From assembly GCF_016595675.1 (NCBI RefSeq), contig NZ_JAENJH010000004.1:310001-374000 (forward strand): a DNA stretch of 64,000 nucleotides, given 5' to 3'. Every line of letters begins with the position of its first letter. The stretch's first letter is position 1. The position numbers were made by a program, and so were the translations under genes. The DNA is from Prauserella cavernicola (GTDB lineage Bacteria; Actinomycetota; Actinomycetes; Mycobacteriales; Pseudonocardiaceae). The notes beneath the pieces were generated by a model. That model had not been told where the DNA came from. It ran no database searches and was given only the letters and a program-made list of their open reading frames with translations. Below, one piece after another: positions 1 through 64,000 of this stretch.

Positions 1-1
1 C

Positions 2-298
<297 letters not shown>

Positions 299-508
299 CG
301 CCCTGGGTCGGGACCGCGCCGTGGTCGAGGTGATCACGGCGTGGGGGAGCACGCCAGTGTTCGATGACGCGGCGTTCGGCGACGTCGCGGCTCTGATGAT
401 GGATCGGGTCGCTTCGGTCGCCGTGCTCGAGTCGGCCGAAGCGCGACGCTGAACCGGCGGGCCCGGTATCTCACACAACCGATGCCGCAGCCCTTGGCGT
501 CCGTGTTA

Positions 509-528
509 CATTCATACAAGTATGTATG
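509..528. promoter_or_regulatory. Candidate TetR operator
   Basis: A 20-bp imperfect palindrome, CATTCATACAAGTATGTATG, has 16 of 20 positions symmetric and a perfect CATAC-AA-GTATG core. It ends 14 bases before the start at 543 and overlaps where the promoter or 5' UTR should be. TetR regulators commonly bind palindromes of this size and AT-rich character in actinomycetes. The TetR gene at 1271 is the second gene of the operon, so autoregulation is the simple reading. Binding is inferred from symmetry and position only. Confidence 0.6.
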
Positions 529-542
529 TATGAGGAGCCGGT

Positions 543-1268
543 ATGCCGAAGTCGTCACGCTCCCGAAAAACGCACCACACCACCGCCACGGGCGGCCCCG
601 GTTCGAGCTCGTCTCTTCCGCCTGGCCAGCGGCGCCGCCGGGACTTCCCGCGCTTCTCCCACCACCGGAAGCGTCCCCCGGCTGTCGCGAGTGCACCCGA
701 GGTGCTCGTAGTTCTCCCCTCTGGGCATGAGTTCCGGGTCCCGGTCCACCGTCTGGAACAGGCCGTTCCGCGCGTCGAGCAGGTCGCGGACTTCCACTGC
801 GTCGCGGGCTGGAGCTCTCCGTCATTGACCTGGTCGGGCTTCTCGTTCGGGCAGTTCTGGGCGGCCTTCGTGGAGCCTCGCTGCGCTCGCGGCCAGACGG
901 CGGGGATCGTGGTGCACGGCCAGGACGGTGTCGTCGCCGCGCTCGATCTGCGCGACGCGCTGGGGCACGACGTCCTGCTCGCGGACCGGCTCGACGGCGC
1001 ACCGCTTGATCCCGCCCACGGCGCGCCGTTGCGGCTCGTCACGCCCGGCCAGTACGGGTACAAGAACATCAAGCACGTGGCCAGGATCGAGGTCTGCGCG
1101 ACGCTGCCGGATCCCGGTCGCGGACGACATCTCCGCGCTCGGGTCGAGCACGAGGAGCGGCACCCCAGAATCCGCGGCCGCCTGCTCCGCCTGCCTTACC
1201 GGCTGGCTATTCCACTGATCATCCGCATGAGCAGGCTGAAGTACCGCCCGGAAGACAGGGAGACCTGA
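543..1268 (+). CDS. Molybdopterin-binding (sulfite oxidase-like) oxidoreductase
   Basis: This 241-residue protein resembles the oxidoreductase molybdopterin-binding domain of the sulfite oxidase/MsrP superfamily. The motif DFHCVAGWS (about residues 83-91) carries the cysteine expected to ligate molybdenum. The later RLVTPGQYGYKNIKHV block is typical of small single-domain actinobacterial members. The first ~50 residues are basic and Ser/Arg-rich without an obvious Tat or Sec signal. A GAGGAG ribosome site lies six bases before the ATG. No heme or membrane partner is next to it. It is followed after two bases by a TetR gene, and a palindrome precedes it. The substrate cannot be told from sequence. 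Confidence 0.85.
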   Translation: MPKSSRSRKTHHTTATGGPGSSSSLPPGQRRRRDFPRFSHHRKRPPAVASAPEVLVVLPSGHEFRVPVHRLEQAVPRVEQVADFHCVAGWSSPSLTWSGFSFGQFWAAFVEPRCARGQTAGIVVHGQDGVVAALDLRDALGHDVLLADRLDGAPLDPAHGAPLRLVTPGQYGYKNIKHVARIEVCATLPDPGRGRHLRARVEHEERHPRIRGRLLRLPYRLAIPLIIRMSRLKYRPEDRET

Positions 1269-1270
1269 CA

Positions 1271-1888
1271 ATGCCCCCGCGCAACGACGACACCCGTCGC
1301 ACTCAGGCTGAGCGGCGCACACAGAGTCGTCACGCCTTGCTGAAGTCGGCCGCGGCGGGCTTCGCCCAGCACGGCTATGCCGGTCTGTCACTGGAGAGCG
1401 TCGCGACGGGCGCCGGCTACACCCGCGGAGCGCTGTACCACCAGTTCGCGAGCAAGGAGGAGCTCGCGCTGGCGGTGGTGCACTGGATCGACGAGAACTG
1501 GCAGCTCGAGGTCGGCCAGGCCGCGCTGGTGGAACCCGATCCGGTCTCGGCCCTGCTCATCATGGCGCGCGAGACCATCTCCTACTGCCGCCACGAGGCC
1601 GCTCGGGCCCTGCTGACGTTGCGCAACGAGTTCCGGACCGGCGACCACGCCATCGGCGCGGCGATCGGCCAGATGCGCGACCAGCTGATGGAACGATGCA
1701 TCGGCCTCGTGGAGAAGGGACGGGCGGACGGCACGATTCCGCCCGGACCGCCGTCCGACAGCACCGCCCTCGCCTACCTCACGGTGGTGGACGCGGTGGC
1801 GATCCAGCTGGCCGGAAAGACCGGTCACGATGTCGAGCTCGGCGAGCGAGCCGTGCGCGGCGTGCTCGGGATAGGGAACGTGGGGTGA
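1271..1888 (+). CDS. TetR/AcrR family transcriptional regulator
   Basis: The protein has 205 residues. The N-terminal helix-turn-helix covers about residues 15-65, seen in LLKSAAAGFAQHGYAG, SLESVATGAGYTRGALYHQF and SKEELALAVV, the standard TetR signature. The rest is a helical ligand/dimer domain. It lies two bases after the molybdopterin oxidoreductase, and its stop overlaps the GTG start of the next gene (GTGA at 1885-1888), so it is co-transcribed and probably translationally coupled. The palindrome at 509-528 is its most likely operator. The inducer is unknown. Confidence 0.93.
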   Translation: MPPRNDDTRRTQAERRTQSRHALLKSAAAGFAQHGYAGLSLESVATGAGYTRGALYHQFASKEELALAVVHWIDENWQLEVGQAALVEPDPVSALLIMARETISYCRHEAARALLTLRNEFRTGDHAIGAAIGQMRDQLMERCIGLVEKGRADGTIPPGPPSDSTALAYLTVVDAVAIQLAGKTGHDVELGERAVRGVLGIGNVG

Positions 1889-2355
1889 GCACTGTGCACA
1901 GAGGACAAGACGCACCGGGCGTCGGGAAGCCGGCAGCGGAGCACCACAGCAGCAGAGCCGCCACGCAGACGATCTGGGCTGGCCGGAGCCTGGTGCTGAT
2001 CGGATCGGTGCACCTGGTCATCTTCGTGGTCCAGGCCGCGGCTCTCGGGCACCTGACCGACTGGCTGACCGGCGGCCTGCTGAGCGTCGAGACGTTGGAA
2101 GCCGAGCTGTCGCAGTCGCAGTCGTACTTCTGGCTGTCGATCGGCAGCAGCGCGGTACCGATGGCGCTTCTGGGATTGCTGATCATCAGAATGGGCCGCG
2201 CGAAGGAGCTCGTGCCGGGTTACCTCCTCGGAGGACTCACGGTCTGGACCCTCGTCTGCTGCCTCCTGCTGGAGCCCTCGGGGTTCCCGTTGCTGCTGGT
2301 GCCGGTGATCCTGTTGTTCCTGGCACGACGGGCAACGCACGAGAAGCCCGCATGA
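1885..2355 (+). CDS. Small integral membrane protein (DUF6463-like)
   Basis: This is a 156-residue protein with about four hydrophobic segments: around residues 33-52, 85-105, 112-130 and 132-148. The framing resembles the DUF6463 family of short actinobacterial membrane proteins, but the match is from memory of layout and is tentative. The GTG start overlaps the stop of the TetR gene, and its own stop overlaps the ATG of the Nudix gene (ATGA at 2352-2355). An open frame extends further upstream, but only inside the TetR gene, so I chose the coupled GTG. Function is unknown. Its place in the operon suggests it belongs to the TetR regulon. Confidence 0.75.
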   Translation: MSTVHRGQDAPGVGKPAAEHHSSRAATQTIWAGRSLVLIGSVHLVIFVVQAAALGHLTDWLTGGLLSVETLEAELSQSQSYFWLSIGSSAVPMALLGLLIIRMGRAKELVPGYLLGGLTVWTLVCCLLLEPSGFPLLLVPVILLFLARRATHEKPA

Positions 2356-3278
2356 AGCGGAAGCCCCACCGGTGCGTGGCGGCCCTGCTGGTGCACGAGG
2401 GGCGGGTCCTGCTCGCACACCGGTCATCCCGGCGTGCGTGGCATCCGGACGTGTGGGATCTGCCCGGCGGTCACGTCGAGGACGGCGAGCACCCGGCGAC
2501 CGCACTGATCCGGGAGCTGCGTGAGGAGCTGGGAATCACCGTCGGACAACGGACTCTGAGCTCGGCACCCCGCATCGAGCTCCACACCGACGATGTCGTC
2601 GTGGAGATCCGGGTGGTGCGCGAGTGGACCGGCACCGTGGTCAACGCCGCTCCCGACGAACACGACTCGATCGCCTGGTTCGCGCCCGCCGACACGGAGT
2701 CTCTGACGCTGGCGGACCCGTCGTATCGGGGGCTGATCGAGGCGGTACGTACCGGGCCTCGGCGGCACCTGTGCGCTCTCGTCGGCGGCACGGTCGCCGA
2801 GGAGGTCGACGTGGCCCGCCACCGCTGGGACCCCGTCATGGCCGCGGTGGCTCCGCCCCACGTGACCCTCAGCTACCCGGAGGAGGTCACCGACGAACGG
2901 CTGCTCCTCGACAGGATGGCGGCAGTGGCGGAGCACCAGCCGCCGTTTCACCTGACGCTGGCACAGTCATTCACCCGCGAGGGAGGCACGTTCCTCGGAC
3001 TGCTGGATGTGGAGGGCGGCTGGGCGCGCCTGCGCGAAACGCTGCTCGCCGCACCGTTTCGCGCCGTCGACTTCCCGCCGCACCTGACCGTGGCGCATCC
3101 GCGGACATCGCACCACGGCGAGGCCTGCGCCCAGGAGCTGCGCGCACCGGTCGGGGCGAGCGTGCGAGTCGACGAGATCTGTTTCACCGAAACCGGGCTG
3201 GCGTTCACGGTTCTCCACCGGTTCCCGCTCCGCGGCCGGGCGACCGACGCCTCTCCTGATCCGCCTAGGGGCTCGTGA
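2352..3278 (+). CDS. Nudix hydrolase fused to a 2H phosphoesterase (2'-5' RNA ligase-like) domain
   Basis: The protein has 308 residues and two domains. Residues ~1-130 are a Nudix hydrolase with a complete Nudix box (G-x5-E-x7-REL-x-EE-x-GI, beginning at GHVEDGE). Residues ~150-300 look like the 2H phosphoesterase / 2'-5' RNA ligase superfamily, with two His-x-Thr motifs, HVTL near residue 174 and HLTV near residue 240. Nudix enzymes cleave X-linked nucleoside diphosphates. 2H enzymes act on 2',3'-cyclic or ADP-ribose cyclic phosphates. A fused enzyme acting on two steps of one nucleotide-repair or tRNA-splicing by-product route is plausible but is inference. Its 3' end overlaps the convergent next gene by 14 bases. 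Confidence 0.85.
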   Translation: MKRKPHRCVAALLVHEGRVLLAHRSSRRAWHPDVWDLPGGHVEDGEHPATALIRELREELGITVGQRTLSSAPRIELHTDDVVVEIRVVREWTGTVVNAAPDEHDSIAWFAPADTESLTLADPSYRGLIEAVRTGPRRHLCALVGGTVAEEVDVARHRWDPVMAAVAPPHVTLSYPEEVTDERLLLDRMAAVAEHQPPFHLTLAQSFTREGGTFLGLLDVEGGWARLRETLLAAPFRAVDFPPHLTVAHPRTSHHGEACAQELRAPVGASVRVDEICFTETGLAFTVLHRFPLRGRATDASPDPPRGS

Positions 3279-3708
3279 TCCGCGCGGGCTCCACGAACAG
3301 GGCGGTGCGGCGCTCCGCCGCCATGACGCGGTCGTACTCGTTCCAGTCGTCGTGCGTGCCGCCTGCTGCGGTGAAGATCTCACGCAGCAACGTGGCGAAC
3401 CGGTCGGCGGGCACCGCGGGCTCGGGGTCGTCCGGTCCGATGAGCCGCGTCGGCCCCTGAACCGACGCCCACCGCCAGCCGCGCCGGAAGACGACCGTCG
3501 CGTGGCCGCTGCGGCGCAGCAGCGCGAGCTTGTGCGCCCCGCCCAGCAGGACGGCGGCCACCGAGGGCGTGCCGGACACCGGGTCGTCCAGTACGCCCGC
3601 GTTGACCACGGACGCGTGCACCGTCCCGTCGGGCCGCGTGGTGGCCAGCGTCGCCAGTCCGTGCTCGGCACGGGCGAGGCCGCGGACGAGTTCGAGGTCG
3701 GCCGACAT
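3265..3708 (-). CDS. PPOX-class F420-dependent oxidoreductase (pyridoxamine oxidase-like fold)
   Basis: This 147-residue protein is of the split-barrel flavin/deazaflavin family found in many copies in actinomycetes. Typical features are LATLATTRPDGTVHASVVNAG near the start, a central KLALLRRSGHATVVFRRGWRW strand and the ADRFATLLREIFTAAGGTHDDW region near residue 110 that is common to F420-dependent PPOX members. The cofactor (F420 rather than FMN) is inferred from this resemblance. The ATG at 3708 lies downstream of a strong hairpin that ends the preceding gene. The gene stops within the 3' end of the convergent Nudix fusion gene. Substrate is unknown. Confidence 0.82.
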   Translation of the reverse strand: MSADLELVRGLARAEHGLATLATTRPDGTVHASVVNAGVLDDPVSGTPSVAAVLLGGAHKLALLRRSGHATVVFRRGWRWASVQGPTRLIGPDDPEPAVPADRFATLLREIFTAAGGTHDDWNEYDRVMAAERRTALFVEPARITSP

Positions 3709-3730
3709 CGCTTCACCGTAGACGGCACAG

Positions 3731-3759
3731 GGCCGCGCGAGGAAGTTCCTCGCGCGGCC
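3731..3759 (-). terminator. Perfect hairpin, probable terminator
   Basis: A perfect 14-base inverted repeat, GGCCGCGCGAGGAA paired with TTCCTCGCGCGGCC around a single G, lies 26 bases after the stop of the 70-residue secreted protein gene and 23 bases before the start of the PPOX gene on the same strand. There is no T-tract, which is common for actinomycete terminators. Confidence 0.7.
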
Positions 3760-3784
3760 CAGGGTGTGCGTGCGGTGCTGCCGG

Positions 3785-3997
3785 TCAGACGCCGAGCAGG
3801 GCGGCGAGCGCCTCGACCAGCGACGCGGACGTGGCCGCGATCGTCTCGTCCAGGTACTCGGCGATCGGGGTCAGCTCGGCCGCGGAAGCCTGGCCGCCCA
3901 CGACGGCGAGCATCGGCACGATCAGCGCGCTCACCGCGATCCCCCGCAGGGTCCAGCGCTTCGCCGTGCTCCGGGTGGCCACCTGGTTTTCGGTCAT
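3785..3997 (-). CDS. Small secreted protein, unknown function
   Basis: This 70-residue protein has a classical Sec signal peptide. A basic N-terminus (RSTAKRWTLR) is followed by a hydrophobic stretch (IAVSALIVPMLAVVGG) and a likely AxA cleavage after QASA, about residue 39. The mature part is only ~30 residues, acidic and helical (TPIAEYLDETIAATSASLVEALAALLG). A good GAGAGGGAAGAGG ribosome site precedes the ATG. I do not recognise a family. It stands alone between a terminator hairpin and a divergent gene, so it has its own promoter in 3998-4240. Confidence 0.72.
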   Translation of the reverse strand: MTENQVATRSTAKRWTLRGIAVSALIVPMLAVVGGQASAAELTPIAEYLDETIAATSASLVEALAALLGV

Positions 3998-4240
3998 GCT
4001 GTCCTCTTCCCTCTCGGTTGGACGCGAACGTCGCTCGCGTCGAGAGCAGCTTGCACTCGGCCAAAAGGGCTAACAAGGCGGTTTACGGACGATTTTCGAT
4101 CATGAAACGCGAGGTCGCCTGCGTGGGTGACAGGCATTTACCCGATGGTCATGTCCGTGAAGTTGTTTCTCACCCGCCGGTAACAATCACAGAAGCCGGG
4201 CGCGTCAGAGCCGCGATCGAGGCCTTCGTAGGCTTGGCCC

Positions 4241-5293
4241 ATGTTCGACAGCTTGCGTGTCCCGGTGGTCGTGGCTCCGATGGCCGGTGGCCCGTCCACA
4301 CCGGAGCTCGTCGCCGCGGCTTCGCACGCGGGAGCATTCGGTTTCCTGGCGGGTGGATACCTCGGTGCCGCCGCGCTCGCGGACCAGATCGACAAGACCA
4401 GGGAGCTCTGCGGTGACTCGCTGGGCGTGAACCTCTTCGTGCCCGGCATTCGCGCCATTGTGGACGCGCGGCCCTACGTCGAGCGGATGCGTGCCGAGGC
4501 CGAGGGCTACGGCGTCGCGGCCGGTGCCGCGCAGTGGGACGACGACGGGTACGGCGCCAAGCTGGATCTGCTGGTGGAGTACCGCGTGCCCGTGGTGTCG
4601 TTCACCTTCGGCGTCCCGCAGGAGCCCGACATCGAGCGGCTGCACGAGGCGGGCACCACGGTGGTCGTCACCGTCACCACGCCCGAGGAGGCCCGGCACG
4701 CGACGGCCGCGGGTGCGGACGCGTTGTGCGTGCAGGGTTTCGAAGCGGGCGGTCACCGCGGCGTGTTCACCGACGACCCCGGGCGGCCCGAGGGCGGTGA
4801 GGCGCACGGTCTACTCGCCGCGCTGCGGCTCGTCTCGGTGGAGACGGACCTGCCGCTGGTCGCCGCCGGTGGTCTCGTCCACGGCGCCGACGTGGCGGCC
4901 GTGGTCACCGCTGGCGCCGTCGCGGCCCAGCTGGGCACCGCGTTCCTGCGCGCGGACGAGGCGGGCACCAACGCCACGCAGCGGCGCGCGCTGGCCGAGG
5001 CGGACAGGGCCACCGCGTTCACTCGCGCGTTCAGCGGCAGGCCCGCGCGCGGCCTGGTCAACCGTTTCCTGCGCGAGCACTCGGGTGCCGTGCCCGCGGC
5101 CTACCCGCAGGTGAACAACCTCACCAAGCCGATCAGGGCGGCGGCGGGCGCCGCCGGTGACGCCGAGGGGATGTCGCTGTGGGCGGGCCAGACCTACGCG
5201 CTGGCCGGTGAGGCACCCGCCGCCGAGATCATCGAGACGCTGCGCGCCGAGGCCGAGACCGCGCTGGCCCGCAGTGCGAACCGGTTCGCCTGA
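4241..5293 (+). CDS. Nitronate monooxygenase (2-nitropropane dioxygenase family)
   Basis: The FMN-dependent TIM-barrel enzyme oxidises alkyl nitronates such as propionate 3-nitronate to aldehyde/keto acid and nitrite. The protein has 350 residues, normal for the family. The N-terminal strand VPVVVAPMAGGPSTPELVAAA is characteristic. FEAGGHRG near residue 170 carries the family's catalytic/FMN-contacting histidine, and LPLVAAGGLVHGADVAAVVTAGA is the phosphate-binding region. It is a single-gene unit running toward the convergent alpha/beta hydrolase, with nine bases between the stops. The ribosome site before the ATG is weak. Confidence 0.92.
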   Translation: MFDSLRVPVVVAPMAGGPSTPELVAAASHAGAFGFLAGGYLGAAALADQIDKTRELCGDSLGVNLFVPGIRAIVDARPYVERMRAEAEGYGVAAGAAQWDDDGYGAKLDLLVEYRVPVVSFTFGVPQEPDIERLHEAGTTVVVTVTTPEEARHATAAGADALCVQGFEAGGHRGVFTDDPGRPEGGEAHGLLAALRLVSVETDLPLVAAGGLVHGADVAAVVTAGAVAAQLGTAFLRADEAGTNATQRRALAEADRATAFTRAFSGRPARGLVNRFLREHSGAVPAAYPQVNNLTKPIRAAAGAAGDAEGMSLWAGQTYALAGEAPAAEIIETLRAEAETALARSANRFA

Positions 5294-5302
5294 ACCGGCA
5301 GG

Positions 5303-6313
5303 TCAGCCCGCGGCGCCGGTCGCGGCGGGAGGCAGCGGCGCGCGCTCGGGCTTGTCGCGACGGGCGCCCTGCGCGAAGTAGGTGAGCACCTCGGCGACCG
5401 ATCGCGGGTCGTCGAGCTGCGGGCAGTGCCCCCAGTCCTCGCGCTCCAGCAGCCTGCTGTGCGGCACGAGGGCGTGCAGCTGCCGTCCCGACGCCGCGCT
5501 CACCAGCCGGTCCTTGCCGCAGGCGACGACCAGCAGCGGCGTGGTGACGCGGTCGAGCTGGTAGGCCGACTCGAGCTCGGAGACCAGCCTGCGGGCCTCG
5601 GCGAGCCTGCTGGTGGTGGAGTCGTAGTCGGGGAACAGGTCGAGGAAGCGGCGGACGTGCACGGCGTCGGCCATCCGCAGGTCGGCGTAGAGCAGCCGGG
5701 GTACCACCTGCTGGGCGATGGAGCGGACGACGAAGCCGGGAACCGGCAACGGCAGCGACGCGCACAGGCGCAGCGCCAGCGGGTACTTCGCGACGGTCCG
5801 GATCAGCCACGAGTCGACGAAGCCGGGAGCGGCGATCGAGACGACGCCGTCCACGGGCAGGCGGTGGTTCTGGGCGGCCCGCAGGCTCATCGTGCCGCCC
5901 AGCGAGTTGCCGACGAGCACGACGCTGCCCAGCGCCGACTGCTCCCTGATCACGGCGGCCGTGAACGCGTCGAGCTGGGGCAGCATCGCGCCGGGACGCA
6001 GGGGAGTGGCCTCGCCGAATCCGGGCAGGTCGACGGCCATCGCCGACAGTCCGGCCTCGGCGAGCTCCTCGAGGACAGGGCGCCACGTGTCGGCGCTGTC
6101 GCAGTAGCCGTGCAGCAGCACGATGCGGGGGCCAGCGGGCTTCGCGGTCGTGCGCCGCCGCCGCTTGCGGCCACCGGTCTCCACCAGCCGGGGCCCGACC
6201 TCCAGCACCCGCGTGCGGAAACCGGCGAAGCGCCGGTACCCGCCCCGGATCTCCGGGCCGGGCGCGTCGGGTCCCACCGTTTCCGGTGAAGCCGTTCGCC
6301 GCGCTGCGATCAT
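5303..6313 (-). CDS. Alpha/beta hydrolase
   Basis: This 336-residue hydrolase has an intact triad: nucleophile Ser in GNSLGG (about residue 152), Asp in CGKDRLV (about 273) and His in DWGHCPQ (about 301). HGYCDSADTW supplies the oxyanion loop. The first ~65 residues are a Pro/Arg-rich extension outside the fold, so a later start is possible. No good alternative ATG/GTG with a ribosome site stood out. Esterase, lipase or epoxide hydrolase-like activity cannot be separated from sequence alone. Confidence 0.88.
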   Translation of the reverse strand: MIAARRTASPETVGPDAPGPEIRGGYRRFAGFRTRVLEVGPRLVETGGRKRRRRTTAKPAGPRIVLLHGYCDSADTWRPVLEELAEAGLSAMAVDLPGFGEATPLRPGAMLPQLDAFTAAVIREQSALGSVVLVGNSLGGTMSLRAAQNHRLPVDGVVSIAAPGFVDSWLIRTVAKYPLALRLCASLPLPVPGFVVRSIAQQVVPRLLYADLRMADAVHVRRFLDLFPDYDSTTSRLAEARRLVSELESAYQLDRVTTPLLVVACGKDRLVSAASGRQLHALVPHSRLLEREDWGHCPQLDDPRSVAEVLTYFAQGARRDKPERAPLPPAATGAAG

Positions 6314-6423
6314 GCTTTCAGGTTAACCAGAACACGGAATTTCGTGCCCCATTTCGTGGACACGAACCCGTAAAGGCGCAGTGTCGGTGGGATGTATGCC
6401 CAGGTCAGCCGACTGATGGGAAA

Positions 6424-7389
6424 CTAACGAACAAACACGATCTTTCCCGCGGTAGCACCTTGCTGCATGTCCGAGAAGCCGGCCTCGGCCTCCTCGAACG
6501 GCAACTCGGCACCGATCTGGGGCCGGATCCCGGCGAGGTCGGTGTAGGAGAGGAGGTCGCCCAGCTCGTCGCGGGTGCCCATCGTGGAGCCTTCGACGCG
6601 CAGCTGCAGGAAGAACAGGCGCTGCAGGTCGGCGCTCGGATCGGGTCCGCTGGTGGAGCCGCAGACCACGATGATGCCGCCGGGCTTGAGCGACTTCATC
6701 GAGTGCGCCCACGTGGCCTTGCCGACCGTCTCGAACACCGCGTCGACCCGCTCGGGCAGCCGCGCGCCCGGTTCGAAGGTCTGGTGGGCGCCGAGCCGCT
6801 CGGCGAGTTCGCGCTTCTCGTCGGTGCGGCCGGTGACCCACACGCGGAAGCCCGCGGCGCGGCCCAGCTGGACCAGGGCGGTCGACACACCGCCGGAGGC
6901 GCCCTGGACGAGGAACGTCTGCCCCGGCCGCAGTCCGGACTTCACGAACAGCATCCGATACGCCGTCAGCCACGCCGTGCCCATCGTCGCCGCCTCGGCG
7001 AACGACAGCCCTGCCGGCTTCGGCAGCACGTTGCGCGCGGGCACGATCACCGAGTCGGCGAAGGTGCCCTGGTGCTTCTCCGTGAGCAGGGTCCGTTTGG
7101 GGTCGAGCGTGTCGTCGCCGCGCCACGACTCGTCGTTGACCACCGAGTGGATGACCACCTCGGTGCCGTCGTCCAGCACGCCCGCCCCGTCGCAGCCGAG
7201 GATCATGGGGAACTGCTCCTGCTTGATCCCCACGCCGCGCAACGTCCAGAGGTCGTGCATGTTCAGGCTGGCCGCTTTGACCGAGACCTTCACCCAGCCG
7301 TCGGGGACCTCGGGGTCGGGTCGTTCGCCCACGACCAGCGAGGCGAGCGGTTCGTCGGGGTTGGCTTCTTTGGCATAGACGGCGAACAT
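6424..7389 (-). CDS. Medium-chain dehydrogenase/reductase, quinone oxidoreductase-like
   Basis: This is a 321-residue NAD(P)H-dependent reductase of the zinc-free MDR branch. The GroES-like part contains VKVSVKAASLNMHDLWTLRG and GCDGAGV. The Rossmann part contains VQGASGGVSTALVQLGRAAG, the AxxGxxG-type nucleotide loop of quinone oxidoreductases. The structural-zinc cysteines of alcohol dehydrogenases are missing. The reading frame stays open far upstream, but that part lies over genes on the other strand. The ATG at 7389 gives the standard N-terminus. It diverges from the small membrane protein gene at 7422. Confidence 0.9.
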   Translation of the reverse strand: MFAVYAKEANPDEPLASLVVGERPDPEVPDGWVKVSVKAASLNMHDLWTLRGVGIKQEQFPMILGCDGAGVLDDGTEVVIHSVVNDESWRGDDTLDPKRTLLTEKHQGTFADSVIVPARNVLPKPAGLSFAEAATMGTAWLTAYRMLFVKSGLRPGQTFLVQGASGGVSTALVQLGRAAGFRVWVTGRTDEKRELAERLGAHQTFEPGARLPERVDAVFETVGKATWAHSMKSLKPGGIIVVCGSTSGPDPSADLQRLFFLQLRVEGSTMGTRDELGDLLSYTDLAGIRPQIGAELPFEEAEAGFSDMQQGATAGKIVFVR

Positions 7390-7421
7390 GGCGTCAAAGT
7401 ACCTGGCGTAGGCTCTCCGTT

Positions 7422-7637
7422 GTGTTCGACGGAGTGGCCAGCTGGTGGGACAGCCTCGAGCTGTGGCTCGCACAGCAGTGGTTTCCCGTGCAGTTCGTCC
7501 TGGTGATGGTCGTGCTGGTGCCGCTGTGTTTCGGGCTGGCCTGGCTGATCCACCGGGGTGTCGACGCGGTCGCCGACCGCGTCCGCAAGTTCCGCGGCCG
7601 CGCGCACTCGGCGCGGGGCGCGGACAGAACGTCCTAG
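7422..7637 (+). CDS. Small single-pass membrane protein
   Basis: This 71-residue protein has one strong transmembrane segment (about residues 22-44, PVQFVLVMVVLVPLCFGLAWLI) and a basic, likely cytoplasmic tail. GTG start. It is the first gene of a three-gene unit with a barnase-type RNase, ten bases downstream, and barstar. No family recognised. The co-localisation suggests a role with the membrane-anchored RNase, but nothing in the sequence proves it. Confidence 0.7.
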   Translation: MFDGVASWWDSLELWLAQQWFPVQFVLVMVVLVPLCFGLAWLIHRGVDAVADRVRKFRGRAHSARGADRTS

Positions 7638-7647
7638 GGAGGCGTGG

Positions 7648-8070
7648 GTGTTCTCCCGCAGGCGCATCAGTGTGGCGCTGGTCGGACTCATCGTGCTCGT
7701 GCTCGGTGGCTGGCTGATCAGGGACGTGATGGCGGTTGACGATCCGCCGAACGGCCCAGGTAGCCTGCCGGGCGCGGACTCGGGCCTCGAGGTGGTGTCG
7801 CTGTCGAGCCTGCCGCCCGAGGCGGAGCAGACCTGGCAGCTCATCGAGCAGGGCGGACCCTTCCCGTATCCCGCAAAAGACGGCACGACATTCGGCAATA
7901 GGGAGAAATTGTTGCCTGAGAAGCCATCCGGTTACTACCACGAGTACACGGTCGACACGCCGGGCAGCGAGGACCGCGGCGCCCGCAGGCTCGTCACCGG
8001 CGACGGCACCGAGTTGTACTTCACCGGAGACCACTACGCGTCGTTCCTCGTCGTGGACCCGAGGCGATGA
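7648..8070 (+). CDS. Membrane-anchored barnase/RNase N1-T1 family ribonuclease
   Basis: The protein has 140 residues. A basic N-terminus and hydrophobic segment (residues ~6-23, ISVALVGLIVLVLGGWLI) form a signal anchor or signal peptide. The remainder is a microbial guanyl-specific RNase fold: AEQTWQLIEQGGPFPYP, FGNREKLLP and GYYHEYTVDTPG are family landmarks. Catalytic residues appear intact: Glu in YYHEYTV, Arg in GARRLV and His in GDHYASF. GTG start 10 bases after the previous stop, with a TAGGGAGG ribosome site. The stop overlaps the ATG of the barstar gene (ATGA at 8067-8070), so inhibitor production is coupled. It probably acts outside the membrane on RNA. Confidence 0.9.
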   Translation: MFSRRRISVALVGLIVLVLGGWLIRDVMAVDDPPNGPGSLPGADSGLEVVSLSSLPPEAEQTWQLIEQGGPFPYPAKDGTTFGNREKLLPEKPSGYYHEYTVDTPGSEDRGARRLVTGDGTELYFTGDHYASFLVVDPRR

Positions 8071-8438
8071 GCACCCCGCCTCGCCCTGACGTCCAGGCCG
8101 TCACCGACCAGGCACGTTCCCGGGGTGCGTTCACCCACGTGCTCGACGGCAGTGCTCACGCGGACAAGGCGGGCACGATCGACGCGATCGCCGTCGCGCT
8201 GTCGTTCCCGGACTACTTCGGCCGCAACCTCGACGCGCTCTACGACTGCCTCACCGACCTGGGCTGGCTGCCCTCCGGTGAGCACGTGCTGATCTGGGTC
8301 GCCTCCGACGTGCTCAAGCAGGCCGACCCGCGCTCCTACCTCGCGGTGCACAGCGTGCTCTCCGACGCCCAGCGCGCGCTGGCGCCCGGCGGCGAGCGTC
8401 GCGACAGCCGCACCCTGACGGTGGTGCTGGCGGACTGA
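8067..8438 (+). CDS. Barstar-family ribonuclease inhibitor
   Basis: This 123-residue cytoplasmic protein has no signal and is of the barstar fold. FPDYFGRNLDALYDCLTDLGW (split here as FPDYFGRN, LDALYDCLTDL) is the classic barstar segment that plugs the RNase active site, with the key aspartate in ALYDCL. The start codon overlaps the RNase stop, as expected for a cognate toxin-inhibitor pair that protects the cell before export. The stop lies 18 bases from the convergent enoyl-CoA hydratase. Confidence 0.93.
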   Translation: MSTPPRPDVQAVTDQARSRGAFTHVLDGSAHADKAGTIDAIAVALSFPDYFGRNLDALYDCLTDLGWLPSGEHVLIWVASDVLKQADPRSYLAVHSVLSDAQRALAPGGERRDSRTLTVVLAD

Positions 8439-8456
8439 CCCGCCGCCGCGGCCGCC

Positions 8457-9230
8457 TCAGGCCTCGGGGACCCAGCTGGGCTTGCGCTTCTCGCCGAACG
8501 CCGTGATGCCCTCCTGGCCCTCCTCGCTCGCGAAGAAGCGGGACGACGTGGCGAGCATCTCCGCGAACGCCTTCGGCATCTCCCGGCCGCTCTCGCCCTG
8601 CAGCAGTTCCTTCGTCGAGGCGAGTGCGACGGGGCCGCCGTGGGCGAGCGAGCGGACGTAGCGCTCGACGGTCGCGTCCAGTTCCTCGGCGGGCACGGCC
8701 GCGTTGATCAGCCCGATCACGGCGGCACGCTCGGCGTCGAAGACGTCGCCGGTGAGGAACAGCTCGTGGGCCGCGCGTGGCGTGAGCCTCGGCAGCACCG
8801 TCACCGAGATGATCGCCGGGATCAGTCCGAGGCGGACCTCACTGAAGGCGAAGGTCGCGTTGTCGGAGGCCACCGCGATGTCGGCCGCCGCGACGATGCC
8901 GACGCCGCCGGCCCTCGCGGGTCCGGCCAGCCGCGCCACCACGGGCTTGGGGCTGGTCCAGATGCGCTCGAGGATCGCGGGGAACTCGTTGACGCCCTGG
9001 TCCGACGAGCCCGCGCCGCGGGCTTCCTTGAGGTCCATCCCCGCGCAGAACACGGAACCGGTGTGGGTGAGCACGACCACCCGCACCGCGTCGTCGGCGA
9101 TGGCTCGCTCCAGTCCGTCGCTCAGCTCGCGGCGGAGTTGCGCGGACAGCGCGTTGCGGTTGTGCGGGGAGTCGAGCGTGATCGTCGCGACCCCACCCGT
9201 CACGTCGTAGTGCACGAGTTCGTCAGCCAT
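8457..9230 (-). CDS. Enoyl-CoA hydratase/isomerase family protein
   Basis: This is a 257-residue crotonase-fold protein. GSVFCAGMDLKEARG forms one side of the oxyanion hole, and ARAGGVGIVAAADIAVAS supplies the second backbone NH and the usual catalytic region. The expected second catalytic Glu is replaced in this region by AFSEVRLGLIPA, which retains a Glu. An in-frame ATG six codons upstream lies inside the ribosome site (GAAGGTG), so I use the ATG at 9230. It follows the chelatase gene after 33 bases on the same strand. It may be read from the cys operon, but its reaction (CoA thioester hydration) is unrelated. Confidence 0.9.
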   Translation of the reverse strand: MADELVHYDVTGGVATITLDSPHNRNALSAQLRRELSDGLERAIADDAVRVVVLTHTGSVFCAGMDLKEARGAGSSDQGVNEFPAILERIWTSPKPVVARLAGPARAGGVGIVAAADIAVASDNATFAFSEVRLGLIPAIISVTVLPRLTPRAAHELFLTGDVFDAERAAVIGLINAAVPAEELDATVERYVRSLAHGGPVALASTKELLQGESGREMPKAFAEMLATSSRFFASEEGQEGITAFGEKRKPSWVPEA

Positions 9231-9263
9231 GCCGACACCTTCGCACACGCCGTGGCGCGGACG

Positions 9264-10010
9264 TCAGGCCGAACGCAGGGTCGCCGAGACCGCGTCGGCG
9301 TAGCGCTCGAGCACGACCTGCGCCACGCGCGGCTCCGGGCCGAGCGGGGCGGCGACGGGGGAGCCGGGTGCGGCGGCCCGGGCGAGGTCGCGGATGCGGT
9401 CGGGCAGCAGGCCGGGCGCGAAGAACCACGACGCGACCGCGAAGTGCCGGGCGCCGCGGGCCCGCAGCTTGGCGATCGCGGCGGGCACGTCGGGCTTGGT
9501 GGCGCTGGCGAACGCGGGCGCGACGAGGCACTCGTGGGAGGCCTGCCAGCGCTCGGCCACGCGGGCGACGACGTCGTTGGCCGGGCCGTGCGAGGAACCG
9601 ACCGCGGAGAGCACCACGCCCAGCTCCGGATCGGCGAGGTCGGCGCCGGTGGCGCGCAGCCGGTCCAGAGCGACGGCCTCGAGCAGCGGGTCAGCGCCGA
9701 GCACGTCGGCGACCGAGACCCGCAGCCGGGGCAGCCGGGAGGTGACGTCGTCGACGATGCCGGGCAGATCGACCCGCGCGTGGAAGGCGCGGCCGAGCAG
9801 CAGGGGCACCGCGACGACGTGCCGGTGTCCCTCGGCGTGCAGGGTGGTGAGCACGTCGGGCACCGACGGCTCGGAGAGGTCGAGAAACGCCACGCGCACG
9901 TCGAGGCCGGGCGCTGTCGCCCGCACGACGTCGCCGAGTGCGCGCACGGTGGCCGCGGACCGGGGGTCACGGCTACCGTGCGCGACCACGACGAGTGGCG
10001 CCTGGCTCAC
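9264..10010 (-). CDS. Sirohydrochlorin chelatase (CbiX/SirB type)
   Basis: This 248-residue class II chelatase inserts Fe2+ (or Co2+) into sirohydrochlorin. VVVAHGSRDPRS at the N-terminus carries the metal-binding/catalytic His. A second GSSHGPAND motif starts the C-terminal half, showing the two-domain layout of long CbiX proteins. The GTG start shares one base with the cysN stop (TAGTG at 10008-10012). Placement in the sulfate-reduction operon argues for the ferrochelatase role, making siroheme for the sulfite reductase at 13087. This is a context inference; the fold alone cannot separate Fe from Co. Confidence 0.92.
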   Translation of the reverse strand: MSQAPLVVVAHGSRDPRSAATVRALGDVVRATAPGLDVRVAFLDLSEPSVPDVLTTLHAEGHRHVVAVPLLLGRAFHARVDLPGIVDDVTSRLPRLRVSVADVLGADPLLEAVALDRLRATGADLADPELGVVLSAVGSSHGPANDVVARVAERWQASHECLVAPAFASATKPDVPAAIAKLRARGARHFAVASWFFAPGLLPDRIRDLARAAAPGSPVAAPLGPEPRVAQVVLERYADAVSATLRSA

Positions 10011-11293
10011 TACTGCTCCGAACCGCCCAGCGCGCTGAAGCGCTCGCCGACGAGGCCCGCGGCGAGAGTGTCGCCGTCCTTCGGGTCGATCACGAGGAAC
10101 GCGCCCGTGCGGGCGCTCGCCGCGTAGTCGTCCACCGGGATCTCCTCCGACAGCCGCAGCCGGACGCTGCCGATCTCGTTGAGCTCCAGCGAATCCGGTC
10201 CCTCCACAGTGGACAGGGTCTGCTCGTCGAAGCGCGAGTTGAGCTCCTCGACGAGCGCCTGCACCGTGCGTGCCCCGTGCTTGACGAGCACGCGCGCGCC
10301 GGGCTGGAGCGACTTGGTCGACAGCCAGCACAGCGCGGCGGTGAACTCGTCGGTCACCTCGGGCCGGTCGGCGGCCGAGGCGATCAGGTCACCGCGCGCG
10401 ATGTCCAGGTCGTCGGCGAGCAGCACGGTCACCGAGCTGCCCGCTCCCGCCTCGTCGAGCTGCCCGTCCGCCGTGCCGACGCTCTCGACGGTGGTGCGCA
10501 GGCCCCTCGGCAGCACGACGACCTCGTCGCCGGGACGCACCGTGCCCGCCGCGATCTGGCCCGCATAGCCGCGGTAGTCCGGGTACTCGGGCGTGCGCGG
10601 CCGGATCACGTACTGCACGGGCAACCGGAACGGCGCCTCGTGCGGGTCGGGCGCGACCGGCACGGTCTCCAGGTGCTCGAGCAACGTCGGGCCGGTGTAC
10701 CAGGGCGTGTTCTCCGAGCTCGTGGCCACGTTGTCGCCGACCAGCGCCGACACGGGGATCGTGAGGACGGAACCCTCGGCGTAGCCCAGCGACGCCGCGT
10801 GCGTGGCGAACTCCTTGGCGATGACCGTGAAGGCGGCCTCGTCGTAGCCGATGAGGTCGACCTTGTTCACCGCGAGCACCAGCCGCGGTACGCCCAGCAG
10901 CGCGAGCACGGCGGCGTGGCGCCTGGTCTGCTCCACCACGCCCTTGCGGGCGTCCACCAGCAGCACGGCGAGCTGTGCCGTGGACGCGCCGGTGACGGTG
11001 TTGCGGGTGTACTGGACGTGGCCGGGCGTGTCGGCGAGCACGAAGCTGCGCTTCGGGGTCGCGAAGTAGCGGTACGCCACGTCGATGGTGATGCCCTGCT
11101 CCCGCTCGGAACGCAGGCCGTCCACCAGCAGCGAGAGGTCCGGAGTGGACAGACCGCGGTCGACGCTGGCGCGCTGCACGGCGTCCAGCTGGTCGGCGAG
11201 AACCGACTTCGTGTCGTAGAGCAGACGGCCGACCAGCGTCGACTTGCCGTCGTCGACGCTGCCTGCCGTGGCGAGCCTCAGCAAAGAGCTCAT
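10010..11293 (-). CDS. cysN: Sulfate adenylyltransferase subunit 1 (GTPase)
   Basis: CysN is the regulatory GTPase of ATP sulfurylase. GTP hydrolysis drives formation of adenosine 5'-phosphosulfate. The 427-residue protein has the P-loop GSVDDGKST at ~residue 12, DTPGHVQY (G3) and NKVDLI (G4). The C-terminal EF-Tu-like barrels are present, and there is no fused CysC APS kinase domain. That fits a pathway that reduces APS directly. The start is three bases from the cysD stop, and the last base is shared with the chelatase start, so the genes are tightly coupled. Confidence 0.97.
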   Translation of the reverse strand: MSSLLRLATAGSVDDGKSTLVGRLLYDTKSVLADQLDAVQRASVDRGLSTPDLSLLVDGLRSEREQGITIDVAYRYFATPKRSFVLADTPGHVQYTRNTVTGASTAQLAVLLVDARKGVVEQTRRHAAVLALLGVPRLVLAVNKVDLIGYDEAAFTVIAKEFATHAASLGYAEGSVLTIPVSALVGDNVATSSENTPWYTGPTLLEHLETVPVAPDPHEAPFRLPVQYVIRPRTPEYPDYRGYAGQIAAGTVRPGDEVVVLPRGLRTTVESVGTADGQLDEAGAGSSVTVLLADDLDIARGDLIASAADRPEVTDEFTAALCWLSTKSLQPGARVLVKHGARTVQALVEELNSRFDEQTLSTVEGPDSLELNEIGSVRLRLSEEIPVDDYAASARTGAFLVIDPKDGDTLAAGLVGERFSALGGSEQ

Positions 11294-11295
11294 GG

Positions 11296-12216
11296 CTAGA
11301 AGTACCCCTCCCGCTTGCGGTCCTCCATGGCGGCCTCGGACAGCCGGTCGTCCGCTCTGGTGGCGCCGCGCTCGGTCAGCCTGCTGGCCTGCACCTCGGC
11401 GATCACGTCCTCCACAGTGGACGCGGTGGACTCGACCGCGCCGGTGCAGGAACCGTCACCCACGGTGCGGTAGCGCACCGTCAGCTCCTCGACCGTCTCG
11501 TCCTCGCGCGGGCCGCCCCACGGTCCCTCGGTGAGCCACATGCCGTCGCGGCGGTACACCTTGCGCTGGTGGGCGTAGTAGATCGAGGGAAGGTCGACCT
11601 CCTCGCGCGCGATGTAGTTCCAGACGTCCGCCTCGGTCCAGTTCGAGAGCGGGAACACGCGCACGTGCTCACCGGGGCGGTGCCTGCCGTTGTAGAGGTT
11701 CCACAACTCGGGCCGCTGCCTGCGCGGCTCCCATTGGCCGAAGGCGTTGCGCAGGCTGAAGATGCGCTCCTTGGCGCGGGCGCGCTCCTCGTCCCTGCGG
11801 CCGCCGCCGAAGACGGCGTCGAACTTGTGCTCGGTGATGGTGTCCAGCAACGGCTGCGTCTGCAGCGGGTTGCGGGTGCCGTCGGGGCGCTCCGTGAGCC
11901 GCCCGTCGTCGATCCAGTCCTGCACGTGCGCGACGACCAGCCGCAGCCCGTACTTCTCGACCACGCGGTCGCGGAAGTCGATGACCTCCTCGAAGTTGTG
12001 TCCCGTGTCCACGTGCAGCAACGGGAACGGCACCGGCGCGGGCCAGAAGGCCTTGATCGCCAGGTGCAGCAGCAACGTCGAGTCCTTGCCGCCGGAGAAG
12101 AGGATCACGGGGCGATCGAACTCGCCCGCGACCTCGCGGAAGATGTGGATGGCTTCCGATTCCAGCGCGGTGAGGTTGTCCCGCGCCGCGTCGGCCGCGG
12201 CCTCCAGTGTGGTCAT
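11296..12216 (-). CDS. cysD: Sulfate adenylyltransferase subunit 2
   Basis: CysD is the catalytic subunit of ATP sulfurylase (ATP + sulfate to APS + PPi). It has 306 residues, the family norm. The PP-loop LFSGGKDST sits near residue 40. RRDEERARAKERIFS and the NLYNG...PGEHVRVFPLSNWTE region are strongly conserved CysD blocks. The ATG at 12216 follows an AAGGATGTC ribosome region in the 11-base gap after cysH. The upstream in-frame extension is inside cysH and is rejected. Confidence 0.97.
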   Translation of the reverse strand: MTTLEAAADAARDNLTALESEAIHIFREVAGEFDRPVILFSGGKDSTLLLHLAIKAFWPAPVPFPLLHVDTGHNFEEVIDFRDRVVEKYGLRLVVAHVQDWIDDGRLTERPDGTRNPLQTQPLLDTITEHKFDAVFGGGRRDEERARAKERIFSLRNAFGQWEPRRQRPELWNLYNGRHRPGEHVRVFPLSNWTEADVWNYIAREEVDLPSIYYAHQRKVYRRDGMWLTEGPWGGPREDETVEELTVRYRTVGDGSCTGAVESTASTVEDVIAEVQASRLTERGATRADDRLSEAAMEDRKREGYF

Positions 12217-12227
12217 GACATCCTTCC

Positions 12228-12932
12228 TCAGGCGTGCAGCCCGCACTCGGTCTTGGACTTCCCGGCCCAGCGGCCGCTGCGCGGGTCGGCACCCGCCGCC
12301 ACCTTCGCGGTGCACGGTGCGCAACCGATCGAGAGGTAACCGTCGTCGACCAGCGGGTTCTGCAGAATCCCGTGCTCGGCGATGTAGCCGTTGAACTCTT
12401 CGTCACTCCAGGCCGCGATGGGGTTGACCTTCACGAGGCCGTTGCGATCGTCCCATGTCACGATCGGTGTGTTCGCCCTGGTGGGTGCGTCTACTCTGCG
12501 TACACCCGTGACCCAGCACGAGTAGCCGGACAGCGTCTTGCGCAGGGGAACCACCTTGCGCAGATGGCAGCACTGGGTCGGGTCGCGGTCGTGCAGTTTC
12601 GGCCCGTACTCGGCGTCCTGCTCGGCGACGGTCTGTTCTGCCTGGGCGTTGACGACCGTGATGTCCGGATAGACCATCGCGACGGCGTCGCGGGTGCCGA
12701 TGGTCTCGGCGAAGTGGTAGCCGGTCTCGAGAAACAGCACATCCACATCGGACTTCACCTTGGTCGCCAGGTCGACCAGCACTGCGTCCTGCATGTTCGA
12801 GGCGACGATCAGGTCGTCGCCGAACTGCTCGACCGCCCAGCGCAGCGCCTCGTCCGCGCTCGCGTCCGCAAGCCGCTCGGACGCACTCTCCGCCAGTGCC
12901 TTCAGTTCTTCGGTCGATGCCGCCGCGGTCAT
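12228..12932 (-). CDS. cysH: Adenosine 5'-phosphosulfate (APS) reductase, 4Fe-4S type
   Basis: Reduces APS to sulfite and AMP with thioredoxin. The 234-residue protein carries the cysteine pairs Cys121-Cys122 (TQCCHLRKV) and Cys204-x-x-Cys207 (GCAPC) that bind a 4Fe-4S cluster in bacterial APS reductases and are missing in PAPS reductases. The C-terminal ECGLH catalytic motif is intact. No CysC is encoded nearby, consistent with direct APS use. The ATG overlaps the stop of the small zinc-ribbon gene (ATGA, 12929-12932). Confidence 0.96.
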   Translation of the reverse strand: MTAAASTEELKALAESASERLADASADEALRWAVEQFGDDLIVASNMQDAVLVDLATKVKSDVDVLFLETGYHFAETIGTRDAVAMVYPDITVVNAQAEQTVAEQDAEYGPKLHDRDPTQCCHLRKVVPLRKTLSGYSCWVTGVRRVDAPTRANTPIVTWDDRNGLVKVNPIAAWSDEEFNGYIAEHGILQNPLVDDGYLSIGCAPCTAKVAAGADPRSGRWAGKSKTECGLHA

Positions 12933-13090
12933 CGGGTCACCTCCGGTATCTGCAGGCCGATGAAAGTCACCGAGAACACCCGCCGACAGGACGAACACAG
13001 CCAGGCGCCGTTCTCTTCCGGTCGGAGATCCTCGTCGCCACAGTACGGACAGTAGAAGGCCGTAGCCCGGGTGGGAGTGGATTCGGTCAC
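12929..13090 (-). CDS. Small zinc-ribbon protein of the sulfite reductase operon
   Basis: This 53-residue protein has two CxxC pairs, YCPYCGDED and CSSCRRVF, that form a probable zinc ribbon. The GTG start overlaps the sulfite reductase stop (GTGA at 13087-13090), and the stop overlaps the cysH start, so it is translated in lockstep with both. Similar short proteins sit between sulfite reductase and cysH in other actinomycetes, from my general knowledge of such operons. A role as a small metal or redox accessory factor is inference. It is easily missed by gene finders because of its size. Confidence 0.85.
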   Translation of the reverse strand: MTESTPTRATAFYCPYCGDEDLRPEENGAWLCSSCRRVFSVTFIGLQIPEVTR

Positions 13091-14769
13091 TTCAACTCGG
13101 CTTCCTCGGCGCGGGTGACCCACTGGGCGAACCTCTCGCCGGTAGTCCTGCCCGCGAGATAGTTCCGTACCACCCGCTCCACGTAGTCGGTCAGCTCGGC
13201 GCTGGTCACCTTGTGTCCTCGAAGTTTACGGCCGAATCCGGAATCGAGCCCGAGCCCGCCGCCCAGGTGCACCTGGAAACCCTCGACCTGGTTGCCCTCG
13301 TCGTCGGTGACGACCTGACCTTTGAGGCCGATGTCGGCGACCTGGATGCGGGCGCAGGAGTTCGGGCAGCCGTTGAGGTGCACGGTGACCGGATTGTCCA
13401 GACCGTCCTGAATTCCCGCGAGCCGTTCCTCGAGCTCGGCGACGAGCCGCTCGGCCCTCGCCTTGGTCTCGACGATCGCGAGCTTGCAGAACTCGATGCC
13501 GGTGCAGGCCATGACGTTGCGGCGCCACGGGGACGGCTCCGTCTGCAGCCCGGCCTCGGCGAGCTCGGTCTTCAGCCCGTCCACTTCGGCCTCGGGGACG
13601 TCGAGCACCACGAGTTTCTGCTGCGGGGTCAGGCGGACGCGGCCCGAACCCGCCCGCTCGGCGGCCTTGGCCACCGCGAGCAGCATCGAGCCCGACGAAC
13701 GGCCCGCGACCGGCGCGCCGCCGACGTAGAACTGGCCGTCGGTCTGCCGGTGCACGCCGATGTGGTCGATCGGGCGCGCCGGCGCCTCCGGCGCGGGGCC
13801 GTCGACGAGTGCGCGCCCGAGGTACTCCTTCTCGAGCACCTCCCTGAATTTCTCGGCTCCCCAGTCCTTCACCAGGAACTTGATGCGCGCGCGGGAGCGC
13901 AGCCTGCGGTAGCCGTAGTCGCGGAAGATGCCGATGACCCCGGCCCACACGTCGGGCACCTCGTCGCGGGGGATCCACGCGCCGAGCCGCTGCGCGATCA
14001 TCGGGTTGGTGGAGAGCCCGCCGCCGACCCAGACGTCGAAGCCGGGGCCGTGCTCGGGGTGCTCGACGCCGACGAACGCGATGTCGTGGATCTCGTGGGC
14101 CACGTCCTGCTGGCCGGAGATGGCGGTCTTGAACTTGCGCGGCAGGTTGGCGTACTGCGGGTCGCCCACGTAACGCCGCTTGATCTCGTCGATCGCGGGC
14201 GTGCCGTCGATGACCTCGTCGGCCGAGATGCCGGCGACGGGCGAGCCGAGGATGACGCGGGGGCTGTCGCCGCACGCCTCCATCGTGGTCATGCCGGCGG
14301 CCTCGAGCTTCTCCCAGATCGCGGGCATGTCCTCGACCCGGATCCAGTGGTACTGGATGTTCTGCCGGTCGGTGATGTCGGCGGTATCGCGCGCGTAGGT
14401 CTGGGAGATCTCGCCGAGCAGCGCGAGCTGGTCGGTGGTGAGCGCGCCGCCGTCGAGGCGCACGCGCAGCATGAAGTAGCTGTCGTCGAGCTCCTCGGGC
14501 TCCAGCGTCGCCGTGCGGCCACCGTCGATCCCGGGCTTGCGCTGCGTGTAGAGGCCGTACCAGCGGAAGCGGCCCCGCAGGTCGCCGGGGTCGATGGAGT
14601 CGAAGCCGCCGTGTGCGTAGATGTTCTCGATGCGGGCGCGAACGTTGAGGGGGTTGTCGTCCTTCTTCGAGCGCTCGTTCGGGTTCAGCGGCTCGCGGTA
14701 GCCCAGGGCCCACTGACCCTCACCGCGACGCTGTTTGGTCCGGGTGGGGCGGCCTGCGTTCGGGGCCAT
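13087..14769 (-). CDS. sir: Ferredoxin-type sulfite reductase (nitrite/sulfite reductase family)
   Basis: Six-electron reduction of sulfite to sulfide using siroheme and a 4Fe-4S cluster. 560 residues. Cluster/siroheme cysteines are in ACTGIEFCKLA (about 420 and 426) and GCPNSCARIQ (about 467 and 471), the C-x5-C and C-x3-C pattern of the family. An internal duplication typical of the family (ferredoxin-like halves) is visible. Sulfite rather than nitrite is supported by the operon with cysH, cysD, cysN and a chelatase. The ATG at 14769 is preceded by GGAGGACAGGACAC. That ribosome site borders a hairpin, and a leader peptide gene lies further upstream. Confidence 0.95.
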   Translation of the reverse strand: MAPNAGRPTRTKQRRGEGQWALGYREPLNPNERSKKDDNPLNVRARIENIYAHGGFDSIDPGDLRGRFRWYGLYTQRKPGIDGGRTATLEPEELDDSYFMLRVRLDGGALTTDQLALLGEISQTYARDTADITDRQNIQYHWIRVEDMPAIWEKLEAAGMTTMEACGDSPRVILGSPVAGISADEVIDGTPAIDEIKRRYVGDPQYANLPRKFKTAISGQQDVAHEIHDIAFVGVEHPEHGPGFDVWVGGGLSTNPMIAQRLGAWIPRDEVPDVWAGVIGIFRDYGYRRLRSRARIKFLVKDWGAEKFREVLEKEYLGRALVDGPAPEAPARPIDHIGVHRQTDGQFYVGGAPVAGRSSGSMLLAVAKAAERAGSGRVRLTPQQKLVVLDVPEAEVDGLKTELAEAGLQTEPSPWRRNVMACTGIEFCKLAIVETKARAERLVAELEERLAGIQDGLDNPVTVHLNGCPNSCARIQVADIGLKGQVVTDDEGNQVEGFQVHLGGGLGLDSGFGRKLRGHKVTSAELTDYVERVVRNYLAGRTTGERFAQWVTRAEEAELK

Positions 14770-14780
14770 GTGTCCTGTCC

Positions 14781-14833
14781 TCCAGGGCGGGTGATCGCGG
14801 TGGACGACGCCGCGCGTGCCGGAGCGCCCTGGA
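14781..14833 (-). promoter_or_regulatory. Hairpin next to the sulfite reductase ribosome-binding site
   Basis: CGCCCTGGA (14833-14825) pairs perfectly with TCCAGGGCG (14781-14789 as written on the + strand), giving a 9-bp stem with a 35-base loop. The 3' arm ends in GGA, directly joined to GGACAGGACAC and the ATG, so the folded form would partly hide the GGAGGA ribosome site. Together with the upstream leader peptide this suggests translational or attenuation control. The alternative pairing partner was not worked out. Confidence 0.5.
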
Positions 14834-14906
14834 CGAGGCCGTGGTGGGAGCAGTTCGCGGCACACCGGCGTCACGTTGTCCGGAAACGGGCAAATGACGC
14901 GGTAGG

Positions 14907-14987
14907 TCAGAGCCGGCAGAGACTGCTGGAGACGCGCAGGTAGTCGACGTGGCGGCGAACCACGAGAGCGACACCTGCTGAAGTCAT
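14907..14987 (-). CDS. Putative cys-operon leader peptide (26 residues)
   Basis: A 26-codon gene begins at the ATG at 14987 and encodes a short peptide with VVRRHVDYLRVSSSLCR near its end. The HVD-LR-x4-CR pattern matches the short 'putative leader peptide' class seen upstream of sulfur-assimilation operons in actinomycetes. The cysteine codon sits two codons before the stop, which would let ribosome stalling sense cysteinyl-tRNA supply. It ends 137 bases before the sulfite reductase start, with a hairpin between. Too short for ordinary gene calling. The regulatory role is inferred. Confidence 0.75.
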   Translation of the reverse strand: MTSAGVALVVRRHVDYLRVSSSLCRL

Positions 14988-15108
14988 GGCCTCAGAGTGC
15001 CACCTGCTCAGTATGTGGTCCAGATGCGCCCGCATGGTGGGAGCAACGTCATAGGCGCACGTCGGCGGCGTGCGCGAGGCCCGGCGAGGCCGGTGGAAGA
15101 CTGGAGCG

Positions 15109-16311
15109 GTGAGCACCACCGCAGCCCCCGACCGGTTCGTCCTGCCTCCCTCCGCGCGCAGCGGACTGGGAACGCGGCCGTTCGGCGTGTACGTCCACGT
15201 TCCCTTCTGCGCCACCCGCTGCGGTTACTGCGACTTCAACACCTACACCGCGGGCGAGCTCGGCACCGCGGCCTCGCCGGAGTCGTGGCTCGAGGGCCTG
15301 CGCCGCGAGCTCGACCTCGCCGCGGACCTGCTCGGTGGGCCGCCGCCCGCCGACACCGTGTTCGTCGGCGGCGGCACGCCGTCGCTGCTGGGCGCCGAGG
15401 GACTCGCCGCCGTGCTCGGCGCCGTGCGCGGCTCGTTCGGGCTCGCCGACGACGCCGAGGTGACCACCGAGTCCAACCCGGAGTCGACGTCGCCCGAGTT
15501 CTTCGCGGGCCTGCGCGAGGCCGGCTACACGCGCGTCTCGCTGGGCATGCAGTCCACGGCGCGGCACGTGCTGCGCGTGCTGGACCGCGTGCACACGCCC
15601 GGCAGGCCGGTCGCGGCCGCGAAGGAGGCCAGGGCGGCGGGGTTCGCGCACGTCAACCTCGACCTCATCTACGGAACGCCGGGCGAGCGTCCCGAGGACC
15701 TGCGCGGCTCGCTCGAAGCCGTGCTCGACGCCGGGGTGGACCACGTGTCCGCCTACGCGCTGATCGTGGAGGACGGCACCGCGCTGGCGCGCAAGGTGCG
15801 CAAGGGTGAGCTGCCCGCACCCGACGACGATGTGCTGGCCTCCCGCTACGAGCTGATCGACGAACTGCTCGGCGCGGCGGGGCTGCACTGGTACGAGGTG
15901 TCGAACTGGGCGGCCACGGAGCGTGCCCGGTGCCGCCACAACCTCGGCTACTGGCTCGGCGGGGACTGGTGGGGCGCCGGTCCGGGCGCGCACAGTCACG
16001 TCGGCGGCGTGCGCTGGTGGAACGTCAAGCACCCCGCGCGCTACGCCTCGGTGCTCGCCGAGGGTGAGGCGCCGGTCGCAGGCCACGAGCTGCTGACCGA
16101 CGCCGACCGGCACCTCGAGCGCGTGATGCTCGAGCTGCGGCTCGTCGAGGGATTGCCGCTGTCGGCGCTCGACGACGACGGCGTGCGCGAGGCGCGCGCC
16201 GCCGTGGCCGAGGGGCTGCTCACCGAGCGCGGGATCGCCGAGGGCAGGGCGGTGCTGACCGACCGGGGCAGGCTGCTCGCCGACGCCGTGGTCCGCAGGC
16301 TGGTCGCCTGA
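15109..16311 (+). CDS. hemW: Radical SAM heme chaperone HemW (formerly HemN-like)
   Basis: This 400-residue radical SAM protein has the cluster motif CATRCGYCDF (C-x3-C-x2-C) at about residues 33-40 and the FVGGGTPSLLG glycine motif typical of the HemN/HemW family. The HemW-type C-terminal domain (VMLELRLVEGLPL) follows. HemW binds heme and delivers it to respiratory enzymes; true HemN oxidases have an N-terminal extension that is missing here. The GTG start follows CTGGAGCG, and an in-frame ATG 13 codons upstream lacks support. In actinomycetes hemW is often close to lepA; here 14.8 kb separates them. Confidence 0.94.
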   Translation: MSTTAAPDRFVLPPSARSGLGTRPFGVYVHVPFCATRCGYCDFNTYTAGELGTAASPESWLEGLRRELDLAADLLGGPPPADTVFVGGGTPSLLGAEGLAAVLGAVRGSFGLADDAEVTTESNPESTSPEFFAGLREAGYTRVSLGMQSTARHVLRVLDRVHTPGRPVAAAKEARAAGFAHVNLDLIYGTPGERPEDLRGSLEAVLDAGVDHVSAYALIVEDGTALARKVRKGELPAPDDDVLASRYELIDELLGAAGLHWYEVSNWAATERARCRHNLGYWLGGDWWGAGPGAHSHVGGVRWWNVKHPARYASVLAEGEAPVAGHELLTDADRHLERVMLELRLVEGLPLSALDDDGVREARAAVAEGLLTERGIAEGRAVLTDRGRLLADAVVRRLVA

Positions 16312-16316
16312 GCCGC

Positions 16317-17489
16317 TCAGTCCAGCTCGCGGATCGTCAGCCCCGCGGCCTGCAACCGCTCCAGCAGCGCGTCGCCCATCGCGACGGCGGTGGTGACCTG
16401 TCCTGAGGTCGCGGGCAGGTCGTCGAAGGCGAGGCACAGCGCCGACTCGGAGAGCATCTTCGCCGACTCGTCGTAGCCGGGGTCGCCGCCCGCGAACTCG
16501 GTGACCACCTTCGTGCCGCCGCCCTCGCCCGTGAACCGGACGTTGAACCAGGACTTCGCCCGCTGCCGCTCACCCGGTCCCTCGCCCGGCTTGCGCAGTC
16601 TGCCGAGCAGGTTCCTGGCGGGCGGGATCTGGGCGAGCACCGCGAGCACGCCGAGCCCCGCGCCCGCGACCACGATGGTGGGCAGGCGCTTGACGACCGC
16701 GGTGTGCCGGTAGGTGAAGTCGGGTCCGTAGCGCGGCAGCGCCGCCGCCGACCTGGCGACGATCTGCGGGTCGATCGTCGGCAGCGGCACCAGCCAGCGG
16801 CCGGTGCCGGGGTCCTTGGAGGGCCTGCCGAACGGGGTGTGGATCGCCCGGTCCTTCGGCCACGGCTCGGCGCGGCGCCGTGCCTTGGCGGTGCGCGCCA
16901 TCTGCCTGGCCCGCGAGAACGCGGCGAGCACGGAGGAGTAGGTGCCGCCCGAGAACTGGGCGCTGACCTTGATCTGGCCGGTCACGGTGAGCGGGACGTC
17001 CTTCGGCAGCTTGCCGACCGTGAAGTAGACCCCGAGGTCGTAGGGGATGGAGTCGAAGCCGCACGCGTGCACGATCCGGGCGCCGGTGCGCTGCGCGGTC
17101 GCGTGCTGGTCGAGATAGGTGCGGTCGGCGAACTCGGGCTCGCCGGCGAGGTCCACGTAGTCGGTGCCGCTCTGCGCGCACGCGGCGACCAGCGGCTCGC
17201 CGTACTGGAGGTAGGGCCCGACGGTCGTGATCACCACGCGGGCCGATTCGGCGACGGCACGCAGCGACGTGGAATCGGTGACGTCGGCGGTGAGCAACGG
17301 CAGGTCAGCGCAGGCAGGGTTGATCGCCGCGAGCCGCTCGCGCGTGCGCTGCAGCTTGGCGCGATCGCGGCCGGCCAGGGCCCAGCGGCATTCGGCGGGC
17401 GCGTGGCGCGCGAGGTACTCGGCGGTGAGCCCGCCGGTGAAGCCGGTCGCGCCGAACAGGACGATGTCGTGCTCACGGGTGGCTGCCAT
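16317..17489 (-). CDS. Saccharopine dehydrogenase-like / trans-acting enoyl reductase family protein
   Basis: The 390-residue protein has an N-terminal Rossmann loop, VLFGATGFTGGLTAEYLA (GxxGxxG), followed by TTVGPYLQYGEPLVAACA and GFDSIPYDLGVYF. These are hallmarks of the saccharopine dehydrogenase-like family, which includes the mycobacterial trans-acting enoyl reductase. It probably reduces a lipid or polyketide intermediate, but no lipid synthase is nearby, so substrate is open. The ATG at 17489 overlaps the 3' end of the upstream TetR gene by 17 bases, indicating an operon. Five bases separate its stop from the convergent hemW. Confidence 0.9.
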   Translation of the reverse strand: MAATREHDIVLFGATGFTGGLTAEYLARHAPAECRWALAGRDRAKLQRTRERLAAINPACADLPLLTADVTDSTSLRAVAESARVVITTVGPYLQYGEPLVAACAQSGTDYVDLAGEPEFADRTYLDQHATAQRTGARIVHACGFDSIPYDLGVYFTVGKLPKDVPLTVTGQIKVSAQFSGGTYSSVLAAFSRARQMARTAKARRRAEPWPKDRAIHTPFGRPSKDPGTGRWLVPLPTIDPQIVARSAAALPRYGPDFTYRHTAVVKRLPTIVVAGAGLGVLAVLAQIPPARNLLGRLRKPGEGPGERQRAKSWFNVRFTGEGGGTKVVTEFAGGDPGYDESAKMLSESALCLAFDDLPATSGQVTTAVAMGDALLERLQAAGLTIRELD

Positions 17490-18156
17490 GGGTGTCCTTC
17501 CTGTGCAGGTCCACCGGCTCGTCGGGGCCGAGAGCGACACCCTCCGAGCGCAGTGCGGCCTCGATCGCTCCCGCGACGAGGGTGGTGAGGTAGTCGGCGA
17601 GCTGCTCCTCGGGCAGCTCGGGGTGGTCGAGCCACCAGTTGCCCGCCGCCTCGACGGCGCCGACGATGCCGTGGGCCCAGGGTGAGGCGCCCTCGGACTC
17701 GACGCCGAAGGCCCGCAGGTACTCGCCGAGCATCGCCGCGACGGGCCCGGCCGCCGCCGTGCGCTCCTCGCTGGCCTGGCGCCCGGCCCTGGCCGCGCAG
17801 ACGAACCGGAACACGTTGGGGTGCTCGCCGAGCACGCCGAGATAGGCGCGCACGCTCTCGCTCACGCGTTCCCTGATCGGCGCCGGTCCGCTGAGCGCGG
17901 GCGCGAGGCGATCGCGCACGAGGGCGAACGTCCGCCGCGACACGGCGTCGTGCAGCGCGGCCTTGTCGGCGAAGTGGCTGTAGAGCCGGGGTTTGGCGAC
18001 CCCGGCCTCTCTGGCGATGTCGGCCATGCCCGCGGAGGGACCCAGCCGGTCGAGCGCCCGGAACGCGGCGTCGACGAACTGCGCCCGCCTCGCTTCACGG
18101 TGCTCGCGCCAGCGTGCGCTGCGGCCGTCTCCGGGGTCGTCCGCTCCGTCCGTCAC
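17473..18156 (-). CDS. TetR family transcriptional regulator
   Basis: This 227-residue protein has a helix-turn-helix at about residues 24-70 (FVDAAFRALDRLG, MADIAREAGVAKPRLYSHF, DKAALHDAV). It is immediately upstream of, and overlaps, the saccharopine dehydrogenase-like gene and is likely its regulator. A cluster of GGTAC repeats lies 9-42 bases upstream of its ATG, including a clean GGGGTAC/GTACCCC palindrome, and may be its operator. The ligand-binding part ends in an extra ~20 residue charged tail (DEPVDLHRKDTHGSHP). Confidence 0.92.
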   Translation of the reverse strand: MTDGADDPGDGRSARWREHREARRAQFVDAAFRALDRLGPSAGMADIAREAGVAKPRLYSHFADKAALHDAVSRRTFALVRDRLAPALSGPAPIRERVSESVRAYLGVLGEHPNVFRFVCAARAGRQASEERTAAAGPVAAMLGEYLRAFGVESEGASPWAHGIVGAVEAAGNWWLDHPELPEEQLADYLTTLVAGAIEAALRSEGVALGPDEPVDLHRKDTHGSHP

Positions 18157-18164
18157 GCGGCGAA

Positions 18165-18198
18165 GGGTACCCGAGGTACGGGGTACTTGCGGTACCCC
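18165..18198. promoter_or_regulatory. GGTAC-rich candidate operator
   Basis: GGGTACC at 18165-18171 is followed by GGTAC and then by the palindrome GGGGTAC-TTGCG-GTACCCC at 18180-18198 (seven perfect bases per arm). A further GGTAC occurs at about 18205. The block sits in the divergent gap between the TetR gene (start 18156) and the gene at 18246, where a repressor could control both. Recognition by this TetR is inferred. Confidence 0.6.
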
Positions 18199-18245
18199 CG
18201 AAACGGTACGGATTGAGAACCGCGCGGGCGGGGTACATCCCGATC

Positions 18246-18436
18246 ATGACCCAGCACGACGACCTGGTTCCGCGCTCCGACGCCGAGGAACAGTGGCGTG
18301 CCGGCGGGAGGCCGACGCGGAGCGCGCCGAGCTCTCCGTGCCGCTGGAGGCGGATCCGGCAGACGCCGCCGACCAGGCCGAATCGGTCCCACTCGACGAC
18401 GAGGACGACCCGGCTGGGGGATGGGGGCCGCCATGA
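18246..18436 (+). pseudogene. Small acidic actinobacterial protein gene with a one-base frameshift
   Basis: The ATG at 18246 begins MTQHDDLVPRSDAEEQWRAGG. The frame then turns basic and unnatural. In the -1 frame from about base 18310 the sequence continues as EADAERAELSVPLEADPADA, then DQAESVPLDDEDD and the stop at 18434-18436. Together they form the expected ~63-residue, very acidic product. The total length (191 bases) is one short of a codon multiple, so restoring a single G in the GGCGGGAGG run repairs it. Either a true mutation or a sequencing error; no canonical slippery heptamer is present. Function unknown. Confidence 0.65.
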
Positions 18437-18509
18437 GGTGTGAGTTCCCGGAAACCGGGGTAAACCGCGCGCGCGAGCGCGCAACGCACTCTTCCACGGA
18501 GGTGACCGC

Positions 18510-18842
18510 ATGACCGATACGTCCCGCCTGCCCACTCCCGTCGCGGAGGTCTGGGAATGGCAGCGGCAGGGCAACTGCCGCAATCTCGACAGCGCCGTGT
18601 TCTTCCACCCTGACGGAGAGCGCGGCTTCGCGCGAGCCGACCGGGTCGCTCGCGCCAAGGAGATCTGCCGGACCTGTCCGGTGATCGTCCAGTGCCGGAA
18701 CCACGCCATGACCGTGCAGGAGCCGTTCGGCGTCTGGGGCGGTCTGGACGAGACCGAGCGGCGGGACGCCATCGCGCGGCGCAAGACCGACGCTCAGCCG
18801 GTGGTCGCCGAGCCGGTGGTCGTCGAGCCGGCACTCGGCTGA
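18510..18842 (+). CDS. WhiB-family iron-sulfur transcription factor
   Basis: The 110-residue protein has the four cluster cysteines Cys23, Cys53, Cys56 and Cys62 (GNC..., CRTCPVIVQC) and the GVWGG turn (about residues 75-79). WhiB proteins bind a redox/NO-sensitive 4Fe-4S cluster and partner with the main sigma factor. The WEWQRQGNC and SAVFFHPDGERG segments make it closer to the WhiB3/WhiD branch than to WhiB1, WhiB4 or WhiB7; there is no AT-hook. The tail repeats VV(A/V)EP. A strong GGAGG ribosome site sits six bases before the ATG. Confidence 0.94.
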   Translation: MTDTSRLPTPVAEVWEWQRQGNCRNLDSAVFFHPDGERGFARADRVARAKEICRTCPVIVQCRNHAMTVQEPFGVWGGLDETERRDAIARRKTDAQPVVAEPVVVEPALG

Positions 18843-18869
18843 GGAACTCCAGGAAACGAGGGGGAGTGC

Positions 18870-19487
18870 GTGCGGTTCGGCTACACCCTGCTCACTGAAC
18901 AGGCGGGGCCGCGGCAGCTGGTGGCGGGCGCCGCCGCGGCGGAGCAGGCCGGTTTCGACTTCGAGGTCATGAGCGATCACCACTCGCCCTGGCTCGATGA
19001 GCAGGGGCATGCGCCGTATGCGTGGAGCACCTGGGGGCGGTGACTCAGTCCACCCGGCGCGTGGAGCTCATGACCTTCGTGACGTGCCCGACGAGGCGGT
19101 ACCACCCTGCCGTCGTGGCCCAGAAGGCCGCGACGACCCAGGAGCTGGCCCGTTCCTGCGGGGCCTCGGAGCGGGCGAGAACCTCAACGAGCACGTGATC
19201 GGCGGGGGCCGGCCCCGGCCAACGTCCGGCACGAGATGCTCAACGATCTCTTCGACGGCGGCCACACCAACTACGTCACGGCGTCCGTCCCTGGTGGTCC
19301 AGACTCCGAGCGGATCGTCGCCGCGGCCGCCCCGTTCTGGAAAGCGGGCTTCAGCGACCTGCCCCTCGGGCAGATCGGCGGCGAGCACCAGGACGAGTTC
19401 CTCGACACCGCCAAGCGGGTGCCGCTACCCGCGTTGCGGGAAGCGGCGCGGGCAGCGGTGTTCAAGCCCGCACTCGCAAACGGCTGA
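18870..19487 (+). pseudogene. Decayed F420-dependent LLM-class oxidoreductase
   Basis: Pieces of one LLM (luciferase-like) F420-dependent oxidoreductase lie in order but in changing frames: VRFGYTLLTEQAGPRQL to HAPYAWS (stop at 19041), then VELMTFVTCPTRRYHPAVVA, then GLGAGENLNEHVIG, then RHEMLNDLFDGG running into DSERIVAAAAPFWKAGFSDL and QIGGEHQDEFLDTAK. At least three frameshifts are needed, and the middle of the protein (roughly 100 or more residues between the LFDGG and DSERI blocks) is deleted. Intact family members are about 320 residues; only ~205 codons remain. The start still has a GGGGGAG ribosome site. The end overlaps the ANTAR gene. Confidence 0.9.
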
Positions 19488-20085
19488 GCACGTCGTGGGG
19501 CGGAACCCAGCCGTGATCGACCAGCACCTGGTACAGCGCCGTCAGTGTGTCGTCGACGTCGTCGTCACTCGCGGAGGCGAGCACGTGCGCCTGCCGCAGC
19601 ACTGCGTCGTCACTCGCGTTCGCGGACACCGTCCCATCACCATCGGCGTCGCCGGGCAGCGTGCCGTTCGTTGCGGCCTCGTGCAGTAGCGGATCGAGCT
19701 GGGCCTGCTCGACGCGCTGAGCCAGTTCGACGAGCGCCTGGGCGATGCGGTGCAGCTTGATGTTGTGCTGCTGGGAAAGCCGGACGAGGATCTTGAACGC
19801 GTCCTGCGGCGGACAACGCCGCGTGGCGACGAGCACGCCCATTGCCTGCTCGATTGTGGCGCGCGTGCGCAATGCGCGGCGCAGGCCGTCGAGTTCCTGC
19901 TGCAGGTCGGTGACCTGGGTGAGCAGATCCGCGTCTCCGCCACGAGTTTCCCGGGTGTGCCCCACGCGTCGGACCGCCCGGTTCAGAGCGCGGGACCGCG
20001 CGGTGGGATCGGCAGGGTGTGCGTGGATGTCATGGGTGGCTCCCTCGGTCGGCAGTCGCGAAGACAGGCGCGAACACGGGGTCAC
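19462..20085 (-). CDS. ANTAR domain protein (RNA-binding antiterminator type)
   Basis: This 207-residue protein has a helix (ADLLTQVTDLQQELDGLRRALRTRA, split by me as a coiled coil at ~55-75) leading into an ANTAR domain, ATIEQAMGVLVATRRCPP to FKILVRLSQQHNIKLHRIA, at about residues 78-120. ANTAR modules bind paired RNA hairpins and prevent transcription termination. There is no GAF or receiver domain, so the sensor is missing or separate. The C-terminal ~80 residues are acidic with no recognised domain. The GTG at 20085 is the longest start; a later start is possible because the first 40 residues are low in conservation. Confidence 0.85.
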   Translation of the reverse strand: MTPCSRLSSRLPTEGATHDIHAHPADPTARSRALNRAVRRVGHTRETRGGDADLLTQVTDLQQELDGLRRALRTRATIEQAMGVLVATRRCPPQDAFKILVRLSQQHNIKLHRIAQALVELAQRVEQAQLDPLLHEAATNGTLPGDADGDGTVSANASDDAVLRQAHVLASASDDDVDDTLTALYQVLVDHGWVPPHDVLSRLRVRA

Positions 20086-20304
20086 TCACGGGTTTGGACC
20101 AGCCGGGCAGACCACGGCCGGTGCAAGCGTGCAGCGCCTCGCTTCGCGCGAACGCCGGGAGGCTCTCGGGTTTCTCGGCCGGAGACTCACCTGGCGCGCT
20201 GCGGCTGCTTGCTCAACCGCGTGTTGAGACAACTCTAAAGATGGCGCGCCGGTGGCCCTACATCGGCCCTGGGGAGTGATCGTCCGTGCGCTCTCGCGCG
20301 GGGG

Positions 20305-20958
20305 TCAGAAGCCGCCGTCCTGGCTGACGAGCGCGCGAAGCCGGGCGAGCGCGCGGTGCTGTGAGGTGCGGACGTTGGCGGGGGAGAGGCCGAGTGCCTC
20401 CGCGGTTTCGCCTGCGGAGAGCCCGACGACGATGCGCAGGATCACGATTTCGCGCTGGTTGTGGGACAACCGCGCGAGCAGTGTGTTGAGCCGGTGCCCG
20501 AGGTCGGTGTTGAGCGCGCGGCGTTCCGGCTCGTTGTCGCCGATGCCGGGTTCCGGGACCTCCGGGGTCGGGTCGGAGCGTTCCCTGGAGACGAGCCGGA
20601 ACGCGTCGGACACCTTGTTCGACGCGATGGCGTGCACCAGAAACAAGAAGGAGCCGCCCCGGTCCTGATAGGTGGGCAGCGCGCGCAGTACGGCGACGCA
20701 CGTCTCCTGTGCGACGTCGTCCGCCGACACGTACGACAGGTCACGCCTGCCGAGGCGCGCGCGGCAGTAGCGCGTGACGATGGGGGTGATCATGGTGAGC
20801 AGCGTCGCGACCGCCGAGTCGTCCCCGGCGGCAGCGGCCTGCACCACCGGGTCGAGTTCGGCTTTCGTGAGTTGCTGCTGTTGCTCGCCCCTGTGGGGCT
20901 GCGGTTCGCTGCCCGCCTTGACGGCGACGGGGGCGAGAACTGTGGCGACACTTTCCAT
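20305..20958 (-). CDS. Sigma-70 family RNA polymerase sigma factor (SigD/ShbA-like)
   Basis: This 217-residue group 4-type sigma factor has region 2 in TLLTMITPIVTRYCRARLG and YVSADDVAQETCVAVLRALP, and region 4 in LLARLSHNQREIVILRIVVG and SAGETAEALGLSPANVRTSQHRAL (helix-turn-helix). It is similar in layout to ShbA/SigD sigma factors of actinomycetes, which in Streptomyces drive the principal sigma gene; that assignment is tentative. I chose the ATG at 20958 because GGGAG lies six bases upstream. The frame is open further to a TTG at 21054. No anti-sigma gene is adjacent. Confidence 0.88.
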   Translation of the reverse strand: MESVATVLAPVAVKAGSEPQPHRGEQQQQLTKAELDPVVQAAAAGDDSAVATLLTMITPIVTRYCRARLGRRDLSYVSADDVAQETCVAVLRALPTYQDRGGSFLFLVHAIASNKVSDAFRLVSRERSDPTPEVPEPGIGDNEPERRALNTDLGHRLNTLLARLSHNQREIVILRIVVGLSAGETAEALGLSPANVRTSQHRALARLRALVSQDGGF

Positions 20959-21152
20959 AGCCGGCTCCCAGACCATGAACATGCGGTAGCCGCCGGGGTC
21001 CAGGACGGCGGGCTGTCGGGGTTTCGGTCTCGGGCCGGAGGTGCGGGGAGCCAACCTGCCCGGTGACCACTGTGCGTAATGCTAGAGGCGTCCAAGCGGG
21101 TAATCCAGATATCAACAAAAGTTGCCCCGATTGCACGAACGCGCTGGCGCGC

Positions 21153-21452
21153 TCAGCGCAGAAACGTCGCGAGGCTGGTGAGTGCGGTGGCGCTGACCAG
21201 CAAGGCCACGCCGAGGATCAGCGCGCGGCTGGGCGGAGGCGGTTCCGGGTCGCGCCGGAGCACGCGCTCACGGCGCCAGCCGACGACCGCGAGCACGATG
21301 GCGCTCGCGCTGGCCACCACGGCGGGTACGGCCAGCGTGCCCCAGCCGGAGCGGGCCGCGGCGTGCAGCAGCAGGAGTCCGCACGCGGCGGTGGACAGGG
21401 CCGTGCGCTGCCACGCCAGCCCGGTGCGCTCGGGTTGCAGCCCGTCCGTCAT
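21153..21452 (-). CDS. DUF202 membrane protein
   Basis: The 99-residue protein starts with the DUF202 signature LQPERTGLAWQRTALS, followed by three hydrophobic segments (about 25-42, 45-62 and 78-96). The ATG overlaps the stop of the preceding DUF202 gene (ATGA at 21449-21452). DUF202 proteins are small inner-membrane proteins of unknown function, often in pairs, as here. Confidence 0.9.
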   Translation of the reverse strand: MTDGLQPERTGLAWQRTALSTAACGLLLLHAAARSGWGTLAVPAVVASASAIVLAVVGWRRERVLRRDPEPPPPSRALILGVALLVSATALTSLATFLR

Positions 21453-21802
21453 CCGACGAGCACCAGCACTGCCGCGAAGATCGTGAGCACCGAGACGCCA
21501 CACGCGAGCACGATCAGCATGAGGCTGCGCGGCAGCGCGGAACCCCTGCGCATGGCGAGCTGGACCGCACGCCAGCGCGGGTAGCTGGCGATGGCGAGCA
21601 CGGCGGCCAGCGCGATGCAGAGCGTCGCCAGCCCGGTCCTCGGGCCCGCCGAGGCCAGTCCCGGGACCAGCTGGTGCACCGCGACCCCGCCAGCGACCAG
21701 GCCCAGCGCGGTCCGGATCCAGGCGAGGAAGGTTCGCTCGTTGGCCAGCGTGAATCGGTAGTCGGGTTCGGTGTCGGCGCTGGAGTCGTCGCGATCAGTC
21801 AC
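21449..21802 (-). CDS. YidH/DUF202 family membrane protein
   Basis: The 117-residue protein has a charged N-terminus, then RFTLANERTFLAWIRTALGL, the DUF202/YidH motif, and three transmembrane segments. The GTG start overlaps the stop of the GtrA gene (GTGA at 21799-21802), and its stop overlaps the start of the second DUF202 gene. The three genes form one compact membrane-protein operon. Confidence 0.9.
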   Translation of the reverse strand: MTDRDDSSADTEPDYRFTLANERTFLAWIRTALGLVAGGVAVHQLVPGLASAGPRTGLATLCIALAAVLAIASYPRWRAVQLAMRRGSALPRSLMLIVLACGVSVLTIFAAVLVLVG

Positions 21803-22263
21803 GAGTCCATCTTCACGCGAGAGACGAACACCCACGAACGGAGTACCAGGAACCGGCAGATGCCGCCGGCGAGACTGGTCGCCACCAGCACGGTGGTCTC
21901 CTCCAGTCGCGTGGGCGAGCCGCTCAGCGCGTCGAGCGCCCCGAGCGCCACCGATCCGGCGGCCGCGTAGTACGCGAACGTGAGGACGGTCTGCAGATGC
22001 CTGCGTGCGGGTGGGCTCTCGCTGTTCGCGAAGGTGATGCGCCGGTGGAACTCGGTGTTGAGCAACGTCGTCAGCCCGATGGCCACCAGGTTGGCCGCCT
22101 GCGGGTCGAACGGGGCCCGCGCGGCGAGATACACGAGGGCCTGCAGTCCCGTCGTCGTCGCCCCCGCGGCGAGGTAGAGCAGGGCGTAGCGGACCCACCC
22201 ATGGCGGATGCGCGCCAGCGCGGCGGGCCGGGGCTCGCCGGGTGACGCGGTCACCGATGCCAT
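21799..22263 (-). CDS. GtrA-family membrane protein
   Basis: This 154-residue protein has four transmembrane segments in the GtrA pattern: WVRYALLYLAAGATTTGLQALVY, NLVAIGLTTLLNTEFHRRITF (a strong GtrA hallmark), TFAYYAAAGSVALGAL and LVATSLAGGICRFLVLRSWVF. GtrA proteins flip or help transfer polyprenyl-linked sugars for envelope glycans. The partner glycosyltransferase is not in this window. It is the first gene of the operon with two DUF202 proteins. Confidence 0.92.
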   Translation of the reverse strand: MASVTASPGEPRPAALARIRHGWVRYALLYLAAGATTTGLQALVYLAARAPFDPQAANLVAIGLTTLLNTEFHRRITFANSESPPARRHLQTVLTFAYYAAAGSVALGALDALSGSPTRLEETTVLVATSLAGGICRFLVLRSWVFVSRVKMDS

Positions 22264-22333
22264 GTGCGGGACGCTACTCGTTATTCACAAACTCGTGAAG
22301 TTGGACAAGTGTCTAAACGGTGTGGCCTTCGTT

Positions 22334-22753
22334 TCAGTTCTCGGCGGCCAGGGACCTCACCGCGTCGTCCGGGGTGGGGTGAACCGGCATCTGGGCGGCG
22401 AGCCCGGTCGCCTCCAGCGGGCGGAGCACGACCCGGCTGCTGGCCACGATCGCCCAGCGCAACTGCTGGCCGATCGAGCGCTCGGCCAGTTCGGCGAGCA
22501 CCGACAGGCCGGCCGAGCCGAGAAAACCCACGCCGTCGAGGTCGAGCACGAGGCTGCTCGGCGGAGCGACCTCCTCCTGGATCCAGGCGCGGAGATCGGG
22601 GGCCGACAGCAGGTCGACCTCCCCGGAGACGCGGGCCAGCACGATGCCGTCGGGCCGGTGGTCGGCCTCGATCCGCAGCCCGTGGATGTCGAGGGAGCTT
22701 GTTCGGGCGGCCGCCGCCTCGGCGGCGAGGCCGTCGGATTCGGTACTTCGCAC
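22334..22753 (-). CDS. STAS-domain anti-sigma factor antagonist
   Basis: This 139-residue protein has a STAS fold at about residues 30-135: GIVLARVSGEVDLLSAPDLRAW, then LVLDLDGVGFLGSAGLSVL. In the latter the serine in FLGSAG is the usual phosphorylation site used by anti-sigma kinases to switch binding. The GTG start has GGAGGG nine bases upstream. No anti-sigma kinase or cognate sigma gene is adjacent, although an ECF-like sigma lies 1.4 kb downstream on the same strand. The partner is unknown. Confidence 0.9.
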   Translation of the reverse strand: MRSTESDGLAAEAAAARTSSLDIHGLRIEADHRPDGIVLARVSGEVDLLSAPDLRAWIQEEVAPPSSLVLDLDGVGFLGSAGLSVLAELAERSIGQQLRWAIVASSRVVLRPLEATGLAAQMPVHPTPDDAVRSLAAEN

Positions 22754-22985
22754 GGTTGGCCCTCCGTAGGGTCGGATGGGAACAAGCGGGATCGGCGGAA
22801 CCCATCCAGGCGAGCACGCTCGCCGATGGTCCGCCTCAGTTCCGGCTGTGTTCTCAACCGTGACCCCAACCGTAGGAATCCTTCCAGGCCCGGCGCAACC
22901 TCGCTCGTCAGGGGGGCCGCGACGCGTTTGTCGCGCCTGGCCCACGGGTACAGCCGTACCCGAGCTGTTGGGAAGGAAAGCCAGA

Positions 22986-23450
22986 ATGAACGACGGCAAG
23001 GAATCCGCGGCGTCCTCGCAGGACACGGGCTCACCCGACCCCGTCGAGACCGACCCCGCCGCGCTGAGCAGCGCGGAGGATCTCGACGAGGACAGCCTGC
23101 GGGTGGACCCGTTGGAGGAGGGCGTCGAGCCGCCCGAACACTGGAGCGCGGCGGACCGGTTCGGCACCACGCCGTTCGAGCAGCGGCAGGGTGAGAGCCT
23201 CGATCAGCGGCTGAGTGAGGAGCGGCCCGACGTCGGTGAACGGGACGTGCCCGAGCGTCCAGTGGCGGCGACCCCGGCGACCGAGCTGGACGACTCGATC
23301 GACCACGTCACCGAGGACGCCGAACCGGTGGCCCCCGAGGACTCCCCCCGGGAACCACGCGGCCCCGCGATCCGCCGGGGCCAGAACGCGGACCAGGCGG
23401 GCGGCTCGGTCGCCGACGCCATCCGGACTCCTATAGGCGGGGACTGGTGA
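22986..23450 (+). CDS. DUF5709 family acidic protein
   Basis: This 154-residue, highly acidic protein without membrane segments has the DUF5709 core: LDEDSLRVDPLEEGVEPPEHWS, then GTTPFEQRQGESLDQRLSEE (given here in two parts). It is found widely in actinomycetes and has no assigned function; it is likely disordered in part. The stop overlaps the GTG start of the following gene (GTGA at 23447-23450). A GGGAAGGAAAGCC ribosome site precedes the ATG. Confidence 0.88.
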   Translation: MNDGKESAASSQDTGSPDPVETDPAALSSAEDLDEDSLRVDPLEEGVEPPEHWSAADRFGTTPFEQRQGESLDQRLSEERPDVGERDVPERPVAATPATELDDSIDHVTEDAEPVAPEDSPREPRGPAIRRGQNADQAGGSVADAIRTPIGGDW

Positions 23451-23884
23451 GTACGGGGGAGGTACCGGTCCGCGGGCTCGCGGACCAGTTGCTGATGGAT
23501 GTGCGGCTCGGCGACGTCGACGACCTCACCACGGTGCTGACCGGTCTCGCCGGGTCGTACGGGCCGCAGCGGCACCTCTTCGAACCGGTGCTGGCCGAGC
23601 TGGTCGGGCTCGTCGTGCGCGGCCTCGAACACCGTGCCCGCCCCGGGTGCGGTGTCTTCGTGGCCGATGTGGTGAACGGCGACGACGAGGCCGTGTCCAT
23701 CGACGACGTGCCACCCGCGCTGCGGGCGCTGCTGCGAGCGGTGCTCGCCTCGCTCAACGCGGCCCCCGGTGACACGCACTTCCATCTCGGCCTCGTGGCC
23801 GCCGATCCCGATCCGCTGGCGAGGATCGACGTGGCGATGCACGCGCTGATGTGGGCCGACGTCCTGAGCGCCGACCTGGACTGA
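23447..23884 (+). CDS. Hypothetical protein coupled to DUF5709
   Basis: This 145-residue soluble protein is predicted mainly helical with some strands (GLADQLLMDVRLGDVDDL, LFEPVLAELVGLVVRGLEH, PPALRALLRAVLASLNAAPG). No transmembrane segment, no cysteine cluster (one Cys), and no family I can name. The GTG start overlaps the DUF5709 stop, so the two are translated together and probably work together. Confidence 0.75.
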   Translation: MSTGEVPVRGLADQLLMDVRLGDVDDLTTVLTGLAGSYGPQRHLFEPVLAELVGLVVRGLEHRARPGCGVFVADVVNGDDEAVSIDDVPPALRALLRAVLASLNAAPGDTHFHLGLVAADPDPLARIDVAMHALMWADVLSADLD

Positions 23885-24290
23885 GCCCCGGCGGGTCGGC
23901 GCGGTGAAACATTTCCGTTTCGCGCGACCACTCTGCGGGAAACCAGGTATTCACAAGAGAATTCGTGAGGGTGGGCAGCCGCGAGCCAACCGTGGCCCGC
24001 CGGGGACCGGAGTTCCCCGCCCGCCCGGCGCCCCGACGCCGCGGCGGACAGCCGTTGCCCTGCAAGGACATTCGGGCGCGTGCGCAGCGAGAACGGCCGC
24101 TCGGCCGGCCGGGCACGCGAGCCCGCGACGGCGCCGACGTCGAACGACCACCCGGACCGGCGCACGATCCCGCGACGGTGGCCGTGGCCATCGAGCGGTG
24201 ACGCGCCGGGGTGGCCGGGCGGCGCGTTCGCGCATGTTCTCCTACGGTGGGGGGTGGCAGCACGAAAGCAACCGAAGGGAATCACCGAAC
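23885..24290 (+). other. Intergenic stretch without a recognised gene
   Basis: These 406 bases hold only short, arginine/proline-rich open frames on both strands that look like GC-driven artefacts. No clear hairpin terminator or repeat was seen. The last ~60 bases (from about 24235) are less GC-rich and carry the AAGGGAA ribosome site of the following gene, so its promoter should lie here. Confidence 0.5.
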
Positions 24291-24587
24291 ATGCTTGCGA
24301 TGACTGACGCTGCCGTCGAGGCGATCAGTGCTCTGACCTCCCAGGACGGTCAGGAGGCCGCAGGACTGCGGTTCGCGGTGCGGGAGGAGAGCGACGCTGG
24401 GGCTCAGCTCGCGTTGTCGATCGCCCCGGCGCCCGAGGAGGGCGACGAGGTTCTCGGCACCAACAGCGGTGCTCGGGTTTTCCTTGAGCCCCAGGCGGCT
24501 TCGTTCCTCGATGACAAGGTGCTCGACGTCCAGCAGGACGACCAGGGCCAGCTGAACTTCGCTGTGATGCAGCAGCCGGAGGCCTGA
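24291..24587 (+). CDS. HesB/IscA-like protein lacking cysteines
   Basis: This 98-residue protein resembles the A-type Fe-S carrier fold (HesB/IscA): TDAAVEAISALTSQDG, AAGLRFAVREESD, GARVFLEPQAASFLDDKVLD near residue 68, then QLNFAVMQQP. The family normally uses three conserved cysteines to bind a cluster or iron. This protein contains no cysteine at all, so it cannot act as a standard Fe-S scaffold. The ATG at 24291 has an AAGGGAA ribosome site. It is monocistronic, with a perfect hairpin terminator 15 bases after the stop. Actual role unknown. Confidence 0.82.
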   Translation: MLAMTDAAVEAISALTSQDGQEAAGLRFAVREESDAGAQLALSIAPAPEEGDEVLGTNSGARVFLEPQAASFLDDKVLDVQQDDQGQLNFAVMQQPEA

Positions 24588-24601
24588 CCGGGCGAGTGGC
24601 C

Positions 24602-24636
24602 GGTCACCGTCCCCGCGGTTCGTGGGGACGGTGACC
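24602..24636 (+). terminator. Hairpin terminator after the HesB-like gene
   Basis: GGTCACCGTCCCC (24602-24614) pairs perfectly with GGGGACGGTGACC (24624-24636) around a nine-base loop. Position 15 bases after the stop codon and stem strength support termination. No T-run follows. Confidence 0.75.
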
Positions 24637-24834
24637 ATCCCAGCCGTGTCGTGTCGCTTGACGGTCCTCAATGGACATCCGGCGTTTCTGCGGGGGTCGA
24701 TCTCCGCGGGCTCCTGATCTCCCCGAGCCCGCCGGTCGTGCTGCCGACCGCCGCCGGGCGCGCCGCTGGGGAGTCGGGCTGAGCGATCCGGGGTATCCAC
24801 CGCGTACCGGACCCGACGCGGAGGGAGGCCGACG

Positions 24835-26019
24835 ATGAAGGCCGTGACCTACCACGGCAAACGGGACGTGCGCGTGCAGGAGGTCCCCGACCCGCGGGTG
24901 CGCGAACCGACCGACGCGGTGATCAGGGTGACCTCGACGGCGATCTGTGGCTCGGACCTGCATCTGTACGAGGTGCTCGGTTCGTTCATGGACCCGGGTG
25001 ACATCCTCGGCCACGAACCCATCGGAATCGTCGAGGATGTCGGCAGTGCGGTGCCGAACCTGGCGAAGGGCGACCGCGTGGTGGTGCCGTTCACCATCTC
25101 GTGCGGCCACTGCTGGTACTGCGACCAGAAGCTCTACACGCAGTGCGAGACCACGCAGGTGCGCGAGCACGGCAAGGGCGCGGCCCTGTTCGGCTACACG
25201 AAGCTGTACGGCCAGGTCCCCGGCGGGCAGGCGGAGCTGTTGCGCGTGCCGCAGGCACACTTCGGCCCGGTCAAGGTTCCGGACGGGCCGCCGGACGAAC
25301 GGTTCCTGTATCTGTCCGATGTGGTCCCGACGGCATGGCAGGCCGTGGAGTACGCCGGTATTCCTCAGGGCGGCAGTGTGACCGTGCTCGGGCTCGGGCC
25401 GATCGGGCAGCTGTCGGCCCGGATCGCCAGGTTCCGCGGCGCGGGCACTGTATTGGGCGTCGATCTCGTCGACGAGCGACTGGAGATGGCGCGGCGGCAC
25501 GGGGTCGACACGATCGATCTGCGTGAGCACAAGCATCTCGCCGACTACGTCCGCGATCGCACCGACGGCAGGGGCACCGACTCGGTGATCGACGCCGTCG
25601 GCATGGAGGCGCACGGCGCTCCGTTCGGCACGCTGGTCCAGCAGTTCGCGAGCCTGCTGCCCAGCCCCGTCGCGGCAAAGGTCACGGAGAAGGCCGGGGT
25701 CGACCGGCTGAGCGCGCTGCACCTCGCGATCGACATCGTGCGCAGGGGCGGCACGATCTCACTGTCCGGTGTGTACGGAGGCATGGTCGACCCCATGCCG
25801 ATGATGACGTTGTTCGACAAGCAGATCCAGCTGCGCATGGGTCAGGCCAACGTGAAGGCGTGGATCGACGACGTCCTGCCGCTGGTCACGGGCGAGGCCG
25901 ATCCGCTGGGCGTCGAGGATCTCGCCACGCACCGGCTCCCGCTGGACGAGGCCGCGCACGGCTACGAGATCTTCCAGAAGAAGCAGGACCGCGCGATCAA
26001 GGTCCTGCTCCAGCCCTAG
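24835..26019 (+). CDS. Zinc-dependent alcohol dehydrogenase (formaldehyde dehydrogenase-like MDR)
   Basis: This 394-residue MDR enzyme has catalytic zinc ligands in STAICGSDLH (Cys ~38) and GHEPIG (His ~62/Glu). Structural zinc cysteines are present in SCGHCWYCDQKLYTQC. The Rossmann loop is VLGLGPIGQLSA. The long insert (DAVGMEAHGAPFGTLVQQ to DRLSALHLAIDIVRRGG) is typical of the glutathione-independent formaldehyde dehydrogenase-like subgroup. ATG start after GGAGGCCGACG. It ends seven bases from the convergent glycerate kinase. The true substrate (short aldehyde or alcohol) is not evident. Confidence 0.92.
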   Translation: MKAVTYHGKRDVRVQEVPDPRVREPTDAVIRVTSTAICGSDLHLYEVLGSFMDPGDILGHEPIGIVEDVGSAVPNLAKGDRVVVPFTISCGHCWYCDQKLYTQCETTQVREHGKGAALFGYTKLYGQVPGGQAELLRVPQAHFGPVKVPDGPPDERFLYLSDVVPTAWQAVEYAGIPQGGSVTVLGLGPIGQLSARIARFRGAGTVLGVDLVDERLEMARRHGVDTIDLREHKHLADYVRDRTDGRGTDSVIDAVGMEAHGAPFGTLVQQFASLLPSPVAAKVTEKAGVDRLSALHLAIDIVRRGGTISLSGVYGGMVDPMPMMTLFDKQIQLRMGQANVKAWIDDVLPLVTGEADPLGVEDLATHRLPLDEAAHGYEIFQKKQDRAIKVLLQP

Positions 26020-26026
26020 TGCGTGG

Positions 26027-27163
26027 TCAGCCCCTGGCCACCAGCCACTGCCTGACCAGCTCGGCGCTCTGCTCGCGCAGCAGCGGATAGGCCTCGCGCT
26101 GGGCGTGTTCCAGCGACGGTGCGTGGTCGATGAGCGCGCGGCTGCCCGCGATGCCCGCGGCGGCGAGGTCATCGTCCGTCAGCGCGACGCGGCCCGCGAT
26201 GGCGAGCACGTCGACGTCGTGCTGCCGCGCCAGCGCGGCGATCCCGGCGGGTGCCTTGCCCGCGAGGCTCTGCTCGTCGAGCGAGCCCTCACCGGTGATC
26301 GCCAGGTCGGCGCCCGGCAGGGCGTCCGCCACGCCGGTGAGCTCGACCACGAGCTCGAAACCGGACTCGGCCGTCGCGTTGAGCGCGGCCATGGCGCCAC
26401 CGGAGACGCCACCGCCCGCGCCCGCGCTGGGCACGTCACCCAGCGCGATGGTGCCCGCGCGCTCGAGCGCCCTCGCCCAGGCACGCAGCGACGCCTCGAG
26501 CTGCTCGACCTCGCGAGGGCTCGCGCCCTTCTGCGGCCCGAACACCGCCGCGGCGCCGTCGGGGCCGAGCAGCGGGTTGGTGACGTCGGTGGCCACGCGC
26601 ACGACCACGTCGCCGAGCTGCTCGCGCACGGCGCTCAGGTCCACGGCGGCGACGGCGCCGAGCGGCCCGCCACCGAACTCGAACGGCCGGTCGTCGGTGT
26701 CGAACAGCATGGCGCCGAGTGCGCGCAGCATGCCGGAGCCGCCGTCGGTGCTGGCCGTGCCGCCGACGGTGAGCACGATGCGCCTGGCGCCGCCCGCGAG
26801 CGCGTGGGCCACCAGTTCGCCGACGCCGTAGGTGTGCGCGGCCAGCGAGACCTCGGGAGAGGGCTGCACGTACTCGATGCCGCACGCGCGCGCCGACTCC
26901 AGGTAGGCGGTGCCGTCGAGCACGACGTACCAGGCGTCGACCTGCTCGGACAGCGGTCCCGTGACGCGCAGGTCCACGCGCTTGCCGCCCGCGGCGAGCA
27001 GGACGTCCAGGGTGCCTTCGCCTCCGTCGGCGACCGGATACTCGACCACCTCGGCGTCGGGCAGCACGTCGCGCACGCCCTCGCCGATGGCCGAGGCCGC
27101 CTCCACCGCTGTGAGGCTGCCCTTGAACTTGTCGGGTGCGATCACCACGCGCATGCAGTTCAT
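26027..27163 (-). CDS. Glycerate kinase
   Basis: Phosphorylates D-glycerate to 2- or 3-phosphoglycerate. 378 residues, matching the GarK/GlxK family. Landmarks are VIAPDKFKGSLTA at the N-terminus, PVADGGEGTLDVL, TVGGTASTDGGSG, FGPQKGAS and ITGEGSLDEQSL-KAP. The ATG at 27163 overlaps the stop of the upstream 2-hydroxyacid dehydrogenase (ATGA), indicating coupling; a second Met lies three codons in. With a D-glycerate/glyoxylate-type dehydrogenase in front, the pair would move hydroxypyruvate or glyoxylate-derived glycerate into glycolysis. Confidence 0.95.
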   Translation of the reverse strand: MNCMRVVIAPDKFKGSLTAVEAASAIGEGVRDVLPDAEVVEYPVADGGEGTLDVLLAAGGKRVDLRVTGPLSEQVDAWYVVLDGTAYLESARACGIEYVQPSPEVSLAAHTYGVGELVAHALAGGARRIVLTVGGTASTDGGSGMLRALGAMLFDTDDRPFEFGGGPLGAVAAVDLSAVREQLGDVVVRVATDVTNPLLGPDGAAAVFGPQKGASPREVEQLEASLRAWARALERAGTIALGDVPSAGAGGGVSGGAMAALNATAESGFELVVELTGVADALPGADLAITGEGSLDEQSLAGKAPAGIAALARQHDVDVLAIAGRVALTDDDLAAAGIAGSRALIDHAPSLEHAQREAYPLLREQSAELVRQWLVARG

Positions 27164-28128
27164 CCCTTCACCGGGGTCAGGGGTTCGTCGCCGGCGAGCA
27201 CGGCGGCGGCGTTGCGGGCCGCGAGCACGGCCATGGCGGTGCGGGTCTCGGCCGTCGCCGAGCCGAGGTGCGGGGCGAGCGCGACGTTGTCGAGCTCCAG
27301 CAGGCCCGGGTGGACGTCGGGCTCGTGCTCGAACACGTCGAGGCCCGCGCCCGCGATGACACCGTTGGCGAGCGCTTCGGCGAGCGCGCCCTCGTCGACG
27401 ACCGGGCCGCGGGTGGTGTTGATCAGGTACGCCGAGCTCTTCATCGCCGCGAGCGCGTCGGCGTCGATCAGGTGCCGGGTCTGCGGCGTGAGCGGGCAGT
27501 GCAGCGACACGATGTCGGCCGTGCGCAGCAGCTCGTCGCCGTCGACGTGGGTGGCGCGCAGCTCGCGCTCCACGTCCTCGGGCGCGCGACGGCGGCCCGA
27601 GTAGACGATGTCCATGCCGAACGCGCGTGCGCGCCGGGCCGTGGCCTGCCCGATCTGGCCGAGTCCGACGATGCCGAGCGTCTTGCCCTGCAGTCCTGAG
27701 CCGAGCATGAAGCCGAGCTGGAACGACCACGGCTCGCGGGCGCGCAGCAGCCGCTCGCCCTCGCCGAGCCTGCGCGTGACGGCGAGCAGGAGCCCGAAGG
27801 CGAGGTCGGCGGTGGCGTCGGTGAGCACGCCGGGGGTGTTGGTGACGACGACGCCGCGGTCGGTGAGCGCGGGCACGTCGATGTTGTCGTAGCCGACGGC
27901 GACGGTCGAGACGACCTTGAGCCGCGCTCCGGCGGCGTCGGCCAGTCCGGCGTCGATCGGGTCCTGCAGTGTGCTGACGATCGCGTCGGCGCCTTCGGCC
28001 GCGCGGTGCAGGTCCTCGACGGGGAGCTGGCGGTCCGGTTCCGGCGACCACACGTCTCCGGCCTCGCGCAGGATCTCCACTGCCGCTTCCGGGATCTTCC
28101 TGGTCACCACGATCCGTGGCCGCGTCAT
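27160..28128 (-). CDS. D-2-hydroxyacid dehydrogenase (glyoxylate/hydroxypyruvate reductase type)
   Basis: 322-residue NAD(P)-dependent D-isomer dehydrogenase. Nucleotide loop GIVGLGQIGQATARRA (GxGxxG) lies near residue 155, INTTRGPVVDEGAL holds the catalytic Arg region, and the Glu and the catalytic His (APHLGSATAET) follow. Coupling to glycerate kinase supports reduction of hydroxypyruvate or glyoxylate to glycerate or glycolate. Upstream lies a repeat block and the divergent pca operon. Confidence 0.93.
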   Translation of the reverse strand: MTRPRIVVTRKIPEAAVEILREAGDVWSPEPDRQLPVEDLHRAAEGADAIVSTLQDPIDAGLADAAGARLKVVSTVAVGYDNIDVPALTDRGVVVTNTPGVLTDATADLAFGLLLAVTRRLGEGERLLRAREPWSFQLGFMLGSGLQGKTLGIVGLGQIGQATARRARAFGMDIVYSGRRRAPEDVERELRATHVDGDELLRTADIVSLHCPLTPQTRHLIDADALAAMKSSAYLINTTRGPVVDEGALAEALANGVIAGAGLDVFEHEPDVHPGLLELDNVALAPHLGSATAETRTAMAVLAARNAAAVLAGDEPLTPVKG

Positions 28129-28149
28129 CCACCACTCCTGTTCATCACT

Positions 28150-28245
28150 GCAGTGAAGGACACCTTACTGGCGGGTTCACCGACGCACCCATGCAGTGAA
28201 GGGCACCTTTACTGCATCCAACGCAGTAAAGGTGCCCTTCACTGC
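28150..28245. repeat. Perfect 23-bp inverted repeat with a partial extra copy
   Basis: GCAGTGAAGGGCACCTTTACTGC region: arm 1 at 28193-28215 and its exact reverse complement at 28223-28245, with a 7-base spacer. A near-copy of the same sequence (one substitution, one deleted T) lies at 28150-28170 in the direct orientation. Each arm is itself an imperfect palindrome (AGTxAAGG..CCTTxACT). It lies between two divergent genes, so it is not a simple terminator; a dispersed intergenic element or regulatory site is possible. Confidence 0.9.
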
Positions 28246-28271
28246 GTTGACGCGGGCGGGATGAGGCGGAT

Positions 28272-28290
28272 AAGTTCATATGTAGAACTT
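28272..28290. promoter_or_regulatory. Candidate operator of the pca regulator
   Basis: AAGTTC-ATATGTA-GAACTT is a perfect 6-bp inverted repeat with a 7-bp AT-rich spacer, 34 bases upstream of the chosen pcaI start. IclR-type regulators commonly bind pseudo-palindromes of this size near the promoter of aromatic-degradation operons, and an IclR gene closes this operon (34975). Activation or repression cannot be told from sequence. Confidence 0.65.
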
Positions 28291-28323
28291 GTGTGCGTAA
28301 TGCGAACATCGAGGTGTGGCAAC

Positions 28324-29145
28324 GTGGCAGAGATCGTTTCGCTGGCCGAGGGGGTCGGCAGGCTCGTGCACGACGGCGACGTGGTCGCCATGGAGGGATT
28401 CACGCATCTGATCCCGCACGCGGCGGGCCAGGAGATCATCCGCCAGCGGCGCAAGGACCTCACGCTGGTGCGGATGACGCCCGACATCGTCTACGACCAG
28501 CTCATCGGCGCCGGGTGCGCGCGCAAGCTGATCTTCTCGTGGGGCGGCAACCCCGGAGTCGGCTCGCTGCACCGGTTCCGCGACGCCGTGCAGAACGAGT
28601 GGCCGGTGCCTCTGGAGATCGAGGAGCACAGCCACGCGGGCATGGCCAACCGCTACGTCGCGGGTGCCTCGGGGCTGCCGTTCGCGGTGCTGCGCGGCTA
28701 CTCCGGCACGGATCTGCCCAAGCACACCGACACGATCAAGCAGATCACGTGTCCCTTCACCGGTGAGCAGCTCGCCGCGGTTCCCGCGCTGAACCCCGAC
28801 GTCTCGGTCATCCACGCGCAGCGGGCCGATCGTGCGGGCAACGTGCAGATGTGGGGGCTGGTGGGCGTGCAGAAGGAAGCCGTCCTCGCCGCCAAGCGCA
28901 GCCTGGTGACCGTCGAGGAGGTCGTCGACGAGCTGGAGCCGGTCCCGGGTCAGGTGATCCTGCCGAGCTGGGCCGTCACGTGCGTCGCCGAGGCGCCGCA
29001 CGGCGCCCACCCCTCGTACGCGCAGGGCTACTACGACCGCGACAACGCCTACTACGAGGAATGGGATTCCATTGGGCGGAAGAGGGACTCGTTCGAGGAC
29101 TGGCTCCGCGAGAAGGTGTTCGACATGGAGGTGACGGACAAGTGA
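28324..29145 (+). CDS. pcaI: 3-oxoadipate CoA-transferase subunit A
   Basis: First gene of the protocatechuate operon. Family I CoA-transferase alpha subunit (273 residues) that, with PcaJ, moves CoA from succinyl-CoA to 3-oxoadipate. LVHDGDVVAMEGFTHLIPHAAGQ and SHAGMANRYVAGASGLPF are family blocks; the glycine-rich nucleotide-binding loop is in WGGNPGVGSL. The GTG at 28324 has GAGGTG upstream. An ATG eight codons earlier (28300) is in frame and cannot be excluded. The stop overlaps the pcaJ GTG (GTGA). Confidence 0.9.
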   Translation: MAEIVSLAEGVGRLVHDGDVVAMEGFTHLIPHAAGQEIIRQRRKDLTLVRMTPDIVYDQLIGAGCARKLIFSWGGNPGVGSLHRFRDAVQNEWPVPLEIEEHSHAGMANRYVAGASGLPFAVLRGYSGTDLPKHTDTIKQITCPFTGEQLAAVPALNPDVSVIHAQRADRAGNVQMWGLVGVQKEAVLAAKRSLVTVEEVVDELEPVPGQVILPSWAVTCVAEAPHGAHPSYAQGYYDRDNAYYEEWDSIGRKRDSFEDWLREKVFDMEVTDK

Positions 29146-29912
29146 GCACGACGACCGACGCGCAGACCTACACCTCCGACGAGATGATGTCCATCGCCGC
29201 GGCCAGGGCGCTCGGCGCCGGGCAGCGCTGTTTCGTGGGCATCGGCCTTCCCTCCACCGCCGCGAACCTCGCGCGGCGCACGCACGCCCACGACCTCGTG
29301 CTGATCTACGAGTCGGGCACCCTCGGGTCCAAACCGGACCGGCTGCCCGCCTCGATCGGCGACGGCATCCTCGCCGAGACCGCCGACGCCGTGATCGGTG
29401 TGCCCGAGGTGTTCAACTACTGGCTCCAGCCCGGCCGCATCGACGTCGGCTTCCTCGGCGCAGCGCAGCTCGACAAGTTCGGCAACATCAACACCACCGT
29501 GATCGGTGACGACTACGCCAACCCGAAGGTCCGGCTGCCCGGCGCGGGTGGCGCTCCCGAGATCGCCGCGTCGTGCCGCGAGGTGTACGTGGTGGTGCGC
29601 CAGAGCAAGCGCAGCTTCGTCGACAAGGTCGACTTCGTGACCTCGGTGGGCCACGGTTCCGGCAAGGGCGACCGCGAGCGGCTGGGCCTGCCCGGCGCCG
29701 GTCCCACGCTGGTGATCACCGACCTCGGCATCTTCCGTCCCGACCCCGAGACGTGCGAACTGGTGCTCAGCCAGGTGCACCCGGGCGTCGAGGTGGAGCA
29801 GGTGCGCGAGGCGACCGGCTGGGACCTCACGGTCTCACCGGAGCTGTCCCGCACCGACTCGCCGAGCGAGACCGAGCTGGCCACCCTGCGCGCGCTGAAG
29901 GAGGCGAAGTGA
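29142..29912 (+). CDS. pcaJ: 3-oxoadipate CoA-transferase subunit B
   Basis: 256-residue beta subunit of family I CoA-transferase. The catalytic glutamate is in the ESGTLG motif (about residue 64-69), and GIGLPSTAANLA is the usual N-terminal block. The GTG start overlaps the pcaI stop, and the stop overlaps the pcaF start, so subunits and thiolase are made in balance. Assignment to 3-oxoadipate rather than another acid rests on the surrounding pca genes. Confidence 0.92.
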   Translation: MSTTTDAQTYTSDEMMSIAAARALGAGQRCFVGIGLPSTAANLARRTHAHDLVLIYESGTLGSKPDRLPASIGDGILAETADAVIGVPEVFNYWLQPGRIDVGFLGAAQLDKFGNINTTVIGDDYANPKVRLPGAGGAPEIAASCREVYVVVRQSKRSFVDKVDFVTSVGHGSGKGDRERLGLPGAGPTLVITDLGIFRPDPETCELVLSQVHPGVEVEQVREATGWDLTVSPELSRTDSPSETELATLRALKEAK

Positions 29913-31087
29913 CGGGCGACGTCTTCGTGCTCGACGCGGTCCGCACGCCCTTCGGCCGCTACGGCGGCGCGCTGTCCGGCGTGCGGCCCGACGACCTCGC
30001 CGCGCATGTGCTGAGCGCACTCGCACAGCGCGGCGACCTCGACCCCTCCGCCGTCGACGAGGTGCTGCTCGGCGACGCCAACGGCGCCGGCGAGGACAAC
30101 CGCAACGTCGCCCGCATGGCCGCGCTGCTGGCAGGCTGGCCGACGAGCGTGCCCGGCGGCACCGTGAACCGGCTCTGCGGATCGGGGCTCGACGCGGCGA
30201 TACAGGCGAGCCGCACGATCGCGGTCGGCGACGCCTCCGTGGTGGTGGCCGGTGGCGTGGAGTCGATGAGCCGCGCCCCGTGGGTGCTGCCCAAGCCGGG
30301 CAAGGCTTTTCCCAACGGCCACGAGACGATGTACTCCACCACGCTCGGCTGGCGCATGGTGAACCCGGCGATGCCGCGGCAGTGGACGGTCTCGCTCGGG
30401 GAGAGCACCGAGATCCTCGCCGAGCGCTACGGCATCGGCCGCGACGAGCAGGACGAGTTCGCCCTGCGCAGCCATGTCAACGCCGCCACGGCGTGGGACG
30501 CGGGCTTCCACGACGGCCACGTGGTGCCCGTGCCCGGCACCGACCTCGCGCGCGACGAGGGCATCCGGCCCGATTCGAGCCTGGAGAAGCTCGGCAAGCT
30601 CAAGCCCGCTTTCCGTCCACAGGGGACGGTGACGGCCGGGAACTCCTCGCCGCTCAACGACGGAGCGTCGGCGGTGCTGCTGGGCGACCAGGCCGGTGCC
30701 GGCCGGCTCGGCGCGACGCCACTGGCCCGCGTCGCGGGCAGGGGAGCCGCCGGGGTCGACCCGGACGTGTTCGGCATCGGCCCGGTGCGCGCCGCGGAGC
30801 TGGCGTTGCGGCGGGCGGGCATCGGCTGGGCCGACCTGGCCGCGGTGGAGCTCAACGAGGCCTTCGCCGCGCAGTCGCTCGCGTGCCTGGCCGACTGGCC
30901 CGAGCTGGACCCCGCGATCGTCAACGTCAACGGTGGCGCCATCGCCATCGGGCACCCGCTCGGTGCGTCGGGCGGGCGCATCCTCGGCGCGCTGGCGCAC
31001 GAGCTGCGGCGCAGGGGCGGCGGCTGGGGACTGGCCGCCATCTGCATCGGCGTCGGCCAAGGGCTGGCCGTCGTCCTCGAGGCGTGA
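29909..31087 (+). CDS. pcaF: 3-oxoadipyl-CoA thiolase
   Basis: Cleaves 3-oxoadipyl-CoA to succinyl-CoA and acetyl-CoA, the last pathway step. 392 residues. Thiolase residues are intact: Cys in NRLCGSGLDA (about 90), His in GHPLGASGGR (about 350) and the second Cys in AAICIGVGQG near the C-terminus. GTG start overlapping the pcaJ stop. Two residues differ from the common CVGVGQG/CIGGGQG forms without loss of the catalytic Cys. Confidence 0.95.
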   Translation: MTGDVFVLDAVRTPFGRYGGALSGVRPDDLAAHVLSALAQRGDLDPSAVDEVLLGDANGAGEDNRNVARMAALLAGWPTSVPGGTVNRLCGSGLDAAIQASRTIAVGDASVVVAGGVESMSRAPWVLPKPGKAFPNGHETMYSTTLGWRMVNPAMPRQWTVSLGESTEILAERYGIGRDEQDEFALRSHVNAATAWDAGFHDGHVVPVPGTDLARDEGIRPDSSLEKLGKLKPAFRPQGTVTAGNSSPLNDGASAVLLGDQAGAGRLGATPLARVAGRGAAGVDPDVFGIGPVRAAELALRRAGIGWADLAAVELNEAFAAQSLACLADWPELDPAIVNVNGGAIAIGHPLGASGGRILGALAHELRRRGGGWGLAAICIGVGQGLAVVLEA

Positions 31088-31101
31088 ACCAAGGAGGTTT
31101 C

Positions 31102-31839
31102 ATGACCGCGTTGTCGGACTCGGGTCTCATCCTGCCGAGGTACCGGCGGGATCCGGAGGGGACGCACCCTCCGCTGGACTCGCCGGGCTACAAGTCGACC
31201 GGACTGCGGCACCCGAAGCAGCCGCTCGTGCTGCTGCCGCACAAGCTCACCGAGATCACCGGGCCGCTGCTCGGTCCGGGCAGGCTCGGTGAGTTCGACA
31301 ACGACCTGACGCGGCAGCACCCCGAGGAGCCGCAGGGGCAGCGGATCATCGTGCACGGCAGGCTGCTCGACGGCGACGGCCGCCCGGTGCCGAACTCGCT
31401 CGTCGAGCTGTGGCAGGCCAACGCGGGCGGGCGCTACAAGCACGTCTGGGACAACTGGCCCTGCCCGGTGGATCCCAACTTCGACGGTGTCGGCCGCGCG
31501 GTCACCGACAGCGAGGGCCGCTACGAGTTCACCACGATCAAACCCGGCGCCTACCCGTGGAAGAACCACGACAACGCATGGCGGCCCGCGCACATCCACT
31601 TCTCCGTGTTCGGCACCGCGTTCACCCAGCGCCTGGTGACGCAGATGTACTTCCCCGACGACCCGCTGTTCTCCCAGGACCCGATCTTCAACTCGGTGCC
31701 CGACGAGAAGGCGCGCCAGCGCATGGTCTCGCGCTTCGACCTGAGCCGGACGGTGCCCGAGTGGGCGCTGGCTTTCGAGTTCGACATCGTGCTGCGCGGC
31801 AGGGAAGCCACGCCGTTCGAGGACGAGGAGGACGAGTGA
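31102..31839 (+). CDS. pcaH: Protocatechuate 3,4-dioxygenase beta subunit
   Basis: Fe(III) intradiol dioxygenase subunit that binds the metal; opens protocatechuate to 3-carboxy-cis,cis-muconate. 245 residues. Ligands expected at Tyr in GGRYKHVWDN, Tyr in GAYPWKN, and the two His of RPAHIHFSVFG (about residues 160-164) are all present. An excellent AAGGAGG ribosome site lies four bases before the ATG. The C-terminus is acidic (EDEEDE). A 79-base gap before pcaG contains a repeated GAGGAGGACGAG sequence. Confidence 0.95.
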   Translation: MTALSDSGLILPRYRRDPEGTHPPLDSPGYKSTGLRHPKQPLVLLPHKLTEITGPLLGPGRLGEFDNDLTRQHPEEPQGQRIIVHGRLLDGDGRPVPNSLVELWQANAGGRYKHVWDNWPCPVDPNFDGVGRAVTDSEGRYEFTTIKPGAYPWKNHDNAWRPAHIHFSVFGTAFTQRLVTQMYFPDDPLFSQDPIFNSVPDEKARQRMVSRFDLSRTVPEWALAFEFDIVLRGREATPFEDEEDE

Positions 31840-31918
31840 GCGACACTTTCCGCCTTTCGGCTCGCGGAGTCCGACCGGGTGCGGGTGTCCCGCAGAACAC
31901 AGAGGAGGACGAGCACTG

Positions 31919-32449
31919 ATGAGCACTCCTTCGCAGACGGTCGGTCCCTACCTCGGGCTCGGGCTGCCGTGGGACGACGGACCCTCGGTGGTGGACGAGG
32001 GCACGCCGGGCGCGGTGTGGATCCGCGGTGTCGTGTACGACGGTGCGGGCAAGCTGGTGCCCGACGCGTTGATCGAGACGTGGCAGGCCGACGCCGACGG
32101 CCGGTTCGACCACCCCGACGACCCGCGCGGTGCGACGTCCGGGTTCCGCGGTTTCGGCCGCTGTCCCACCAACGACGAGGGCGAGTACGGCATCCGCACC
32201 GTGGTGCCCGGCGCGCTGCCCGGCGAGGCGCCGCACATCAACGTGTCGGTGTTCGCACGCGGGTTGCTGCACCGCGTGGTGACCCGGATCTACTTCCCCG
32301 GCAACGCCGAGGCCAACGCGGCCGACCCGGTGCTCGCCGCGGTTCCCGAGGATCGCAGGGGCACGCTGATCGCCACCGAGTCCGGCGACGGCTACACGTT
32401 CGACGTGCGGCTGCAGGGCGAGGGCGAGACAGTGTTCTTCGATGTCTGA
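31919..32449 (+). CDS. pcaG: Protocatechuate 3,4-dioxygenase alpha subunit
   Basis: 176-residue partner of PcaH. Lacks the iron-binding His-x-His of the beta chain (APHINVSVFARG instead of HIHFS), as expected for the alpha chain. SQTVGPYLGLGL, ALIETWQADADGRFDHP and FGRCPTNDEG are characteristic. ATG with GAGGAGG upstream. The 3' end overlaps the pcaB start by eight bases. Confidence 0.95.
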   Translation: MSTPSQTVGPYLGLGLPWDDGPSVVDEGTPGAVWIRGVVYDGAGKLVPDALIETWQADADGRFDHPDDPRGATSGFRGFGRCPTNDEGEYGIRTVVPGALPGEAPHINVSVFARGLLHRVVTRIYFPGNAEANAADPVLAAVPEDRRGTLIATESGDGYTFDVRLQGEGETVFFDV

Positions 32450-33779
32450 GTTGTTCGATCACCTCTTCGCGGCAGGCGCCGTGCGTGAGGAGACCTCTGA
32501 TTCCGCGTGGTTGCGCGGAATGCTGGACTTCGAGGCCGCGCTGGCGGCGGCGCAGGCCGACGCCGGGCTCGTGGAGCGCACCCACGCGGACGCCATCGCC
32601 GCGGCCTGCGAGGTGGACGCCTTCGACGTCGCCGAGCTGGGCAGGCGGGCGACGGGCATCGGCAACCCGGCCGGTCCGCTCGTGCGGGCGCTCACCGAGC
32701 GCGTCGGCGGCGACGCGGCCCGGCACGTGCACCGTGGAGCGACGAGCCAGGACGTGGTGGACACCGCGGCGATGCTCGTCGCCACGCGCGCGCTGGTGCC
32801 GCTGCTCGCCGACCTGCGCGCCTGCGCCGACGTCGCGGCCCGGCTCGCGGAGGAACACGCCGGCACCGTCCAGGTCGGACGGACGCTGCTGCAGCACGCC
32901 ACGCCGGTGACGTTCGGCTTCGCCGCCGCGGGCTGGCTCACCGCGCTCGGTGCCGTGGACGAGCGGCTGGCCGCGCTGCGGCTGCCCGCGCAACTGGGCG
33001 GTGCCACGGGAACACTCGCCTCGCTCGGTGAGCACGGTCTGCCAGTGCTGAGCGCCCTGTGTGACCGGCTCGGCCTCGCCGAACCGGTGCTGCCGTGGCA
33101 CACCGACCGCACCTGCGTCGCGGAACTGGCCGGGGCGCTGGGCGCGACGGCGGGCGCGGTGTCCGGCATCGCCAGGGACATCGTGCTGCTGGCGCAGACC
33201 GACGTCGGCGAGGTGCACGAGCAGGGCCCGCCCGGAACGGGTGGCTCGTCGACCATGCCGCACAAGCGCAACCCCGTGGCCGCCGTGGCGGCGCTCGGCT
33301 CGGCCAAGCAGACGCCGGGACTCGTCGCCGACCTGCTGGCGGCGATGGAACAGGAGCACCAGCGCGCGGCCGGAGCGTGGCACTCGGAGTGGCGGCCGCT
33401 CACGGAACTGTTGCGCGCCACCGGATCCGCGGTGTACTGGCTGCGATCGAGCCTCGAACGCCTGCGCGTCGACGCCACCGCGATGCGCGCCAACCTGGAT
33501 CGCAGCGGGGGAGTGCTGCTCGCCGAGCGGGTCACCACCGAGCTGGCTCCCGAGGCGGGCCGCCTCGCCGCGCACGACGCGGTGACGGCCTGCTGCCACC
33601 GCGCGCTCGCGGGCGAGGGCGAGCTGGCCGACCTGCTCACCGCCGACCCGCTCGTGGGCGAGCACCTCTCCCGCACACGCATCGCGGAACTGCTGGATCC
33701 CTCGGGTTACCTTGGCAGCGCCGGAATGTTCGTGCGGCGCGCGCTGGCCGCGCACCGGGAGCGGAAGGAGAGGCAGTGA
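32442..33779 (+). CDS. pcaB: 3-carboxy-cis,cis-muconate cycloisomerase
   Basis: Fumarase/aspartase superfamily enzyme that lactonises 3-carboxymuconate to 4-carboxymuconolactone. 445 residues. Signature GSSTMPHKRNP at about 268-278, RGATSQDVVDT for the substrate loop, and the HATPVTFG helix are all present. The ATG overlaps the pcaG stop region, and the stop overlaps the pcaD GTG. Confidence 0.95.
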   Translation: MSELFDHLFAAGAVREETSDSAWLRGMLDFEAALAAAQADAGLVERTHADAIAAACEVDAFDVAELGRRATGIGNPAGPLVRALTERVGGDAARHVHRGATSQDVVDTAAMLVATRALVPLLADLRACADVAARLAEEHAGTVQVGRTLLQHATPVTFGFAAAGWLTALGAVDERLAALRLPAQLGGATGTLASLGEHGLPVLSALCDRLGLAEPVLPWHTDRTCVAELAGALGATAGAVSGIARDIVLLAQTDVGEVHEQGPPGTGGSSTMPHKRNPVAAVAALGSAKQTPGLVADLLAAMEQEHQRAAGAWHSEWRPLTELLRATGSAVYWLRSSLERLRVDATAMRANLDRSGGVLLAERVTTELAPEAGRLAAHDAVTACCHRALAGEGELADLLTADPLVGEHLSRTRIAELLDPSGYLGSAGMFVRRALAAHRERKERQ

Positions 33780-34546
33780 AGGTCAACCATGTGGTCGAGG
33801 GCCCGCCCGAGGGCGAGGTCGTGGTGCTGTCGGGCTCGATCGGCAGCAACCTCAGCATGTGGGACCCACAGGTCGGACCGCTGATCTCGGCCGGGTTCCG
33901 CGTGGTGCGCTACGACCAGCGTGGCCACGGCCGCACCGCCGTCCCCGACCACCCGGCGACGCTGGCCGAACTCGGCGGCGACGTCCTGGAGCTGCTCGAC
34001 ACGCTCGGCGTCGAGCGCGCCCACGTCGTGGGGCTCTCGCTCGGTGGCATGACGGCGATGTGGCTCGGGCGGCACGCGCCCGAGCGGGTCGGCGGGCTGG
34101 TGCTGTGCTGCACCTCGGCCAGGCTCGGCACGCCGGAGTCGTGGCGGCAGCGGGCCGACGACGCCCGCGCTCGCGGCATGGCGGCCATCGCCGACACGAG
34201 CATCGGCCGCTGGTTCACCGCCGACTGGCTCGTGGCCCATCCCGACCTCGGTCGCGAGTACCACCACATGACGGCCGCGACGCCTGCCGAGGGCTATGCC
34301 GCGTGCTGCCACGCGATCGGCGGCATGGACCTGGTGCCCGACCTGCCCGAGATCACCGCTCCGACGCTCGTGATCGCGGGCGCCGACGACCCGGCCACCC
34401 CGCCGGAGGGCCACGGCGATGTGCTCGCCAAGTCCATCCCCGGCGCGCGGCTCGAGATCGTGGAGCAGGCCGCGCACCTCGGCAACGTCGAGCGGCCGGA
34501 GCGGTTCAGCGAGCTGATCACGACCCATCTGAAGGCGGTGCGATGA
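33776..34546 (+). CDS. pcaD: 3-oxoadipate enol-lactonase
   Basis: 256-residue alpha/beta hydrolase. Ser in GLSLGGM (about residue 92), Asp in GADDPATPP and His in AAHLGNVE form the triad. LSGSIGSNLSMWDPQ and YDQRGHGRT are usual for PcaD. Many actinomycetes fuse this domain with the decarboxylase as PcaL; here the two are separate, overlapping genes (ATGA at 34543). GTG start overlapping pcaB. Confidence 0.94.
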   Translation: MKVNHVVEGPPEGEVVVLSGSIGSNLSMWDPQVGPLISAGFRVVRYDQRGHGRTAVPDHPATLAELGGDVLELLDTLGVERAHVVGLSLGGMTAMWLGRHAPERVGGLVLCCTSARLGTPESWRQRADDARARGMAAIADTSIGRWFTADWLVAHPDLGREYHHMTAATPAEGYAACCHAIGGMDLVPDLPEITAPTLVIAGADDPATPPEGHGDVLAKSIPGARLEIVEQAAHLGNVERPERFSELITTHLKAVR

Positions 34547-34923
34547 GCGACGACGCGTATTCCGAGGGCATGAAGGTCCGGCGCGACGTGCTCGGCGACG
34601 AGCACGTCGACCGCGCCGTGGCCAACACGACCGAGTTCACCCAGCCGTTCCAGGACTACATCACGCGCTCCGCGTGGGGTGCGGTGTGGACCCGCGACGG
34701 GCTGGACCGCAAGACCCGCAGCTGCCTGACGCTCGCCGTGCTCACCGCGCTGCACTGTCACGGCGAGATCGCGATGCACGTGCGCGCCGCGATCGGCAAC
34801 GGGCTCACTCCCGACGAGATCTCCGAGGTGCTGCTGCACACGGGCGTCTACGCGGGTGTGCCCGCGGCCAACGAGGCGTACGCCATCGCGTCGCGCACGC
34901 TGGCCGAGATGGGCGAGCTCTAG
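34543..34923 (+). CDS. pcaC: 4-carboxymuconolactone decarboxylase
   Basis: 126-residue AhpD-like helical enzyme converting 4-carboxymuconolactone to 3-oxoadipate enol-lactone. EGMKVRRDVLGDEHVDRA at the N-terminus and LTALHCHGEIAMHVRAA with the conserved His pair are present. It completes the pathway from protocatechuate to central metabolites. A 51-base gap follows before the regulator. Confidence 0.95.
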   Translation: MSDDAYSEGMKVRRDVLGDEHVDRAVANTTEFTQPFQDYITRSAWGAVWTRDGLDRKTRSCLTLAVLTALHCHGEIAMHVRAAIGNGLTPDEISEVLLHTGVYAGVPAANEAYAIASRTLAEMGEL

Positions 34924-34974
34924 AACAGGCCACCCCTTGTCGAGGCGCTGTGCGCCACTGTGCTGGAGTCAGGC

Positions 34975-35778
34975 ATGGAAGAAGAAGCCACTCGCGCCGC
35001 GCACCACGTGCAGTCGCTGGAGCGCGGGCTCGCGGTCATCACGGCGTTCGGAGCGGGTTCGCCCGCGCTGACGCTGAGCGACGTCGCGAAGAGCACCGGC
35101 CTCACCCGCGCGGCGGCGCGGCGCTTCCTGCTCACCCTGGTCGACCTCGGCTACGTGCGCACCGACGGCAAGTACTTCTCGCTCACCGCCCGGGTGCTGG
35201 AGCTGGGATACGCGTTCCTGTCGAGCATGTCGCTGCCCGAGGTCGCGCAGCCGCACCTGGAGCGGCTCTCGGCCGAGGTGCACGAGTCGAGCTCGGTGTC
35301 GGTGCTGGAGGGTGCGGACATCGTCTACGTCGCCAGGGTCGCGGTTTCGCGGATCATGGCCGTGACGATCAACGTCGGCACGCGCTTTCCCGCCCACGCC
35401 ACGTCGATGGGGCACGTCCTGCTCGCCGGGCTGTCGCGAGCCGGGCTCGACGAGTTCCTCGCGGAGGCCTCGTTCGAGCAGCTCACGTCGCACACCATCG
35501 TCACGGCCGGGGCGCTGCGCACGGAGCTGGAGTCGGTGCGCGCCAACGGATACGCGCTCGTCGACCAGGAGCTGGAGGAGGGACTGCGCTCGGTCGCGGC
35601 CCCCATCCACGGGCCGGGCGGCGAGGTGGTGGCGGCGGTGAACCTGTCCACGCACGCCAGCCGCAACACCCCCGAGTCGGTGCGGGCCGAGCTGTTGCCG
35701 CCGCTGCTCGCCGCGGCCCGGAACATCGAACAGGACCTCGCCATGACGTCACCTTCCTCGCCGGCGCGCGTGTCGTGA
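34975..35778 (+). CDS. pcaR: IclR-family pca operon regulator
   Basis: 267-residue protein with a winged helix at ~10-75 (SLERGLAVITAFG, TLSDVAKSTGLTRAAARRFLLTL, YVRTDGKYFSLTARVLELG) and an effector domain at ~90-260 (VSVLEGADIVYVARV, RFPAHATSMGHVLLAG). It matches the PcaR/PcaU/PobR branch, whose effectors are protocatechuate or 3-oxoadipate. The ATG at 34975 has GGAG eight bases upstream; an in-frame GTG at 34960 is weaker. The candidate operator is at 28272-28290. The stop overlaps the next gene's GTG, linking regulation to the molybdenum-enzyme genes that follow. Confidence 0.9.
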   Translation: MEEEATRAAHHVQSLERGLAVITAFGAGSPALTLSDVAKSTGLTRAAARRFLLTLVDLGYVRTDGKYFSLTARVLELGYAFLSSMSLPEVAQPHLERLSAEVHESSSVSVLEGADIVYVARVAVSRIMAVTINVGTRFPAHATSMGHVLLAGLSRAGLDEFLAEASFEQLTSHTIVTAGALRTELESVRANGYALVDQELEEGLRSVAAPIHGPGGEVVAAVNLSTHASRNTPESVRAELLPPLLAAARNIEQDLAMTSPSSPARVS

Positions 35779-36347
35779 GCACCGCGGGCGTGCTGCTCGC
35801 CGCCGGAGCGGGCACGCGGTTCGGCAAGCCGAAGGCGCTGGCCGAGCTCGACGGCGAGGCGCTGGTGACCCGCGCGGTGCGCGTGCTCGCCGAAGGCGGG
35901 TGCGCGCCCGTCGTCGTGGTGCTCGGTGCCGGTGCCGAGCAGGCGCGCCCGCTCGTGCCGGACGCCGCGCACGTGGTCGTCGCGCCGGACTGGGCCGAGG
36001 GCATGGGCGCCTCGCTGCGCACCGGACTGGCTGCGCTGGCGGTGCTCGGCGAACGGCCGGACGCGGGCCTGGTGCACCTCGTGGACCTGCCGTGGGTGGG
36101 CCCCGAGGTGATCGCGCGGCTGCTCGCGCGCGGCGGTCCCGAGGCGGTGGCGCGCGCCGCCTACGACGGCGTGCCGGGGCACCCCGTGCTGTTCGGGCGA
36201 CGCTGGTGGGCCGAGATCGCCGAGCAGGCCGTCGGCGACAAGGGCGCGCGCGGCTGGCTGTCCGGCCGCTCCGACGTGGCGCTCGTGGAGTGCTCCGATC
36301 TCGGCAGCGGCACCGACGTGGACACCCCCGGCCACGGAGTCGGCTGA
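35775..36347 (+). CDS. MobA-like nucleotidyltransferase, molybdenum cofactor cytidylyltransferase type
   Basis: 190-residue GT-A fold nucleotidyltransferase. GVLLAAGAGTRFGKPKALAEL is the NTP-binding signature, VHLVDLPWVGPEVI the metal-binding DxP block, and GVPGHPVLFGRRWW the later conserved region of MocA-like proteins. These attach CMP (or GMP) to molybdopterin for xanthine oxidase-family enzymes, which fits the CoxSLM genes downstream. The GTG start overlaps the pcaR stop (GTGA at 35775-35778), coupling it to the aromatic regulon. Confidence 0.88.
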   Translation: MSTAGVLLAAGAGTRFGKPKALAELDGEALVTRAVRVLAEGGCAPVVVVLGAGAEQARPLVPDAAHVVVAPDWAEGMGASLRTGLAALAVLGERPDAGLVHLVDLPWVGPEVIARLLARGGPEAVARAAYDGVPGHPVLFGRRWWAEIAEQAVGDKGARGWLSGRSDVALVECSDLGSGTDVDTPGHGVG

Positions 36348-36393
36348 CGACTTCGTTCCGTGCGGGAACCGAGATCCATCTAGGCTTCGGGGT

Positions 36394-37284
36394 GTGACAG
36401 ACGACAGCACCGCAGCCGTCGGCTCACCGCACGACCTGACGAAGCTGCTCGAAGGCATCGGCTACCTGGCCGACGACGGCGTGGCGACGGCCGCGTTCCT
36501 GGCCCTGCGCATGCGCAGACCGCTCTTCTGCGAGGGCGAGCCGGGCACCGGGAAGACGTCGCTGGCCGTGTCGCTGGCCGAGGCACTCGCGCTTCCGCTC
36601 ATCCGCCTGCAGTGCCACGAGGGCATCGACGCGGGACAGGCGCTCTACGAGTGGGACTTCCCCCGCCAGCTGCTGCACCTGCGGGCGCTGGAGGCCGCGG
36701 AGGGCGGCAGGCTCGACGTCGACGAGGCCGAACAGTCGCTCTACACCGAGCGGTTCCTGCTCGCCAGGCCGTTGCTGCGCGCGCTGCAGTCGGCCCCGTG
36801 TGTGCTGCTGGTCGACGAGATCGACCGCGCCGACGACGAGTTCGAGGCGTTCCTGCTGCAGCTGCTCGACGAGAACACCGTGACGATCCCCGAGTACGGC
36901 GAGGTGCGGGCCGAGGTGCCTCCGCTCGTGGTGCTCACGTCCAACCGCACGCGTGAGGTGCACGACGCACTCAAACGCCGCTGCCTCTACCACTGGCTCG
37001 AACATCCGGGGCTCTCCCGCGAGATCGCCATCCTGCGCAGCCGGATCCCCGGCGTCGGCGAGCGGCTGGCCGAACAGGTCGCCGAGGCCGTGCAGCGGCT
37101 GCGCACGATGGAGCTGCTCAAGCCGCCCGGTGTCGCCGAGGCGCTCGACTGGGCCCGCGCGCTGCTCTCGCTCGACCGCGACGAACTCGACGCCGAGTCG
37201 GCAGCCGCCACGCTGGGCGCAGTGCTGAAGTACAGCGAGGACCTCGACCGTGTCCGCGCCAGGCTGGACGCACTGCTGGCGTAG
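36394..37284 (+). CDS. MoxR-family AAA+ ATPase (CoxD-like)
   Basis: 296-residue AAA+ protein. Walker A GEPGTGKTS (about residue 48), Walker B LLVDEIDRAD (about 145), sensor 1 VLTSNRTRE. The layout matches MoxR/CoxD proteins, which with VWA partners insert or modify the Mo-Cu or Mo centre of hydroxylases. GTG start. The VWA partner follows after 36 bases. No CoxF-like gene is present. Confidence 0.9.
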   Translation: MTDDSTAAVGSPHDLTKLLEGIGYLADDGVATAAFLALRMRRPLFCEGEPGTGKTSLAVSLAEALALPLIRLQCHEGIDAGQALYEWDFPRQLLHLRALEAAEGGRLDVDEAEQSLYTERFLLARPLLRALQSAPCVLLVDEIDRADDEFEAFLLQLLDENTVTIPEYGEVRAEVPPLVVLTSNRTREVHDALKRRCLYHWLEHPGLSREIAILRSRIPGVGERLAEQVAEAVQRLRTMELLKPPGVAEALDWARALLSLDRDELDAESAAATLGAVLKYSEDLDRVRARLDALLA

Positions 37285-37320
37285 TCGTGCCCACCACCTG
37301 GAGCGTGGTTCAGGGGCACA

Positions 37321-38451
37321 ATGGCGGATATGGGCGCTCCGGTGACCGTTGACCCGTTGCCCGGCTTCGTCGGATTCGCGGCCGTGCTGCGGGAAGCCGG
37401 GCTGCCCTGCGACGCCCACCGCGTGCAGGCCTACCTCGCCGCCGTCGAACGCCTCGACGCGGGCGATCCGGAGCAGGTCTACTGGGCGGGCAGGCTCACG
37501 CTGTGCGCCGATCCCGACGACCTGCCGCGCTACGACGAGGCCTTCGACGCGTGGTTCACCGCCGCGCCGCCCCTGCGCTCGCGCACGCCTGTGCCGACCC
37601 CGCAGCGGGCCACGATCGCCGCGCTCGTCGCCCGCGACCAGGACGGCGGCGCGGGCGAGGAGGAGCCGGGCCAGGAGCTCGCCGTCGCCGCCAGCGACGT
37701 CGAGATCCTGCGCGAGCGCGACCTCGGCGAGCTGACAGACGCCGAGCGCAGGCACCTGCGCGAGCTGATGAGCACCCTGCGGCCGCACCTGCCGACGCGC
37801 TCGTCGTCGCGGTACCGGCCCGCGCGCAGGGGCACGCTCGATCCTCGCCGCACGCTGCGCGCGATGCTCGCCGACGGCGGCGAGACCGGCAGACTCGCCT
37901 ACTCGCGGCACCGGGCCCGCGCGCGCAAGCTGGTGCTGCTCGTCGACGTGTCCGGCTCGATGAAGCCCTACTCCGACTCGTTGCTGCGCTTCGCCCACGT
38001 GGTGGTGCGCGCGGCGCCCGCGAACGTCGAGGTGTTCACGCTCGGCACACGGCTGACGCGGGTCTCGCGCCAGTTGCGCCAGCGCGATCCCGAGCGCGCG
38101 ATGCTCGCGGCGGGGCAGGCCGTCGCCGACTTCGCTGGCGGAACCAGGCTGGGGGAGACGCTGCGCGGTTTCCTCGACCGCTGGGGCCAGCGCGGACTGG
38201 CAAGGCGTTCTGTGGTGGTGCTGTTCTCCGACGGCTGGGAACGCGGTGACGTGTCCCTGCTCGGCGAGCAGGCCGCGCGCCTGCGCAGGCTCGCACATGC
38301 GGTGTTCTGGGTGAACCCGCACGCGGGCCACGAGGGTTACGCTCCGGTCCAGTCGGGAATCGCCGCCGCGCTCCCGCACATCGACCGGTTGCTGGCCGGG
38401 CACAGCCTGGCGACGTTGGAACGACTTCTCCGGGAGATCCGCGATGCATGA
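37321..38451 (+). CDS. VWA domain-containing protein (CoxE-like)
   Basis: 376 residues. The N-terminal ~190 residues are helical and charged; the C-terminal half is a von Willebrand A domain with a MIDAS motif LVDVSGSMKPYSDS (about residue 206), and VLFSDGWERGD near 300. This is the usual partner of a MoxR ATPase in Mo-hydroxylase maturation. ATG at 37321; a second in-frame ATG at 37330 is possible. The last eight bases overlap the XdhC gene. Confidence 0.9.
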   Translation: MADMGAPVTVDPLPGFVGFAAVLREAGLPCDAHRVQAYLAAVERLDAGDPEQVYWAGRLTLCADPDDLPRYDEAFDAWFTAAPPLRSRTPVPTPQRATIAALVARDQDGGAGEEEPGQELAVAASDVEILRERDLGELTDAERRHLRELMSTLRPHLPTRSSSRYRPARRGTLDPRRTLRAMLADGGETGRLAYSRHRARARKLVLLVDVSGSMKPYSDSLLRFAHVVVRAAPANVEVFTLGTRLTRVSRQLRQRDPERAMLAAGQAVADFAGGTRLGETLRGFLDRWGQRGLARRSVVVLFSDGWERGDVSLLGEQAARLRRLAHAVFWVNPHAGHEGYAPVQSGIAAALPHIDRLLAGHSLATLERLLREIRDA

Positions 38452-39568
38452 CGTGCTGGACGAACTCCACCGCCGGTGGTCCGAGGGCGAGACGGTGGGT
38501 GTGGGCACCGTGGTGGCCACGTTCTCGTCCGCGCCGAGGGCGCCCGGCGCGGCGATGCTGGTGGCCGCCGACGGCTCCGCCGTGGGCAGCGTGTCGGGTG
38601 GTTGCGTGGAGGGCGCCGTCTACGAACTGGCCCAGCAGGTCGTGGAGAACTCCACACCGGTGCTGCAGCGCTACGGTGTGAGCGACGACGACGCGTTCGC
38701 CGTGGGCCTGACGTGCGGCGGCATCATCGACATCTTCGTGGAACGCGTCGACCGCGAGTCCATGCCGGAACTGGGTGAGCTGGTGACCTCGGTGCGCGAG
38801 GGACGGCCCGTCGCGGTCGTCACCGTGATCGAGCACGCCGACCCCGCGCTGCTGGGCAGGCGCATGCTCGTGTGGCCCGACCGCGCGAGCGGGGGGTTCG
38901 GCTCGGAGCGCATCGACGACGCGGTGCTCGACGACGCGCGCGGACTGCTGGCCGGAGGCCGCTCGGCGACCCTGCACTACGGCCCCGACGGGCAGCGCAG
39001 GGGCGAGGGCATGGCGGTGTTCGTCAACACCTTCGAGCCGCGGCCGAGGATGCTGGTGTTCGGCGCGATCGACTTCGCCGCCGCGATGGCGCGGATGGGC
39101 ACGTTCCTCGGCTACGAGGTCACCGTGTGCGACGCGCGGCCGGTGTTCGCGACGAAGACGCGGTTCCCCGAGGCGCACGAGGTGGTCGTCGACTGGCCGC
39201 ACCGCTACCTCGCGGCCGAGGCCGAGGCGGGCCGGATCGACGGCAGGACGGTGGTCACGGTGCTCACCCACGACCCCAAGTTCGACGTGCCGCTGCTCGA
39301 GGTCGCGCTGAGCCTCGACGTCGGCTACATCGGCGCGATGGGTTCGCGGCGCACCCACGACGACCGCATCGCCCGGTTGCGTGAGGCCGGGGTCGGCGAC
39401 GTCGAGCTCAAGCGACTCGCGTCGCCGATCGGACTCGACCTCGGGGCGCGCACCCCGGAGGAGACCGCGGTGTCGATCGGCGCGGAGATCATCGCGCAGC
39501 GCTGGGGCGGCGGCGGGCGCAGGCTGTCCGATCTCGACGGCCGGATCCACGGCGAACAGGAACGGTAG
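38444..39568 (+). CDS. XdhC/CoxI family molybdenum cofactor insertion protein
   Basis: 374 residues. The N-terminal XdhC_CoxI domain includes VVATFSSAPRAPGAAMLVAADG and GSVSGGCVEGAVYE with the conserved cysteine; the C-terminal Rossmann domain includes MLVFGAIDFAAAMARMG and YIGAMGSRRTHDDR. XdhC proteins bind and sulfurate molybdenum cofactor and deliver it to xanthine oxidase-family enzymes. Its place between the MoxR-VWA pair and coxS supports delivery to the downstream hydroxylase. Confidence 0.93.
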   Translation: MHDVLDELHRRWSEGETVGVGTVVATFSSAPRAPGAAMLVAADGSAVGSVSGGCVEGAVYELAQQVVENSTPVLQRYGVSDDDAFAVGLTCGGIIDIFVERVDRESMPELGELVTSVREGRPVAVVTVIEHADPALLGRRMLVWPDRASGGFGSERIDDAVLDDARGLLAGGRSATLHYGPDGQRRGEGMAVFVNTFEPRPRMLVFGAIDFAAAMARMGTFLGYEVTVCDARPVFATKTRFPEAHEVVVDWPHRYLAAEAEAGRIDGRTVVTVLTHDPKFDVPLLEVALSLDVGYIGAMGSRRTHDDRIARLREAGVGDVELKRLASPIGLDLGARTPEETAVSIGAEIIAQRWGGGGRRLSDLDGRIHGEQER

Positions 39569-39608
39569 TTCCACGCGGATCTGGCGCAGAGCAGGAAAGT
39601 TGATGACC

Positions 39609-39765
39609 GATCGGGGGACCCGATCCGCGAATCGGGAACGAGTCTCGCACATTGATCCGCACCTGCGGATGGAGCAGGGTCGGCTCGTCAGACGGGGGGT
39701 TGTCCGACTGGGCCGAAAGTAGCAGGCTCGAAGTGTGAGGCCGATCACCGGCGGCGGTGATCGGC
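39609..39765 (+). promoter_or_regulatory. Two hairpins upstream of coxS
   Basis: The 253-base gap between xdhC and coxS has GATCGGG/CCCGATC (39609-39615 / 39619-39625, 3-base loop) and a stronger GCCGATCACCG/CGGTGATCGGC (39740-39750 / 39755-39765, loop GCGG). The second lies 57 bases before the coxS start, so it would sit in the leader of the coxSLM mRNA. The first could end the xdhC transcript or bind a regulator. Roles are inferred. Confidence 0.5.
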
Positions 39766-39821
39766 TCAGGCCGTTCCCCAGCGGCCCGCCCCGTGCGGGC
39801 CGAGCCACCACAGGAGGCCCC

Positions 39822-40361
39822 ATGCGCATCACCGTCACAGTCGACGGAACCAGCTACACCGACGATGTCGAGCCTCGCACGCTGCTCGTGCACCACCTGC
39901 GGGAGCGACTCGGCAAGGTCGGCACCGTGGTCGGTTGCGACACCAGCAACTGCGGAGCCTGCACCGTGCACCTCGACGGGCACAGCGTCAAGTCCTGTTC
40001 CGTGCTCGCGGTCCAGGCCGACGGCAGCGAGGTCACCACGGTCGAGGGCCTCGCCCGCGACGGCCAGCTTCATCCCGTGCAGCAGGCCTTCCACGACAAC
40101 CACGCGCTCCAGTGCGGGTTCTGCACTCCCGGCATGATCATGCAGTCCATCGACCTGCTCGCCGACAACCCGGACCCCGACGAGCACGCGGTGCGTGAGG
40201 GTCTCGAGGGCAACCTCTGCCGCTGCACCGGCTACCAGAACATCGTCAAGGCCGTGCGCGACGCGGCTCACCACATGCGCCCCGGCGCGGGCCCTGAGGC
40301 AGAGCGGGTCGCCGACACCGGGAGCCGGACGGCATCGAGCGTCGGAGGAGGTGGCGAGTAG
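39822..40361 (+). CDS. coxS: Molybdenum hydroxylase small subunit, two [2Fe-2S] (CoxS-like)
   Basis: 179 residues. Plant-type cluster [12 protein letters not shown] (about 40-51) with a later Cys, and the second cluster CGFCTPGM and LCRCTGY (about 100-140). The N-terminus is a normal ferredoxin fold; the last ~35 residues (after AHHMRPG) are a disordered tail. Transfers electrons from the molybdenum site to FAD in CoxM. A CAGGAGG ribosome site is four bases before the ATG. The coxL ATG directly follows its stop. Confidence 0.94.
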
Positions 40362-42803
40362 ATGACCGCCACCATCGAACCCGAGGTCGGCAAAGGCCGG
40401 CTTCGCAAGGAGGACGAGCGGCTCGTCACCGGCCGCACGCGCTGGACCGACAACCTGACGCTGCCAGGGCTGGTCCATCTCGCCGTCCTGCGCAGCACCA
40501 TGGCTCACGCGAAGATCGTCAGCATCGACACCTCCGCGGCCAAGGAGATGCCGGGCGTCGTCGCGGTGTTCACGGGCGACGACCTCGACCCCGACGGCGC
40601 CATCGGCATGCCGTGCGCCTGGCCCATCACGCCGGACATGAAGTCGCCACGCAGGCCCGTGCTCGCGCAGGGAACGGTGAACTTCGCGGGCGAGGGTGTC
40701 GCCGTGGTCGTGGCCCGCGGCGCGGCCGAGGCCGAGGACGCGCTCGCCGAGATCGACGTCGAGTACGACGAGCTGCCGGTGGTGCTCGGCCTGGAGAACG
40801 CGCTCGCCGAGGGCGCGCCGCTCGTGCACGAGGACCTGGGCACCAACCGCAACGCCGTGTGGATCTTCGACTCCGGCGAGGCCGGTTCCGGTGCCCCGGT
40901 GGAGCAGGCGATCTCCGATGCCGAGGTGGTGCTCAAACGGCGCTTCCGCCAGCAGCGCCTCGTCCCGGCGTTCATGGAGCCGCGCGCGTGCATGGTCGAC
41001 CCGACCGCCCCGCAGCTCACCATGTGGTCCGCCACGCAGATCCCGCACATCCTCAAGACGATGTCGGCGCTGACACTCGGCCTGCCCGAGCACAAGATCC
41101 GGGTGATCGCGCCGGACGTCGGCGGTGGCTTCGGCGGCAAGATCGCCGTGCTGCCCGAGGAGATCATGTGCCTGCTGGTGGCACAGAAGCTCGGCAAACC
41201 GGTGAAGTGGACCGAATCCCGGTCGGAGACGATGGTCGCCGCGCACCACGGCCGCGACCAGATCCAGGACCTGACCATCGCGGCCACCCGCGACGGCACG
41301 GTCACCGGTCTCAAGGTCGAACTACTCGCCGACATGGGCGCCTACCTCGGCCTGGTCGGGCCGGGCGTGCCGATCCTGGGCGCGTTCATGTTCAACGCGA
41401 TCTACAAGATCCCGGCGTATCACTTCGCGTGCACCAACGTGTTCACCAACACCACGCTCACCGACGCCTACCGCGGAGCGGGCAGGCCGGAGGCCACGTT
41501 CGCGATCGAGCGGATCATGGACGAGCTCGCCGCCGAACTGGGCATGGACCCGATGCGGCTGCGCGAGCAGAACTGGATCAAACACGAGGAGTTCCCCTAC
41601 ACCACGGTCTCGACGCTGACCTACGACTCGGGCAACTACGAGGCCGCGACGGCGAAGGCCATGGAGCTCTTCGGCTACGAGTCGCTGCGCCAGGAACAGC
41701 GGGAACGTCGTGACCGCAACGACCCCGTCCAGCTCGGCATCGGCATCTCGACGTTCACCGAGATGTGCGGTCTGGCGCCGTCGCGGGTGCTCGGCTCGCT
41801 CGACTACGGCGCCGGCGGCTGGGAGCACGCGGCGATCCGCATGCTGCCCACGGGCAAGGTCGAGGTGATCACGGGTGCGTCCGCGCACGGGCAGGGACAC
41901 GAGACGGCGTGGAGCCAGATCGTGGCCGACCAGCTCGGCGTTCCGTTCGAGGACGTCGAGGTGCTGCACGGCGACACGCAGTCCTCGCACAAGGGACTCG
42001 ACACCTACGGCTCGCGGTCGCTGGCCGTCGGCGGCATCGCCGTGGTGAAGGCGACGGAGAAGGTCATCGACAAGGCCCGCAAGGTCGCCGCACACCTGAT
42101 GGAGTGCTCCGAGGACGACCTGGAGTTCGCGGGTGGCAAGTTCACGGTGAAGGGCACCGACACGTCCACGGGCATCGGCGACATCGCGCTCGCGGTCTTC
42201 GCCGCGCACGACCTGCCCGAGGGCATCGAGCCGACGCTGGACTCCGACGCGGTGTACGACCCGGAGAACTTCTCGTTCCCGCACGGCACCCACCTGTGTG
42301 CCACCGAGGTGGACACCGAGACCGGGCGCGTGCGGATCCGTTCGTACGTTTGCGTCGACGACGTCGGCAAGGTGGTCAACCCGATCATCGTGGAAGGCCA
42401 GATGCACGGCGGGCTCGCGCAGGGCATCGCGCAGGCGCTGTACGAGGAGGCGGTGTACGACGAGAGCGGCACGCTCACCTCGGGCACGTTCGCCGACTAC
42501 CTGCTGCCCTCGGCGGTGGATCTCCCGGAGTTCACCACCGACCGCACCGAAACGCCGTCGACCACCAACCCGCTGGGCGTCAAGGGAGTCGGGGAGGCGG
42601 GCACCATCGCCTCCACCCCGGCCGTCGTGAACGCCGTCGTCGACGCCGTCCGTCACTACGGCGTCGACGACATCGAGATGCCACTGACCCCGATGCGGGT
42701 GTGGCAGGCGATCCGCACCGGCGAGAAGGCGGCGGGCGGACCCGGAGCCGAGTCCGGTGGAGGTCTCGGTTCGATCGACGCGGCACACGGAGGTGCTCAG
42801 TGA
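40362..42803 (+). CDS. coxL: Molybdenum hydroxylase large subunit, form II CoxL-like
   Basis: 813-residue molybdopterin-binding subunit of the xanthine oxidase family. GGGFGGKIAVLPEE is a Moco-binding loop, and the active-site loop is AYRGAGRPEA (about residue 367-376). True CO dehydrogenases (form I) have AYxCSFR with a Cys that binds copper. Here the loop is the form II type, with no such Cys, so CO oxidation is doubtful. The general-base Glu is in GVKGVGEAGT (about 745). Starts right after the coxS TAG, stops overlapping coxM. With FAD and Fe-S subunits it likely hydroxylates an organic, perhaps aromatic, substrate. Confidence 0.94.
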   Translation: MTATIEPEVGKGRLRKEDERLVTGRTRWTDNLTLPGLVHLAVLRSTMAHAKIVSIDTSAAKEMPGVVAVFTGDDLDPDGAIGMPCAWPITPDMKSPRRPVLAQGTVNFAGEGVAVVVARGAAEAEDALAEIDVEYDELPVVLGLENALAEGAPLVHEDLGTNRNAVWIFDSGEAGSGAPVEQAISDAEVVLKRRFRQQRLVPAFMEPRACMVDPTAPQLTMWSATQIPHILKTMSALTLGLPEHKIRVIAPDVGGGFGGKIAVLPEEIMCLLVAQKLGKPVKWTESRSETMVAAHHGRDQIQDLTIAATRDGTVTGLKVELLADMGAYLGLVGPGVPILGAFMFNAIYKIPAYHFACTNVFTNTTLTDAYRGAGRPEATFAIERIMDELAAELGMDPMRLREQNWIKHEEFPYTTVSTLTYDSGNYEAATAKAMELFGYESLRQEQRERRDRNDPVQLGIGISTFTEMCGLAPSRVLGSLDYGAGGWEHAAIRMLPTGKVEVITGASAHGQGHETAWSQIVADQLGVPFEDVEVLHGDTQSSHKGLDTYGSRSLAVGGIAVVKATEKVIDKARKVAAHLMECSEDDLEFAGGKFTVKGTDTSTGIGDIALAVFAAHDLPEGIEPTLDSDAVYDPENFSFPHGTHLCATEVDTETGRVRIRSYVCVDDVGKVVNPIIVEGQMHGGLAQGIAQALYEEAVYDESGTLTSGTFADYLLPSAVDLPEFTTDRTETPSTTNPLGVKGVGEAGTIASTPAVVNAVVDAVRHYGVDDIEMPLTPMRVWQAIRTGEKAAGGPGAESGGGLGSIDAAHGGAQ

Positions 42804-43654
42804 TCCCCGCACCATTCGACTACGTCGCGCCGTCCACTGTGGATGACGCGGTCAGGGCGCTCGCCGACGCGGGCGAGGACGCCAAGGTCCTGGCAGGCGG
42901 GCAGAGCCTGCTGCCGGTGCTGCGCGTGCGGCTGGCCGCGCCGACGAAGATCATCGACCTGGGCAAGGTCGCGGAGCTGCGCGGCGTGCGCGAGGAGGGC
43001 GACCACCTCGTGATCGGGTCCATGACCACGCACTACGAGGTGCAGCGCGACCCGCTCATCGCCGAGCACGCGACGCTGCTCGCGCGGGCGACCGACACGG
43101 TGGCCGACCCGCAAGTGCGGCACCGCGGCACGTTCGGCGGATCGCTGGCCCACGCCGACCCGGCGGGTGACCTGCTGGCTCCGGCGCTCGCGCTGGACGC
43201 CGAAGTGGTCATCCAGGGCATGGACGGCAAGCGCACCGCGACGGCGGCCGACTTCTTCGAGGACTTCTTCACGACCTCGCTGAGGCCGGACGAGATCCTC
43301 GTCGAGGTCAGGGTGCCGAAACACACCGGCTGGCACGCCCACTACGAGAAGTTCAACCGCGTCGCGCAGGCGTGGTCGATGGTCGCCGTGGCGGCGACCG
43401 TGCGCACCGACGGCGACGCGATCGCGGAGGCCAAGATCGGGCTGACGAACATGTCGTCGATTCCGATGCGGGCCACGGCGGTGGAACAGGCGCTCGTCGG
43501 GCAGCCCGCGACGACCGAGGCGATCCGCGCGGCAGCCGAGCACGCGGCCGAGGGCACCAACCCGACCGTCGACGGCAACGCCGACGTCGAGTACCGCCAG
43601 CACCTCGCCCGGGTGCTCACGGGCCGCGCGATCTCCGCGGCCATGGCAGGCTGA
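42800..43654 (+). CDS. coxM: FAD-binding medium subunit of molybdenum hydroxylase (CoxM-like)
   Basis: 284 residues. FAD contacts in KVLAGGQSLLPVL (about 31-43) and HRGTFGGSLAHADPAGD (about 112-128), both standard for CoxM/CutM. The GTG start overlaps the coxL stop (GTGA). Passes electrons from the Fe-S subunit to a quinone or other acceptor. A long hairpin follows the stop and separates coxG. Confidence 0.94.
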   Translation: MIPAPFDYVAPSTVDDAVRALADAGEDAKVLAGGQSLLPVLRVRLAAPTKIIDLGKVAELRGVREEGDHLVIGSMTTHYEVQRDPLIAEHATLLARATDTVADPQVRHRGTFGGSLAHADPAGDLLAPALALDAEVVIQGMDGKRTATAADFFEDFFTTSLRPDEILVEVRVPKHTGWHAHYEKFNRVAQAWSMVAVAATVRTDGDAIAEAKIGLTNMSSIPMRATAVEQALVGQPATTEAIRAAAEHAAEGTNPTVDGNADVEYRQHLARVLTGRAISAAMAG

Positions 43655-43662
43655 AGTTTCGT

Positions 43663-43714
43663 CCCCTCGAGGCCACTTCGGTTGTGCGTCCGCGCAACTA
43701 AAGTGGCCTCGGGG
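43663..43714 (+). terminator. Long hairpin between coxM and coxG
   Basis: CGAGGCCACTT (43668-43678) pairs with AAGTGGCCTCG (43701-43711), and an inner GTTGTGCG/CGCGCAAC pairs with one G-T wobble (43681-43688 / 43691-43698). It is nine bases past the coxM stop and 36 bases before the coxG start. It may be a partial terminator or an mRNA-stability element that lowers coxG relative to coxSLM. Confidence 0.65.
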
Positions 43715-43749
43715 GCAGCTTGACCGCGACTCAGGAAGGAGGTCGGCCC

Positions 43750-44484
43750 GTGCGGCTCGACCACGAGTTCACCGTCCCGGCGCCCATCGACGAGGTGTGG
43801 AAGGCGGTACTGGACCCCGAACGGGTCGCGCCCTGCATGCCGGGGGCCACGCTGACGTCGGTGGAAGGCGACACCTTCAAGGGCACGGTGAAGGTCAAGC
43901 TGGGGCCGGTCTCCTTGCTGTACAAGGGATCTGGCGAGTTCCTGGAGAAGGACGAGGGCGCGAGGCAGATCAAGATCAAGGCCTCCGGCAAGGACGCGCG
44001 CGGCGCGGGCACGGCCGCCGCGACGGTCACCGTGACGCTCGCGTCGGACGGTGACACCACGAAGGGCGCCGTCGCCACCGACCTGAACGTCACCGGCCGC
44101 CCCGCCCAGTTCGGCCGCGGCATGATCTCCGAGGTCGGCGGCAAGATCCTGGACGCGTTCGCGACCAACCTCGCCGACGAGCTCGGCGCGAAGAGCGCCA
44201 AGGACGAACCCGCGGCTCCCGCGCCGGCGGGTACGGACACCACGCCGGGTCAGGCGGATGCGGCGTCGGCGTCGTCGGGTGCGGCGGGTGCGGCGGCCCC
44301 GCAGGCCCGCCCCGAGAGCGAGAAGCCGAAGCTCGAGTCGGTCAAGCCGGTCAAGGAAGCCGAGGCGATCGACCTCTTCGACTACGCGGGAGCGTCGGTC
44401 GCGAAGCGGCTGGCCCCGGTCGTGGTCGGCGTAGCCGCGGTCCTGGGTGTCCTGGCGATCATCAGAGCCCTCCGCCGCCGCTAA
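43750..44484 (+). CDS. coxG: CoxG-like SRPBCC-fold protein with C-terminal membrane anchor
   Basis: 244 residues. The first ~150 form the CoxG SRPBCC domain: FTVPAPIDEVWKAVLDPERV, CMPGATLTSVEGDTFKG, VKLGPVSLLYKGSGEF, GRPAQFGRGMISEVGGKIL. A linker rich in Ala/Pro/Ser (~155-215) leads to a single transmembrane helix (APVVVGVAAVLGVLAII) and a basic end. CoxG is thought to tether the hydroxylase to the membrane near the quinone pool. The GTG at 43750 has GGAGG eight bases before it; an in-frame TTG at 43720 is less likely. Confidence 0.9.
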   Translation: MRLDHEFTVPAPIDEVWKAVLDPERVAPCMPGATLTSVEGDTFKGTVKVKLGPVSLLYKGSGEFLEKDEGARQIKIKASGKDARGAGTAAATVTVTLASDGDTTKGAVATDLNVTGRPAQFGRGMISEVGGKILDAFATNLADELGAKSAKDEPAAPAPAGTDTTPGQADAASASSGAAGAAAPQARPESEKPKLESVKPVKEAEAIDLFDYAGASVAKRLAPVVVGVAAVLGVLAIIRALRRR

Positions 44485-44532
44485 CGCCCGCACAACCCAC
44501 CCGCCCGAGCCGCGAGCCGCGCACGCGGACCC

Positions 44533-44980
44533 GCGAGTCCCCCGCTCAGGCAGGCGAGTCCCCCGTTCAGGACCGCGAGTCCCCCGCTCCAGCTCGCGAG
44601 TCCCCCGTTCCGGCTCCCGAGTCGCCCGCTTTTGCGTGCGAACTCTCCGTTCGCCGCGCGAGCTCCCTGCCGGAACGCACGAGTCCTGGGCCTGCAGGCG
44701 GAGGCCGGCGCGCGACGCGCGCGCCGGAAGCGTTTCCCTCGCCCATCCTCGCTGACGCCGACCCGAGCTGGTGTCGGTCGCGAGCGGGCCACTCGTGGGC
44801 CGGAGTGGGGGACTTACGCGCCTGCGTGGGGAACTCGCGGTCGGGGAGTGCACGACTAGCGCGCCCGATTGCGCGACTCGTGGTCGCGAGCGGGCAACTC
44901 GAGTACCGGAGCGGGGGACTCGCGTGCCTGGGCGGGGGACTCGCGGGGCCGGGTGCACGACACGCGCTCGCGCGCGGCTG
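44533..44980. repeat. Two-armed array of 21-bp units (array 1)
   Basis: The forward arm has units beginning GCGAGTCCCCCG at 44533, 44554, 44575 and 44596, then diverged units at 44617, 44638, 44658 and 44679: a 21-bp period broken only once. After ~90 bp of spacer the inverted arm has ACTCGC-type cores at 44791, 44812, 44833, 44855, 44876, 44897, 44918, 44939 and 44960, again 21 bp apart. Unit consensus is roughly GCGAGTCCCCCGCTCAGGCxC. The array fills most of the 563-base gap between coxG (ends 44484) and the next gene (starts 45048); ORFs through it read heptapeptide repeats (such as RVPRSGx) and are not genes. The two arms could form one long stem. Confidence 0.92.
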
Positions 44981-45047
44981 CGCCGGGCGTGGGATGGGCC
45001 ACTGCGCCGGCGGGAAGGTGTGCCGGGTGGGGCCGGTTGTAGGCGGT

Positions 45048-46112
45048 ATGCGGGCTGATCACGAGACCGACGTCGCCGTCATCGGCGCGGGGCAGGCCGG
45101 ATTGTCGGCCGCCTACTTCCTGCGCAGGGCGGGGCTGGCCAACGAGACGGGCTTCGTCGTGCTCGACCACGGCAAGCGGGCTGGCGGCGCCTGGCAGTAC
45201 CGCTGGCCCTCGCTCAAGCTCGACAAGGTCCACGGCATCCACGACCTGCCCGGCCTCGCCCTCGGCGACACCTCCGCCCACCGTGACAGCCCGGCGTCCG
45301 AGGTCGTCTCGGCCTACTTCGACCGCTACGAGCGCACCTTCGACCTCCCGGTGCACCGTCCCGTCGACGTGCAATCGGTGAGCCGCACCGACGACGGCCG
45401 GTTCCTCGTCGAGAGCGCCACCGAGTCGTGGGCCGCCCGCGGCATCCTCAACGCCACCGGCACCTGGGACCGCCCGTTCTGGCCGTACTACCCCGGCCAG
45501 GAGACCTTCCTCGGCAGGCAGCTGCACACCGCCGACTACGCGGGCGCCGCCGAGTTCCGCGGCAAGCGCGTCGTGGTGGTCGGCGGCGGGAGCTCCGCCG
45601 TGCAGCAGCTGCTGGAGATCGCGCCGTTCGCCGCCGACACCGTGTGGGTGACGCGCAGGCCACCGGAGTTCCTCGAGCACGAGTTCACGTCCGACTACGG
45701 CCGCGCCGTGGTGGCCGACGTCGGCGAGCGGGTCCGCGCGGGCCTGCCACCGCGCAGCGTCGTCGGGGTCACGGGCCTGGCTCTCACGCCCGAGACGCGC
45801 CGCGGCATCGACGAGGGGATCCTCGACCGCAAGCCGATGTTCCAGCGCGTCACCCCGCACGGGGTCGACTGGGCCGACGGCAGCACCTGGCGCGCCGACA
45901 CGATCCTGTGGGCCACGGGCTTTCGCGCCGCACTCGACCACCTCGCCCCGCTGCGCCTGCGCGGTCACGGCGGCGGGATCCGCGTCGACGGCACCCGCGT
46001 GGTGGACGAGCCGCGTGTGCACCTGGTCGGCTACGGCCCGTCCGCCAGCACCGTCGGCGCCAACCGCGCGGGTCGTTCCGCCGTGCGCGAGCTGATGGAC
46101 ACGCTGGGCTAG
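45048..46112 (+). CDS. FAD-dependent NAD(P)-binding monooxygenase/oxidoreductase
   Basis: 354 residues. N-terminal FAD loop VAVIGAGQAGLSAAYFLRRAG (GxGxxG), the second nucleotide loop VVVVGGGSSAVQQLLE (about residue 180), and ATGFRAALDHL near the end. This is the flavin-containing monooxygenase/thioredoxin reductase-like architecture. Substrate unknown. ATG 45048; the frame is open upstream only through the repeat array and is rejected there. The neighbourhood with the glycine operon gives no functional clue. Confidence 0.88.
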   Translation: MRADHETDVAVIGAGQAGLSAAYFLRRAGLANETGFVVLDHGKRAGGAWQYRWPSLKLDKVHGIHDLPGLALGDTSAHRDSPASEVVSAYFDRYERTFDLPVHRPVDVQSVSRTDDGRFLVESATESWAARGILNATGTWDRPFWPYYPGQETFLGRQLHTADYAGAAEFRGKRVVVVGGGSSAVQQLLEIAPFAADTVWVTRRPPEFLEHEFTSDYGRAVVADVGERVRAGLPPRSVVGVTGLALTPETRRGIDEGILDRKPMFQRVTPHGVDWADGSTWRADTILWATGFRAALDHLAPLRLRGHGGGIRVDGTRVVDEPRVHLVGYGPSASTVGANRAGRSAVRELMDTLG

Positions 46113-46235
46113 CACCGTCCGAGCCCGGGCGTGGCGGGACGCGTTGTTCATCACTGCCGCGCGGTTCTGGTGGACGGTCGAATCCCGGACGCGTAGGTTA
46201 CGTGCCTACAAGTCCATATCGAGGCTGTTCGAGCC

Positions 46236-46415
46236 AGGGCGGGAGAGTCCCCGTACGACGGGGCACCGAAGGAGCAAGCTCCCCACCAATCTCTCAGGTA
46301 CCGCTACCGCCCATGGTTAGGCCACTCTGGAAAGCAGGCTCGCGTAAGCCTCACCCAAGGTGAAAGCCGTGCGTACGCGCGGTGAAACTCTCAGGTGCCA
46401 TGACAGAGGGGGAGT
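46236..46415 (+). promoter_or_regulatory. Tandem glycine riboswitch
   Basis: Two glycine (gcvT-type) aptamers in a row. The first has GGGAGAG at 46241, GCACCGAAGGAGCAAG, ATCTCTCAGG, ACCGC and CACTCTGGAAAGC. The second has CACCCAAGGTGAAAGCC, GGTGAAACTCTCAGG and GACAGAGGGGGAG. It ends ~50 bases before the gcvP ATG. In this class glycine binding switches on the glycine cleavage genes. The 123 bases before it (46113-46235) should hold the promoter. The expression platform near 46416-46464 was not resolved. Confidence 0.95.
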
Positions 46416-46464
46416 TCCCAGTACGGACGGGTGTTTCAACCGTGCGCGAGACAAGGAGCTCCTC

Positions 46465-49293
<2,829 letters not shown>

Positions 49294-49296
49294 TAC

Positions 49297-50376
49297 ATGA
49301 AGACCGCACTGCACGAGGTCCACACCGGACTCGGTGCCTCCTTCACCGACTTCGCGGGCTGGTCGATGCCCGTTCGCTATTCGAGCGAGCTGGCCGAGCA
49401 CCGCGCCGTGCGCGAGGCGGCGGGGCTGTTCGACCTCTCCCACATGGGTGAGATCGAGGTGAGCGGCCCGCAGGCCGCCGACGCGCTCGACTACGCCTTC
49501 GTCGGCAAGCTCTCGGCCGTCAAGCCGGGCCGCGCGCGCTACACGATGCTGTGCGACGAGACCGGCGGCGTGCTCGACGACCTGGTGATCTACCGGCTCG
49601 CCGAGGACCGCTACCTGGTGGTCGCCAACGCGGGCAACGTCGCCGTGGTGGCGGCCGAGCTCGACGCGCGGGCGCGCGACTTCGACGCGCGGGTGGACGA
49701 CCGCTCCGCCGACACGGCGCTGATCGCGGTGCAGGGTCCCGCGTCGGCGGCGATCGTCGGCAAGCTCGCCGACGCCGATCTGTCGGAGCTCAAGTACTAC
49801 GCCAGCATCCCCGCCGTCGTCGGCGGCCACGACGTGCTGCTGGCCCGTACCGGCTACACCGGCGAGGACGGCTTCGAGCTCTACGTGCCCAACGAACACG
49901 CCGCCGCCGTGTGGCGCGTGCTCACCGAGGCCGGCGAGCCGCACGGTCTGCTGCCCGCGGGGCTCGCGTGCCGGGACACGCTTCGCCTCGAGGCGGGAAT
50001 GCCGTTGTACGGCAACGAACTGAGCACCGAGCTGACTCCCTTCCACGCAGGCCTCGGCCGCGTGGTGAAGTTCGACAAGCCCGGCGACTTCGTCGGCAGG
50101 GCCGCACTCGACACGCGCCGCGAACCGGACCGCGTGCTCGTCGGCCTCACGGGCAGCGGCCGTCGCGCACCCCGGCACGGCTACCGCCTGCTCGCCGACG
50201 GCGAGGACGTCGGCGAGATCACCAGCGGCGCGCTGTCGCCGACCCTGGGCCACCCCATCGCGCTGGCCTACGTGCGGCCCGAGTTCGCCGAGCCCGGCAC
50301 GGCGCTGTCCGCCGACGTCCGGGGACGCCCGGAGCCCGTCAAGGTAGTCTCGCTGCCCTTCTACCAGCGTTCCTGA
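49297..50376 (+). CDS. gcvT: Aminomethyltransferase, T protein
   Basis: 359 residues. Releases ammonia and moves the methylene group from aminomethyl-lipoyl GcvH to tetrahydrofolate. [33 protein letters not shown] (folate-binding domain), [14 protein letters not shown] and [17 protein letters not shown] are typical. Three bases after gcvP; no separate ribosome site is evident beyond GAGGGC. Followed by gcvH after 19 bases. Confidence 0.97.
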
Positions 50377-50395
50377 GAGCTTTCGAAAGGTCGTC

Positions 50396-50770
50396 ATGAG
50401 CATTCCCGAGAACCTGAGCTACACCAAGGAACACGAGTGGGTCCGCGTGGAGGACGGCGTCGCGACGGTCGGTGTCACCGCGTTCGCGGCCGAGTCGCTC
50501 GGCGACGTCGTGTTCGTGCAGCTGCCCGAGGCCGGCGCCGCCGTGACGGCGGGGGAGAGCTGCGGCGAGATCGAGTCCACCAAGTCGGTCAGCGAGCTGT
50601 ACTCGCCGGTCACCGGTGAGGTCACCGAGGTCAACGATGCGGTGGTCGACGGACCGGAGCTCGTCAACGCAGACCCGTACGATCAGGGCTGGCTGTTCCG
50701 CGTGCGCACCGACGCGCTGCCGGAGCTGCTCGACGCAGCCGCGTACGCCGCACTCACCCAGGAGGACTGA
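50396..50770 (+). CDS. gcvH: Glycine cleavage system H protein
   Basis: 124 residues. The lipoyl-carrying lysine is in [12 protein letters not shown] (about residue 63), and the fold begins [20 protein letters not shown]. Needs lipoylation; no lipoyl synthase or gcvL (lipoamide dehydrogenase) gene is in the window. Coupled in the riboswitch-controlled operon, six bases before glyA. Confidence 0.97.
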
Positions 50771-50776
50771 GGAAGA

Positions 50777-52048
50777 ATGAGCTCGTTCGACGCTGATCTG
50801 TCCACTGTGGACCCGGAGGTGGCCGACGCGGTCGCCGCCGAGCTTCACCGCCAGCAGTCGACCCTGGAGATGATCGCCTCGGAGAACTTCGCGCCCGCGG
50901 GCGTGCTGGAGGCGCAGGGCTCCGTGCTCACCAACAAGTACGCCGAGGGATACCCCGGCAAGCGGTACTACGGCGGCTGCGAGCACGTCGACGTGGTGGA
51001 GACGCTGGCGATCGAGCGGGCCAAGGAGCTCTTCGGCGCCGAGCACGCGAACGTCCAGCCGCACTCCGGCGCGCAGGCCAACGCCGCCGCGATGGTCGCG
51101 TTGCTGCAGCCGGGCGACACCATCCTCGGGCTGGACCTCGCGCACGGCGGGCACCTCACGCACGGCATGAAGCTCAACTTCTCGGGCAAGCTCTACAACG
51201 TCGTCGCCTACCATGTCGACAAAGAGACCGGGCTCGTCGACATGGCCGAGGTCGAGCGCCTCGCGGCCGAGCACAAGCCCAAGCTCATCATCGCGGGCTG
51301 GTCGGCCTACCCGCGTCAGCTGAACTTCGCGGAGTTCCGCCGCATCGCCGACTCGGTGGAGGCCAAGCTGATGGTGGACATGGCCCACTTCGCGGGCCTC
51401 GTCGCCGCGGGCCTGCACCCCAGCCCCGTGCCGCACGCCGACGTGGTCACCACGACGACGCACAAGACGCTGGGCGGTCCGCGCGGCGGCATCGTGCTCA
51501 GCAGGGCCGAGTACGCCAAGAAGATCAACTCCGCGGTGTTCCCCGGCCAGCAGGGCGGGCCGCTCGAGCACGTGATCGCCGGCAAGGCGGTGGCGCTGAA
51601 GATCGCCGCGAGCGAGGAGTTCCGCGAGCGTCAGCAGCGGGTGCTCGAGGGTGCGCGCATCCTCGCCGACCGGCTGTCCCAGCAGGACTGCGTGTCCGCG
51701 GGCGTCCGGGTGCTCACCGGTGGCAGCGACGTGCACCTGGTGCTCGTCGACCTCGTGGAGTCCACATTGGATGGAAAGCAGGCCGAGGATCGCCTGCACT
51801 CCATCGGGATCACGGTGAACCGCAACGCGGTGCCGTTCGACCCGCGCCCGCCGATGGTCACCTCCGGCCTGCGGATCGGCACCCCGGCGCTGGCCACCCG
51901 CGGCTTCGGTGCCGAGGACTTCACCGAGGTCGCCGACGTGATCGCGCTGGCGCTGCGCCCGGACGTCGACGACGCGACCCAGGCCGAACTGCGCTCGCGT
52001 GTGGACGTGCTCGCGCAGAAGCACCCGCTGTACGCCGACCTGGGCTGA
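50777..52048 (+). CDS. glyA: Serine hydroxymethyltransferase
   Basis: 423 residues. PLP enzyme interconverting serine and glycine with tetrahydrofolate. [34 protein letters not shown] and the PLP-lysine in [14 protein letters not shown] (about residue 229) are complete. Placing it in the glycine-induced operon lets 5,10-methylene-THF made by GcvT be used to turn a second glycine into serine. Followed by repeat array 2. Confidence 0.97.
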
Positions 52049-52215
52049 GCTCGCGGGGGCGACCGCGAGCAGTAGTGAGCACCCGGCCCGGCCGGGGCGC
52101 CGAACCGGCGTCCCCGCCGGGCCGAATGCGTGCGGTGCCCCGCCCGGCCGGGCAACGCCGTCGAGGCGCCCCCCTGGGCGCCTGACTGGGCGCGGCGCGG
52201 ACCGACCGGCGAGTC

Positions 52216-52457
52216 GCGAGTCCCCCACCCCGGCGCGCGAGTCCCCCGCCCCGGCGCGCGAGTTGCCCGCCCCGGCGCGCGAGTTGCCCGCTCAGGCTCG
52301 CGATCGCGCGGCACCCTCCGCCTGCGGCGCCCCGGACCGGGCAACTCGCGGTCTGGAGTGCTGACCTCACGTGCCTGAGCGGGGGACTCGCGTGCCCCAG
52401 CGGGGGACTCGCGAACCGGAGTGCGGGACTCGCGTGCCTGAGCGGGGGACTCGCGGG
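52216..52457. repeat. Two-armed array of 21-bp units (array 2)
   Basis: The forward arm has GCGAGT-type units at 52216, 52237, 52258, 52279 and 52300, exactly 21 bp apart. After ~40 bp of spacer the inverted arm has ACTCGC cores at 52344, 52365 (diverged), 52386, 52407, 52428 and 52449, also 21 bp apart. The unit is the same family as array 1 (GCGAGTCCCCCG... ). It lies between the converging glyA and O-methyltransferase genes and abuts the stop of the latter, so a bidirectional terminator role is likely. The 411-base gap holds no gene; 52049-52215 has GC-rich sequence with GGCGCCCCCCTGGGCGCC-like symmetry. Confidence 0.92.
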
Positions 52458-52459
52458 GG

Positions 52460-53122
52460 TTAGCCCGTTACCAGGGCTATGGCGAGGCCGTCGTAGCCCT
52501 TGGTGCCCACCGTTTGCAGGGCGGTGGCGTCGACGCGCGGCTCCGCCGCCATCAGGTCGGTCATGTGCTGGACGCCGCGCACCGACGCGTCGGAGCTGCC
52601 GGGGTCGGCGACCTTGCCCGCCCGCACCACGTTGTCGACCACGATCACGCTGCCAGGGCGGGTCAGCTCGAGCGCCCAGCGGAAGTAGTCCGGGTTGCTG
52701 GGCTTGTCGGCGTCGACGAACACGAGGTCGAAGGGTGCGGTGTCGCGCAGCTCCGGCAGCGTGTCGACGGCGCGGCCGACGCGCAGGTCGATGCGGTCGG
52801 CGTAGCCGGCGTTCGCGAAGTTGCGGCGCGCGACGTCGGCGTGCGCGGGATCGGCCTCGAGCGTGACGACGCGACCGTCCTTCGGCAGCGCCTTGGCCAG
52901 CCACAGCGTGCTGTATCCGCCGAGCGTGCCGATCTCCAGGATCGTGCGGGCGCGGGCGATGCGGGCGAGCAGGTAGAGGAACTTGCCTTGGTTGGGGGCG
53001 ACGGCGATGGCGGGCAGCCCGGCGTCGTCGCTGGCCTTCAGCGCGGCGTCGAGCGCGGGGTCGGACGGAACGAGCTGCGTGGCGAAGTAGTTGTCGACGG
53101 CGTCCCAGGTTTGCTGCGTCAT
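52460..53122 (-). CDS. O-methyltransferase, SAM-dependent (family 3)
   Basis: 220 residues. SAM loop LEIGTLGGYSTLWLAKAL (about residue 62), acidic residue in VVTLEADPAHADVARRN, and metal/substrate region FVDADKPSNPDYFRWAL with IVVDNVVRAG. Matches catechol/caffeoyl-CoA O-methyltransferase-like enzymes using Mg2+. ATG at 53122; an upstream in-frame ATG 14 codons earlier lacks a ribosome site. Substrate unknown. Confidence 0.9.
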   Translation of the reverse strand: MTQQTWDAVDNYFATQLVPSDPALDAALKASDDAGLPAIAVAPNQGKFLYLLARIARARTILEIGTLGGYSTLWLAKALPKDGRVVTLEADPAHADVARRNFANAGYADRIDLRVGRAVDTLPELRDTAPFDLVFVDADKPSNPDYFRWALELTRPGSVIVVDNVVRAGKVADPGSSDASVRGVQHMTDLMAAEPRVDATALQTVGTKGYDGLAIALVTG

Positions 53123-53179
53123 GGTGCCGAGCTTAGGGGATGAGCCGCGATCTTGATCGTCCACAGTGGAACAAGCGGA

Positions 53180-53398
53180 TTATTCTTCTTGTGCTTCGGT
53201 CTCCTCGGCGCGGGCCACCTGCACCACCGCGTCGCGCAGGGCCGCGCGCAGGCGCCCGACGTCCAGCGGGGCGAGCACCGCGGTTTCACCCGGTGGCGCG
53301 ACCACCACCACGCGGTCGGCGCTCACGAAGACGGTCATCTCGCGTTTACGGCCTGCCAGATCCCGGCAGGAGATCGCCCACTCGTCCCGCACCGTCAC
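53180..53398 (-). CDS. Hypothetical small protein
   Basis: 72 residues. Strand-rich start (DEWAISCRDLAGRKREMTVFVSADRVVVVAPPGE) then a helix (PLDVGRLRAALRDAVVQVARAEETEAQEE). GTG at 53398 with GAGAGG about seven bases upstream; the frame is open further upstream but those codons look random. No known family. 57 bases separate it from the O-methyltransferase gene on the same strand. Confidence 0.65.
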   Translation of the reverse strand: MTVRDEWAISCRDLAGRKREMTVFVSADRVVVVAPPGETAVLAPLDVGRLRAALRDAVVQVARAEETEAQEE

Positions 53399-53582
53399 GT
53401 CGATAGCCTCTCGTCTCGTCCCCGGTCTTCTTCGTGCGTGCGAGGGTGCGACGGGCGTGCCCGGCAGCCATGACGCGAAACTCCGCGAAACTGGCATATC
53501 AGTTTTTCGGCCCGCGACGGTACTCGCCACAGGTGTAGCGTCGAGTGGTCCACATCACGGTTCTCGTTGGGGAGGGATCAGG

Positions 53583-54809
53583 ATGTCCGAGCCCAAGCGC
53601 ATCGTCATCGTCGGCAGCGGGCTCGCCGGCGCGGGTGCCGCGGCCGAGCTGCGCGAGCGCGGTTACTCGGGTGAGGTGCTGGTACTGGGCTCCGAGACAC
53701 ATCGCCCGTACGAGCTGCCGCCGTTGTCCAAAGGGCTGCTGCTCGGTGACACCGACGAGCCCGACTGGGTCCGCGACGAGAAGTTCTTCCCGGCGCACGA
53801 CATCGACCTGCGCGGAGGCGTCACGGCCACGCGGGTCGAGCAGGAGGAGCGCTTCGTGCTCGACGCGAACGGCGACGAGCACCGCTACGACCGGCTGTTG
53901 CTGGCCACCGGCTCCCGCCCGAAGCGGCTGCCGGTGCCCGGCGCGGACCTGCCAGGGGTCCGCACGCTGCGCACCCTCGACAGCGCGCTCGGGCTGCGCG
54001 AGGCGTTCCGCAAGGCGGACCGCGTGGTGATCATCGGGGCGGGCTGGATCGGTACCGAGGCCGCGGCCGCGGCACGCAAGCACGACGCCGAGGTGACGGT
54101 GGTGGACCAGGCCGAGCTGCCGCTGCGGGCCGCGCTCGGCGACGAGGTCGCCACGGTGTTCCGCGACCTGCACACCGAGCACGGCGTCACCTGGCGGCTC
54201 GGAGCGGCCATCGACGAGGTGACCGGCGACGCCGACGGCGTGCGCGGTGTCCGCCTGGGTGACGGCACGGAACTGCCCGCCGACGTGGTGCTGGTGGCGG
54301 TGGGCGCGGCGCCGCGCGTCGAGCTCGCCGAGTCGGCCGGTCTCGAGCTGACCGCCGCCGACGGCGGCGTGGCCGTGGACGCGGGGCTGCGCACCGCCGC
54401 ACCGGACGTCTACGCCGCGGGCGACATCGCCTCGCACTTCCACCCCCGCTACGGCCAACGGGTGCGCGTCGAGCACTGGGCCAACGCGAAGAACCAGGGC
54501 GCGCACGTGGCGGGCAACCTCATTGGCGAGAACGAGCCGTACCTGCGCAGCCCGTACTTCTTCACCGACCAGTACGACCTCGGCTGTGAGTACCGGGGGC
54601 TGGCCGACCCTGCGACCGACGAGCTCGTGGTGCGTGGCGACCTCGCTGCCAGGGAGTTCGTGGCTTTCTGGCTGCGCGACGGTCAGGTGAGCGCGGCAAT
54701 GAACGTCAACGTGTGGGACGGCGGCGACGAGCTGCAGGCGCTCGTCGACGGCAGGGTCGGGGTGTCGGCCCAGCGGCTACGCGAGGCCGACCTGGGGGAG
54801 CTGGTCTGA
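53583..54809 (+). CDS. FAD-dependent ferredoxin reductase-like oxidoreductase
   Basis: 408 residues. FAD loop IVIVGSGLAGAGAAAELRERG, second (NAD) loop VVIIGAGWIGTEAAAAARKH (about residue 150), and the FAD-ribityl block VYAAGDIASHFHP. A PPLSKGLLLG segment is typical of ferredoxin/rubredoxin reductases that feed cytochrome P450 or ring-hydroxylating dioxygenases. No ferredoxin or P450 is adjacent. ATG with GGGAGGGA upstream. The 3' end overlaps the convergent exporter gene by 33 bases. Confidence 0.92.
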   Translation: MSEPKRIVIVGSGLAGAGAAAELRERGYSGEVLVLGSETHRPYELPPLSKGLLLGDTDEPDWVRDEKFFPAHDIDLRGGVTATRVEQEERFVLDANGDEHRYDRLLLATGSRPKRLPVPGADLPGVRTLRTLDSALGLREAFRKADRVVIIGAGWIGTEAAAAARKHDAEVTVVDQAELPLRAALGDEVATVFRDLHTEHGVTWRLGAAIDEVTGDADGVRGVRLGDGTELPADVVLVAVGAAPRVELAESAGLELTAADGGVAVDAGLRTAAPDVYAAGDIASHFHPRYGQRVRVEHWANAKNQGAHVAGNLIGENEPYLRSPYFFTDQYDLGCEYRGLADPATDELVVRGDLAAREFVAFWLRDGQVSAAMNVNVWDGGDELQALVDGRVGVSAQRLREADLGELV

Positions 54810-56030
54810 GCTGCGCCTGCGCGCGAGCACGCCGACGCTGACCAGGGCGAGCAGGCCGAACAGCGTCATCAGCATGGCCATCGGCAGCGCCGACTTCTCG
54901 CCGGACAACCCGGCCAGCGGCGAGGTCAGGCCGCCGACGGTGAACTGCAGGACGCCCAGCAGCGCCGAGGCGGAGCCCGCCATCTCGGGGTGGTCGTTCA
55001 GCGCGAGTGAGGTGGCGTTGGGCATCACGAGCCCGGCGCTGGCGACCGCGACGAACAGGGCGGGCAGCACCGCTTCCAGCCCGAGGCCGGAGAGCGCGGC
55101 GACGAGGACGGCGAACGAGCCCGCGGCGTTGCCCGTGAGCCCCACGAACAGCAGCGTGCGCTGGCGGACGCGGCCGACGAGCCTGCCGTTGACCTGTCCG
55201 GCGAGCACGAGGCCGACGGCCCCGGTGCCGAAGACGAAGCCGTACTCCTGCGGGTCGAGGCCGTAGGTGGTCTGCAGCACGAACGACGACGCCGAGATGT
55301 AGGTGAACATCGCGGCGAAGGAGAGACCGAGGCCGAGGCCGTAGCCGACGAACACGCGGTCGCGCAGCAGTCTGGCGTAGCCGCGCACGATGGCGCGCGG
55401 GTTCGCGGGCCTGCGCCGGTGCTCGGGCAGCGTCTCGGGCAGTGCGAATGCGGCGACCACCAGCAGCAGCGCGCCGAAGGCGGCCAGCGCGCCGAAGATG
55501 CCGCGCCACGACGTCAGCGCCAGCAGCTGGCCGCCGAGCACGGGCGCGAGGATCGGGGCCAAGCCGGTGACCAGCATGAGCATCGAGAAGAACCGGGCCA
55601 TGGCGATGCCGGAGAAGAGGTCGCGGACGGCGGCGCGGGAAATCACCATGCCCGCCGCGGCACCGAACGCCTGCAGCACTCTCGCCGCGATGAGCAGTTC
55701 CACCGAGGGGCTGACGACGCACAGCACCGAGGCGACGACGAACACGGCGACACCGGCGAGCAGCGGCTTGCGCCTGCCGTAGGCGTCCGACAGTGGGCCG
55801 AGCACGAGCTGGCCGATGCCGACGCCCAGGACGAACGCGGCGAGCGTGAGCTGCAGCGTGGCGTCACCGGTCCGCAGATCGCCCGCCATCGCGGGCAGGG
55901 CGGGCAGGTACATGTCGATCGACAGCGGACCGAACGCGGTGAGGCCACCGAGGACCAGTGCGTAGCGGGCGGTGCGGGTGCGGCGGGTCTGGGGCGGGGA
56001 TGCGGGTCTGGTCGCGGTCTCGGTACTCAC
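54777..56030 (-). CDS. Bcr/CflA family multidrug efflux MFS transporter
   Basis: 417 residues, 12 predicted transmembrane helices. LGGLTAFGPLSIDMYLPALP is the Bcr/CflA signature in helix 1; GPLSDAYGRRKPLL is the MFS loop 2-3 motif. Drug/H+ antiporter. GTG start at 56030 (a TTG four codons earlier is possible). Upstream lie two palindromes that could be operators of a regulator encoded elsewhere. Confidence 0.93.
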   Translation of the reverse strand: MSTETATRPASPPQTRRTRTARYALVLGGLTAFGPLSIDMYLPALPAMAGDLRTGDATLQLTLAAFVLGVGIGQLVLGPLSDAYGRRKPLLAGVAVFVVASVLCVVSPSVELLIAARVLQAFGAAAGMVISRAAVRDLFSGIAMARFFSMLMLVTGLAPILAPVLGGQLLALTSWRGIFGALAAFGALLLVVAAFALPETLPEHRRRPANPRAIVRGYARLLRDRVFVGYGLGLGLSFAAMFTYISASSFVLQTTYGLDPQEYGFVFGTGAVGLVLAGQVNGRLVGRVRQRTLLFVGLTGNAAGSFAVLVAALSGLGLEAVLPALFVAVASAGLVMPNATSLALNDHPEMAGSASALLGVLQFTVGGLTSPLAGLSGEKSALPMAMLMTLFGLLALVSVGVLARRRSSDQLPQVGLA

Positions 56031-56104
56031 GTACCGGGACAACTTGCATAGGGGTGCTAAATATTCCTGAAACGAATGATTGCCCGTTCGGCCTAGTGCA
56101 CTGC

Positions 56105-56141
56105 TGAACCAATCGGTTCATCTTGATGAACAACCGGTTCG
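56105..56141. promoter_or_regulatory. Twin palindromes upstream of the Bcr/CflA gene
   Basis: TGAACC-AATC-GGTTCA (56105-56120) is a perfect inverted repeat; TGAACAACCGGTTCG starts at 56127, 22 bp further, as a near copy. Between them GTTCATC-TT-GATGAAC (56116-56131) is a third overlapping perfect dyad. Spacing of 22 bp puts both sites on one face of the helix. 75-111 bases upstream of the GTG. No regulator gene adjoins. Confidence 0.65.
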
Positions 56142-56167
56142 CGCTGGGGGCGGACCGGTGCAGGACA

Positions 56168-56238
56168 GGGCCCGCCACCACCAGGGGCGGGCCCGCGCGG
56201 AGCCCCGGTGCCCCTCCCCCCTCGGCCGGGGCTCCGCG
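56168..56238 (-). terminator. Double hairpin terminator
   Basis: Two GC-rich stems: GGGCCCGCC/GGCGGGCCC (56168-56176/56186-56194) and CGCGGAGCCCCGG/CCGGGGCTCCGCG (56196-56208/56226-56238, 13 perfect pairs). They lie 43-113 bases after the stop of the lipoprotein gene on its strand. No T-tract. Confidence 0.75.
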
Positions 56239-56280
56239 ACCCCTGACGAGCGGTGTGCCCCGTCGCGGAGCCGCGGGAGC

Positions 56281-56928
56281 TCAGTACCAGGCGGTGCGGA
56301 CGGCGACGTTGTGCGTGCGGCCCTCGGAGCCCTGCCGGTTGGCCATCGTCCACACCTCGGACGGGGCCTCGGGCCAGCCGTAGAGGTAGTCGTCGTTGCC
56401 GCAGCCGTAGTTCGGCGGGAAGCCGTCGACGGTCGGCAGGTCGTCGTGCAGCTCGATCACGCGCGTGCACTGCCTGCCGTCGACCAGCTCGACGTACCAC
56501 GGGGTGGACTCGAGCTCGGGCGTCGCGGGCGGCGCCGGAGGCGGGGAGCCCGGCACGACGGGTGTGCTGTCGTCGACGACCGAGAGCCGCACGGCCTCGT
56601 CGCGCGCCGGGTTCTGCGTGCACACGGCCACCGTGGGGTCGGTGGGGTCGAGGAAACACGGATCGTGCAGCACCTGCAGCGAGCTGATGCAGCGGCGCGC
56701 GGCCGGGTTGCTCGTGATGACCGTGGTGGGCGAGCACTTCGCCTCCACGTCCGAGAGGATGTTCAGTTCGGGGGAGATCTCGCCGGTCGCGGTGAAGGGG
56801 TTGGTGACCTTCCACTCCGTGGCCTCGACGGGTGCGTTCTGCCCGAATCGTTCCCCGCCGCCGCAGGCGCTCACCAGGAGCAGCAGTATCGCGAGCCCCG
56901 GCACCCACCTCAGCACGTCGTGCCGCAC
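56281..56928 (-). CDS. Probable lipoprotein, unknown function
   Basis: 215 residues. N-terminal signal with lipobox LLLLVSAC (Cys about residue 20), so anchored to the outer face of the membrane. The mature part has several paired cysteines (KCSP, RRCISS, DPCFL, VCTQN, QCTRV, YGCGND) and a Pro-rich linker (PPPAPPATP). No domain recognised. GTG start with GGGAGG nine bases upstream. Two strong hairpins follow. Confidence 0.8.
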   Translation of the reverse strand: MRHDVLRWVPGLAILLLLVSACGGGERFGQNAPVEATEWKVTNPFTATGEISPELNILSDVEAKCSPTTVITSNPAARRCISSLQVLHDPCFLDPTDPTVAVCTQNPARDEAVRLSVVDDSTPVVPGSPPPAPPATPELESTPWYVELVDGRQCTRVIELHDDLPTVDGFPPNYGCGNDDYLYGWPEAPSEVWTMANRQGSEGRTHNVAVRTAWY

Positions 56929-57126
56929 GTCCTGACGCCTCCCGTCGTCGACCGCGCCGAGCCCGGCGCGGGGATCTGAGCCCGAGCGTAACCGCTGGGG
57001 TGGCGGTCGCGTGCGGTCCCCCGGGAGGGGCGCTGAGAGCCGCACTCGCGCCGAAGCGGAGGCAGACTGGAGTGACGCCGTCCTCCACCGGCACCCGGTT
57101 TCCGTCAGCTCGGGGAAGGCACCGCG

Positions 57127-57270
57127 ATGGAACATTCGCGCATCCTGGCGTTCTCGGCCGCTGCGCTCGGCATCGTCGCGGCCATCATGCTGTCCGACGG
57201 ATGGTGGTTCCTGCTCGGCCTCATCGGTTTCGTGCTGCTCTTCTTCACCGGTGAGATAAATGAGGACTGA
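57127..57270 (+). CDS. Small membrane protein (47 residues)
   Basis: A short gene: ATG at 57127, stop 57268-57270, product starts MEHSRILAFSAAALGIVAAI. Two hydrophobic stretches (about residues 8-21 and 25-41, WWFLLGLIGFVLLFF) and an acidic end. GGGAAGG lies seven bases before the ATG. It sits between the divergent lipoprotein gene and the convergent TPR gene. Too small for most gene finders. Function unknown. Confidence 0.65.
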   Translation: MEHSRILAFSAAALGIVAAIMLSDGWWFLLGLIGFVLLFFTGEINED

Positions 57271-57277
57271 CCGTTTT

Positions 57278-57934
57278 TCAATCCACAGTGGATTCACAGA
57301 GCGCCGCGAGCTCACCGAGCCGGCGCTGGTCGGGTTCGGGCAGCCGTCGTTCGGAGTGCAGCATCCTGGCCGACTGGGCGAGGAGCTGCCGGTCGTCGGG
57401 GGACCCGGTGTCGCCGTAGTACGCGGGCAGCACCAGGCACAGTGACCGGAGGTCGCGGCGCGCGCACATCGCGTGCAGCAGGTCCTCGAAGCCGGTCGCG
57501 GCGGGCGAGGGCTCGATCGCGGACAGCTCGCGCAGTCCCTCGGCGACGCTGTAGCGCAGCCAGTCGCGGTAGGGCCCGGCCGGCAGTGCGGCCAGGTGGC
57601 TCGCGGCGAGCCGGTAGTGCTCGCGGGCGGCGTCGTCGTCGCCGAGCTCGCGGTGGCACCGGCCGAGGTTGCCGTGCAGCGAGGCGTGGAACGCGGCCAC
57701 GCGCTCGTCGCCGACCCGCTGCGCCAGCCGCAGGCACTCGGCGTTCCAGTGCAGGGTCAGCTCCGGCGTGGGCTGGTGCCGGGCCAGGTAGTGGGCGGCA
57801 ACGCACGCCTCGTAGTCGTCGCTCGCCGCGTCCCACGCCCGTTCGAACAGCTCGCGGGCGGTGTCGTCGGCGCCGTCGGCCTCGGCGCGCATGCCCTCGG
57901 TGCACAGGCGGATGACGGGGTTGTCGGGGTTCAT
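57278..57934 (-). CDS. TPR-like helical repeat protein
   Basis: 218 residues, all-helical with repeat-like units (AREDDTARELFERAWDAAS-like and GNLGRCHRELGDDDAAREHY), typical of tetratricopeptide repeats. No membrane segment or enzyme motif. ATG at 57934, 14 bases after the MerR-clamp gene stop, so co-transcribed. It may be a partner of that regulator. Confidence 0.8.
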   Translation of the reverse strand: MNPDNPVIRLCTEGMRAEADGADDTARELFERAWDAASDDYEACVAAHYLARHQPTPELTLHWNAECLRLAQRVGDERVAAFHASLHGNLGRCHRELGDDDAAREHYRLAASHLAALPAGPYRDWLRYSVAEGLRELSAIEPSPAATGFEDLLHAMCARRDLRSLCLVLPAYYGDTGSPDDRQLLAQSARMLHSERRLPEPDQRRLGELAALCESTVD

Positions 57935-57948
57935 GGAGGTCCTTCCGG

Positions 57949-58962
57949 TCAGGGGTGGGCGACGGGCATGACCAGCGTGGTGAAGCTGCCCTGGTCGGCA
58001 GAGCGCACGACGACGGGGCGATCGGCGGCGGTGATCTCGAGCAGCACGTCGGGCCCGACACCGGCCTCCAGCGCGGGGCCGAGCACGGCGGGGTCGAACG
58101 CGAGGCGCGCCGGGCCCGCGCACACGGCGGGCAGCGTGGTCCCGCCCGCGTCCAGCTCGTCGGCGCGCACGTCCAGCACCCACGGCGAGGAGCCCGCGTC
58201 GACCGCGTCGCGCAGGGCCAGCCGGTCGACGAGCACCCGGTGCGCGGGCTCGCCGAGCGCGCGCAGCACCTCGCGGTAGGCGGGAAAGCTGCCCTCGGCC
58301 AGCGGCAGCGGGGCCGTGTCGTCGCCCGCGACGAGCCGGGCCTCGCCGGTGCCGGCCTCGATGGTCACCTCCGGTCTGCGGGTGGCCCACGCCGCGGCCT
58401 CGATCAACGCCGGTGCGGGCACCAGCAGCTCGCGCGGTTCACCGTCGGTGGCCAGCGGCTTCAGCTCGCGCACGGCGAGCCGGTAGCGGTCGGTGGCGAC
58501 CAGGCGGGTCCCGGTAACGGCGAGCTCGATGAGCACGCACCGCAGCTCGGGCACGGCGCCGTCCCGTGCGGCGGCGGGCACCACCTGCCGAACGGCGCTG
58601 GCCAGCTCGGGGCCGCCGAGCCGCGTGCGGACCGGTCCGGACGGCGGGAGTGCGCGCAGCAGCTCGGCCAGCGCGGCCCCGGCGGCGTCGGTCTGCTCGC
58701 GCAGCCTCGCGGCGTGGGCGTGGAGCAGCTCGCGCGCGGCCTCGGGCGTGCCGTCGAGCACCACGGCCACGTCGGCCAGCGGCACCCCCGCGGCGCGCAG
58801 TCCGCGCAGCAGTACGGCTCGCTCCTCCTGTTCGGCGCTGTAGTACCGGTAGCCGGTGAGCGGGTCGACCCGCGCCGGGGCGAGGACTCCGCAGTCGTCG
58901 TAGAAGCGCAGGGCACTGGGAGTGAGCCCGACGCGGCGCGCGAACGCGCTGATGCTGTGCAT
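57949..58962 (-). CDS. MerR regulator fused to a DNA polymerase III beta clamp-like domain
   Basis: 337 residues. The N-terminal MerR helix-turn-helix (SISAFARRVGLTPSALRFYDDCGVL) with the YRYYSAEQEER wing is at residues 1-70, then a coiled-coil linker to ~105. From ~120 the protein resembles a sliding-clamp (DnaN) domain: LRCVLIELAVTGTRLVATDRYRLAVRE, where TDRYRLA is the common clamp motif. The C-terminal ~120 residues continue in clamp-like strands. The clamp part may act as a ligand/protein-binding module rather than a true clamp. ATG start. The TPR gene follows. Confidence 0.85.
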   Translation of the reverse strand: MHSISAFARRVGLTPSALRFYDDCGVLAPARVDPLTGYRYYSAEQEERAVLLRGLRAAGVPLADVAVVLDGTPEAARELLHAHAARLREQTDAAGAALAELLRALPPSGPVRTRLGGPELASAVRQVVPAAARDGAVPELRCVLIELAVTGTRLVATDRYRLAVRELKPLATDGEPRELLVPAPALIEAAAWATRRPEVTIEAGTGEARLVAGDDTAPLPLAEGSFPAYREVLRALGEPAHRVLVDRLALRDAVDAGSSPWVLDVRADELDAGGTTLPAVCAGPARLAFDPAVLGPALEAGVGPDVLLEITAADRPVVVRSADQGSFTTLVMPVAHP

Positions 58963-59044
58963 GTGTCCGATTCTGGGCGTTCGAGTCGCTCGAAGGTCAA
59001 CGATAGGTTGGTCCGCACGGACGAGAACGGTGAGAGGCGGCAGC

Positions 59045-60208
59045 GTGGCTGGTCAGTTCGCGGGGTATCAGAACGAGATCTACCTGCAGGGCTACGGCGG
59101 GACGGCACCGCCGTTCACGACCGACGCGACCAGACTCGAGGCCGCCGCCGCTGAGCTCATGGGGCCGGAGGCGTACTCCTATGTCGCGGGCGCGGCGGGT
59201 TCTGGCGCCACCGCCAGTGCCAACCGCGCGGCGTTCGACCGCTGGCGGCTGGTGCCGCGCATGCTCACCGACGCGACCGAGCGCGACCTCTCGAGCACGG
59301 TGCTCGGTACGCCGTTGCCGGCGCCGGTGCTGCTCGCGCCGGTCGGGGTGCAGTCCATCGTGCACGCCGACGCCGAGCGCGCCACCGCGCGGGCGGCCGC
59401 CGCGCTCGGGCTGCCCGTGGTCCTGTCCACGGCGTCGTCGACCAGCATCGAGGACGTCGCCGAGGCCTCCGGCGACGGGCCTCGCTGGTTCCAGCTGTAC
59501 TGGCCGAACGATCCCGACGTGTGCGGCAGCATCCTGAGCCGGGCTCGGGAGGCGGGCTACACGGCGCTGGTGGTCACGCTCGACACGTGGACCCTGGCTT
59601 GGCGCCCGAGCGATCTCGACAGCGGGTACCTGCCGTTCCTCCAGGGCGAGGGCATGGCGGTGCCGTTCAGCGACCCGGTGTTCCGCTCCCGGCTGGACAA
59701 GGCGCCCGAGGACGACCTGCCCTCGGCGGTGCTGCGCTGGATCTCGATGATCACCGGCACCGACCGCGGCTGGGACGCGCTGGCGTTCCTGCGCGAGCAC
59801 TGGGACGGGCCCATCGCGCTCAAGGGCATCCAGCACCCCGACGACGCGCGCAGGGCCGCCGACGCCGGGATGGACGGCGTGGTCGTGTCCAACCACGGCG
59901 GCCGTCAGGTCGACGGCGCGGTCGCCTCGCTCGACGTGCTGCCGGAGATCGTCGCCGCGGTGGGCGACCGGCTCGAGGTGCTGTTCGACTCGGGTGTGCG
60001 CACGGGCGCGGACGTGGTGAAGGCGCTCGCGCTCGGCGCGCGGGCGGTGCTGCTCGGCAGGCCCTGGGTCTACGGGCTCGCGCACGGCGGCGAGGACGGC
60101 GTGCGGCACGTGCTGCGCAGCCTGCTCGCCGACCTGGACCTGACCATGGGCCTGTCCGGTCATCGCCGGATCACCGAGCTCACGCCGGCCGTGCTGCGCC
60201 GGGCCTGA
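59045..60208 (+). CDS. FMN-dependent alpha-hydroxy-acid oxidase (lactate 2-monooxygenase-like)
   Basis: 387 residues. TIM-barrel FMN enzyme. Active-site SNHGGRQVDGA (about residue 280, with the catalytic His and Arg), the FMN phosphate-binding FDSGVRTGADVVKALALGA, and an N-terminal YVAGAAGSG. The length and YLPFLQGEGMAVPFSDPVF insert fit lactate monooxygenase-type members rather than shorter glycolate oxidases. GTG at 59045 with GAGAGGCGGC upstream. Ends in front of a strong bidirectional terminator. Confidence 0.9.
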   Translation: MAGQFAGYQNEIYLQGYGGTAPPFTTDATRLEAAAAELMGPEAYSYVAGAAGSGATASANRAAFDRWRLVPRMLTDATERDLSSTVLGTPLPAPVLLAPVGVQSIVHADAERATARAAAALGLPVVLSTASSTSIEDVAEASGDGPRWFQLYWPNDPDVCGSILSRAREAGYTALVVTLDTWTLAWRPSDLDSGYLPFLQGEGMAVPFSDPVFRSRLDKAPEDDLPSAVLRWISMITGTDRGWDALAFLREHWDGPIALKGIQHPDDARRAADAGMDGVVVSNHGGRQVDGAVASLDVLPEIVAAVGDRLEVLFDSGVRTGADVVKALALGARAVLLGRPWVYGLAHGGEDGVRHVLRSLLADLDLTMGLSGHRRITELTPAVLRRA

Positions 60209-60211
60209 CGA

Positions 60212-60249
60212 CCGCGCGGCGGGCCCCGTCTCCGGGACCCGCCGCGCGG
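60212..60249. terminator. Bidirectional terminator
   Basis: CCGCGCGGCGGG (60212-60223) pairs perfectly with CCCGCCGCGCGG (60238-60249), with further CCCCG/CGGGA pairing inside. It lies between the converging FMN oxidase and GH25 genes, four and 14 bases from their stops. Confidence 0.85.
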
Positions 60250-60262
60250 CGGTATGTGGACC

Positions 60263-61456
60263 TCAGTCCTGGATGTCGTCGAAGCGGTGCGGCTCGAAGT
60301 TGTCCTTGCCCGGGTAGGGGTAGGCCAGCTTGCGGTGCACGGTCTCCGGCGGGGTCTGCTCGTAGGCCCAGTACTCGGTCTTGTCGTCGTTGGCCCACTT
60401 CTCGAAGATCACCACGTGACCGGCGGCGCCTCCGGTGCCCGGCCCGAGATTGCCGATGATGTCGCCCTTCTTCAGCTCGCTCTTCTTGATCGGGTGCGAC
60501 ACGTCGGGCAGGGTCACCGTGCTCAGGCTGCTGTCGAGCTTCCACGCCAGCGACACGTAGCCGGAGCAGTCGGTGCGGTAGCCGTCCTGGTAGTTCTCCA
60601 TGCTGTAGGGCACCGGGTCGTCGGACCACGTCTTGGCCCGTTCGATCACCTCGTCGCGCGTGATCGCGGCGGAGGTCTCCGCCGACGCGGGAGCCGCGGC
60701 ACCGGCAGCGCCGCGCGCCGAGCCCGCGGCGAGCGCCTTCAGCTCGTCCACCGTGCCGTTGAACCGGTTGACGTCCACGTCGCCGGTGACGCCGTCGACC
60801 GATCCGGAGTCGCTGTACTGCCAGAAGGTGTGCGCGTCCCAGCCGCCGATCGTGGAGGGCTTGTCCACGCCCCAGTCGGCGATCCACAGTGGATTGTCGG
60901 CGAACGCGTCGGAGTCGCCCGTGCACTCCTTCCAGAACCCGGGGCTGGTGTAGATGATGCCGTCGCGCTCGGTGGTCTCCTTGACCTCGGCCAGAAACGC
61001 CGTGATCCAGTCGGTCATCTCGGAGGCGCTGAGCCCGTAGCAGGTCGCGCCGTCGGGGTTGGCCTCCATGTCCAGCACGGGTGGCAGCGTGTTGCCGTCC
61101 GCGGAGAAGCTCACCGTGTCCAGGAAGCGCGTGGCCTGGTCGGCCGCCGCGCCGCTGCCCGGCCTGGCGAAGTGGTAGGCGCTGCGGATCAGGCCCGCGT
61201 CGGCCGCGCCCTCGTACTGCGTGTCGAATTCGGGGCTGGTGAACGACGTGCCGTCGGTGGCGAGCACGAACGCGAACTCCTGCCCGTCCGCCTTGACCGC
61301 CTCGAAGTCGACGGTGCCGTTGTGGTTGGAGACGTCGATGCCGTGTGCGTCCTCGGCCGCCTGCGCGCCGGGAGCGCTGAGCAGTCCGAACAAGACCGCT
61401 GCGGCCGAGCCGATCGCACCGATCCGGGTAATGGTGGTCTTACCGCTGGTACTCAT
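60263..61456 (-). CDS. Secreted GH25 lysozyme with C-terminal NlpC/P60-like amidase domain
   Basis: 397 residues. Signal peptide (RIGAIGSAAAVLFGLL, cleavage after AQA ~ residue 33). Residues ~38-235 are a glycoside hydrolase 25 lysozyme: GIDVSNHNG, SAYHFARPG and the acidic pair in LDMEANP. After an Ala-rich linker, ~275-390 is NlpC/P60-like: catalytic Cys in RTDCSGYVSLAW, His in AGHVVIFEKW. It cleaves peptidoglycan glycan and peptide bonds. ATG at 61456 shares a base with the stop of the upstream gene. Confidence 0.9.
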   Translation of the reverse strand: MSTSGKTTITRIGAIGSAAAVLFGLLSAPGAQAAEDAHGIDVSNHNGTVDFEAVKADGQEFAFVLATDGTSFTSPEFDTQYEGAADAGLIRSAYHFARPGSGAAADQATRFLDTVSFSADGNTLPPVLDMEANPDGATCYGLSASEMTDWITAFLAEVKETTERDGIIYTSPGFWKECTGDSDAFADNPLWIADWGVDKPSTIGGWDAHTFWQYSDSGSVDGVTGDVDVNRFNGTVDELKALAAGSARGAAGAAAPASAETSAAITRDEVIERAKTWSDDPVPYSMENYQDGYRTDCSGYVSLAWKLDSSLSTVTLPDVSHPIKKSELKKGDIIGNLGPGTGGAAGHVVIFEKWANDDKTEYWAYEQTPPETVHRKLAYPYPGKDNFEPHRFDDIQD

Positions 61457-62007
61457 CAGGACTCCCAAGCGCAGTGGACGTGCGTGTCGTGGCCCGCGTC
61501 GCCCGGCCCGAGGATCTCGACGGCACCGAGGTCCTCACAGGCCTGTTTGAGCTCGCTGACCTTGGAGTTGCCGGAGTTCACGGGGTCGCCGTCGATCTGG
61601 TCGATGTCGACCGCGGTGCCCGCGTAGTGGTAGGAGGTGGCGCTGTGGTCGCCGCCCGCGATCGTGGTGACGCGGTAGGAGTAGGTCTTTCCGAGCGACA
61701 CCATGCCCTCGAGCATGTTCGTGGACAGGTCGACGTCGGTGACGCCGACGTCGCTCCAGGGGCTGGTGGAGGCGGGGTTGCCCTCGGAGGTGTCGATGAC
61801 GTTCTGTTCCGCGGTGGACTCGGGATGATCGTTGCCGCTCACGTGGCTGTCCAGCAGGGTGATGCCGTCGTCCGCGAGGACGTCCTTCGCCAGGTCCTGC
61901 CGGGAGGCCGCCGCGGCCGGTGCCGCGGTCAGTAACGGCAGTACGACGGCTGCCGCCACCGCCGTGACGGACGCGGCCGCTGTCGCGGTGGTCGCTTTCG
62001 TACGCAC
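61456..62007 (-). CDS. Secreted M15-like peptidase (D-Ala-D-Ala carboxypeptidase type)
   Basis: 183 residues. Signal peptide (ATAAASVTAVAAAVVLPLL, cleavage after AAA). Zinc-peptidase motifs resemble the M15 fold: SYHYAGTAVDID (His and Asp ligands) and HDTHVHCAW (His ligand) near the end. A role in trimming stem peptides fits the tandem GH25 lysozyme gene, which starts one base inside its stop. Acidic, exported. M15 assignment from motifs only. Confidence 0.75.
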   Translation of the reverse strand: MRTKATTATAAASVTAVAAAVVLPLLTAAPAAAASRQDLAKDVLADDGITLLDSHVSGNDHPESTAEQNVIDTSEGNPASTSPWSDVGVTDVDLSTNMLEGMVSLGKTYSYRVTTIAGGDHSATSYHYAGTAVDIDQIDGDPVNSGNSKVSELKQACEDLGAVEILGPGDAGHDTHVHCAWES

Positions 62008-62094
62008 GCTGCTCTCCTTCCCTTTGACGCGGTTGCCAATGACGACAAGGAAAGAGGCAGGCCCTAAACGAAACCTAAAGTTTCGTTAAGCGGG

Positions 62095-64000
62095 TCAACG
62101 CCGCAGGTCAGAGTCCTGCGCGGGGCCCTCGGCCGCGAGGATCGCGGCGATCGCGACCTGCTCGCACCGGCGGTAGCCGAGTCCGGCGAACAGGCCCGAG
62201 GCGGCGCGCAGGGTGGCGATCGCCGCCTCCTTCTCGCCGTGGCGAGTCCACAGCCTGCCGAGACCGAGCAGCGCGTAGGCCTGGCCGCGGCGGTCGTCGA
62301 GGGCGTGGAACATCTGCTGGCACGCGGCGAGGCTGAGCTCCGCGCGGTCGGGCAGGTCCTGGTCGGAGTACAGCTCTCCGAGCGAGTAGAGCGCGTACGC
62401 CCGCGCGTGCCGGTGGCCGAGCTCGGTGAACAGCTCGCACGCGCGGGTCAGCCGGACGTCGGCCTCGTGCAGCCTGCCCGTGGCCCTGTCGACCTCGCCG
62501 AGCGAGCGCAGCACGTGCGCTTCCCAGTGCACGTCGGCCTGTTCGCGCGCGATCTCCACCGCGGATTCGAGGAGGGCGCGGGCCTCGTCGTACTCGCCGC
62601 GCCAGCGCAGCACGTCGGCGAGCCGCTTCTCCGCGCGGGCGACGCCGCCGAGCGAGCCGAGCGACTCGGCGAGCTGACGGCTGTCGGTGAAGCAGTCCTG
62701 CGCCGCGGAGAGGTCGCCGATGTCGGCGAGCAGCGAGCCGAGCTGGTGCAGCGCGTCGCCACGGCATTCCTGGTCGCCGCACAGCTGGGCCAGCAGCAGC
62801 GCCGTGCGCAGATCCTCGCGGGCGCGGTCGAGCCTGCCGCGTTCGATGTCGACGTCGGCGCGGGCGGTGAGCACCCTGGCGAGGCCGCGGTCGTCGCCGA
62901 GCTCCTCGAACGCGGCGCCGGCGAGGTTGTAGTAGCGGCTGGCGACGCCGGCCCGCCCGCTCTCCCAGCGCAGGTCGCCGAGTGCGCACAGGCTCATCGC
63001 CTCGGCAGCGCGGTCGCGGGTGCGGCGGGCGGCGAGCAGGCCGAGAACGGCGACGTCGCGTACGCCGGGGTCCGACGGCCTGCGTTCGGCCAGTCCCGCG
63101 AACGCGTCGGCCAGCTGCCAGGCGTGGCGCCACCAGCCGCTGGCGTAGGTCCAGTGAGTCAGTGCCACGAGGTTGCCCGCCTCCTCGTGCCGCCAGCCGC
63201 CCGGATCGGACTGGACCGCGCGGGACGCGGCCGACGAGGCGGGAGCCGGGGCCGCGACGGGCGGGAACCGGCTCGCCCTGAGCTTGTCGTGCGCGCGCGC
63301 CGCGAGTTCGAGGTAGCCGTGCACGAGCCGCTCCATCGCCTCGCCCGCGCAGGGTTCGGGTTGTTCGGCGGCGAACGCGGCGATGAGGTCGTGCAGCCGG
63401 TAGCGCACGAGCCCGACGGAGTCGCGGCCCGCCACCTGCAGCAGCTGCGCCTCCACCAGGCCCTCGCACACGTCGCGTGCGGTGTCGGCGGAGCAGTCCA
63501 ACAGGGTCGCCACGGTCCAGCGGGTGCAGCTCGGCAGGCCCGCGTGCCCGAGCAGGCGCAGCGCGCGCCGGTGCTGCGCCGGGCATTCCGCGTAGCTCAC
63601 GTCGACGGTCGCGCGCACGTCCAGATCACCCGCGCGCAGCTCTCCGAGCCTGCGGTGCCGGTCGGCGACCCGCGCCACGAGCTCGGAGATCGGCTCGTAG
63701 GCGTGGGCCGCGAGCTTCGCGCCCACGATGCGCACCGCGAGCGGCAGTCCGCCGCACAGCCGCACCAGTTCGCGTGCCTGCTCCGGCTCGGCGTCGAGCC
63801 GCGCGCGCCCGGCGAGCGCGGCGAGCAGGTCCAGTGCCTCGGTCTCCGGCAGCTCCGGTACCTCGACGGTGTGCGCGCCCTCGAGCCCGAGCAGCCGCCT
63901 GCGCGAGGTCACCAGCACCGCGCAGCCGCTGCCGCCGGGCAACAGGGCGCGCACCTGCTGCTCGCCGCGCGCGCCGTCGACGAGTACGAGCACGCGGGCG
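62095..64000 (-). CDS. AfsR/SARP-family NB-ARC-TPR regulator, C-terminal part
   Basis: Minus-strand gene running off the right edge (5' end missing). The visible ~635 residues start in an NB-ARC ATPase: RVLVLVDGARGEQQVRAL (Walker B-like), SGCAVLVTSRRRLLGLEG, then LCGGLPLAVRIVGAKLAA and the winged-helix region, followed by about 10 TPR-like helices (ALGDLRWESGRAGVASRYY, HVLRSLGEVDRATGRLHEA, LYSLGELYSDQ). The expected P-loop and N-terminal SARP/BTAD DNA-binding domain would be outside the window, so that part is not confirmed. Regulators of secondary metabolism or signalling. Confidence 0.85.
   Translation of the reverse strand, partial: ARVLVLVDGARGEQQVRALLPGGSGCAVLVTSRRRLLGLEGAHTVEVPELPETEALDLLAALAGRARLDAEPEQARELVRLCGGLPLAVRIVGAKLAAHAYEPISELVARVADRHRRLGELRAGDLDVRATVDVSYAECPAQHRRALRLLGHAGLPSCTRWTVATLLDCSADTARDVCEGLVEAQLLQVAGRDSVGLVRYRLHDLIAAFAAEQPEPCAGEAMERLVHGYLELAARAHDKLRASRFPPVAAPAPASSAASRAVQSDPGGWRHEEAGNLVALTHWTYASGWWRHAWQLADAFAGLAERRPSDPGVRDVAVLGLLAARRTRDRAAEAMSLCALGDLRWESGRAGVASRYYNLAGAAFEELGDDRGLARVLTARADVDIERGRLDRAREDLRTALLLAQLCGDQECRGDALHQLGSLLADIGDLSAAQDCFTDSRQLAESLGSLGGVARAEKRLADVLRWRGEYDEARALLESAVEIAREQADVHWEAHVLRSLGEVDRATGRLHEADVRLTRACELFTELGHRHARAYALYSLGELYSDQDLPDRAELSLAACQQMFHALDDRRGQAYALLGLGRLWTRHGEKEAAIATLRAASGLFAGLGYRRCEQVAIAAILAAEGPAQDSDLRR

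What the first reader, a model, noticed from the sequence alone, without database searches (positions are those of the whole stretch)
44533..44980. Phased 21-bp repeat array with an inverted second arm, after coxG
Forward units begin at 44533, 44554, 44575 and 44596, and the inverted cores recur at 21-bp steps from 44791 to 44960 (one 22-bp step). Exact 21-bp register in both arms, two DNA helical turns, is not explained by coding sequence or by a simple terminator. The two arms would pair as a long imperfect stem in RNA or a cruciform in DNA. Possible roles: strong transcription stop, RNA stability element, binding platform for a nucleoid or partition protein, or a non-autonomous repetitive element. 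This is the least explained structure in the window.
Basis: seen in the sequence. Interest (0 to 1): 0.75.

Follow-up and report, generated by a model that had tools for sequence, protein, structure and literature searches.

The report
Species-specific repeat arrays at gene ends
Many gene ends in this soil bacterium and its relatives carry phased 21-base repeat arrays, often in facing pairs, whose outermost copies mostly share one core sequence in a genome and a different one in related species; they appear to take the place of ordinary transcription stop signals.

Summary
The array after coxG is real and is one of at least 38 such loci in this genome, a Prauserella species judging by its relatives. 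Units share a 14-bp frame, CGAGT-N4-C-RYTC, in 21-bp register. In three Prauserella genomes all 57 neighbouring opposite arms face inward, and most arms begin shortly after a stop codon. Four genomes of the genus carry an array at this gene end, with cores CCCCC, CGTGC, CCCCC/TGTGC and TCCGC. Related arrays occur in other Pseudonocardiaceae. Outermost units mostly carry the genome's main core, inner units other types. Array-less convergent gene ends mostly have strong hairpins; three of three array-less orthologues with space have one. The strand entering an arm is A/C-rich over about 100 nt in G000 and G001, with flat controls, but only 20-40 nt in two other genera. Native arms pair no better than swapped ones. 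My best explanation is a bidirectional, probably factor-dependent terminator or insulator, read by an unidentified factor whose specificity has changed between species. Termination is inferred, not shown. I found no published description.

The parts
43720..44484 (+). coxG (CO dehydrogenase subunit G family), the gene whose end carries the left arm; stop codon TAA
   Evidence: Pfam COXG 5.3e-19; ORF
44485..44531 (+). Stop-to-array linker, C-rich and without any T; contains a degenerate unit in register at 44511-44531
   Evidence: sequence, unit scan
44532..44638 (+). Left arm: five 21-bp units, cores at 44534, 44555, 44576, 44597, 44618 (CCCCC, CCCCC, CCCCC, CCCCC, CGCCC)
44639..44774 (.). Degenerate inner units of the left arm and the centre between the arms
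44775..44945 (-). Right arm, inverted: eight units read on the minus strand from 44943 inward (CCCCC, CCCCC, TGCCC, CGCGC, CGTGC, TCCCC, CCCCC, GGCCC), one 22-bp step
44946..44966 (-). Degenerate unit (GTGTCGTGCACCC type) outside the right arm
45048..46112 (+). Next gene, FAD-dependent oxidoreductase; the element lies between two genes in tandem
   Evidence: Pfam Pyr_redox_3 1.7e-25
52215..52303 (+). Second element in the window, left arm: four units, 167 nt after a serine hydroxymethyltransferase gene (50777-52048, +)
   Evidence: TRF, PWM scan, gap, Pfam SHMT
52328..52455 (-). Second element, right arm: starts 5 nt from the stop codon of an O-methyltransferase gene (52460-53122, -); convergent pair

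Best explanation
The element is a bidirectional transcription terminator/insulator built of phased repeats. Shown: most arms sit shortly after stop codons, they face inward in pairs in Prauserella, many gene ends are shared across species, arrays occupy the slot of hairpin terminators, and in G000 and G001 each side is entered through about 100 nt of A/C-rich, G/T-poor sequence. Inferred: a sequence-specific factor binds the 14-bp cores, which recur every two helical turns. RNA polymerase arriving from a gene, or antisense from the other side, stalls there, and a Rho-type factor loaded on the unstructured C-rich RNA upstream releases it. The main core differs between species because arrays and the factor change together. 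Arrays are renewed mostly at the gene-proximal end, which leaves older cores inside.
For: Location: same-strand stop codons lie within 60 nt of 33 of 45 arms in G001, 18 of 28 in G002 and 55 of 94 in G000, and within 14 nt of 30, 15 and 27 of them (the 94 include overlapping calls, 77 after merging). In genus g66 (G070) it is 12 of 15 within 32 nt, in G153 6 of 13 within 13 nt. Of 57 neighbouring opposite arms within 700 bp, 57 face inward; by flanking genes 26 are convergent, 30 tandem, 1 divergent. Terminator slot: array-less convergent gene ends with at least 70 nt to the next gene have a hairpin of -20 kcal/mol or better in 75% (n=28, G000) and 70% (n=20, G001), against 17% and 19% of shuffles, which were made from convergent and tandem ends together; 37 G000 array ends start under 25 nt from the stop, as do 31 of 33 in G001 and 17 of 18 in G002 (distances). 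Three array-less orthologues with at least 60 nt to the next gene have hairpins of -33.7, -34.1 and -35.8. Zone: A+C falls from 0.68 to 0.47 (G000) and 0.60 to 0.48 (G001) with distance, also on sides without a gene end; controls stay near 0.50. The best 78-nt C/G ratio in G000 is 1.45 (gene ends) and 1.87 (other sides) against 1.12 (p 2e-9, 1e-8). Positions: 8 of 20 G001 stretches and 6 of 12 G002 stretches chosen from their own arrays fall on gene ends that also carry a G000 array. Trans factor: outer cores are shared across a genome and differ between genomes while spacers vary by arm.
Against: No transcript data, so termination is not demonstrated, and no binding factor was identified. The A/C zone is weak in G002 (C/G p 0.11; its 6 no-gene sides show no clear gradient), confined to about 40 nt in G070 and 20 nt in G153, and coxG itself has C 0.37 and G 0.35 in its last 75 nt. 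TAA enrichment is strong only in G000 (30 of 52 against 20 of 515; G001 7 of 33, G002 2 of 18). In G277 and G232 (genera g15, g26) most arms lie far from stops or face outward. Of the six G000 arrays that start 50 nt or more after the stop, four follow a hairpin of -20 or better. Arms without a same-strand gene end (28 of 94, 11 of 45, 6 of 28) need the antisense-block argument. Tandem array-less gene ends are hardly richer in hairpins at -15 than shuffles (0.59 against 0.57 in G000, 0.62 against 0.50 in G001).
Confidence: 0.45

Rival explanations
1. Selfish or REP-like extragenic repeat: the arrays are mobile or self-copying short repeats, tolerated at gene 3' ends, with inverted arms as the ends of the mobile unit and an unidentified enzyme copying the current core.
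For: Dispersed, at least 38 loci in one genome; convergent and tandem but rarely divergent positions, as published for REPs (PMC3733652, abstract and passages); sharp canonical outer ends; in G277 arrays lie inside a dispersed repeat of about 550-650 bp with about 58-bp terminal inverted repeats (read by eye in the alignment), at 6 of the 7 fetched loci.
Against: Many positions are shared between species at 80-93% identity; spacers differ from arm to arm; PF01797 was found in 0 of 4 Prauserella and 1 of 15 array-rich genomes, the four included; the nine proteins looked at between or beside separated arms include no recognisable transposase by eye.
Confidence: 0.21
2. Giant RNA stem: the two arms pair in mRNA, forming a long hairpin that stops transcription or protects the 3' end.
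For: RNA fold of the coxG element z -9.75; arms nearly abut in G001 (median gap 7 nt), where the 60-nt hairpin across the junction is stronger than shuffled (-34.5 against -29.6, n=17); stem-compatible G-U pairs within units on the sense strand.
Against: Native arms pair no better than swapped arms (-105.9 against -105.2 in G000; -94.7 against -102.7 in G001, where a fraction of 1.000 of 2000 permutations pair at least as well; G002 0.924). Junction hairpins do not beat shuffles in G000 and G002, and single arms and cores are close to shuffles. 17 of 77 G000 arm calls are unpaired, some of them fragments of a neighbouring arm. Many G277 and G232 arms run in the reverse orientation relative to the gene.
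Confidence: 0.13
3. A recurrent DNA event at the outer edge (nicking, repair synthesis, or outward transcription) produces both the outward G/T-rich strands and the polar turnover; the array is a DNA processing or replication-associated site.
For: In G000 the A+C bias peaks at the outer edge and decays both ways, on sides with and without a gene end; third codon positions move most, with less G and T and more A and C.
Against: First codon positions and the array units also gain C at the cost of G, a transversion that simple deamination does not give; the bias varies in strength between species although arrays are dense in each.
Confidence: 0.1
4. Species tag: the cores act like a DNA-uptake or transfer signal with species dialects, amplified by biased uptake.
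For: Genome-wide main core on a conserved frame that differs between species, as for DUS dialects (PMC3630211, abstract).
Against: 21-bp arrays anchored at stop codons are not expected; no uptake role was tested.
Confidence: 0.05

Closest known systems
REP / BIME / REPIN extragenic palindromic repeats
   Same: Many copies, extragenic, after genes, between convergent or same-direction genes, often as inverted pairs (PMC3733652 abstract and passages; PMC3116915 abstract and outline).
   Different: REPs are 20-40-bp palindromes with a GTAG or CGTC tag (PMC3733652); here tandem 21-bp direct repeats in two arms; no RAYT found in Prauserella; the core changes between species at shared positions; the unit is not a stable hairpin.
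Rho-dependent terminators
   Same: About 78 nt of C>G sequence followed by a stall region (definition from PMC6407284, passages).
   Different: A phased repeat array is not part of that definition; the zone is on both sides and weak in some species; Rho dependence untested.
Intrinsic (hairpin) terminators
   Same: Same position after the stop codon; the two appear to alternate at gene ends.
   Different: No compact hairpin with a T run in 44300-45200; phased repeats instead.
DNA uptake sequence dialects (Neisseriaceae)
   Same: Genome-wide motif with species dialects (PMC3630211, abstract).
   Different: Not tandem, not phased, not anchored at stop codons (recalled); uptake not testable here.
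CRISPR arrays
   Same: Regular repeats with the newest unit usually at one end (analogy, recalled).
   Different: No cas link examined, 7-nt spacers, dozens of loci, two inverted arms; analogy only.

Membership tests
REP/REPIN | Extragenic, mostly convergent or tandem, rarely divergent | tested here: met
   26 convergent, 30 tandem, 1 divergent of 57 pairs; 5 of the 57 have a called gene between the arms
REP/REPIN | Associated RAYT (Y1 transposase, PF01797) in the genome | tested here: not met
   0 of 4 Prauserella, 1 of 15 array-rich genomes (a partial match), 3 of 15 without arrays; the CGTC class of REPs also lacks a known transposase (PMC3733652)
REP/REPIN | Unit folds as a hairpin with a GTAG or CGTC tag | tested here: not met
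   14-nt sense core -0.93, -0.83, -1.27 kcal/mol against shuffled -0.70, -0.98, -0.58; antisense -1.77, -1.61, -2.07; frame is GAGT
Intrinsic terminator | GC-rich stem-loop followed by a T run | tested here: not met
   none found in 44300-45200; not run on the other loci
Rho-dependent terminator | About 78 nt with C>G upstream | tested here: inconclusive
   clear in G000 (p 2e-9), weaker in G001 (p 1e-3), not significant in G002 (p 0.11)
Rho-dependent terminator | Termination lost when Rho is inhibited | not testable with these tools
   needs an experiment
DNA uptake sequence | Promotes uptake of own DNA | not testable with these tools
   needs an experiment
MITE (inverted-repeat transposon) | Mobile: insertion sites differ between relatives, with target duplications | tested here: inconclusive
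   many sites are shared, some differ; target duplications looked at only by eye in a few flanks
Known RNA family | Match to an Rfam model at the gathering score | tested here: not met
   two hits far below the cut-off, E 0.5-0.6

The most novel reading that the evidence does not exclude
A new class of transcription terminator in Pseudonocardiaceae: phased, mostly bidirectional repeat arrays read by an unknown DNA- or RNA-binding factor whose specificity changes from species to species. The arrays are rewritten genome-wide from their gene-proximal ends while many of their positions stay fixed. It would be a termination code that drifts like a dialect.
Probability: 0.28. Interest if true: 0.88.

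Novelty: new variant of a known kind. Interest (0 to 1): 0.72.

Why it matters
How GC-rich actinobacteria stop transcription without T-run terminators is poorly known (recalled). If these arrays are terminators, they give a countable set of sites, an apparent exchange with hairpins at the same gene ends, and a recognition core that can be swapped between species to find the factor. The change of a genome's main core at shared positions would also be an unusual case of concerted evolution in bacteria. The arrays also create spurious ORFs, and in some draft genomes they lie at contig ends.

Tried and rejected
Coding sequence: 21 bp is seven codons and ORFs cross both arms, but arms are inverted, steps of 19, 20, 22, 41 and 43 bp break the frame, and conserved positions are not codon-like. 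Unit as RNA hairpin: GAGT/RYTC could pair with G-U wobble, but sense cores fold close to shuffles (antisense about 1 kcal/mol better) and many G277 and G232 arms run in reverse. Arm-arm stem as the selected feature: not supported by swapping or by flavour and spacer permutation (p 0.41 to 1.0). RAYT-driven REPIN. Genes between arms as the trans factor: nine proteins looked at by eye, ordinary. Rfam, plasmids, phages: nothing. Strict age polarity: rejected as absolute, since the coxG copy and one G002 arm (L265) have other units outside the main type. TAA enrichment as a general feature: mainly G000. The family count of 55 of 297 genomes includes some matches that look like coding or 7-bp repeats (G301, G314, G278, part of G164); 15 genomes besides the window's own have 20 or more matches. 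In one search the G001 count of array ends came out as 0 because gene coordinates of a retrained model did not match; I use the distances instead.

Not found in print: library searches (listings only seen; passages of PMC4210621) gave no description; others were for REPIN, DUS and Rho.

Full report
OBSERVATION. Four forward cores start at 44533, 44554, 44575 and 44596 and inverted units fill 44775-44945 with one 22-bp step. A second element of the same kind lies at 52215-52455. On the 603-kb contig that holds the window, a scan for 21-bp periodicity that ignores the sequence finds 10 arms in 5 elements, and none at 16, 17, 19, 20, 22-26 or 33 bp; a few other places show 15, 18, 27 or 30 bp.

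GENOME-WIDE. GCGAGTCCCCCGCTC with up to two mismatches occurs 215+203 times in the genome, against 31+18 for the reversed control. The listed places, cut at 100 and all exact, fall into 38 loci: two in the window, 36 fetched. In these 37 sequences 361 steps are exactly 21 bp; the next commonest is 42 bp, with 11. Neighbour-unit frequencies give the frame C-GAGT-N4-C-R-Y-T-C-N-R-G.

ANATOMY AND POSITION. Many arms begin abruptly with canonical units just after a stop codon of the gene on the same strand. With one detector, same-strand stops lie within 60 nt of 55 of 94 arms (G000; 77 after merging overlapping calls), 33 of 45 (G001) and 18 of 28 (G002), mostly 3-14 nt in G001 and G002. Neighbouring arms within 700 bp face inward in 57 of 57 opposite pairs; 6 further neighbours in G000 run in the same direction. 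Flanking genes are convergent in 26 pairs, tandem in 30 and divergent in 1. In another genus (G070) 12 of 15 arms follow a stop within 32 nt; in G153 it is 6 of 13 within 13 nt, and one pair of neighbours there faces outward. In G277 and G232 most arms do not follow the rule, and in G277 they lie inside a dispersed repeat of about 550-650 bp with terminal inverted repeats, at 6 of 7 fetched loci.

A CORE THAT CHANGES BETWEEN SPECIES. At the coxG gene end all four genomes of the genus have arrays with different cores: CCCCC in G000, CGTGC in G001, CCCCC outside and TGTGC inside in G002, TCCGC in G003. Over the compared stretches G001 and G002 are 92.8% identical, both about 86.5% to G000, and all about 80% to G003. 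Contig lengths identify G002 with Prauserella endophytica. Across the family, 55 of 297 genomes match a general pattern and 15 besides the window's own have 20 or more matches; where places were listed, centres differ between many genomes (TCGAC, TCCAC, CCGAC, CCCCG, TGGCC and others), while some are shared (CCCAC in several, CCCCC in G070). Reversed-pattern hits occur in 10 genomes, at most 19. Among 158 other genomes of the phylum, five of them from the same order, there is none. Within a genome the 7-nt spacers vary by arm while the outer core is shared, which points to a factor acting in trans rather than copying of whole units.

POLARITY. The genome's main core fills 115 of 160 outer-two positions and 40 of 249 from the fifth unit inward in G000; 75 of 90 and 30 of 69 in G001; 44 of 56 and 12 of 68 in G002. 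In G070, unit 1 is CCCCC in 14 of 15 arms and unit 3 is TCTGC in 7 of 15; in G153 unit 1 is CCCAC in 9 of 13. At the two window loci, orthologous G001 and G002 arms share inner spacers and differ in outer units. Exceptions: both arms of the coxG element and one G002 arm have other units outside. Whether the order reflects age or function is not settled.

SHARED POSITIONS. Of 20 G001 stretches and 12 G002 stretches chosen from their own arrays, 8 and 6 fall on gene ends that also carry an array among the G000 loci. In a wider comparison 47 of 55 orthologous gene ends have an array, but most of that sequence was fetched because it holds arrays, so the fraction overstates retention.

TERMINATOR SLOT. 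Array-less convergent gene ends with at least 70 nt to the next gene carry a hairpin of -20 kcal/mol or better within 70 nt in 75% (n=28, G000) and 70% (n=20, G001), against 17% and 19% of shuffles (made from convergent and tandem ends together); tandem ends do so in 29% and 27%. 37 G000 array ends start under 25 nt from the stop. Of the 8 gene ends scored without array, one (L054) is a degenerate arm that the unit detector does find. Four have at most 34 nt to the next gene (an operon, a tandem gene, and both sides of one 10-nt convergent gap in G003). The three with at least 60 nt all have strong hairpins soon after the stop (-33.7, -34.1, -35.8).

LOADING ZONE. On the strand entering an arm, A+C falls from 0.68 at the edge to 0.47 at -200 in G000, 0.60 to 0.49 in G001 and 0.58 to 0.50 in G002; the same holds on sides with no gene end in G000 (n=22) and G001 (n=10) but not clearly in G002 (n=6). 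Controls at array-less gene ends and upstream regions stay near 0.50 in G000 and G001. In G070 the bias reaches about 40 nt and in G153 about 20 nt (n=12 and 6). Inside the array it fades over about three units in G000 and more slowly in G002. In G000 it reaches codons: TAA stops in 30 of 52 arm-bearing genes against 20 of 515, and third-position A from 0.02 to 0.20 over the last 20-30 codons. TAA is 7 of 33 against 14 of 355 in G001 and 2 of 18 against 5 of 123 in G002. The C/G test is strong in G000, moderate in G001 and not significant in G002.

RNA STRUCTURE. The coxG element as RNA folds far better than shuffles (z -9.75), as an inverted repeat would. Swapping arms between elements shows no preference for the native partner in G000, and in G001 native arms pair worse, perhaps because long perfect palindromes are not tolerated (inference). 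Single arms fold about as well as shuffles; the hairpin across the junction beats shuffles only in G001.

MECHANISM. I take the arrays to be bidirectional terminators or insulators. Shown: position, orientation, apparent exchange with hairpins, compositional zones in the genus, cores that differ between species. Inferred: a bound factor that stalls polymerase, Rho-type release, and co-change of factor and core. The factor is unknown.

KNOWN RELATIVES. REPs share the genomic position (PMC3733652, abstract and passages; the word actinobacteria does not occur in its main text) but differ in hairpin, tag and RAYT. DUS dialects (PMC3630211, abstract and outline) share the dialect idea only. The Rho motif definition is from PMC6407284 (passages). 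PMC3116915 was seen as abstract and outline. The library searches named in Tried and rejected gave no description of these arrays.

Noticed in passing
window 52215-52455: A second element of the same family between convergent serine hydroxymethyltransferase and O-methyltransferase genes; in G001, G002 and G003 another reading frame (a GntR-like regulator by eye) lies between SHMT and this place, and in G003 the gap is 10 nt with no array.
   Followed up: yes
L213-L215, L217-L219 (G277): A dispersed repeat of about 550-650 bp with about 58-bp terminal inverted repeats (GCACGTGAAGGCCACCTTCAC...) that carries several 21-bp arrays of different cores inside it.
   Followed up: partly
G000 arm-bearing genes in the window and L031-L066: TAA stop codons in 30 of 52 arm-bearing genes against 20 of 515 in contig C44, and a gradient of A at third codon positions over the last 20-30 codons, strong in this species.
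   Followed up: partly
G000 and G001 arm-bearing genes: Bodies of arm-bearing genes use relatively more G- than C-ending codons than other genes (median GC3 skew -0.002 against -0.089 in G000, p 1e-6; -0.033 against -0.078 in G001, p 0.015).
   Followed up: no
L235 near 4792 (G001): A perfect hairpin AGGCCACCTTCACTGCG...CGCAGTGAAGGTGGCCTT just after a stop codon, resembling the ends of the G277 repeat.
   Followed up: no
L231 10020-10356 (G232): A run of 16 very similar 21-bp units in reverse orientation after a gene, facing outward, between convergent genes.
   Followed up: no
L238, L241, L242 (G001, outermost units): A few G001 arms carry CCCCC or CGCCC in the outermost unit, as if the core type of G000 and G002 were just arriving.
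   Followed up: no
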